Shown here one piece after another: positions 1 through 37,420 of a stretch of DNA of 37,420 bases. Source of the DNA: Candidatus Fermentibacterota bacterium (GTDB lineage Bacteria; Fermentibacterota; Fermentibacteria; Fermentibacterales; JCC-6); the NCBI GenBank assembly GCA_003644925.1, contig QNDS01000003.1:1-37420 (forward strand). The letters are read 5' to 3'. The notes below the pieces were generated by a model that searched no databases, was not told the DNA's origin, and was given only the letters and a program-made list of their open reading frames with translations. Position 1 is the stretch's first letter. Every line of letters starts with the position of its first letter. A program made the translations under genes and the position numbers.

Positions 1-779
1 GGTTTCTCCCGCAGCAGTTCTATCCAGCCCATAAGAGATGAGAGGGGAGTACTGATCTGATGTGCCGTTTCCCTCGCAAAACCAACCCACGAAAGCTCCT
101 TTTCCTTCTTCATTTCCATCCTGATCACGAAGAGAAAAAGGAGAACAAGTATGAGAAAGACACCGAGTTCAATATACGGAACGAGCAGGAGTTCCTTCGC
201 CAGTTCATCGGATCCGTAATGAAGATATCCAATGGTCTCTCCATAGGAATCCGTTATTGGAACCGGTGTGTTCTCCATGTCCAGCTCCTCGGCAAGCAGC
301 ATCAGCGACCGGAGACTCTCCCGGCTGATTGAGTCTGTAACTGCAATTCCGTTTACAACCTGAGGAATCATATCCGTATCGGACAGAATGGTCGTATAAT
401 CCAATCTTTCCACCAGCTCTTTGAAGAGCCTTCTGGTTCTATTGAAAAGCCGCTGCCGCTCCTCAATACCTTCAATTGATACGAAGTACCATTCATTTAC
501 AAAACCGCATTCCTGACAGAACCTGGTAATACTGGCATCAGACTCAAACGCATAAGCGGGGGTTGTTGAACCGCATCCTGCACAGACGTACACCATACCA
601 AGCTCCGCCAGCCTGCTCATGGGAACCTGTGCCCCAGCCCAGAACCATGCAATAGTTTCGTTTGCGTTTGTCCTGGTTTCCCTCAGGCGGGACACAAGAC
701 TGTAACTGTAGTAGAAAAATACCCAGACAAGAGCGATCACGACAAAGAGAGGCAATAATCGGGTTCTTACGCTCCACAT
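1..779 (-). CDS. Sensor histidine kinase, partial (runs off left edge); N-terminal TM, CxxC...CxxC zinc-ribbon-like segment, second TM, H-box
   Basis: Manual translation of the minus strand from ATG at 779: MWSVRTRLLPLFVVIALVWVFFYYSYSL...VYVCAGCGSTTPAYAFESDASITRFCQECGFVNEW...VPYIELGVFLILVLLFLFVIRMEMKKEKELSWVGFARETAHQISTPLSSLMGWIELLREK, open to the window edge. Not in the ORF track. Confidence 0.85.
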   Translation of the reverse strand, partial: MWSVRTRLLPLFVVIALVWVFFYYSYSLVSRLRETRTNANETIAWFWAGAQVPMSRLAELGMVYVCAGCGSTTPAYAFESDASITRFCQECGFVNEWYFVSIEGIEERQRLFNRTRRLFKELVERLDYTTILSDTDMIPQVVNGIAVTDSISRESLRSLMLLAEELDMENTPVPITDSYGETIGYLHYGSDELAKELLLVPYIELGVFLILVLLFLFVIRMEMKKEKELSWVGFARETAHQISTPLSSLMGWIELLREK

Positions 780-780
780 A

Positions 781-1962
781 TCAGTTATCTTCCACAACAG
801 GCACTACAAAACCTGCTCCGGATATGAAAATGGGTCTGTCGCATTCCTTCTCTGTGATCCATGTTTCAACATCGTGAACAGGTTCAATACCCATTCCTTC
901 CACCAGGCTGTCAGGCAGGTCGCTTGAAAGCGCAAGTCTTATCCTTTTCCTGAGATTCTTAAGCCGGACTATGGTATGGTCACCCAGGTTGTACTGATGT
1001 TTCCCGGGGGTTATCCAGGTTTCGTCCATCGATGTGATGAAAGCCTTCTCAAGATGTTCCGCTCCGAGACCTTCCCCGCATGAACTGATAAGAAGAAGAT
1101 GACCTCCATCCTCAACGATGGAATGGCAGTTATAGATGGCCTTTTCCGACTGATAGAGATTTATATCCAGGGGTTCCCCCGGGTGAAGTATGACCACCGG
1201 GGACCTGTATGGAATGGAAACCGTAGACAGCGCCGCTGAAGCCTCAGTCGCTTTTGTGAAGGATTCCCTGCACGTACCCGAATAAAAATGTACAAGCATG
1301 CCGCGGTGAACAACGCCGTTCCCCTGCAGGATCTCCACTCTTTCCTCCAGCATGGAGAGAGCATCCATCATGTCTTCGTGTACAGGATTACCTTCGAGCC
1401 TTCCCGGCAGCGCTCCATCCAGACATGCGTGAAAATGGTTCATTACAATGGATTCCCTGGACGATACGCCCGGAAGAAAAGATTTTCTTCCTCCGGTATA
1501 TCCGGCAAAATAGTGAGGTTCGACGGAATTCGCGGCTATTACAGGATTCCCGTCGAATAGCCATGGATCCATACTGACCGGTGTACCGATTCGAGTTCTG
1601 CCGATGTAAATCATATCCTCCGAATCGCAGTCATTGTTCTTCCAATGAGCATCCGGGAAACAGCCGCCGAGCAGAGTTGATTTCTCATCCTGTGTAACCG
1701 GTCTGTGGGTTCCGGTGGCGAAAAGTATCCTTACTTTATCACCAAGAATTTTTTCCAGCGGCGCGATCATAGGAAAGGAGGGCGGCCTTGTGGCATCGTT
1801 AACCACAAGCGTTACAGCTTCGCTGCTGCCGAACCTGATAAGATCAGGCATGACATCAGTCCATACATCCTTTACCTGCTGCTCGACCAGAGGCTGCGGG
1901 GCAGCGGGTCCGGAAATCTCTATTTCCTTCAACATTTCCTGAACTCCGATCCTCCGGCTCAT
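781..1962 (-). CDS. LarA-like nickel-dependent lactate racemase family protein (DUF2088)
   Basis: 393 aa; ATGTHR, HYFAGYTGGRKSFLPG and VMNHFH motifs typical of LarA. Start overlaps the upstream gene stop (TAATG). Confidence 0.85.
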   Translation of the reverse strand: MSRRIGVQEMLKEIEISGPAAPQPLVEQQVKDVWTDVMPDLIRFGSSEAVTLVVNDATRPPSFPMIAPLEKILGDKVRILFATGTHRPVTQDEKSTLLGGCFPDAHWKNNDCDSEDMIYIGRTRIGTPVSMDPWLFDGNPVIAANSVEPHYFAGYTGGRKSFLPGVSSRESIVMNHFHACLDGALPGRLEGNPVHEDMMDALSMLEERVEILQGNGVVHRGMLVHFYSGTCRESFTKATEASAALSTVSIPYRSPVVILHPGEPLDINLYQSEKAIYNCHSIVEDGGHLLLISSCGEGLGAEHLEKAFITSMDETWITPGKHQYNLGDHTIVRLKNLRKRIRLALSSDLPDSLVEGMGIEPVHDVETWITEKECDRPIFISGAGFVVPVVEDN

Positions 1963-2417
1963 TATTCCTGCAATCTCCTGCCATCCCAGACAAACTCAGT
2001 TCCGGATATATCCTGAAATCCTGTAAATGAATTAAAATCATCCTCATACCTGAATATTCCCTCTCCAGAGAGGGCGCCCTCAGAATAAGTAAATTCAAGG
2101 ACGTTGCCGGTAAGCGTTCCCTCAATGCTTCCCAGCGGATATTCACCAGTGACATTATCGGAATCAACAACTACCAGTTCCAGCTGACCCATTGTCGTAT
2201 CCCATAGCCCTTCCGGGTTCGCTGCTGCAATCACGGCTTCTTCAGTTACCTGCAATTGTTCAGACACTTCTGTTATCATGGGTTCTTCTGTAATCAGAGT
2301 ATCGGCAGTTACCTCAATGGACAGGGAATCCACTGTTTCCGGCTCCGTATCGCCGCCGCAGGATGCAAGGGTAGCCAGCAGAGCAATTTCGATCAGCACC
2401 GTTATCCAAATGCGCAT
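1962..2417 (-). CDS. Predicted lipoprotein of unknown function
   Basis: 151 aa; signal peptide with lipobox LATLASC|GGD. Confidence 0.75.
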   Translation of the reverse strand: MRIWITVLIEIALLATLASCGGDTEPETVDSLSIEVTADTLITEEPMITEVSEQLQVTEEAVIAAANPEGLWDTTMGQLELVVVDSDNVTGEYPLGSIEGTLTGNVLEFTYSEGALSGEGIFRYEDDFNSFTGFQDISGTEFVWDGRRLQE

Positions 2418-2572
2418 ATAGAAGACGTCCTCTCGGTAATTTAGCGATCCTTCAGAGAAATGATGATAAGGTCATATCCCGTACAAATGATTATAACCGC
2501 AGATACGGCTATGGACACATGGAACATAAAAATATACACTATGCTTATCCAGCTATCACAAGGAGGGTATTC

Positions 2573-4477
2573 GTGTTCAGATCCAATGGAAATAAAAGAG
2601 ACCTGCTTTTTCTCATATTGATCGGCATTCTGCTCATTCTGGCATCCACAGCTTTCGCGAGGGCTGGAGGTGGCGGGAGCTACGGCGGTTCAGGCGGAGG
2701 AGGCGGAGGCGGAGGCAGTGGAGCTGGATACATCTTCTACCTTCTTATCAGGCTTGCAATCCACAAACCACTCATAGGTGTTCCACTGTTGATCGTAGTG
2801 ATAATCCTCATGATAAAATTCGGGAAGAAGGCTAAAGGCGGATACGAAACACATACCATCACGAGGGCTGGGAAACTCAGAAGAGAACAGGAGCATCAGG
2901 AAATGCAGAACGCCCTGGATGCTCTAAAACAGAGAGATCCGGGGTTCTCGAGGGAGAAGTTTGTTCAAAAGGTGAACAGAGCTTTCATAGCAGTTCAGGA
3001 AGCCTGGTCGAATCAGGATATTTCATCTGTGAATCAGTTCATATCAGATGGAATAGATGAGCGGTTCAGCCTTCAGATCGAAATGCAGAAGGCTGAAGGA
3101 TACAGAAACAGGATGGAGAACATTACAGTTCAAAGCTCCAGAATAGTTGGTGTTTTCAGTGATTCTCACTTCGATACGATTCACGTCGAAATTATTGCCA
3201 GAGCTGACGACACTGATGTTGACGTGAAGACTGGAAAGCGTATCCGCAGGAACACCTCCGCGCCATTTACCGAGTACTGGAGTTTCCTGCGGAAACCCGG
3301 TGTCCAGACCCTTGAGGGAAAAGGTCTTGTAGAAGGAGTATGCCCGAACTGCGGAGCCCCGATTGAACTCAGTGATACCGGTAAATGTGAAAACTGTGAT
3401 TCCGTTCTCACCAGCGGTGAATATGACTGGGTGCTTGCTGAAATTACCCAATCCATGGAATGGAACCTGGTATCCGACAAATCCCTCATTCCGGGGTTTG
3501 AGAGCATGGAAGCGGTGGACCCTGGTTTCAACCTGCAGCATATCGAAGACAGAACCTCCGTGATCTTCTGGCGGCTGATAAAAACCTGGTTCTCAAACGA
3601 TGTTTCCGAAGCGAGGAAGGTTTCTCTCCCATCATTCCTCGAGGGATTCGAAAAACAGCTGTCCAACACCAGAAGCGGCACTGACTGGCTCTTTTTCAAG
3701 GACGCGGCAGTAGGCACAGTAGAAGTTCAGAATATCGTTCCCGGAACAAAGAACCGTATGGACAGGATCGAGGTTCTCGTAAAATGGTCAGGTATAAATG
3801 CAAGAAGAAATGAAGATTCAAAAGTTCGTGTAACCGGACGGAAGATCATAAGACCCCAGATATATACCCTTGTCCGCAAGCATGGCATAAGAACCGCCCT
3901 TGATCAGAGCTTCAGATCTTCTCACTGTCCGGGCTGCGGAGCACCTTACGCAGGCGGCAGTACCGGTGAATGTGAATACTGCGGAAGACCTCTGAACGAT
4001 GGAAGCCAGGATTGGGTGCTGGAATCCGTGAATCGTTTCTCCGCATCCAGGATAACTGCAAAGGCTATCGACGGCATTGAAAGAGCAGCTCTGATACCAC
4101 CAGAACTCCTTCTCGCAGCGATGGTTAAAGCAATGTACGTGGATGGTGAAGTGGATGAGAAGGAAATGAAAACCCTCTCCTCCTTCGCCCAAAGCAGGAA
4201 CATAACCGATGAACACCTGACGGAAATAATCAATACAGTGAAATCAGGGCAGGATACACTGCCGACTCCGGGCAGCCAGGCTGAAGCAAGGGAAATACTG
4301 GCAGCAATGTCGCGGATGGTACTGGCGGACGGGAGGCTGACCGGCAGCGAGAAGAACCTTCTTCAAACCTTTGGTGAATCCCAGGGACTGGTATGGGCAG
4401 ATGTGAAGCTCATTATAGCTCAGCAGAAGGCAAAACTCTACATTGAAGCGAAGAAGGTTATTAAGGAGACCAGATAG
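2573..4477 (+). CDS. Secreted/membrane protein with Gly-rich linker, two Tim44-like regions, two zinc ribbons and C-terminal TerB-like domain
   Basis: Track ORF starts at 2519, but GTG at 2573 is in frame with AAGGAGG just upstream and gives a signal peptide MFRSNGNKRDLLFLILIGILLILASTAFA. Zinc ribbons CPNCGAPI...CENC and CPGCGAPY...CEYC; C-terminus MVKAMYVDGEVDEKE / MVLADGRLTGSEK is TerB-like. Confidence 0.8.
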   Translation: MFRSNGNKRDLLFLILIGILLILASTAFARAGGGGSYGGSGGGGGGGGSGAGYIFYLLIRLAIHKPLIGVPLLIVVIILMIKFGKKAKGGYETHTITRAGKLRREQEHQEMQNALDALKQRDPGFSREKFVQKVNRAFIAVQEAWSNQDISSVNQFISDGIDERFSLQIEMQKAEGYRNRMENITVQSSRIVGVFSDSHFDTIHVEIIARADDTDVDVKTGKRIRRNTSAPFTEYWSFLRKPGVQTLEGKGLVEGVCPNCGAPIELSDTGKCENCDSVLTSGEYDWVLAEITQSMEWNLVSDKSLIPGFESMEAVDPGFNLQHIEDRTSVIFWRLIKTWFSNDVSEARKVSLPSFLEGFEKQLSNTRSGTDWLFFKDAAVGTVEVQNIVPGTKNRMDRIEVLVKWSGINARRNEDSKVRVTGRKIIRPQIYTLVRKHGIRTALDQSFRSSHCPGCGAPYAGGSTGECEYCGRPLNDGSQDWVLESVNRFSASRITAKAIDGIERAALIPPELLLAAMVKAMYVDGEVDEKEMKTLSSFAQSRNITDEHLTEIINTVKSGQDTLPTPGSQAEAREILAAMSRMVLADGRLTGSEKNLLQTFGESQGLVWADVKLIIAQQKAKLYIEAKKVIKETR

Positions 4478-4538
4478 TCCGGAAAACACTGGTTCACCGA
4501 TCGAGGTTCTCAGAAATTTGCTGCAACAGGGAGTCAAA

Positions 4539-6023
4539 ATGAAGCTTTCCATATTGTGCATGGTCATTTTCGTGTTTTTCCATGGCATCCTGAACGCCAT
4601 ACCGGTTGATCTGATCGAGGCGGAAAATATTGCAGATGCCAGGCTTACCCGAGATGGTCGGAATCTATCTTTCGTAATAACCAGCTGCATCACCCTTGAG
4701 AATAGCCAGTATGAATCACCCCTTGCATACGTCTTCGAACTCAGTCCTGCTGGTTATGTGATAACATCTGCTGATACCGATCTGCCTCCGGTAATTGCCT
4801 ACTCGTACACCGATAACTGCACAGATGCAGAAAGTGAAAGAAGTATCCTCCTGGAAATGATAGCTATGGATATCGAACTGAGGCTGTCGTTCCTTGATGA
4901 TGCGCCACCGGAACTGCTTGGGATACATCGAGCCTGGTGGGAAGAGTATTCTACAGGAAACTATGCTCTGTTATCGGACAATCTTCTAGAGCAGTGGCCT
5001 CCTGCTGGTACAACACCAACAGAGGGATGGCTCATGGAGAACTGGACGCAGGGAGCGCCGTACAACGGTTACTGCCCGATGGATCTCATCGCAGGTTCCA
5101 GGAGTGTTGCGGGCTGCCCAGCTGTTGCCATGGCATCAATCCTGAATTTCGGGGAAACCACAAACGGTACACAGTTCAGCGATACTGACGACTATTACCA
5201 TAATTACCATGAATACTATTGGATAGACGATGATCATATTGCCCATGATTTCCCTTCCTGGCCGGAGTTGAACGTATATCTGGATTCCCTGGAAAACCGT
5301 TATTTGAACCACGAACAACTCACTAATTCTGACAAAGCAGCACTGGTTTACTCCTGCGGAGCAGCCTGCAAGCAGGTTTACACAGCATCGGTTTCAGGTA
5401 CATTCGGAGTGGATCAGGCTTACGATGCTTACCTGAAATTCAACTTCACCGACTGCAGCTTACTTAACGCATCTTCCGACAGTCTTTATGAGAAACTTTC
5501 AGCAAACATGATGACCGCAATGCCGGCGCATCTGGCGATTGTGGATGCAGTACCAGCAACGGTTGGTCATAACGTGATAGTCGATGGTTACAATACAGAC
5601 GAATTCTATCATCTGAATTTCGGCTGGGGCGGAGCCTACAACGGCTGGTATCAGTTCCCGCTGTCAGGAATGCCGTACGGTATGAATATCATAGAGGGGG
5701 TCATACTTGATATAGGCGAAGGACAGCAATCAATTGAGGGGGAGGCAATACAGGATGAGATCCCTGCTATGTTCCTATCGTGTCAGACAAATCCTGTTTC
5801 TGACCATCTGCTCATCAATCTGGAGATTCTACAGAGATGTGAGGTGAATGTATCTGTTTACAGCATCTCAGGTCATCTTCTTGAGACAGTTGCCAACAGG
5901 GAATTCTATCCCGGTTTCTGCCAGCTTGGATGGGTTCCGGAAAATACGGGGAATGGTGTGTACATTCTGGCAGCATCAGGTTCATGGGGAGTTGAAACGG
6001 CAAGATTCACAATCCTGGATTAG
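4539..6023 (+). CDS. Peptidase C10 (streptopain-like) with Spi-type propeptide and C-terminal T9SS-like sorting domain
   Basis: Start at ATG 4539 (signal peptide MKLSILCMVIFVFFHGILNA). Catalytic Cys in SVAGCPAVAMASIL, His in VGHNVIVDGYN, then LNFGWGGAYNGWY; C-terminus TNPVSDHLLI...VYSISGHLLE...GVYILAAS. Confidence 0.85.
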   Translation: MKLSILCMVIFVFFHGILNAIPVDLIEAENIADARLTRDGRNLSFVITSCITLENSQYESPLAYVFELSPAGYVITSADTDLPPVIAYSYTDNCTDAESERSILLEMIAMDIELRLSFLDDAPPELLGIHRAWWEEYSTGNYALLSDNLLEQWPPAGTTPTEGWLMENWTQGAPYNGYCPMDLIAGSRSVAGCPAVAMASILNFGETTNGTQFSDTDDYYHNYHEYYWIDDDHIAHDFPSWPELNVYLDSLENRYLNHEQLTNSDKAALVYSCGAACKQVYTASVSGTFGVDQAYDAYLKFNFTDCSLLNASSDSLYEKLSANMMTAMPAHLAIVDAVPATVGHNVIVDGYNTDEFYHLNFGWGGAYNGWYQFPLSGMPYGMNIIEGVILDIGEGQQSIEGEAIQDEIPAMFLSCQTNPVSDHLLINLEILQRCEVNVSVYSISGHLLETVANREFYPGFCQLGWVPENTGNGVYILAASGSWGVETARFTILD

Positions 6024-6051
6024 CAGAGAAGCTGGAGAGCAATCAGATTCA

Positions 6052-7407
6052 TTACTGGATATCTTCCAGGAGCTTATTCAGTTCCTTGATGTCTATCGAA
6101 AGCAGCCTTGCGGCAGCTTTTCTTGCTCCACCGCAGTACTCCAGTGTTTCTGTTACATGATCAAGAATCTTGTCATGGAGTTTCATGGGCGTGAAATCCC
6201 CTGACATTTCGCCCGGAATAATCCTCTCACGGATATAGGGAGAGAGAGAATCCTTGTTCAGTATGGAGCCGTCGGTGTTTACAACTGCGCATGCTATGAT
6301 GTTTTTCAGTTCCTGAACATTATCAGGATAACGGTACTGCATGAGAAGTTCGAGCAGTTCATCTGAGAAACCGGTAATATTCCTGCCCGTCCGTTCTACT
6401 TCCTCCTTCAGAAAATACTCGGCGAGAAGTGGTATATCATCTGTTCTATCCCTCAATGAAGGAATACGGATGGAATTCACCATAAGGTGGTAGAGAAGGT
6501 CCCTGGAGAATGATTCCCGGTATTTGGAGCTTGTCAGGTCATGTGTGGAAGCAACTATGAACCTCACATCACATCCCATAATCTCAGTGGAATTGTCTCT
6601 GTAGTACTCGTTTGTCTGTATGACCCGCTTCAGCCTGACCTGAACGGGCAGGCTCATATTCTCAATATTATCGATGAAGAGTGTGCCGCCCGAAGCGGTT
6701 TCAAGGAAACCTGACATCTCCTTGCTCTTCCCGCTCCAGTCCCTGACCCTGCCGAACAACTCTGACGAGAATTCCTCCGGGGAATGGGAAGCGCTGTCTA
6801 CGGCGATAAACGGTTTGTTAACCCTCGGAGACGAGTTGTGGATCGCTCTTGCAAGCGATTCCTTGCCTGTACCCCGTTCACCCCAGATGAACACACTCAG
6901 ATCCCCTTCCGCCATCTGTTCAGCCTGGTGGAAAAGGCGGATAACTGCAGTATCCTGTGTGGGGAAATGTTCGAAAGCGGCAGTATTGTCCAGATCTTCC
7001 CTGGATAAAGCCTGGGGCATCCTGCTGATCGTGCTATGAAGGGTTCCGTGCTCTATGGCATTATTAAGGACTTCCAGAAGGTGTTCATCATCAACAGGTT
7101 TTGTAAGATAATCAAAAGCACCCCTCTTCATGGTTTTAACTGCGAGGTCAACATCGTTCGCTCCAGTCAGTATCACAACAGGGATGTCAATATTTTTCGT
7201 ACTCATCATCCCCAGTATATCCATGCCTGTGACATTGGGCATATCGAGATCCAGCATTATCACATCAAAATATTCTTCCTCAAGGAGTTCTTCGACCTGT
7301 CTTGAATCGTTGATCACTGTAGTTTCAAATATCTCCGTCTGCATAAGGAACACCATGAAATAATTGGTTACGGCAACATCATCATCGACAATGAGTATCT
7401 TCTTCAA
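6052..7407 (-). CDS. NtrC-like response regulator (REC + AAA+ + degenerate Fis-like HTH)
   Basis: Receiver MKKILIVDDD...MLDLDMPNVTG...TGA...TKPVD; Walker A GERGTGKES; GGTLFIDNIENM; SLRDRTDDIPLLAEYFL. No GAFTGA motif. Confidence 0.85.
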   Translation of the reverse strand: MKKILIVDDDVAVTNYFMVFLMQTEIFETTVINDSRQVEELLEEEYFDVIMLDLDMPNVTGMDILGMMSTKNIDIPVVILTGANDVDLAVKTMKRGAFDYLTKPVDDEHLLEVLNNAIEHGTLHSTISRMPQALSREDLDNTAAFEHFPTQDTAVIRLFHQAEQMAEGDLSVFIWGERGTGKESLARAIHNSSPRVNKPFIAVDSASHSPEEFSSELFGRVRDWSGKSKEMSGFLETASGGTLFIDNIENMSLPVQVRLKRVIQTNEYYRDNSTEIMGCDVRFIVASTHDLTSSKYRESFSRDLLYHLMVNSIRIPSLRDRTDDIPLLAEYFLKEEVERTGRNITGFSDELLELLMQYRYPDNVQELKNIIACAVVNTDGSILNKDSLSPYIRERIIPGEMSGDFTPMKLHDKILDHVTETLEYCGGARKAAARLLSIDIKELNKLLEDIQ

Positions 7408-9395
7408 TTGCTCACCTTCTCTACTGCTGCATCCTCGCCTGTTGGAATCCTGACCGTGAATTTAGTTCCGGCCCCAGGGATGCTGCTGACTGAAATATTC
7501 CCGCTGTGCTCCTCTGCTATCCGGAAGGCTATTGCAAGACCAAGGCCTGTACCTCCCTTTGCCCTTTTTGTTGTGAAGAACGGATCGAATATCTGTCTCT
7601 GTGTTTTCTCATCCATACCTTTTCCGTTATCCTCTATTTCTATCACAACAATATTGCTCTGATCCATGTACGTTCGGACAGTAATAAAACCTTTTTTGTC
7701 ATCAGGGATCGCCTGCGCGGCATTCACTATGAGATTAATGAAGATCTGTTCAATCTTCTGCGAATTACCTGTGAATTTGGCCAGGTCATTTCCCAGTTCA
7801 AGAACTATCTCCGCGTGCTTGTGCACCTCATTTTTGACCAGCCTTGTTGTAGCCTCAAGAAGTGTATTTACATCAACAGTATCAACCAGAAGGCCCTCAT
7901 CTTTTCTTGCAAAGCCCCTCAGTCCTTCCACAATTCCCTTTATGCGTTCGGAACCGTGAGCCATATCATCAACCAGGGTCATGATATGCTCGCGGAAGAA
8001 ATCGTACTTGAGGCGGGCGATCTTCAGGTCCGGATGATCTTCCTGGTACGTATCAACAATGGGCAGCATATCAGTTATCGCTTGTCTGATGATCTTGATA
8101 TTACCCCTTATGAACTGATTCGGATTGTTTATCTCATGACCGATGCCGCTGACCAATTGTCCAAGTGAAGCCAGTTTGTCCGCCTGTTGCAACTGCTGTT
8201 CGTAGGTCTTCTCAAGGGTGACATCTCTATAAAACTCAAGTATTCCATCGACTTCCTCCTCCTGATTATATACGGGGAGAGTATGGACTTCCATGAACTT
8301 GTCCCCATCCCTTATAGTAATAGTTATAGGAGTCTTTTCACGCTTGATCTTACCGAGTCTGCAGTCTCTGCAAGGTGTATCACGATTAAAATAGGTTCTG
8401 TAGCATTTATCACCAGGCTCAATATCTTCCTGATTGCTCATGACCACATTTCTGTTCAGATCGATAAGCATTACCTCACCTGGGATAACCTTGAACATGG
8501 TCTCGAGGCGGTGCCTAGTTTCGTCCCAGCTTCTGTTGACCCTGTCCAGGTAGGAATCGGCTGTACTGAGTTTCTGTTTCTGTTCATCCAGGTCCTTTTC
8601 CCGCTCATTGATCTGTGCTTCAAGTTCCAGAAGGCGACTGTTCAGCCCATCCTCTTCCTGACGTTTGAGAAGCATCCTTTCGGCAAGTTCCTTGCGCTCC
8701 AGCGCAACACTCAGCATTCTTCCGATTTCGTTGAGCATTTTCTGCTCTTCGGGAAGATGCTCGTGAGTCCCGCTGATATAACCCACTCTTATCTCACCCT
8801 TATACTCACCGCTGAAAGTCAGATCTACGCTGATATAATCATCTTCAGATGGCTTCTGACCGTATTCTTCTCCCTGAAATATGGAGTAGACAACAGCTTC
8901 GTCAGGTGATCGCATGCCGCGAGAAAGGTATTCCGGCAGTTTTGTGAAAAACTCCTTGATAGAGGCTGATACTTCTATCCATTCGGCAACTGTGTAGAGA
9001 CAGGAGAGCTCCTTAACGCGTTCTTCCTTCTCCGAGTCACTGATCCTTCTCAGGGCATCTACCTGGACACCGAAGAAAAGGTAAATTCCCCCATGAACGC
9101 TCTCGACATACCCGACTTTCATCGGTATGGGAGTTGATCTGTTCACCTGTGCTGCAAAAAGTGCAATAACGCCCCTGGCTCCGTCATGCACTTTTTCCAT
9201 GGCATTTCGGAATGACTGAAGGGATTCAAGGTCAAGAACATCTGCAAGATGCATCTCGGATTCTTCGCAGTTCGCAGGAGAACAGGTCCGTTTAAGCAGC
9301 GGACTCACGTAAATCGTTTTCTCATTCGCGTCAGCCACCAGCAGAAAGTCAAAGCTGCTCTCAATGAGTGTATACAGGTTTTCAAGGCGGATCAT
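7404..9395 (-). CDS. PAS domain sensor histidine kinase, cognate partner of the 6052-7407 regulator
   Basis: H-box GIGHEINNPNQFI; HATPase N-box NLIVNAAQAI, DNGKGMD, FTTKRAKGGTGLGLA; PAS with GDKCYRTYFNRDTPCRDC. 4-nt ATGA overlap with the regulator. Confidence 0.92.
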   Translation of the reverse strand: MIRLENLYTLIESSFDFLLVADANEKTIYVSPLLKRTCSPANCEESEMHLADVLDLESLQSFRNAMEKVHDGARGVIALFAAQVNRSTPIPMKVGYVESVHGGIYLFFGVQVDALRRISDSEKEERVKELSCLYTVAEWIEVSASIKEFFTKLPEYLSRGMRSPDEAVVYSIFQGEEYGQKPSEDDYISVDLTFSGEYKGEIRVGYISGTHEHLPEEQKMLNEIGRMLSVALERKELAERMLLKRQEEDGLNSRLLELEAQINEREKDLDEQKQKLSTADSYLDRVNRSWDETRHRLETMFKVIPGEVMLIDLNRNVVMSNQEDIEPGDKCYRTYFNRDTPCRDCRLGKIKREKTPITITIRDGDKFMEVHTLPVYNQEEEVDGILEFYRDVTLEKTYEQQLQQADKLASLGQLVSGIGHEINNPNQFIRGNIKIIRQAITDMLPIVDTYQEDHPDLKIARLKYDFFREHIMTLVDDMAHGSERIKGIVEGLRGFARKDEGLLVDTVDVNTLLEATTRLVKNEVHKHAEIVLELGNDLAKFTGNSQKIEQIFINLIVNAAQAIPDDKKGFITVRTYMDQSNIVVIEIEDNGKGMDEKTQRQIFDPFFTTKRAKGGTGLGLAIAFRIAEEHSGNISVSSIPGAGTKFTVRIPTGEDAAVEKVSN

Positions 9396-9531
9396 CAGTA
9401 TTTCCCTTCAAAAAGGACATTCGCAGATTCCTGTAATTCAGGTGATTAGATGTGGAATCGGGGCATTGCCGCCAAGAACCGGATTCACTGGAATAGCTGC
9501 TGCAGATACATAGTGATTCCTGATGTTCAGA

Positions 9532-10017
9532 TCAGAAAAGATACGAACTGGTCACTCCAATCCAAAGGCCATCGAAGTCTATGATGTTGAATTTTGCCGA
9601 TAAGTCTGCAGTGCCGGTAAACAGGCTGAAGTCCTTGCCAAGTGAAATGTAAGCTCCCGGATAGGTTCCGTTCCAGACTGCGGTGAACTCATCATCAATT
9701 ACCATGGTCGCCTCAATCGCATAAACGGCTCCCCCTGCCCCGAATCTCAGACCGATCAAGCTGCGTGAAGCTCCGAGAGTAAGAGGTACTATTGAATATT
9801 CAAACCCCCTCGAAGAATCCGGATCAATTCTCAGCTCGCTGAACTGAAGTTCGCAGTCAATATCAGCGAAAGAGAGGCCGTACCTTGCTTTAACACCAAA
9901 GAGAAAACTCGTTTTCCACGGATCTCCCTCGTCCTGGACAGGAACGAAGGCTCCCATTGCAGGTCCTATCTCGAATGACATTAAGAAGACAAGAATTGGT
10001 AGAATAGAAAATGACAT
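9532..10017 (-). CDS. Predicted outer-membrane beta-barrel-like secreted protein
   Basis: 161 aa with N-terminal signal, alternating-hydrophobic strands and a C-terminal Phe (TSSYLF). Confidence 0.5.
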   Translation of the reverse strand: MSFSILPILVFLMSFEIGPAMGAFVPVQDEGDPWKTSFLFGVKARYGLSFADIDCELQFSELRIDPDSSRGFEYSIVPLTLGASRSLIGLRFGAGGAVYAIEATMVIDDEFTAVWNGTYPGAYISLGKDFSLFTGTADLSAKFNIIDFDGLWIGVTSSYLF

Positions 10018-10041
10018 GAAATTGCTCCCATCTATTAATTA

Positions 10042-11271
10042 CTATATCCTGAAGAGTATCTTTTCGCTGTTGAACATCCTCAGTGTCAGGTATATCAGAA
10101 TCGCTGATAATACGATACTGGACATACACGCCGTTGTGATACTGCTCCAGCTTGCACCCTGTATGAATATTTCCTTGAGAACAAGCAGAGAATTGATGAT
10201 GGGAGTCGATAGCATCCACTTTGGAGGCACATCTCCGGTCTGCATGGTTGCCATTCCCATTATCATGACAACGAAGTAAACCGGCATGATCATTCCCTGA
10301 CCCTCTTTTGCATTTCTCGCGAAAGTTGATACGATAAGAACCATGCTGGCCACAAGAACAGCCAGAGGGATGATAACGATAGCGAACTGGAGTATATGAA
10401 GTGTGCTCATACTGTAGCTCGAGATGGCTGCGCCCGATGCACCGAACATCCCCATAAAATATTTCGACCCGATGATGAGGCCTATTACTGAGCTTGCCGC
10501 TCCGACAATTGCGGCTATCATCACAGACATCATCTTGCCGATAACTATCGAAAGTCTGCTGACCTGATTAACCAGTGTCACGGCAAGAGTTCCCCTCTCC
10601 TTCTCACCGGCAACCGTATCAAGCCCTACTTTCATAGAATTTACAAAGAGGTAGATAATTATGAAGAAGGGAAGGAGAATACTGATTATCTTCCCTATCA
10701 CACTGCCTTCCTTAGCAAGATCGTACTGCATTGGAACTTCGTTTAAAGTGAATACTGTGAGTATCTCCTCCGAGAGGTCCCGCTCAAGGATTCTCTCTCT
10801 GACTATATCTCCATTGAGCGAAGCCATAACTTGACTGATCCTGCTGTAAGCGTGCTGTGAGTAATCTGCGGTGGAATTGAAATAGACACCAATATCGAAA
10901 GTGCTGCACCCGGCCAGGCTTTCATGTAAATTATCCGGCATTACAATTAGGAGTTCCTTTTCCTTCTCGGTTATGGCCAGTTTTATGGCATCAACCTCGC
11001 TTAACTGCACTATCTCAAGTTCAGTGTTGATCGATGATATTGCCTCTATGAAAGGACCCATAACAGTTTCGTTACCGATTCCTTCGTAAATGCAGATAGT
11101 CGATCTGAATGAAGTGATGTCAGAATCCCTGGATGCACCCATTTTTGCCATTACCGAGTACATCACTGGAAGCATGAGAAGAGGCAGGAGCACCAGCATG
11201 GCCAGCGTACGTCTGTCTGTGAAAATTCGCCTGAGTTCCTTTTTCAGAATGATGAAGCTGTCACTGAGCAT
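10042..11271 (-). CDS. ABC-2 type transporter permease (NatB-like)
   Basis: 409 aa; MLSDSFIILKKELRRIFTDRRTLAMLVLLPLLMLP start, multiple TM segments, VAGEKERGTLAVTLV motif. Confidence 0.88.
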   Translation of the reverse strand: MLSDSFIILKKELRRIFTDRRTLAMLVLLPLLMLPVMYSVMAKMGASRDSDITSFRSTICIYEGIGNETVMGPFIEAISSINTELEIVQLSEVDAIKLAITEKEKELLIVMPDNLHESLAGCSTFDIGVYFNSTADYSQHAYSRISQVMASLNGDIVRERILERDLSEEILTVFTLNEVPMQYDLAKEGSVIGKIISILLPFFIIIYLFVNSMKVGLDTVAGEKERGTLAVTLVNQVSRLSIVIGKMMSVMIAAIVGAASSVIGLIIGSKYFMGMFGASGAAISSYSMSTLHILQFAIVIIPLAVLVASMVLIVSTFARNAKEGQGMIMPVYFVVMIMGMATMQTGDVPPKWMLSTPIINSLLVLKEIFIQGASWSSITTACMSSIVLSAILIYLTLRMFNSEKILFRI

Positions 11272-12031
11272 GGCTCACCTCCCCCTCCGAATCCGGGAGA
11301 ATGTAACCGAAGAATACATCCTCAAGGCTGTCCGAGGAATTGTTCTCAAGAATGTCCTTAAGAGAACCAATCTCTTTCAATTCACCCTCAACCAGTATCC
11401 CGAATCTGTCACATATCTTTTCCGCTACATTCATAATGTGAGTGGATATCACGATCGTTTTTCCCGCCTGTGCATACTTCGTGAGAAAATCGGTCACCGA
11501 TTTTGACGTGATCACATCAAGACCGTTGGTCGGCTCATCGAAAATGATGACCTCAGGATCATGAATAAGGCTTATGGCGATGGCCGTCTTCTGCTTCATG
11601 CCAGTGGAAAGCTTGTCTATCTTCTTATGAATAAAATCCGACATCTGCAGCTCGTTGAAGAGGTAATCTTTCCGTAACTGTATATCATCCTTGTTCATCT
11701 TGTTTAGAGCACCGAAATAATCCATCATGTAATCAGGAGTAAAAAATCCATCCAGTTTCATGTCCGAAGTAAGGAAACCAATTCTGGACCTAATGGCTTT
11801 CTCATCATCCAGCACACTGTACTGGTCGATAAATACATTGCCGCTGGTGGGTTTTATCAGGGTGGATATGCATCTAAGTGTAGTGGTTTTGCCGGCACCG
11901 TTGGGGCCGAGAAGTCCGAAGATCTCGCCCGGGCTGCATTCAAACGAAACGTCCTTGACCGCTTCAACGGTCTCTGTGGCATGTTTTTTCCTGTTCCTGT
12001 ACACTTTGCGAAGATTTTCAACCCTTAGCAA
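11261..12031 (-). CDS. ABC transporter ATP-binding protein (NatA-like)
   Basis: Walker A GLLGPNGAGKTTT; signature LSTGMKQK; Walker B VIIFDEPTNGLD. Overlaps the permease by 11 nt. Confidence 0.95.
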   Translation of the reverse strand: MLRVENLRKVYRNRKKHATETVEAVKDVSFECSPGEIFGLLGPNGAGKTTTLRCISTLIKPTSGNVFIDQYSVLDDEKAIRSRIGFLTSDMKLDGFFTPDYMMDYFGALNKMNKDDIQLRKDYLFNELQMSDFIHKKIDKLSTGMKQKTAIAISLIHDPEVIIFDEPTNGLDVITSKSVTDFLTKYAQAGKTIVISTHIMNVAEKICDRFGILVEGELKEIGSLKDILENNSSDSLEDVFFGYILPDSEGEVSHAQ

Positions 12032-12129
12032 TTCATCCCCCTTTGTTACTGCCCTGAGAAAGTTTGAATACTGAATAATAGGAACGAAGACGTTTTAATG
12101 CAAACTAGCAAATAAAATAACCATAATTA

Positions 12130-12168
12130 GGGACGGAGGTAATTAGAATTTTCAATTACCTCCGTCCC
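12130..12168. repeat. REP-like hairpin copy 1 (upstream of RAYT)
   Basis: GGGACGGAGGTAATT (12130-12144) / AATTACCTCCGTCCC (12154-12168), perfect 15-bp arms around AGAATTTTC. Confidence 0.93.
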
Positions 12169-12210
12169 CAATCAATAGTCCTTGACAAATCAGAATATTA
12201 TACTATACAT

Positions 12211-12903
12211 ATGTTTAGTATGGCAAGAATAGCAAGAACAGTAGTACCGGGAATTCCTCATCACATTGTACAGCGGGGAAACAGAAATCAGAATGTGTTC
12301 TTTTCCAACTCCGACAGGCTCAGATACCTCTACCATCTTAAAAAGATTTCATATGAGTACGGAGTTTCTTTTCTTTCATACTGCCTTATGGACAATCATG
12401 TTCATCTGATTGCAATTCCAGAAAAGGATGATTCGTTCTCACTATGCTTCAGAAAAGCTCATTCGATCTACTCAAGGCATATCAACTCACAGTTCGACTG
12501 GCGTGGACACCTATGGCAGAACCGGTTTCATTCAAGCCCCCTTGGCCCTTCATACCTCTACAATGCGATTCGTTACGTCGAACAGAATCCTGTACGTGCT
12601 GGAATAGTCAGGAATGCATGGGACTACAGGTGGTCAAGTGCAGGTTTTCACGTTGAAATAGTACTTTCTGATCCTCTAGTTCAATTAGACAGTAGCCTGA
12701 ACTCCATTGTAGATGATTGGCGAGCATATCTTTCAATAAATCCGGATACCCTTCATTTATTAGAATTACGCAAAGCTGCTAAAAGAAACAGGCCAGTAGG
12801 CAAAAAACAGTTCATGAAAGAGATGAAAGACAGATTTGGTATTCCTCTTATTGCTCGAAAACCCGGCAGGCGTAACGAAGAAATTGAAAAGGGACGGAGG
12901 TAA
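12211..12903 (+). CDS. REP-associated tyrosine transposase (RAYT; Y1_Tnp / IS200-like HUH)
   Basis: MARIARTVVPGIPHHIVQRGNRNQNVFF...CLMDNHVHLIAIP (HUH) ...YVEQNPVRAGIV. Start may be the second ATG at 12220. Confidence 0.93.
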   Translation: MFSMARIARTVVPGIPHHIVQRGNRNQNVFFSNSDRLRYLYHLKKISYEYGVSFLSYCLMDNHVHLIAIPEKDDSFSLCFRKAHSIYSRHINSQFDWRGHLWQNRFHSSPLGPSYLYNAIRYVEQNPVRAGIVRNAWDYRWSSAGFHVEIVLSDPLVQLDSSLNSIVDDWRAYLSINPDTLHLLELRKAAKRNRPVGKKQFMKEMKDRFGIPLIARKPGRRNEEIEKGRR

Positions 12904-12929
12904 TTGAATTTTTCAATTACCTCCGTCCC
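12891..12929. repeat. REP-like hairpin copy 2 (overlaps RAYT 3' end)
   Basis: GGGACGGAGGTAATTGAA-TTT-TTCAATTACCTCCGTCCC: perfect 18-bp stem. RAYT stop codon (12901-12903) lies in the left arm. Confidence 0.95.
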
Positions 12930-12935
12930 TAATTA

Positions 12936-15900
12936 CTAAATTACGCGGAAGCGTTCGGTACCTATTTCAAGTATTTCCTTGCGGTACTCCTGGGAATGTG
13001 TCATCGGTGGCTGGATCGAAGCCGCCCTGGCATCGGCCGAAACGGAAATAAGCATTCCCCTGCCATCCCAGTTCCTCTCCTCCCCGGTATTCCAGTAGAA
13101 CCGTGCAAGATCTCCGAGTTTATCTCTTACAATACTATCAATACTCTCAACTGACGCATCAATACCGAATGCTCCTGCCAGAGCTTCAAGAACTTCCACA
13201 CCGGTTTTCCCCGACGGCGGTGCTACCGCTTTGGCGTACTCGATCAGGTTTCCTTCGAAGTTGCACCTTGATCCGGGAGTCTCAAGAAAAGTTGAACCCG
13301 GAAGTGTAACATCAGCGAACCTGGTTGTTTCGGTATCGGTCCAGTCCATGGCAGCAATGAAATCAGTATTACGGAACCAGGAACCCGGTCTGTTGTACTC
13401 CAACGGGTTCTCACCGATTATCAGCGCCGCTCTGATCGTACCTGCCTCAAGAATCTGCCACAGTTCCTGGCTTGTTGAAGCTCCGGGCAGCTTCTCGGCT
13501 GGAGCTGATCTACCAGGCAGGAATGCAGGATCGGCTCCCATTACCTCAAGACCTGCGCTGTTCGCAATCAGCCTGGGAAGAAGCACATCTGAAACCTTAC
13601 CCGCTTCTCTAAGCAGCAGGACCAGATCGGCGAATATTTCCATGTCATCCGGCGACGAACCCTGTGCTCTATCCGGACTGTGAATGAAAACAACATTTTC
13701 CGAATGACGGATAAGTTCAGCCGTTTCGTAAATATCTGATTCCTCCGCACCGGATCTGGCAGCTGATAATTCTACGGAAACCTCCCTGTTCAGAAGGAAC
13801 TCTTTGCCTCCGTCAATGTCTGCCGGAGAGACATCTCCATCATCTATGAGAACCTGCATAACAGCATTCCAGAAGATCGATGCCCTGCCTCTCATTGGAT
13901 CTACAGCAAGGGCTGCAAGGTGCTGATCCATAGAGTCAAGAGCTGAGTTCGAAACAATGAGCTTCGCCCCCTCCTTGACAGCCTGGATAACATCCACTGC
14001 AAGTATCAGATGATCAGATTGAAGGGATGTATTGTTGCAGATGATCAGATCAGCGTTTTCAAGACAGCTTCTGTCTGATGTGGAAGACGTGAAGCCGAAA
14101 GCAGGATCAAGGACACCGCTGCGCCCTCCGCCTGAGAGTATTGCGAGTGAGCCAATGTTGTTCGTCCCTATACCCTCCCTTGCAATTCTGCCTGCAAGGT
14201 AGAGTTCTTCATTTGTAAGTTCGGGGGATACGAAAACTGCAACGCTTTCGGGACCATGCTCATCGGCCACCTGCTTCAAAGATTCTACTATTCTTTCATT
14301 CGCCACCTCGAAACTCACCGGGCTGTAGGAATAGCCATCTTTCGCTGTTGGGCCTGTGAACCTTTTCTGCTTAATAAAATACTCCTGTCCGAACCGGCCG
14401 TATCTGCACAGATATTCTCCCGGTATTCCAGGCGATGCTATGAAATACCTTCCCTCACCAAAGGATCTTACGAGAATCTCACAGCCGAGCGAGCAGAAAC
14501 CGCAGTGAGTTTTTACATCTTCAGTTTCAAGACAGGCTCTTCCGGAGAAGGGGAATTTCACTGTAAGAGCTCCCGTCGGACAGGCATCAATACAGTTACC
14601 GCAGCTCACGCAGCTTGTTGAGACGAGAGGATCATTCATGGCAGGGCGCATTTCCGTTCTGAAACCCCTGCCGACAAATCCGATGGCAGAAACCGGCAGC
14701 ACTCTCGCGCATGTCCTGATGCATCTTGCGCAGAGAACGCACTTGTTAGGATCGTAGGAGATATACGGATGGCGGTCATCAACCTTGTGCTTTCGCACAT
14801 AACCCTTGAAATGCTCCATATCCACGCCGTATTCCTCACCGTAAAGCCTCAGGTCGCAGTCATCGAACCTCACGCAGCCGCATGACAGGCAGCGGTCGCA
14901 TTCATGCTCATTATCCTCGGGTTCAAAACCAGTTGCCACTTCAAGGAAGTTATTACGTCTGTCGTCCACATCTATCTGATGAACTTCGTGACGAGGTGAT
15001 TCTTTTATATCACCAAGCTCTGCTTTCCCGGGTTTTGACCAGAATTCCTTGTTGACAACGAAGGGATTTGGTTCAAGTTCCTCATTCAGAAGCCAGGCTT
15101 TTATTGCTTTTGCGGCTTTCTGCCCGTCTCTGATAGCATCGATGGCAACAGTGGGTCCATCATCAGCAGCATCTCCCCCTGCAAATACACCCTCAATATT
15201 GGTTTTCATTGTGTTTGCATCGATGACGTAGGTGTTCCACCTGGTAAGATCAAGCTCACCTTCATCTGTATCTACAAGACCGTCGAGAACGGTATTCTGA
15301 CCGATGGCAGAAATAGCAAGATCGCAGGGAAGATCGAATTCGGCACCCTCAATCGGGACCGGGCGACGTCTTCCGGAATCATCAGGCTCACCGAGCTTCA
15401 TCCTCTGGCAATGAAGGGCACTGATCATGCCGTTCTTCTTAATAATCCCAGTTGGAGCAGCCAGCTCCATTATTTCTATGCCCTCTTCCAGGCAATCTTC
15501 GATCTCCATCTTATCGGCAGGCATTTCAGCTTTAGTTCTCCTGTAGAGAACGATAACCTTATCAGCATTAAGCCTCCACGCCATCCGGGCGGCATCCATA
15601 GCGGTATTACCTCCGCCGACAACAACCACTGTCCCAGAGAGCAACGCGGGATCATCAGCTTTTTCAACAAGAAAATCTGCACCGGTTACTACGCCCTCTG
15701 TATCGAATTCACCTTCAACCCGCATGGCTTTTCCAGTCCAGGCTCCCGGACCAACAAAGACAGCGTCATGTTTTTCCCTCAGCTCCTCAAGGGTCACATC
15801 TTGTCCAACACGAACACCGCATCTGATCTCCGCACCTGTACGGCAGATATATTCAACCTCCCTGTCGAGTATCTCATCGGGAAGCCTGTATTCCGGAATA

Positions 15901-16601
15901 CCGTAACGCAGCATTCCACCGGTACGTTCTTTGGCTTCGTAAATAACAGGTTTTATCCCGCTTTTCCCCAGGAACCATGCAGCTGTGAGGCCTGCTGGTC
16001 CTGAGCCAATGATCGCAACAGTTTTTCCCGTATCAGGGGCACATTCAGGTACTGTATCGTACGCTTCCGGTGAATCGGAAACGAACCTTTTGATGTTGTT
16101 AATAGCGACGGGAGCATCTATATCCATTCTCCTGCACTCGTCCTCGCACTTGCGAACACAGACACGTGCACACATGGCTGGAAGCGGGTTCTTCTCGCGA
16201 ATGAGATCAACCGCCTTCTGATACTGCCCCATTGCGGATAGAGCTATGTATCCCTGAGCGTCAACACCTGCCGGGCAACCCTCCATACAGGGGGATATGC
16301 AATCCGCGTAATGATTGGAAAGCAGAAGTTCCAGAGCAGTTTTCCGGGATGCAAGGATTCTTTCGTTCCTTGTTTCGATCTCCATATCCTGCGCAATGCG
16401 CGTGGCGCATGCTGGAACCAGGTTACCTCTGCCCTTAACCTGCACAACACATACAAAACAGGAGCCGTACGGCTCCAGCTCCGGTGAGTGGCACAGGGTT
16501 GGGATACTGTCCAATCCATTCTCATGGACCACCTCAAGAATAGTCTTTCCTGGAGTGGCCTCGATCTCCTTACCGTTGATCTTTAATCTGATCTTATCCA
16601 T
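12936..16601 (-). CDS. Multidomain oxidoreductase: NuoG-type 2Fe-2S N-terminus + GltD/NfnB-like FAD/NAD(P) module + 2x[4Fe-4S] + molybdopterin-oxidoreductase-like domain (Stn-type transhydrogenase subunit C-like)
   Basis: N-term CHSPELEPYGSCFVC; GltD module VAIIGSGPAGLTAAWFLGKSG, GGGNTAMDAARMAWRL; CVLCARCIRTC and CVSCGNCIDACP; THCGFCSLGCEI followed by a MopB-like region. Confidence 0.85.
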   Translation of the reverse strand: MDKIRLKINGKEIEATPGKTILEVVHENGLDSIPTLCHSPELEPYGSCFVCVVQVKGRGNLVPACATRIAQDMEIETRNERILASRKTALELLLSNHYADCISPCMEGCPAGVDAQGYIALSAMGQYQKAVDLIREKNPLPAMCARVCVRKCEDECRRMDIDAPVAINNIKRFVSDSPEAYDTVPECAPDTGKTVAIIGSGPAGLTAAWFLGKSGIKPVIYEAKERTGGMLRYGIPEYRLPDEILDREVEYICRTGAEIRCGVRVGQDVTLEELREKHDAVFVGPGAWTGKAMRVEGEFDTEGVVTGADFLVEKADDPALLSGTVVVVGGGNTAMDAARMAWRLNADKVIVLYRRTKAEMPADKMEIEDCLEEGIEIMELAAPTGIIKKNGMISALHCQRMKLGEPDDSGRRRPVPIEGAEFDLPCDLAISAIGQNTVLDGLVDTDEGELDLTRWNTYVIDANTMKTNIEGVFAGGDAADDGPTVAIDAIRDGQKAAKAIKAWLLNEELEPNPFVVNKEFWSKPGKAELGDIKESPRHEVHQIDVDDRRNNFLEVATGFEPEDNEHECDRCLSCGCVRFDDCDLRLYGEEYGVDMEHFKGYVRKHKVDDRHPYISYDPNKCVLCARCIRTCARVLPVSAIGFVGRGFRTEMRPAMNDPLVSTSCVSCGNCIDACPTGALTVKFPFSGRACLETEDVKTHCGFCSLGCEILVRSFGEGRYFIASPGIPGEYLCRYGRFGQEYFIKQKRFTGPTAKDGYSYSPVSFEVANERIVESLKQVADEHGPESVAVFVSPELTNEELYLAGRIAREGIGTNNIGSLAILSGGGRSGVLDPAFGFTSSTSDRSCLENADLIICNNTSLQSDHLILAVDVIQAVKEGAKLIVSNSALDSMDQHLAALAVDPMRGRASIFWNAVMQVLIDDGDVSPADIDGGKEFLLNREVSVELSAARSGAEESDIYETAELIRHSENVVFIHSPDRAQGSSPDDMEIFADLVLLLREAGKVSDVLLPRLIANSAGLEVMGADPAFLPGRSAPAEKLPGASTSQELWQILEAGTIRAALIIGENPLEYNRPGSWFRNTDFIAAMDWTDTETTRFADVTLPGSTFLETPGSRCNFEGNLIEYAKAVAPPSGKTGVEVLEALAGAFGIDASVESIDSIVRDKLGDLARFYWNTGEERNWDGRGMLISVSADARAASIQPPMTHSQEYRKEILEIGTERFRVI

Positions 16602-16610
16602 TGGCCGCTC

Positions 16611-18392
16611 CTACCTTGTAATTACTGCGCCGAAGTTGCAGCTTGTCATACACTTGCCACAATTAACGCAGGCTTCGATGTTAATCACGTGAACTTCTTT
16701 TACTTTGCCTGAAATGGCATCTACCGGACAGTTCTTAGCACAGAGAGTACACCCAACACACTTATCCGGGATGATATAGAATTCTACAAGCGCCTGGCAT
16801 TCACCGGCGGGACACTTCTTCTCGTGAATATGAGCATTATACTCGTCAAGGTAGTAGCGGATCGTTGTCTGTACCGGGTTAGGAGCGGTCTGTCCCAATC
16901 CGCATAGACTTGCTTCCTTTATCTGGATAGACAGCTGCTCGAGTTTTTCAATGTCCTCCGGCTCACCCTCTCCCCGGGTCAGTCTTTCCAGGATCTCAAG
17001 CATTCTCAGGGTCCCAATCCTGCAGAAAGTACATTTACCGCAGGATTCCTTCTGTGTGAAATCAAGGAAAAATCTTGCTATTTCAACCATGCATATATCC
17101 TCATCCATAACAACCATGCCGCCGGAGCCCATGATAGCGCCGGTGGCGGGGATGGATTCGAAATCCACGGGAGTATCCTTCATAGAAGCGGGGATGCAGC
17201 CTCCTGAGGGTCCGCCCATCTGAACAGCTTTGAATTCCTTCCCTTCCTTGATCCCTCCACCTATCTTGAAAACGAGATCCTCGATTGTTGTACCCATTGG
17301 AACTTCAGCCAGTCCTCCATGAACCACTTTCCCGGCCAGCGCGAATACCTTGGTTCCGGGACTTTTTTCTGTTCCGAAGGCTGTATAGGCTTCAGCACCA
17401 TTGCATATTATCCAGGGTACGTTCGCAAAGGTCTCAACATTGTTATTATTGGTAGGTTTCTGCCACAGACCCTTCTCCGCAGGAAATGGCGGGCGTATAC
17501 GGGGCATCCCGCGTTCTCCTTCGATAGATGCAAACAATGCGGTTTCTTCTCCGCAGACGAAAGCTCCCGCGCCCTGCTTTATCTTCAGGTCGAAATCGAA
17601 TCCGCTGCCGATGATATTCGTTCCAAGGTACCCCCGCTGTCTGGCCTCCGCAATGGCTATTTCCAGCCTGTGAATAGCCAGAGGATACTCGGCTCTGCAA
17701 TAGATATATCCGAATGTTGCTCCTATAGCCTTTGCGCAGATTATCATCCCTTCAAGGATCGCGTGGGGATCGCCCTCAAGAACCGACCTGTCCATGAACG
17801 CTCCGGGATCACCTTCATCAGCGTTGCAGACAACATATTTCTGATCTCCCTCATTCGCTGCAGCGAAGGACCACTTCAGACCTGTAGGGAATCCCGCTCC
17901 TCCGCGTCCGCGCAGCCCCGAGTCCTTGATGGTCTGGATTATCTCCGAAGGGGTCATTTCAGTAAGAGCTTTCCTAACTCCCTGATAACCTCCAGCGTTC
18001 TCGTAGTCTTCTATCGATTCGGGATCTATCGTACCGCAGTTGCGAAGTACGATTCTCTCCTGAAGATCAAGGAAATCAGACTCAGAACCGCAGGTGCTCC
18101 CATCAGGCCAGCAGGCATAAACAAGATTATCATCATCAATTACTTCGTTACCAAGAATGTGCTTACTGAAGATCTCCTCTGCAGATTCGGGGGTTACTCC
18201 GCCGTAGAATACTCTACTGTCCCCTTCTCTCACTTCAACCAGCGGCTCTCTGTAGCACATACCTATGCAGCCTGTTCTTGTAAGCATGCAAACATCAGGG
18301 TTAGCTGCTGCGAGTACAGAAAGTTTGTCGTAAGCCGCCTGAGCGCCGGCGGATAAACCGCAAGTACCCATTCCTACCACTATTTTCTTCAT
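16611..18392 (-). CDS. NuoF/HydB-like NADH-binding flavoprotein with N-terminal thioredoxin-like 2Fe-2S and C-terminal 2x[4Fe-4S]
   Basis: GLRGRGGAGFPTGLKW, VVCNADEGDPGAFMDR, CGEETALFASIEG, CGKCTFCRIGT, CVGCTLCAKNCPVDAI, CVNCGKCMTSC. Confidence 0.95.
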   Translation of the reverse strand: MKKIVVGMGTCGLSAGAQAAYDKLSVLAAANPDVCMLTRTGCIGMCYREPLVEVREGDSRVFYGGVTPESAEEIFSKHILGNEVIDDDNLVYACWPDGSTCGSESDFLDLQERIVLRNCGTIDPESIEDYENAGGYQGVRKALTEMTPSEIIQTIKDSGLRGRGGAGFPTGLKWSFAAANEGDQKYVVCNADEGDPGAFMDRSVLEGDPHAILEGMIICAKAIGATFGYIYCRAEYPLAIHRLEIAIAEARQRGYLGTNIIGSGFDFDLKIKQGAGAFVCGEETALFASIEGERGMPRIRPPFPAEKGLWQKPTNNNNVETFANVPWIICNGAEAYTAFGTEKSPGTKVFALAGKVVHGGLAEVPMGTTIEDLVFKIGGGIKEGKEFKAVQMGGPSGGCIPASMKDTPVDFESIPATGAIMGSGGMVVMDEDICMVEIARFFLDFTQKESCGKCTFCRIGTLRMLEILERLTRGEGEPEDIEKLEQLSIQIKEASLCGLGQTAPNPVQTTIRYYLDEYNAHIHEKKCPAGECQALVEFYIIPDKCVGCTLCAKNCPVDAISGKVKEVHVINIEACVNCGKCMTSCNFGAVITR

Positions 18393-18442
18393 TCATTGCT
18401 CCAGACATTTTTCACAAAAGGACAGTTCGTATGATTATCAGA

Positions 18443-18961
18443 TCAGATACCCTCTGCAGTTACTGCGATTGAATCGGTATTTGCATCGGCCATCTTTCTG
18501 TAATTGCGAAGGATCTTCCGAACAGAGGCGGGTGTAAGGCTGCCGTGTGTATCGTCGTTGATCATTATGACAGGTGCAAGTGAACAACACCCTATACATG
18601 CCACAGTATTGAGAGTGAACAATCCATCTTCAGTAGTACCGTCCACTTCGATACCCAGCTCATCTTCGACCGTTTCCCTTATCAGTTTTGCCCCCGAAAC
18701 ATGGCAGGCCGTTCCCGCACATACACGGATAACGTATTTACCCATGGGCTGCAGCCTGAACTGGCTGTAGAATGTAATGACTCCGTATATATCGGATTCA
18801 GGTATGGCTGTTACGCCGGCTATATAGTTTATTGCGCGCCTTGGAATGTACCCGAAATGTTCCTGGGCAGACTGAAGAAGGGGTATAAGCTCTCCGGGAG
18901 CTCCATTATATCTCCACAGTCTGTAGTTGAAATTCTCCTGTTTTGCAGCCGTTTTCATCAC
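18443..18961 (-). CDS. NuoE/HydC-like [2Fe-2S] thioredoxin-like subunit
   Basis: RRAINYIAGVTAIPESDIYGVITFYSQFRLQPMGKYVIRVCAGTACHVSGAKLI...FTLNTVACIGCCSLAPVIMIND. Confidence 0.95.
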   Translation of the reverse strand: MMKTAAKQENFNYRLWRYNGAPGELIPLLQSAQEHFGYIPRRAINYIAGVTAIPESDIYGVITFYSQFRLQPMGKYVIRVCAGTACHVSGAKLIRETVEDELGIEVDGTTEDGLFTLNTVACIGCCSLAPVIMINDDTHGSLTPASVRKILRNYRKMADANTDSIAVTAEGI

Positions 18962-19058
18962 TCCCTTCTCGCACCTTTCTTTGTATATCAGGTGCAGGAT
19001 TCAGTGCGAACAACATGGTTGCACCGCTCCTGTGAAAGTAAGAAGTTCTTCAGTAAAA

Positions 19059-20045
19059 TCAGTCTTCGATCAGCTTTATGACTTTTGCTTCCCGAACCCT
19101 GAGTACACCATCTATCTGATTAAGTTTCTGAATTATCCGAGGTGTTTTTCCCATAGCTCCGTGACCAGTGATCATTCCTACCAGTTTTGAACCGTTTTCT
19201 ATCACATCGCAGAAAACCACCTCATCGATAAAGAACACAGTGGTGAATATCTGCTGTATAGCGCCGGGGTCGATATCAACGATTATGTAGCTCATGGTTC
19301 CAGGCTGCCTTCTGGCATCGGCCTGAGCATCATGTTTTACAGCATGCTGATATGTCTCTATGAACTGATCAACATCTCTATCGAGTTTCGGGCGCTCAAT
19401 CTGGGACATGGAGACAACTTCGATGCCATCCATACTCTTGATCCTGCTGAATATTTCCTGTATTTCAGATGTGGAAGAAGCCTGCACCAGCAGTATGATA
19501 TCGAAATCTCCTCTGACGGCGTCACATGACTGAATACCATTCATCTTGTACAGGGAATCGTAGATTTCCATGCTTCTGTCCGGTTCTGTTATCTTCACTG
19601 TGAGATAGCCGCTTACCGATTCCCTCATACCATCATCGGCGGCTTCTTCTGGAACTTCCGTATCGGTCTTCCCGGGTGAGAGTTCTTCCAGCGCATCAAC
19701 AAGCTCAGATATCTCGAAAGGCTTGTCAAGATATCCGGTATTGTGCTCCGAGAGCGCGGTAAGCATCAATCTTTCATCCCCGAAACCTGTTATTACTAGA
19801 ACGGGAAGGTCGGGATACTGGTTCTTTATGACCTTCAGTATCTTGAGCCCATCAATATCCGGCATGAATATGTCGGTGATAAGATAATCGTAGGCTAGTC
19901 CTTTTTCCCTGGCCTGGTTCAGTTCATGAATCGCGGAAATGCCGTCCGGACAGGCAACTGCAGTGTAATCCTCCTGAGTGAGACCTATAGTGAGATTTCG
20001 GCGGATCTCTGCCTCGTCATCGATAATTAATACGCGGCCTTTCAA
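19059..20045 (-). CDS. Response regulator: receiver domain fused to Lrp/AsnC-like ligand-binding (RAM-like) domain(s), no evident DNA-binding domain
   Basis: MKGRVLIIDDEAEIRRNL...YLITDIFMPDIDGLK...TGYLDKPFE; then GYLTVKITEPDRSMEIYDSLYKMNGIQSCDAVRGDFDIILLVQASSTSEIQEIFSRIKSMDGI, RAM/ACT-like. Confidence 0.8.
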   Translation of the reverse strand: MKGRVLIIDDEAEIRRNLTIGLTQEDYTAVACPDGISAIHELNQAREKGLAYDYLITDIFMPDIDGLKILKVIKNQYPDLPVLVITGFGDERLMLTALSEHNTGYLDKPFEISELVDALEELSPGKTDTEVPEEAADDGMRESVSGYLTVKITEPDRSMEIYDSLYKMNGIQSCDAVRGDFDIILLVQASSTSEIQEIFSRIKSMDGIEVVSMSQIERPKLDRDVDQFIETYQHAVKHDAQADARRQPGTMSYIIVDIDPGAIQQIFTTVFFIDEVVFCDVIENGSKLVGMITGHGAMGKTPRIIQKLNQIDGVLRVREAKVIKLIED

Positions 20046-20131
20046 TTGATGCCTCCTCTATTCAGCTTGATTTTTCTAGGAATGGTGGAACGCTACGTTC
20101 CGCCTGCTTAAAAGTCAAGAACACCACCTTT

Positions 20132-21595
20132 TCAGTGAACTTCCGCTCTGCACAGATCCAGGGCACTGTCCAGATCCACCCATCGCCCCGAACTTAGATA
20201 CAGGTTCATTGCTCTGGCAGCCCTTCTTCCATGCCCCATAGCCAGTATGACGGTGGCTGCGCCAAGAACAATATCTCCCCCGGCGAAAACACCGGGTACC
20301 GAAGTCTGACCGGTTATCTCGTTAACCACGATACCACCCCATCTGGTCACTTCAAGATCGGGAAAACAGTTGGGTACAAGCGGATTGGGGCTGTTCCCTA
20401 TGGCGACAATCAATGCATCGGTATTCTCGATGAATTCACTTCCCTCGATCGGAACCGGTCGTCTTCTTCCCGAAGAGTCGGGTTCCCCAAGCTCCATCTT
20501 TATGACCTCTGCACCCTTGATCCATCCTCTATCGTCGCCAACAAGACGCACAGGATTCTGCAGAAGGTGGAATTCAACTCCTTCTTCCTTCGCATGATGG
20601 ATCTCCTCCAGCCTTGCAGGCATCTGTTCCTCTGCCCTCCTGTAAACGATAAGCGATCTTTCAGCTCCCATTCGGAGAGCGGTTCGGGCGCAGTCCATTG
20701 CAACGTTTCCACCGCCAACAGTAATGACTTTCTTACCTTTTACTATGGGTGTGTCAGCCTTCGGAAAATCGTAGGCTTTCATCAGGTTCGCCCGGGTGAG
20801 ATACTCGTTGGCCGAGAGAACCCCCAGAAGGTTTTCTCCATCGACTCTCATAAATCTTGGAAGACCCGCACCGGTTCCGACAAACACCGCATCAAAATCA
20901 TCAACGATCTGCCTTACCGGTATGGTCTTCCCTATCACATAATCGTACCGGAATTCCACGCCAATCTTCTCCAGGTAGTCTACCTCATACTGCACTATTT
21001 TCTTGGGCAGCCTGAACTCCGGAATTCCGTAGACCAGAACACCCCCGGCTTTGTGAAGCGCTTCGAAAACTATCACCTCATGCCCGAACTTGATCAGATC
21101 TCCAGCCACGGTTAGGCCGGCAGGACCTGCACCGATGATCGCAACCCTTTTTCCTGAAGGTTTCAGCGAGGGAGGCTGCTCGAACTCGCCCTGTTCCCGG
21201 TCCCAGTCGGCGATGAACCGTTCGAGCTTGCCTATCATCACCGATTCGCAGGGATTCTTCCTGACCTTGCCGATAGTGCAGAACAGCTGACACTGCTCTT
21301 CCTGAGGACATACCCTTCCGCACATGGCGGGAAGAAGGTTCCTCTCCTTCATCTTCCTGGCAGCGCCCTTGAAGTCCCCAACTTCGATGAGCAATATGAA
21401 ACCGGGGATATCGATACCCACAGGGCAGCCTTCAATGCAGAAAGCCGTTTTACACTGAATGCATCTTTTAGCCTCCAGCATAGCCATTTCGGGAGTATAT
21501 CCAAGGGGTACTTCTTCGAGGTTTTTTACCCGCACCTTCGGATCCTGTTCGGGCATAACAACGGGCGGGATCTTCATTCTTTCTTTGGCGTTCAT
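20132..21595 (-). CDS. nfnB: NfnB / GltD-family NADPH oxidoreductase subunit
   Basis: 487 aa; CIQCKTAFCIEGCPVGIDIPGFI, VAIIGAGPAGLTVAGDLIK, GGGNVAMDCARTALRMGAE. Directly downstream of and overlapping nfnA. Confidence 0.88.
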   Translation of the reverse strand: MNAKERMKIPPVVMPEQDPKVRVKNLEEVPLGYTPEMAMLEAKRCIQCKTAFCIEGCPVGIDIPGFILLIEVGDFKGAARKMKERNLLPAMCGRVCPQEEQCQLFCTIGKVRKNPCESVMIGKLERFIADWDREQGEFEQPPSLKPSGKRVAIIGAGPAGLTVAGDLIKFGHEVIVFEALHKAGGVLVYGIPEFRLPKKIVQYEVDYLEKIGVEFRYDYVIGKTIPVRQIVDDFDAVFVGTGAGLPRFMRVDGENLLGVLSANEYLTRANLMKAYDFPKADTPIVKGKKVITVGGGNVAMDCARTALRMGAERSLIVYRRAEEQMPARLEEIHHAKEEGVEFHLLQNPVRLVGDDRGWIKGAEVIKMELGEPDSSGRRRPVPIEGSEFIENTDALIVAIGNSPNPLVPNCFPDLEVTRWGGIVVNEITGQTSVPGVFAGGDIVLGAATVILAMGHGRRAARAMNLYLSSGRWVDLDSALDLCRAEVH

Positions 21596-22458
21596 CGTGA
21601 ACCCCCTTCGGACATACTGTCAAGTCTGCAGCCTGCATGGGCGGAATAACCTTCAAGCGCTTCCTTCTCTTCGGATCTGTAAGTGGCAAGGCGCGCCATG
21701 AGTTCATCAAAGTCAACCTTGTGCCCATCGAACTCAGGTCCGTCAATACAGGCGAACTTCACTTCATCACCAACGGTTACCCTGCAGCAACCGCACATCC
21801 CTGTTCCATCGACCATGATCGGGTTAAGGCTGACAATTGTTGGAATACCTAACTTCTCTGTCAGGATACAGACGAATTTCATCATGATCGGTGGTCCCAT
21901 GGCGATACATTGCTCGAATTTCTCGCCTTTATCCACGAGATCCCGGATAGCATCGGTCACGAGGCCCTTCTGGCCTTCCGTACCGTCATCCGTGGTTATT
22001 ATCAGTTCATCACTTGCTTCTCTCATTAAGTCGGTAAGTATGATCAGATTGGCAGATCTTGCTCCAAGGATACTGGTGACATGGTTACCTATATCTTTCA
22101 TTGCTCTTGCAACAGGATACAGAGGGGCGATACCAATACCTCCCCCGACGCAAAGAACCCTGCCGACTTTCTCAATCTCCGTGGGTTCGCCCAGAGGGCC
22201 TGTAAGTGTCGGGATGGAATCACCCTTCCTCATCTGAGCCATCTGCAGGGTTGTTTTACCGACTGCCTGGATGATAAGGGTAATGCTTCCCTCATCGGTA
22301 TCAACATCGGCTATTGTTATTGGAATTCTCTCTCCGTTTTCATTGATCCGCACAATAACGAACTGACCGGGTTTTCTGTATCTGGCGATATCGGGTGCCC
22401 GGAATTTGTACAGGTAGATATCAGGTCCAAGTTTTTCCTTGTGCAGGAGCTGGTACAT
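21592..22458 (-). CDS. nfnA: NfnA-like ferredoxin-NADP+ reductase alpha subunit
   Basis: 288 aa; GGGIGIAPLYPVARAMK, DGTGMCGCCRVTVGDEVKFACIDGPEFDGHKVDF typical of NfnA/SudB. 4-nt overlap with nfnB. Confidence 0.9.
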   Translation of the reverse strand: MYQLLHKEKLGPDIYLYKFRAPDIARYRKPGQFVIVRINENGERIPITIADVDTDEGSITLIIQAVGKTTLQMAQMRKGDSIPTLTGPLGEPTEIEKVGRVLCVGGGIGIAPLYPVARAMKDIGNHVTSILGARSANLIILTDLMREASDELIITTDDGTEGQKGLVTDAIRDLVDKGEKFEQCIAMGPPIMMKFVCILTEKLGIPTIVSLNPIMVDGTGMCGCCRVTVGDEVKFACIDGPEFDGHKVDFDELMARLATYRSEEKEALEGYSAHAGCRLDSMSEGGSR

Positions 22459-22741
22459 ATGTATCCTCCATTAATACTGCTGAATTCTATTCATGAAGAC
22501 GAGTAATTCAATAATATTGCTGATAATCGACTGCTAATTTCGCTAACAGTCACGGCACAATATCCATGCTGAATATCCCGGTCAAGTAGTCTATTTCAAA
22601 TCCATCAATATCAGTACTTGACGAAGCACACTATCAATCACTAAAGTACTGGTTCGAAGTGACCTGTTTGAATGTTAATGTAACGGAAATATCATGTTTC
22701 TTTGTTCTTAACTCTTTACCCTCGAAGGGAGGGACGGGCAT

Positions 22742-24094
22742 ATGCTCGAAGAACTTTACCAGAAGGTTGTAGAGAAGGACCCGGCTCAGCCTGAGTTTCA
22801 TCAGGCTGTACAGGAAGTCCTCGAGTCACTCGAGGTAGTCCTCGAGAAGCATCCGGAGTACCGCAAGGCAAGAATCCCGGAAAGAATTGTTGAACCGGAA
22901 CGTGTGATCATGTTCAGGGTTCCCTGGGTTGACGATGATGGAGATATCCATGTTAACCGTGGTTTCAGGATTGAAATGAACAGCGCCATAGGGCCATACA
23001 AGGGCGGCCTCCGTTTTCACCCCTCGGTGAACCTTGGCATCCTGAAGTTCCTTGCTTTCGAGCAGGTTTTCAAGAACGCGCTTACAACCATCCCAATGGG
23101 CGGCGGCAAAGGCGGATCTGACTTTGACCCCAAAGGCAAATCCGACCTTGAAGTCATGCGCTTCTGCCAGAGTTTCATGTCCGAACTTTTCCGTCACATC
23201 GGTCCGAGCACCGATGTACCCGCCGGTGATATCGGTGTCGGCGGAAGAGAGATCGGTTACCTCTTCGGTCAGTACAAGAAACTGAGAAACGAATGGAGCG
23301 GAGTTCTCACAGGTAAGGGTCTTCAGTACGGTGGAAGCCTCATAAGACCCGAAGCAACAGGTTACGGCGCTGTATATTTCGGTGAAGAAATGCTCAAGAC
23401 ACGCGGAGACAGTTACGATGGTAAGATATGCCTCGTTTCCGGCGCAGGAAACGTTGCGCAGTACACCACAGAGAAGATCATCGAACTCGGCGGTAAGGTA
23501 GTCACACTCTCAGATTCCGGCGGTTACATTTACGATGAAGATGGTGTTGGCACGGAGAAACTTGCCTTCGTCATGGACCTCAAGAACAACCGCAGGGGCA
23601 GGATCAGCGAATACGCTGAGAAATACCGCAGCGCTCAGTACTTCGCAATTGACCCTGAACTTGACTACAATCCGCTCTGGAACCACAAGGCAGATTGCGC
23701 CTTCCCGAGTGCCACCCAGAACGAGATCAATGCCAAGGATGCACAGAATCTAATCAACAACGGCGTCTTCCTCGTCTCCGAGGGAGCCAACATGCCGACA
23801 GTTCCAGATGGTGTTAACATCTTTATCCAGCATAAAATCCTCTACGGTCCCGGTAAAGCCGCAAACGCTGGCGGCGTATCAACCTCCGGGCTTGAAATGG
23901 CACAGAACGCCACTTTCTCAAGCTGGAGCCGTAAGGAAGTCGATACAAAGCTTCATAACATCATGATCAGCATTCACGCCCAGGCCAGAGCTGCTGCTGA
24001 AATGTACGGAGAACCGGACAACTACGTTCTCGGTGCCAATGCAGCCGGTTTCAGCAAGGTTGCGGATGCCATGATAGCTCAGGGTGTTGTGTAG
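22742..24094 (+). CDS. gdhA: Glutamate dehydrogenase
   Basis: 450 aa; RGFRIEMNSAIGPYKGGLRFHPSVNLGILKFLAFEQVFKNALTTIPMGGGKGGSDFDPKGKSD; GNVAQYTTEKIIELG. SD GGGAGG upstream. Confidence 0.96.
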   Translation: MLEELYQKVVEKDPAQPEFHQAVQEVLESLEVVLEKHPEYRKARIPERIVEPERVIMFRVPWVDDDGDIHVNRGFRIEMNSAIGPYKGGLRFHPSVNLGILKFLAFEQVFKNALTTIPMGGGKGGSDFDPKGKSDLEVMRFCQSFMSELFRHIGPSTDVPAGDIGVGGREIGYLFGQYKKLRNEWSGVLTGKGLQYGGSLIRPEATGYGAVYFGEEMLKTRGDSYDGKICLVSGAGNVAQYTTEKIIELGGKVVTLSDSGGYIYDEDGVGTEKLAFVMDLKNNRRGRISEYAEKYRSAQYFAIDPELDYNPLWNHKADCAFPSATQNEINAKDAQNLINNGVFLVSEGANMPTVPDGVNIFIQHKILYGPGKAANAGGVSTSGLEMAQNATFSSWSRKEVDTKLHNIMISIHAQARAAAEMYGEPDNYVLGANAAGFSKVADAMIAQGVV

Positions 24095-24123
24095 GAATAC
24101 TCCTGCAATAGAGTTCGAGAAAA

Positions 24124-24153
24124 GGCCCCCGGCTGAGCCGGGGGTCTTTTTCA
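24124..24153 (+). terminator. Rho-independent terminator of gdhA
   Basis: CCCCCGGCTGAGCCGGGGG stem-loop followed by TCTTTTT. Confidence 0.92.
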
Positions 24154-24386
24154 ACACCACAAACTGGTTTCCACTATACCATGTACGGTGTGTGATTCCT
24201 CTGTAATGAGTTCTTGAACAGCAACCACTCTTTGTATTCACAGTAATGGCAAGTTACTAATATTGAAACTCCCTGATATGTGGACTCTACATAGTCATTG
24301 TTCGCTTCAAAAATGGCTCAAAGTAATAGCGTTGCATAATGTTGCACTATGATGTATATATGCAATGCTGAAGTGGAGGTGATACA

Positions 24387-24605
24387 ATGGCTACAGCTGT
24401 ACGGATTTCTGAAAAGCTTATGCGAGAGGCTAAGTTAATGAGTTCCGTCGACAGTCGATCTGCAACTGGTCAGATCGAGCATTGGGCCAGGATTGGGAAA
24501 TGTGCAGAGGAAAATCCGAATCTTACTTACAGTCTGATTAAGGACATTCTGATCGGTCTAGAGGAATTAGATCACGATGATTCCCTTGTGTATAAGTTCG
24601 GATAG
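24387..24605 (+). CDS. ParD-like antitoxin of type II TA module
   Basis: 72 aa; RISEKLMREAKLMSSVDSRSATGQIEHWARIGK; SD GGAGG; followed after 6 nt by a RelE/ParE-like gene. Confidence 0.82.
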   Translation: MATAVRISEKLMREAKLMSSVDSRSATGQIEHWARIGKCAEENPNLTYSLIKDILIGLEELDHDDSLVYKFG

Positions 24606-24611
24606 CAGTCT

Positions 24612-24899
24612 ATGAAGGTTGTCCAATCCCGGTCATTCGCGAAGAGAGCCAAACGATTTCAGAAACAGGAAAAGCAAGTTCTTGATAAGCAAGTTCGTGC
24701 AATCTTGAATAATCCGAAAATCGGCCAGGAAAAGCGCGGTGAGTTACGAGGCGTTTTCGTACACAAATTCAAAATACATACTACTCAATACCTCCTTGCC
24801 TACCGTATCAAGGAAAAGGAGATCCTGGAGCTCATAATGATTGGACCTCATGAAAATTACTATAGGGATCTGGAGAAATACGCCAAGGACAGTAAATAA
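24612..24899 (+). CDS. RelE/ParE-family toxin
   Basis: 95 aa basic protein; FAKRAKRFQKQEKQVLDKQVRAILNNPKIGQEKRGELRGVFVHKFKIHTTQYLLAYRI...IGPHENYYRDLEKY. Confidence 0.85.
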   Translation: MKVVQSRSFAKRAKRFQKQEKQVLDKQVRAILNNPKIGQEKRGELRGVFVHKFKIHTTQYLLAYRIKEKEILELIMIGPHENYYRDLEKYAKDSK

Positions 24900-24901
24900 T
24901 G

Positions 24902-24976
24902 AGCGAACAATCAGTTTCAGCTGAATGTCAACACCGTTTTGGCTTAACATCCATCTGCTGAACTGAAACGTTATGA
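24902..24976. other. attC-like integron recombination site A
   Basis: AGCGAACAATCAGTTTCAGCTGAATG ... CATCTGCTGAACTGAAACGTTATGA: imperfect inverted repeat, AAC core at left, GTTATGA at right (consensus GTTRRRY), about 75 bp. Confidence 0.65.
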
Positions 24977-25536
24977 AAGATATTATGAATAAGGAAATTA
25001 ATATTTCTAAAGAAGCATCACTTTGTTATATAGAGCAATTGCACGCAAAAGAATTGTTTGAATTAACGGATATAAACAGGGAATACCTTAAGCAATGGCT
25101 TCCCTGGTTAGATTATGTCAAGAGTGAAAGTGACACACTCAAGTTTATAAAAAAAGCAATTGCTCAAAATGAAAACTCCTTGGGACCTACATTTGTAATT
25201 TTATACAAAAATAGGATTGGTGGAGTGATTGGGTATCATCCATTTGATAATTTAAATAAAATTGGGGAGATCGGCTATTGGCTTTCACAAAGTTTACAAG
25301 GCAAAGGCATAATTACGTTATCTTGTAAAGCACTTATAAAATTAGGCTTTGAAATGTACAGATTAAATCGAATACAAATTCCGGCTGCCGAAAATAATGG
25401 CAGGAGTAGGTTAGTGCCTGAACGGCTAGGCTTTAAGTATGAAGGTATGATTCGTGAAAGAGAATTTCTATATGGAAAATATGTAAATCATGCGATGTAT
25501 TCTATTCTAAAGAGTGAATATTCAGAAAACTCATAA
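24973..25536 (+). CDS. GNAT acetyltransferase (RimJ/RimL-like)
   Basis: 187 aa; GVIGYHPFDNLNKIGEIGYWLSQSLQGKGIITLSCKALIKLGF...ENNGRSRLVPERLGFKYEGMIRERE. Markedly AT-rich versus neighbours. Confidence 0.88.
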   Translation: MKDIMNKEINISKEASLCYIEQLHAKELFELTDINREYLKQWLPWLDYVKSESDTLKFIKKAIAQNENSLGPTFVILYKNRIGGVIGYHPFDNLNKIGEIGYWLSQSLQGKGIITLSCKALIKLGFEMYRLNRIQIPAAENNGRSRLVPERLGFKYEGMIREREFLYGKYVNHAMYSILKSEYSENS

Positions 25537-25591
25537 CAATGCCAGCCAGTCGGACACTCGTACCTCGTGCAGCTGATGGCAAACGTTATGT
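25531..25591. other. attC-like integron recombination site B
   Basis: TCATAACAATGCCAGCC ... GCTGATGGCAAACGTTATGT: complementary CATAAC/GTTATG and TGCCA/TGGCA boxes, about 61 bp, left box overlaps the GNAT stop codon. Confidence 0.72.
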
Positions 25592-25615
25592 GTAAATACA
25601 GAAACGGATTGGAGA

Positions 25616-26464
25616 ATGTTTAAACAACTTGAAGAAATAAACTCACGTCCTTCCCCCTTTCAATTCTACACAGCAGATGAGCTGTGGACTGATGAGTATA
25701 CGTCAAAGAAAATGCTTGAGTATCACTTGAATGAATCGAATGACCTTTCATCACGAAATAAAGATTTTATTGAACGGTCTGCAGACTGGATAATTTCTCA
25801 TTTCGGAGTGGATGCAAATACGAGGATTGCTGATTTTGGCTGCGGGCCGGGTCTATATACAACGTTGTTTGCAGAGACAAATGCTGATGTTACCGGGATT
25901 GATTTTTCTGAGCGGTCTATTCGGTATGCAAGGGAAGTTGCTGATCAAAAAGGATTGGACATCAGCTATTTCCAGCAAAACTATCTGGAGTTTGAGACAG
26001 AAGAGAAATTTGATCTGATTACAATGATTTTTTGTGATTATTGCGCATTGAGCCCGTCGCAAAGAAAGACACTGCTTGGCAAGTTTCGCAAATTCCTGAA
26101 GTCCGGCGGCTCAATTCTGCTTGATGTACATTCGTTGAATACTTTCAATAACAGAGAGGTGTCAGCTACGTGCGAACGCAACCAGCTCAACAATTTTTGG
26201 GCTCCTGGAGATTACTACGGATTTCTGAACACATTCAAATATGACAAAGAAAAAGTAACACTCGACAAATACACGATAATCGAAGAATCACGAACTCGTG
26301 TTGTGTATAACTGGCTGCAGTATTTCAGTCGGGAATCACTCAGGGAAGAGTTTGAGGAGAATGGTTTTAAGGCTGAAGAGTTCTATTCTGATGTTGCAGG
26401 CGCAGCCATTTCTCCGGAATCTTCTGACATTGCTATTGTTGCAAAGGAATCCAATGACACATAA
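25616..26464 (+). CDS. Class I SAM-dependent methyltransferase
   Basis: 282 aa; TRIADFGCGPGLYTTLFAETNADVTGIDFSERSIRYAREVA (motif I), later FRKFLKSGGSILLDVHS. Confidence 0.92.
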   Translation: MFKQLEEINSRPSPFQFYTADELWTDEYTSKKMLEYHLNESNDLSSRNKDFIERSADWIISHFGVDANTRIADFGCGPGLYTTLFAETNADVTGIDFSERSIRYAREVADQKGLDISYFQQNYLEFETEEKFDLITMIFCDYCALSPSQRKTLLGKFRKFLKSGGSILLDVHSLNTFNNREVSATCERNQLNNFWAPGDYYGFLNTFKYDKEKVTLDKYTIIEESRTRVVYNWLQYFSRESLREEFEENGFKAEEFYSDVAGAAISPESSDIAIVAKESNDT

Positions 26465-26488
26465 TAACCGTATAGTTGGTACACATAT

Positions 26489-26938
26489 ATGAATATACCT
26501 TCAACAATATCAATACTTAATGGCGCATTTGCCTCTGATGGCGGCTCTATCAGTCTGCTTTTATCAGATCCTCTCGGTCATAAGCATAATGTACTTTTAT
26601 CACAACATCTTCTGCCACCCGGCGGATACCCTGGAGAACGTTTATCTGGTCGGCTTTTCTTCGACGGATCGCTCGTTGAAATAAGGTCTGTGGATGAGCT
26701 GACTATTATTTCCGCTTTGAAAAAGGCAAACATCGAAACCCCGACTCCTGTAAAGAGTCGCTTAAACCCCATCGACACCGCACAACCTGGAATGATCGTT
26801 GGAGACGATATTAGAGACTACTACTCTAAAATTGCAGAAGGTCCGGAAGCGGCACTGCGGCATCTTGTGTGTGAGCTTATAGGCTATGTCGAGTCCCAGG
26901 AGTATGTCACATATGCCAGGAGCCATGAGAAGAAATGA
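26489..26938 (+). CDS. Hypothetical protein
   Basis: 149 aa open frame; no family recognised. Confidence 0.55.
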   Translation: MNIPSTISILNGAFASDGGSISLLLSDPLGHKHNVLLSQHLLPPGGYPGERLSGRLFFDGSLVEIRSVDELTIISALKKANIETPTPVKSRLNPIDTAQPGMIVGDDIRDYYSKIAEGPEAALRHLVCELIGYVESQEYVTYARSHEKK

Positions 26939-27013
26939 AATCTGTAAGTTAATCGAAAAATAGAACTGTATTCTATTAAACTCAGGACCTTCGGGGATCA
27001 GGCGGGGTCTTTT

Positions 27014-30010
27014 TCACGTAAGCTGTATAGTTCCAATTCTGGCTTTGGTGTTGATCAGGATACGTAGAGGTCTATAGAGATGGATATACCTCAGGTATTT
27101 CGTCTCCTCCATAGCGGTGTGACTCTCAAGGAAATCGTAATCAAGATAATCTTCACCTTTCCTTTTCAGCGTGAAGTAACCGATTCCAAGAGAGGTGATG
27201 TTCTGGAAGAAATGCGTCCCCTGTGAAGGTTCCACATCCATATCCGGAAGGGGAGTTTCCACAATGCAGCCCACTGAAGATATCTGGTTCCATCGGACCG
27301 GTATTCCAAGCCAGCTGTCCGAACTTCCCCATCTCCCGGGACCTATCAGAAGCGACTGACGTCTGAGGTGTCTTATCTTCCGATTCAGCTGCTCGATCTC
27401 ATCTGCTATCTCAGTTGTCTGACTCCTGTCGAACTTTCTGGAAGATACGTAGATTATGTCCCTGATGTCCTCTATGAATCCGTGGCCCAGGACCTGGTGT
27501 GATATGCAGACAGCATTCTCTTCGTCGATGTCTTCCACTTCCGGCAGCACTCCCGCTGTAGATCCCATCGGTCTGATCTGAAGAAAGCCGAATTCATTGG
27601 ATTTTCCCGTTGAAATGTCTTGCAGATTCACAGCGAATTCGATTTCAATATCACTTGAAAATGCAACCTTGCCTACTTTGAGAAGGTGCTTCAGGAGCGG
27701 TGCAAGTGGAAAATACTCACCCTTAAGCACTCCAGCCATTGTGACAAGCTTCGCACCAGGCCTGAAAGTACCGTCAATTATCATGTCATTGTCTGCAGAG
27801 TAAACAGAGCCAACCGGAGCAAGGGTCCCGTCCTCCTGAGCCCTCTGCAGATCAAGGGTCACCAGGTGCATATCCCGGCCGGGATCATCAGCATTCACAC
27901 TGGCATCCCCCGAAAGATCCAGAGCAAGAAATTCACGCTGAGAGTTTCTCAGATACTCATCAGTTGAGGAGAACTGGTACAGTCTACCGGGAGACTCGGG
28001 TGAGAATCTTACACATTTACCTCCGTCTACAACCGTGCCGCCGAGGCCAAGGGCAACCGAAGCGACACCGCATTCCTCACTCATGCCGTCGAGGGGATAG
28101 AAATTGTACGATTTTGCTACTCCGGCAAAGTTCGGATAGAACGAATCTCCATGTTCTCTGGCTACAATCTGCTGTATAACCACTGCCATTTTTTCTTCCT
28201 CAAGACGGTTAGGTGTGGTTTCTATGTATGCAACCGATTCACTGTAATATGTGGATGCATATACCAGTTTGATTGCGCCGAGAAGGTGCGATAAACGAAC
28301 ATCAATATCAGGGCTGTTGTTAGGAAGCATGTAAGTGCTGTAGATACCGGCAAAAGGGTAGGAGGGACTGTCTTCGAGAAGACTGGAGGATCGTACAGCG
28401 AGAGGATATCTGACTTCCTCAAGAAAAGCAAGCAGCATTCCTCTTACATCAGCCGGAATGGATGCGTCCAGAAAGGCCCCGGCAATTGCTCTGTCCCTCT
28501 TAGTACTGGAGCTATTGTCAGAATCATCGCCACTGAAAGCCAGTTCGGTAAGTCCGGGATTCTCCATGAACCGGTCAAAAACCTCTGTAGTCACAACTGC
28601 GGTTGGAGGAACAAAGATATTTACATCGGGGAATTCATCATTGATACTGTAGATGTTCAGAAGAGCATTTATAAAAGCAAGTCCACGTCCCTTCCCACCA
28701 AGAGAGCCTGAACCTATTTTCACAAACTCCGTGTCGTAATCAAACGTCTCACTTGAGAATTCCTCAACCTGGCCTGCCCTGTACCTATCCATCCATTGCT
28801 TCAGGGATGAAAGCAGATAGGAACGAAGATCTCCAGTAGTTTCGAAATCCTCAACTTTCTGAGGCCTCAGGGCGCGGGCAAGGTCGAATTCGGTCCTGGC
28901 CATCAGCCATGTGGAGAAATCATTCCTCTCTGCATGGTAGAACAGGCACTCATCGGACACTTTCTTCAATGCCAGTCTCAATTCTCTGAGATCTCCGGCC
29001 CTGGCCTCTTCATAGCCATCGGGATTTCTGAATACGAAATCACCGAAACCGAGATAATCCCTCATGAACTCCCTCAGATCCGCCAGGAGAGTAGGTGAGT
29101 TTTTGTTAATGAATGCCGCTCCCATTCTGTTGGCTATTTTCCTGTTGATCTCTTCTGCAGACTGGAATAGAATCGGGCATTCCGGGTCGTTCGACAGTAT
29201 CTCTTCCGCAAGCTGGAAACCGGCACGGGGGTATTCAACACCATCTTTCTCGAATCTCACATCAAGTATCATTCCCAGTATATGATCCTTGAAAAGCCTG
29301 TATAGTTCAATAGCTTCCTCGTAATTGCTTGCATGCAGAATCTTGGGTCTCGCCCGCATCCGCATGAGTTTTTGCATCTGGTTCACACCGTCAGTCATTA
29401 ATGCCTGTGTCTGCTGCATAAGCTCGGTATACAGCATGGGGAGATAGGAGGAACAGAATCTTATGGAATCTTCAACCAGAATTATGCATTTGACCCCTGC
29501 AACGCGGGAATCATGCTCGGCATTCATCCTGTCCTCAATGGATTTGATGATGGCGAGGAACAGCCTTGCGTCTCCCTGCCATACAAAAGCCTGCCCGCTG
29601 GATTCCAGCCTGCCCTCATCCATCAGAATTTTGAGGTCACGTCCGGTATACGCAAGAACCACAAATGGAATGCCAGGCGCCGCCTCGGCAACAGCCGCAC
29701 CCAGTTCATCACATTGCATCGAACCTATGCTGAGCATCGAAATAACCAGATCGAAGCTCTCCTGTTCAAGACGCTGCAATGCTTCCTCACCGGTTGATAC
29801 CCGTACGATGCGCGGAGCGTATCTGAGATTGAGGTGAAGGTACTCGGAGAACAGCACTTCGGTGAATTTGCCGTCCTCTTCCAGCGTATATGAATCATAC
29901 AAGCTTGAGACGAGAAGAATGTTCCTGATCCGTCTGGACATCAGCGTGTAGAAAGGTATAGCTTCAGATCCGCGTCTTCCTACTATTTCATCGAGCTTTC
30001 TGTCCCTCAT
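27014..30010 (-). CDS. PEP synthase/PPDK ATP-grasp (PPDK_N) protein with two N-terminal receiver-like domains, lacking phosphohistidine and PEP-binding domains
   Basis: GSGSLGGKGRGLAFINALL, VRSSSLLEDSPSYPFAGIYSTYML, FGFLQIRPMGS; receiver-like LVEDS...GMILDVRF...FINKNSP. Track start at 30058; ATG at 30010 preferred (AAAGGA a few nt upstream). Confidence 0.8.
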   Translation of the reverse strand: MRDRKLDEIVGRRGSEAIPFYTLMSRRIRNILLVSSLYDSYTLEEDGKFTEVLFSEYLHLNLRYAPRIVRVSTGEEALQRLEQESFDLVISMLSIGSMQCDELGAAVAEAAPGIPFVVLAYTGRDLKILMDEGRLESSGQAFVWQGDARLFLAIIKSIEDRMNAEHDSRVAGVKCIILVEDSIRFCSSYLPMLYTELMQQTQALMTDGVNQMQKLMRMRARPKILHASNYEEAIELYRLFKDHILGMILDVRFEKDGVEYPRAGFQLAEEILSNDPECPILFQSAEEINRKIANRMGAAFINKNSPTLLADLREFMRDYLGFGDFVFRNPDGYEEARAGDLRELRLALKKVSDECLFYHAERNDFSTWLMARTEFDLARALRPQKVEDFETTGDLRSYLLSSLKQWMDRYRAGQVEEFSSETFDYDTEFVKIGSGSLGGKGRGLAFINALLNIYSINDEFPDVNIFVPPTAVVTTEVFDRFMENPGLTELAFSGDDSDNSSSTKRDRAIAGAFLDASIPADVRGMLLAFLEEVRYPLAVRSSSLLEDSPSYPFAGIYSTYMLPNNSPDIDVRLSHLLGAIKLVYASTYYSESVAYIETTPNRLEEEKMAVVIQQIVAREHGDSFYPNFAGVAKSYNFYPLDGMSEECGVASVALGLGGTVVDGGKCVRFSPESPGRLYQFSSTDEYLRNSQREFLALDLSGDASVNADDPGRDMHLVTLDLQRAQEDGTLAPVGSVYSADNDMIIDGTFRPGAKLVTMAGVLKGEYFPLAPLLKHLLKVGKVAFSSDIEIEFAVNLQDISTGKSNEFGFLQIRPMGSTAGVLPEVEDIDEENAVCISHQVLGHGFIEDIRDIIYVSSRKFDRSQTTEIADEIEQLNRKIRHLRRQSLLIGPGRWGSSDSWLGIPVRWNQISSVGCIVETPLPDMDVEPSQGTHFFQNITSLGIGYFTLKRKGEDYLDYDFLESHTAMEETKYLRYIHLYRPLRILINTKARIGTIQLT

Positions 30011-30060
30011 CGGCTTTCCTTTGATCTGAGCAAGACAGCATGCAGGTATTTCCGGCATTG

Positions 30061-30099
30061 GGGACGGAGGTAATTAGAATATTCAATTACCTCCGTCCC
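30061..30099. repeat. REP-like hairpin copy 3 (solo)
   Basis: GGGACGGAGGTAATT (30061-30075) / AATTACCTCCGTCCC (30085-30099), loop AGAATATTC; arms identical to the RAYT-flanking hairpins. Confidence 0.95.
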
Positions 30100-30189
30100 T
30101 TTTCAGGAATATACCCACAATATCCTGATACAGGCACAACATCCACTCGATAATCCTGATCTGGACACACCAAAATCCATAGGTATATT

Positions 30190-30216
30190 ACCAATAATTA
30201 TTGGTGTTGCACCAAT
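30190..30216. promoter_or_regulatory. Palindromic operator candidate upstream of AbrB-like gene
   Basis: 16-bp perfect palindrome ACCAATAATTATTGGT (30190-30205) sharing an arm with inverted repeat ATTGGTG-TTG-CACCAAT (30200-30216). Confidence 0.65.
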
Positions 30217-30236
30217 GTATCATAGACGGAGGAGAA

Positions 30237-30449
30237 ATGCAGATCGATCTTGATAACGTTGCGTATATCGGAGAAACGTCGGTAACAATCCGGAAAAGCA
30301 GGCGCCGGATCACAATACCAAAGGAGATCGTTGAAAAACTGCGTATTTCCGACGGTGACAGAATTCGCTGGGTTCTCTTCAATGATGAAAGATTATGCAT
30401 CTCGAAAGTAAAACCATCCTCTGCGTCGGATAAGCTGGGACATGGATAG
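30237..30449 (+). CDS. AbrB/MazE (SpoVT-AbrB) family DNA-binding protein
   Basis: Start at ATG 30237 with GGAGG upstream (track ORF begins 30201): MQIDLDNVAYIGETSVTIRKSRRRITIPKEIVEKLRISDGDRIRWVLFNDERLCISK. Confidence 0.82.
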   Translation: MQIDLDNVAYIGETSVTIRKSRRRITIPKEIVEKLRISDGDRIRWVLFNDERLCISKVKPSSASDKLGHG

Positions 30450-30457
30450 CCTGAATA

Positions 30458-31276
30458 ATGGATCCTGTTCTATCATTCCTGATATTGTTCATTATCGCCT
30501 TCACCAGTGAGTTCGTGGACTCTTCCCTGGGTATGGGTTACGGAACAACACTGACACCGATTCTGATAATAATGGGATACAACCCGCTTGTGGTCGTACC
30601 CGCAATACTCACTTCAGAACTCATTACCGGAAGCCTTGCCGCCTTTATGCATCACCGTGCCGGGAACGTACATTTTGATTTCAGGAACGATCCCGATCAC
30701 AAACTTATTAAGAAAATGAAATTACTCGGTTACATTCCCAGATCCAATGCCTCGAAAATTGCTCTTGTTCTTGCTGTATGCAGCCTTGCAGGCGCAGTCA
30801 TTGCTGTTTTCGTGGCCATTAATATTCCAAGGACATACCTTAAGGTGTTCATCGGCGTGATGGTCCTTTCAATGGGCATTTTAATCCTGCTGAAAAGAAA
30901 TTCAAGACCGCGATTTTCATGGAAAAAAATCGTAGGACTCGGAGTTCTGGCAGCCTTCAACAAGGGATTGTCCGGGGGTGGTTATGGCCCTCTGGTTACT
31001 TCAGGGCAGATCCTTTCGGGAGTTGACACGAAGAGTTCAGTTGCGATTACATCACTGGCCGAAGGCTTCACCTGCCTTGTGGGAGTATGCACTTTCCTTC
31101 TGCTTGGAACGGAATTTGACTGGACAATTACACTCGCCCTTCTTGCAGGAGCTGTAGCTTCTGTTCCGCTTTCAACCAGGGTTGTTAAGAAACTGAAAGT
31201 AAAGAATTTCACACTCATCGTTGGAACAGCCACGGTTATACTGGGGATATTTACTTTGTATAAGGTTGTTTTCTAG
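30458..31276 (+). CDS. TauE/SafE family sulfite exporter-like membrane protein
   Basis: 272 aa; FTSEFVDSSLGMGYGTTLTPILIIMGY, FNKGLSGGGYGPLVTSGQIL; multiple TM segments. Confidence 0.93.
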   Translation: MDPVLSFLILFIIAFTSEFVDSSLGMGYGTTLTPILIIMGYNPLVVVPAILTSELITGSLAAFMHHRAGNVHFDFRNDPDHKLIKKMKLLGYIPRSNASKIALVLAVCSLAGAVIAVFVAINIPRTYLKVFIGVMVLSMGILILLKRNSRPRFSWKKIVGLGVLAAFNKGLSGGGYGPLVTSGQILSGVDTKSSVAITSLAEGFTCLVGVCTFLLLGTEFDWTITLALLAGAVASVPLSTRVVKKLKVKNFTLIVGTATVILGIFTLYKVVF

Positions 31277-31304
31277 AAAAGCGGATTCAGCCCGCAGACG
31301 TTGA

Positions 31305-32717
31305 TTATTCCCTTCGAAGAAGCGAAGACAGGAATGCTCTGATGTCATGAAACAGGCCCATGAAACCCCTGAGTTTATAGTGCTTTTTAAGAAGAGACGG
31401 AATCCGGGAGAAGGGCTTTTTCAGAAGAAAATTCCTGCCGATGGTGCCCTGTGCCCAGTCTCTGAGATTTATCAGTTCCCTGTCGGTGAAATCTGTCAAA
31501 TTCACAAGAAGGCTATCAGCACTGTTCATTTTTGTCAGGAATTTCTCTACGTCCGGAATTCTACCCTGTTCAATGGCCATATTATAGATAGCGGTTCCCG
31601 GGTATGGAGTTACAAACAACATTGGAGCGGTAATGTCAGCCTGTCTGCAGAACTCCACGGTCCTGGCCACAGAGTCGCGCGTCTCTCCGAACATTCCAAT
31701 TATGAAACTCCCGTCAGCGTGGATCCCAACTGACTCCGTCAGTTTGATGGCATCGAGACACTGCTGTGCTGTAACTCCCCTTTTCATCCTTTTGAGCATA
31801 TCATCGCAGCCGGATTCGATCCCGTATGAGATCCAGTCGCATCCTGCATCTTTCATCGAACGCAGCATCTCTCTGTCAACGGTATTCACTCTGCCCAGAC
31901 AGGACCACCTCAGGTCCGGCAGTTCTTCCTTCATGAGGTCACATATCTTCATCACGAAATCTCTGTCGCTTGTGAAAAGGTCATCTGGAAAACCGGAGTA
32001 TCTGATATCGTAACGGTTAACCAGTTCCTTCAACTCCGCGACAATTGATTCGGGAGACCTTCTTCTTACATTCCGTCCATAGATTCTGTAACAGTACACA
32101 CAGTTAAATGGACAGCCCCTGCTGGCAAGCACCTCCATATGACGCACTTTATTCTGGCGGTGATCCAGACTTGATACGTAGTTCTCCACAGGAAAGAGAT
32201 CCCAGGCCGGCCAGGGAATTGAATCCAGATTCTGAATCATATCCCGCGGCGGCGATGTCTTCATGGAGCCCTCATCATCAAGCCACGCGATCCCCAGAAC
32301 GGAATGCCAGTCAGAGCCCTCTTCCAGCGATTTCATTAATTCAACAGATGTGATCTCACCCTCCCCCAGAACCACACAGTCCAATCCGCAGGACTTCAGG
32401 TAAATCCCGGGAACGGTTGTGGCGCCGCTGTTACCCGCCAGCATGAAAACCCCAGGAAGCTCTTGACGTAATCTGTCTGCAAGCTGCTTCACGAATCGGA
32501 ATCTTGTTACCATTCCACCAAAGGCTACTACGCGGGGTGACGAATCCAGAACACGCTTAACAGCTTCTGATACCGAGAAGTTATCACCCTCCATATCGAC
32601 AACTGTTACTTCATGTCCCGCTTCAAGAAGACAAGCTGCTACATACGCCAGACCAAACGGGAAATAACGGGAATGATCTCCCTCGCCGAAACTGGGATAA
32701 ACAAGTGTGATCTTCAT
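31305..32717 (-). CDS. B12-binding radical SAM protein
   Basis: 470 aa; N-terminal B12-binding-like fold (FPFGLAYVAACLLEAGHEVTVVDME), radical SAM CPFNCVYC. Confidence 0.93.
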   Translation of the reverse strand: MKITLVYPSFGEGDHSRYFPFGLAYVAACLLEAGHEVTVVDMEGDNFSVSEAVKRVLDSSPRVVAFGGMVTRFRFVKQLADRLRQELPGVFMLAGNSGATTVPGIYLKSCGLDCVVLGEGEITSVELMKSLEEGSDWHSVLGIAWLDDEGSMKTSPPRDMIQNLDSIPWPAWDLFPVENYVSSLDHRQNKVRHMEVLASRGCPFNCVYCYRIYGRNVRRRSPESIVAELKELVNRYDIRYSGFPDDLFTSDRDFVMKICDLMKEELPDLRWSCLGRVNTVDREMLRSMKDAGCDWISYGIESGCDDMLKRMKRGVTAQQCLDAIKLTESVGIHADGSFIIGMFGETRDSVARTVEFCRQADITAPMLFVTPYPGTAIYNMAIEQGRIPDVEKFLTKMNSADSLLVNLTDFTDRELINLRDWAQGTIGRNFLLKKPFSRIPSLLKKHYKLRGFMGLFHDIRAFLSSLLRRE

Positions 32718-32846
32718 TTTTGGTTAATCTCCCCCCCGCAAGATCTGTCTGGCAATAATCGCATATTACGCGATGAAGGTCAAAGCCTGTTATATGCTGT
32801 TATCTGCGTCCGGGGAAATGCTGCAGGTGTTTGGGCCTGCGAATAC

Positions 32847-33314
32847 TCAGCTGATGGAAGCTACTGGAATACGGGTGAGGGACTCTGAAGTGCAACCAGT
32901 ATAGAACCCTTCCTGGAAAGGAATCGGCGCATGGTTTGAAATGCTGCCCCATTGTGTTATCCGGCGAACGCAGTCATCCCGGAAGCCTGACAATCCGTTA
33001 TAGGCCAGACGGATGCGCTGAAGATCTTTTCCGCTGCAGCGGCCTGTTTCAAGACACAAGTCAATCATACAGAACAGTTCCTCTGCGATGAGTGATACCG
33101 AATAGCCTGCACTGTCGAGAAGAAGCTCCAGATCGGTTTCTTCCCATAATCCTGATACTTCCCGGAGTTTATCCGGAATAACGTGCCGCCTGTAATATGC
33201 AAGGCATTCAAATGGGGAATCGAACATTTCATCCGTGTATTCATTGTACCGGCTGTTCTCAAGAGTATCAGACCCTGCAAAGGAATGATGCCTTACGAAG
33301 AAACTTTTTTTCAT
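32847..33314 (-). CDS. Hypothetical protein
   Basis: 155 aa; strong SD (AAGGAGG) before ATG at 33314; no family recognised. Confidence 0.6.
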   Translation of the reverse strand: MKKSFFVRHHSFAGSDTLENSRYNEYTDEMFDSPFECLAYYRRHVIPDKLREVSGLWEETDLELLLDSAGYSVSLIAEELFCMIDLCLETGRCSGKDLQRIRLAYNGLSGFRDDCVRRITQWGSISNHAPIPFQEGFYTGCTSESLTRIPVASIS

Positions 33315-33349
33315 GCTGCCTCCTTCTCAATTATTCCTATAGGTAAACA

Positions 33350-33361
33350 TATGTATACATA
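33350..33361. promoter_or_regulatory. 12-bp palindrome in divergent intergenic region
   Basis: TATGTATACATA, perfect palindrome between 32847-33314 (-) and 33499-33747 (+). Confidence 0.35.
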
Positions 33362-33403
33362 GCGAGATGTCAAGCAGACATTCGGAATACTTATCGGAGT
33401 GCC

Positions 33404-33432
33404 TTGACATTTACATTGATTCGCTGTTAATT
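33404..33432 (+). promoter_or_regulatory. Sigma70-like promoter for 33499-33747
   Basis: TTGACA (33404-33409), 17-nt spacer, TTAATT (33427-33432). Confidence 0.45.
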
Positions 33433-33498
33433 ATTCACAGGCAATTGTTAAGCAGCGATCAATATCACTTCTGCTGCAAAACGAATGGAGGTATTTCT

Positions 33499-33747
33499 AT
33501 GAAATTCCTGGTAACAATGCCGAAGCTCTCGCCAGATGAGATAGACAGATCCTGAGCAAAGGTCATTGAAGCTTCCGGTGGAAGCGGAATGGCCATGGAC
33601 CGGGCATATACGAACCGGGATGAAGGATTTGTCTGCTGCTGCTGGAACGCTCCCTCCCTCGACAGTCTTAAAGGACTTTTTGAAAAAGCCGATGCTCCCT
33701 TCGATAAGATGGAGCCGGTTACGGAGCACTTAGCAGCTGCATGGTGA
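33499..33747 (+). CDS. Candidate selenoprotein, DUF4242-like small protein with in-frame TGA at codon 19
   Basis: SD GGAGGT then MKFLVTMPKLSPDEIDRS-[TGA]-AKVIEASGGSGMAMDRAYTNRDEGFVCCCWNAPSLDSLKGLFEKADAPFDKMEPVTEHLAAAW*. TGA at 33553-33555; frame continues with family-like sequence to TGA at 33745-33747. Alternative: pseudogene. Confidence 0.6.
33561..33594 (+). promoter_or_regulatory. Bacterial SECIS-like hairpin
   Basis: GGTCATT/AATGGCC (7 bp, one G-U), internal loop GAA/GG, GCTTCC/GGAAGC (6 bp), apical loop GGT; starts 5 nt after the TGA, apical loop 21 nt after it. Confidence 0.55.
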
Positions 33748-33763
33748 TTGCTGTCCTTCATGA

Positions 33764-33792
33764 TAGAGCCCGTCTTCAACAGGCGGGCTCTA
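33764..33792. terminator. Putative bidirectional terminator between convergent genes
   Basis: TAGAGCCCG ... CGGGCTCTA inverted repeat between the 33747 (+) and 33790 (-) stops; weak T tract. Confidence 0.5.
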
Positions 33793-34533
33793 TTCCCATA
33801 TGAAGTATTTTGCGGCAAAAGCGAAACCTGCTACCGTGACGCCGCACAGGACTAATATCTGAACGGGATACTCCCACAGATGCCCGCCGAGCCATAGCCC
33901 CTGCAGCAGCTCAATCACATGAGTAAGGGGAAGAATCTGTGAGAAGGATTTCAGGAAAGATGGGAGCATTTCCCTTGGAAGGGCAGCTCCGGAAAGAAAC
34001 AGCATTGGAAAATACATGACATTGGAAATTATCATAGCGCTTCGGGCAGTGGGGGCCAGGCTGGCCGGAATGAATCCCAATGCGGAAATAGAGAGAGTGG
34101 ACAGAACAAATGCAAAAAATACTTCGGGAATATTGCCGTAAAAACGCATTCCAAAAACAATCACTCCAGCCGCAAGGAGAAGGAGCATCCCCAAAACCGT
34201 AATTATGAATAGTGAAGATAACTCCGCTGTGAGAACCAGAAGGGGAGAAATCGGAGCAGATTTGAACCTCCTTAAAATTCCCTTCTCCCTGTAGGCTGCG
34301 ATGCTTGTTGTAAGACCCGAGATTCCGGTGGTTAAGATCACTATCCCTATGAAAGCGGGAACGGCGAAATCTATGTATCCGAAATTTTCACCCGGAAATG
34401 GGTCATTACCCCAGATACTTCCGAACAGCATCATAAGCAGCAGCGGGAATATCAGTGTAAAGAAGAAGCCTGATGGTTCCCTCAGGTAAAGGACAAACTC
34501 CATTCGTGTCAGGTTGAAATACCGCTTAAACAT
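33790..34533 (-). CDS. ABC-2 type transporter permease
   Basis: 247 aa; TRMEFVLYLREPSGFFFTLIFPLLLMMLFG..., six-TM pattern, PMLFLSGAALPREMLP. Confidence 0.92.
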   Translation of the reverse strand: MFKRYFNLTRMEFVLYLREPSGFFFTLIFPLLLMMLFGSIWGNDPFPGENFGYIDFAVPAFIGIVILTTGISGLTTSIAAYREKGILRRFKSAPISPLLVLTAELSSLFIITVLGMLLLLAAGVIVFGMRFYGNIPEVFFAFVLSTLSISALGFIPASLAPTARSAMIISNVMYFPMLFLSGAALPREMLPSFLKSFSQILPLTHVIELLQGLWLGGHLWEYPVQILVLCGVTVAGFAFAAKYFIWE

Positions 34534-34534
34534 A

Positions 34535-35452
34535 TCAGTCGTTTATCTCTTTTCCGGTCAGTTTCAGGAAAACATCCTCCAGAGTGGATTTCTCTGTATG
34601 AAAGTCCCCCAGTTCAATCTCTCTGTTTACAAGCAGCTTCACGATTTCAACTACTGCCGAACTGTCCTGTACATGTGCTATGGTTTTTCCACCATCCCTG
34701 AAGACCTTAACCACTCCGGTTATCGATTCCAACTCACTCTCATTAAAGCTTTCGGGAATTCCCATGATAACACTGAGGGCGGCGGCATGGGACCTGATAA
34801 GTGATTCGGGAGTATCCATGGCTACGATCTTCCCATTATCGATTATGGCGACCCGGTCACAGAGCTTCTCAGCCTCATCCATATAATGAGTGGAGAGGAA
34901 AACGGTTTTGCCGTCGTCCCTCAACCCTCTGACAAGATCCCACATCGAACGTCTTGAGCGGGGATCAAGACCGCTCGTCAGTTCATCAAAAAATACTATT
35001 TCAGGATCACCGACAAGGGACAGCGCTACGAAGAGCCTTTTCTTCTGCCCCCCTGACAGGGCTGAGAAATGCGACTCCTTCTTATCCGACAATCCCAATC
35101 TTGCGAGGATCCCGGAAGTATCAGCAGGATTCCCGTAAAAGCACGAGAAAAGATCAATTGCTTCCCATACTTTCATTCTATCGGGAAGTTCGGATTCCTG
35201 CTGCTGGATGCCTACCTTTTCCAGGAGAGCCTTTCGCTGCCTTAGGGGATCAAAGCCCAATACGCTGATGAATCCCGAATCGGGTTTGCGCATGCTTACG
35301 ATGCAGTCCATGGTTGTGGTTTTACCAGCGCCATTGGGTCCTACAATGCCGAAGATCTCCCCCCTCGATACGCAAAGGGAGATGCCATCGACGGCATGCA
35401 CCTCGCCATAGCATTTTTTCAGATCTTCGACACGAACAACTACTTCAGGCAG
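34535..35452 (-). CDS. ABC transporter ATP-binding protein (start uncertain; homology extends upstream of GTG 35401)
   Basis: Walker A GIVGPNGAGKTTT, LSGGQKKRL, EIVFFDELTSGLD. In-frame upstream residues LPEVVVRVEDLKKCYGEVHAVDGIS continue the ABC fold. Confidence 0.92.
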   Translation of the reverse strand: MPEVVVRVEDLKKCYGEVHAVDGISLCVSRGEIFGIVGPNGAGKTTTMDCIVSMRKPDSGFISVLGFDPLRQRKALLEKVGIQQQESELPDRMKVWEAIDLFSCFYGNPADTSGILARLGLSDKKESHFSALSGGQKKRLFVALSLVGDPEIVFFDELTSGLDPRSRRSMWDLVRGLRDDGKTVFLSTHYMDEAEKLCDRVAIIDNGKIVAMDTPESLIRSHAAALSVIMGIPESFNESELESITGVVKVFRDGGKTIAHVQDSSAVVEIVKLLVNREIELGDFHTEKSTLEDVFLKLTGKEIND

Positions 35453-35472
35453 GATGACCTCAATTCTCCTGT

Positions 35473-36984
35473 TCAGTTCAGGACTGTTACCGTTTTCTTA
35501 AGCTCCAGCGAGCCGTTGGACAGGACAACGAAGAACACTCCGGAATTCCACGATGACACATCAACTGTCTCCTCACCGCTGAGTTCAGCAGACCATACGA
35601 GCCGGCCGGAAAGATCATAGATCCCGCAGTTCCACTCTCCCTGCGGCGGGGTGAGAACCATTACGCTTTCCAGAGGGTTCTGCATGACTATATTTCCGGC
35701 AAATCCTACCGGAGGGTTTTCTCCACAGGATGTTCCGACTGCGGAGAGGAAAGCCCAGGCATGATATGGCTGGCTCTGCTGGTCCTGCAGACCCGCCAGT
35801 ACAATGGGTGAAGGAGAAATTGTTTCCATATAAATTGTGCTTACGTTGTAAACTCTTTCAGTAAAAGGCTGCTCCCAGATCAGATCCCCGCTCAGTGCAT
35901 CAACAAGTGTTATCTTTCTTCCGTTGATGCTTCCTCCAACGATGCATGGAACCCATGCCCCCGCGGTGTAGACTGAATCAGCCCAGGCTACACTCCAGGT
36001 ATTCGAACCTGTGGCGTAACTCCATAGGGTAACTCCGGTGGCTCCATCGAGACAGATCGTTCCCGCATTGTCCCCGGCAACAGCGATCTCTGCAATTCCA
36101 TCCCCATTTATATCTGGTCCCCCTTCAACATCAAGAAGCATTCCTCCGAGATCTCTTGCCCACAGCGAATCACCGCCAAGGCTGTAACACTGCACTTCTC
36201 CGCTGAAAGAACTGCTGACCATCCAGGGAACGGTATCCTCACGATCAACAGCCGATACGCACATGACATCTCCGCCGCCGTTCCTGTTCCATATAAGAGA
36301 GCCGTCTGCACCATCTACCAGTTCCAGTGTGAAGTCTGTGTAGGAGTTTCCTCCTATTCCAAGGTATATCTCCTGTACACCGTCACCCGTTACATCAGGT
36401 ACGGCAAGTACATCCTCAACGGCATCCACCGTGGTTCTGGTCCAGAGGGTATCCCCGGTAGCACCGTTCAAGCAGGCTGCAGCGGATGTGTTGGCACCCC
36501 CCGTAGAACCGAACCCCCCGAGAAGCTCCGGAAGGTTATCGCCGGTCTGATCTTCCATCAGACAGCAGCTGTAACCCCATCCGGCTCCGGTGGACATGTT
36601 CTCATATGCGCTCCACAACCATATAAGGGATCCGTCTATCCCGGAAATCAGTATCAGGCATCTTCCCGGAGGGGCATAACCGCCCGGTGTGGCCATCAGA
36701 ATATCTCCGTAACCGTCTCCATTCATGTCCGGCACTCCTGCAAGGCCCTCATCCTGGTAAATGCCGTTGTACTGATCACTGGTCCAGAGGGTATCCCCTG
36801 AAGCACCTGAAAGGCACCACAGAGTAGGCTCATCATCAAAGTAGTTTAAACCGCTGGCCACATCCGGAACACCATCACCGTCTATATCGCCGATATCAAC
36901 CGTTGAATAAACACCGCCGCTTGTAACGTTCGCCCACAGTGTATCCGGCGCACTTGCAGTAAGAATCAGTATCATTAATATCAT
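35473..36984 (-). CDS. Secreted FG-GAP/PQQ-like beta-propeller protein with C-terminal T9SS-like sorting domain
   Basis: Repeats DIDGDGVPDVASG, DMNGDGYGDILMA, DVTGDGVQEIYLG, DINGDGIAEIAVA; C-terminus IYDLSGRLVWSAELSGEETVDVSSWNSGVFFVVLSNGSLELKKTVTVLN. Confidence 0.85.
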   Translation of the reverse strand: MILMILILTASAPDTLWANVTSGGVYSTVDIGDIDGDGVPDVASGLNYFDDEPTLWCLSGASGDTLWTSDQYNGIYQDEGLAGVPDMNGDGYGDILMATPGGYAPPGRCLILISGIDGSLIWLWSAYENMSTGAGWGYSCCLMEDQTGDNLPELLGGFGSTGGANTSAAACLNGATGDTLWTRTTVDAVEDVLAVPDVTGDGVQEIYLGIGGNSYTDFTLELVDGADGSLIWNRNGGGDVMCVSAVDREDTVPWMVSSSFSGEVQCYSLGGDSLWARDLGGMLLDVEGGPDINGDGIAEIAVAGDNAGTICLDGATGVTLWSYATGSNTWSVAWADSVYTAGAWVPCIVGGSINGRKITLVDALSGDLIWEQPFTERVYNVSTIYMETISPSPIVLAGLQDQQSQPYHAWAFLSAVGTSCGENPPVGFAGNIVMQNPLESVMVLTPPQGEWNCGIYDLSGRLVWSAELSGEETVDVSSWNSGVFFVVLSNGSLELKKTVTVLN

Positions 36985-37022
36985 TATCGATCATCTCCTT
37001 GCACGATAGGGACGTATCCTGC

Positions 37023-37420
37023 TTATAATCCAGTGTTTTCCAGAAAGAGGAGTAATGCTGCAAGAATCAGGCAGCCGGGTATCACCACCAGCCATGGATT
37101 GACATTTAAAATCTCCGGGATGGTCTTTGTCCCGAAATCACCCTTCTGAAGAATACCGCGTCTCAGTCTTGGATAGAGACCGGCATACAGGCCGGATCCT
37201 ATCAGAATGCCCGCCACTCCTCCCAGCAGCGCATCCAGGGCGCCTGTTCCAACGGCTCCGGATACCGTCCCGGGACAGTAGCCGAGAGTCGCGAAACCGA
37301 CACCGAAGATAAGACCGCCGACCGCTGATGATCCGAGTGATCCGGGTTTAGGATGAAGTTTGACAAGACCGGCGCTTTTCAGAGCGTAAATTCCCAGCGA
37401 ACCGGTGATAACTGCTGACA
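37023..37420 (-). CDS. YeeE/YedE family permease, partial (runs off right edge)
   Basis: Open upstream of the tracked ORF: SAVITGSLGIYALKSAGLVKLHPKPGSLGSSAVGGLIFGVGFATLGYCPGTVSGAVGTGALDALLGGVAGILIGSGLYAG... Confidence 0.88.
   Translation of the reverse strand, partial: SAVITGSLGIYALKSAGLVKLHPKPGSLGSSAVGGLIFGVGFATLGYCPGTVSGAVGTGALDALLGGVAGILIGSGLYAGLYPRLRRGILQKGDFGTKTIPEILNVNPWLVVIPGCLILAALLLFLENTGL

Follow-up and report, generated by a model that had tools for sequence, protein, structure and literature searches.

Here we report that positions 33499 to 33747, forward strand, of a 37,420-nucleotide stretch of DNA from a Candidatus Fermentibacterota bacterium (the whole stretch analysed, hereafter the window) very probably encode a selenocysteine-decoded selenoprotein that belongs to a sister clade of the SCO4226-like family. 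Taking decoding and family assignment jointly, we put the probability of this reading at about 0.94. Given very strong comparative evidence, decoding of the internal UGA as selenocysteine (Sec) is itself close to certain short of experiment. We propose that the UGA would be read as Sec by tRNA-Sec and SelB under the direction of a SECIS hairpin immediately downstream, and that the product would be an 82-residue ferredoxin-like protein carrying Sec19 at the position of His23 of SCO4226.

Gene structure and conservation of the in-frame TGA

The reading frame opens at ATG 33499, six nucleotides after a Shine-Dalgarno site (GGAGGT, 33487-33492), runs through 18 codons to the TGA at 33553-33555, continues with 63 sense codons and ends at a second TGA at 33745-33747, giving 82 residues and a stop codon. 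All of these elements had been described in a first-pass annotation of the same DNA, and every coordinate was confirmed in the sequence. In a mechanical list of open reading frames the frame starts at an upstream ATG (33367). The Shine-Dalgarno site and conservation nevertheless put the start at 33499; almost every orthologue has a purine-rich site of this kind ahead of its start codon.

The gene was found in 19 distinct genomes, comprising 12 of 42 Fermentibacterota and seven Planctomycetota, the latter recovered by a PF14026 search of 395 Planctomycetota genomes. The orthologues are 34-94% identical to the window protein and all 19 have the in-frame TGA at codon 19, never a sense codon. Scanning those genome records that name an organism yielded 11 loci, including two from Planctomycetota, and codon 19 is TGA in each; these loci overlap genomes from the other searches and the total stays at 19. 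The named source genomes are all metagenome-assembled, and named relatives belong to Candidatus Aegiribacteria / Fermentibacteria. Every PF14026 member found in the 42 Fermentibacterota genomes has the TGA, and viral contigs and plasmids yielded no relatives. The gene neighbourhoods of the orthologues contain no conserved neighbours that point to a function. Candidates for a conserved operon partner were rejected: Aegiribacteria share an ABC exporter in convergent orientation, genomes of the Sabulitectum type share an upstream gene that we take, from its sequence, to encode EF-G, and the Planctomycetota loci have nothing in common.

Among five members of the same genus, dN/dS was 0.22 for codons 20-82 and 0.19 for codons 36-82, which indicates that the sequence following the TGA is under purifying selection. 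When the 19-sequence alignment was submitted to AlphaFold with Sec entered as Cys, a beta-alpha-beta-beta-alpha-beta ferredoxin-like fold was predicted with a mean pLDDT of 94.1. This fold is continuous across the TGA, whose position falls within a predicted helix comprising residues 12-26.

The downstream hairpin and the selenocysteine machinery

In bacteria the SECIS element is a hairpin that directly follows the UGA and has G in its small apical loop (PMC1088965), and the gene has a structure of this type. The hairpin (33561-33594) begins five nucleotides past the TGA and consists of a lower stem (33561-33567/33588-33594), an upper stem (33571-33576/33580-33585) and a GGU loop (33577-33579) lying 21 nucleotides from the UGA. 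Folding of the RNA from 33553 to 33600 reproduced the two-stem structure with GGU loop described in the first-pass annotation, with a stability of -18.1 kcal/mol (z = -3.7 against dinucleotide shuffles) that was reached by 0 of 200 such shuffles and by 2 of 500 synonymous, codon-preserving resamples. On both strands of the window, an equally stable fold follows 12 of 1623 TGA triplets. Open frames on both sides together with a hairpin at least as stable as -15 kcal/mol occur at two TGAs in the window, that of the selenoprotein and one at 22828 on the minus strand (-16.2 kcal/mol); the ORF of the latter is implausible and we judged it spurious. An Rfam scan of the selenoprotein locus gave no match.

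The consensus GCUUCC-NGN-GGAAGC is kept between Fermentibacterota and Planctomycetota through codon choice. In the alignment of the 19 sequences the upper stem (GCUUCC/GGAAGC) is paired in 96.5% of cells, and its nearly invariant columns thus provide little covariation. Five pairs of the lower stem have compensatory changes on both sides, a count matched by 63 of 500 shuffles, so that this control is exceeded only moderately; the covariation score of the lower stem is best in register (0.166) and falls to 0.067 or less once the partners are slid. In each of the 19 orthologues the hairpin segment exceeds the average stability of its 500 synonymous resamples. In nine cases no more than 2% of the resamples fold as stably, and several Planctomycetota hairpins are unremarkable by this measure (the weakest, at locus L070, has z = -0.13). 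The codon for Ala25 is GCT in 19/19 orthologues, with GCT making up 11-31% of Ala codons locally (11-20% at the Planctomycetota loci). Residue 27 may be Gly, Arg, Cys or Trp, and its codons have in common only the middle G, which is the loop base and is invariant in the 19 orthologues. Synonymous divergence (pS) is 0.07 inside the hairpin versus 0.25 beyond it. Taken together, stability, covariation, codon choice and pS indicate that the hairpin is selected as RNA.

The host genome contains tRNA-Sec with anticodon UCA (75 bits), selA (511 bits), a Sec-containing selD (319 bits) and selB, which is divided between two contig ends (pieces of 132 and 173 bits). The first selB piece directly follows selA, its match starting 26 nucleotides past that of selA and breaking off where the contig ends; the remainder is found at another contig end. 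The two contigs that bear these pieces at their ends (L010 and L011 on C94 and C119) are probably adjacent in the genome. The selD gene (L025, G000:C19:21849-22775, minus strand) itself encodes a selenoprotein, with its in-frame TGA in the motif CAGUAGK. As the window assembly (492 contigs, completeness 86.6%) has 7% contamination, we looked for the machinery in relatives as well. We found selA in 39 of 42 Fermentibacterota, including all 24 good-quality genomes and all 12 gene-bearing ones (two of these 12 as fragments), and in both of the gene-bearing Planctomycetota genomes examined (two of the seven). One Planctomycetota genome with the new selenoprotein (G053) has two full-length selA genes (L056 and L058). 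At the end of the window, a partial gene on the minus strand (37023-37418) resembles, judged by its sequence, transporters of the YeeE/YedE type; some YeeE/YedE transporters are selenoproteins, but in this gene the motif reads GYCPG.

Other explanations of the internal stop codon have to be weighed against Sec decoding. An internal stop in a metagenome-assembled genome might be a nonsense mutation or a sequencing error in an ordinary SCO4226-like gene, but the identical TGA is present in 19 independent genomes of two phyla and dN/dS after it is about 0.2, so that conservation already refutes this explanation and we assign it next to no probability. Since a stop codon separates the two parts, they could also represent an 18-residue leader peptide followed by a separate ORF. 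This is equally improbable, as both parts form a single predicted fold, the sequence before the TGA is conserved as protein, and frame and spacing are unchanged in the 19 genomes. Slightly less remote, though still very unlikely, is translation of the UGA as an amino acid other than Sec, or plain readthrough of the stop: Sec decoding is deduced here from comparison, but the gene uses TGA as its own terminal stop, the host has the full Sec machinery, and the orthologues conserve a SECIS-like hairpin that is suitably spaced from the UGA and has a loop G that never varies.

The first-pass annotation had proposed Sec at position 19 of a single gene running across the TGA, to be given up if the genome lacked selA, selB, selC and selD, if close orthologues had a sense codon at this position with no conserved hairpin, or if the TGA were a sequencing error. 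Both proposals are supported, the first on the strength of the conserved TGA, the hairpin and the machinery, the second on that of the one predicted fold and the constant frame and spacing. All four genes are present, with selB split as described; TGA occupies codon 19 in every orthologue found; and sequencing error is excluded because independent assemblies share the TGA.

Relation to SCO4226 and the surroundings of Sec19

Against PF14026 (SCO4226-like) the window protein scores 23.5 bits (E 6.5e-5), the curated cut-off being 28.5 bits. This cut-off is reached by five of the 12 Fermentibacterota and five of the seven Planctomycetota orthologues, and by a sixth from Planctomycetota on a fragment. 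With NF033706, the equivalog model of SCO4226 nickel-binding proteins, the window protein scores 19.5 bits, below the cut-off of 125 bits. The best PDB match of the predicted structure in Foldseek is nickel-bound SCO4226 (4oi6; E 1.8e-6, TM 0.77). When the Sec column was masked for tree calculation, the Sec members separated from the non-Sec ones with 98% ultrafast-bootstrap support. Because of the two profile scores, the structural match and the split in the tree, sequence and model indicate a sister clade of the SCO4226-like family that has the same fold, not a core member. The original designation as DUF4242/SCO4226-like is thus upheld for fold and PF14026 similarity, and core membership is replaced by a sister relationship.

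In a profile alignment Sec19 faces the His at position 30 of the SCO4226 chain. Assuming a seven-residue tag (the solved chain has 89 residues, the protein 82), this residue would be His23, a ligand of Ni-2 (PMC4186839). A second His, three residues before, would then match SCO4226 His20, which is also a nickel ligand (PMC4186839). The His in helix 1 that the first reading of the sequence had placed near this position in some homologues is supported by this alignment. Among 14 aligned non-Sec relatives the Sec column holds His, Ser, Ala, Glu, Tyr, Phe or Arg and in no case Cys (0/14); the His is found in four SCO4226-type members (L061, L063, L065 and L096). Searches for Cys homologues covered 42 Fermentibacterota, 395 Planctomycetota, and 385 relatives and diverse Bacteria, and none was present among the aligned relatives. 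An apparent Cys in L059 and L060 proved to lie at least two residues off the Sec column, and L062 has Val at the site of that Cys.

The candidate partner of Sec19 is Cys47 (TGC, 33637-33639), which is invariant in the Sec clade and present in all 14 aligned non-Sec relatives. The model places Cys47 on strand 3 and Sec19 on helix 1. In SCO4226, Tyr50 and Leu52, the counterparts of C46 and C48, face the dimer core (PMC4186839), and V45, C47 and W49 would therefore be expected on the helix side. Considering this strand alternation and the helix periodicity of I15, U19 and V22, it is plausible that Sec19 comes together with Cys47 in the space that separates helix 1 from the sheet. Sec proteins from Aegiribacteria have three consecutive cysteines, C46-C47-C48. 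In a Planctomycetota subclade (L073, L074 and L076) both Cys46 and Cys48 have been lost and new cysteines have appeared at position 9 (MPC) and at about position 31 (SPC), with Sec19, Cys47 and Trp49 retained; these changes could possibly represent relocation of a metal or redox site.

Possible function and comparison with known systems

Most probably, Sec19 and Cys47, together with nearby invariant residues, would form a soft-metal site for metal buffering or detoxification, or else a selenenylsulfide redox site. From sequence and model we give a metal site at Sec19 roughly even odds. The first-pass annotation had suggested that Sec19 could be a metal or redox ligand, and the alignment of Sec19 with a nickel ligand speaks for a metal; as for the choice between the two, we infer a metal-ligand role somewhat ahead of a purely redox one. 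A thiol/selenol protein in which Sec19 attacks a substrate and Cys47 resolves, metal binding not being the function, is a conceivable reading that falls a little short of even. It is in keeping with the usual service of Sec in redox sites (PMC13188914), with the invariance of Cys47, which strand alternation would turn toward the helices bearing Sec19, and with the C46-C47-C48 run in Aegiribacteria, but the Sec protein has no CxxU or UxxC motif, and the presence of His, not Cys, at the Sec position of relatives points away from a thiol and towards a ligand or a catalytic base. Returning to the metal-site reading, we tentatively consider that Sec may have arisen in place of a metal-binding His and not of Cys, as a soft-metal ligand in a nickel-protein fold that became fixed in two phyla and was missed by methods based on Cys homologues.

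A 2026 review tabulates 119 prokaryotic selenoprotein families, and the PF14026/SCO4226-like family is absent from them (PMC13188914). NCBIfam (June 2026) has no Sec-specific model for this family. No paper linking DUF4242 or SCO4226 to selenoproteins turned up in our search, which did not extend to supplementary tables, preprints or subscription journals, and a prior mention is possible. Most selenoproteins have Cys homologues, which is usual and not defining. The authors of deep-Sep write that selenoproteins without Cys homologues may escape their method (PMC12013277), and such an omission of Cys-less families would explain why the family stayed hidden. With the new protein, the catalogue of about 119 families would grow by one and would include selenium in a metal-binding fold that it does not yet list. 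That no Cys counterpart was found is evidence that screens for Sec/Cys pairs overlook families, and it suggests an evolutionary route from a non-Cys position to Sec.

With SECIS-directed bacterial selenoproteins such as SelD and FdhA, the new gene shares the in-frame TGA, a downstream hairpin with a small G-containing loop and the presence of selA, selB, selC and selD, but its PF14026 fold is not tabulated in the review (PMC13188914) and no Cys homologues were found here. The protein resembles SCO4226 of Streptomyces coelicolor (PF14026, NF033706; PDB 4OI3/4OI6) in its length of 82 residues, the ferredoxin-like fold, the conserved Cys on strand 3 and the aligned metal-ligand position in helix 1. 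It differs in having Sec19 in place of His23 and an identity of about 15% in the structural alignment, and most other nickel ligands of SCO4226 are not evidently kept, so that nickel itself is uncertain as its metal. The review also lists metal-binding selenoproteins, namely the putative mercuric transport protein, MbdU and CopZ-type 2Fe-2S proteins (PMC13188914). Like the new protein, these are small and probably metal-related, and some of them have a ferredoxin-like fold. They carry CU, CxxU or UxxU, whereas the new protein, with no such motif, has a lone Sec in helix 1.
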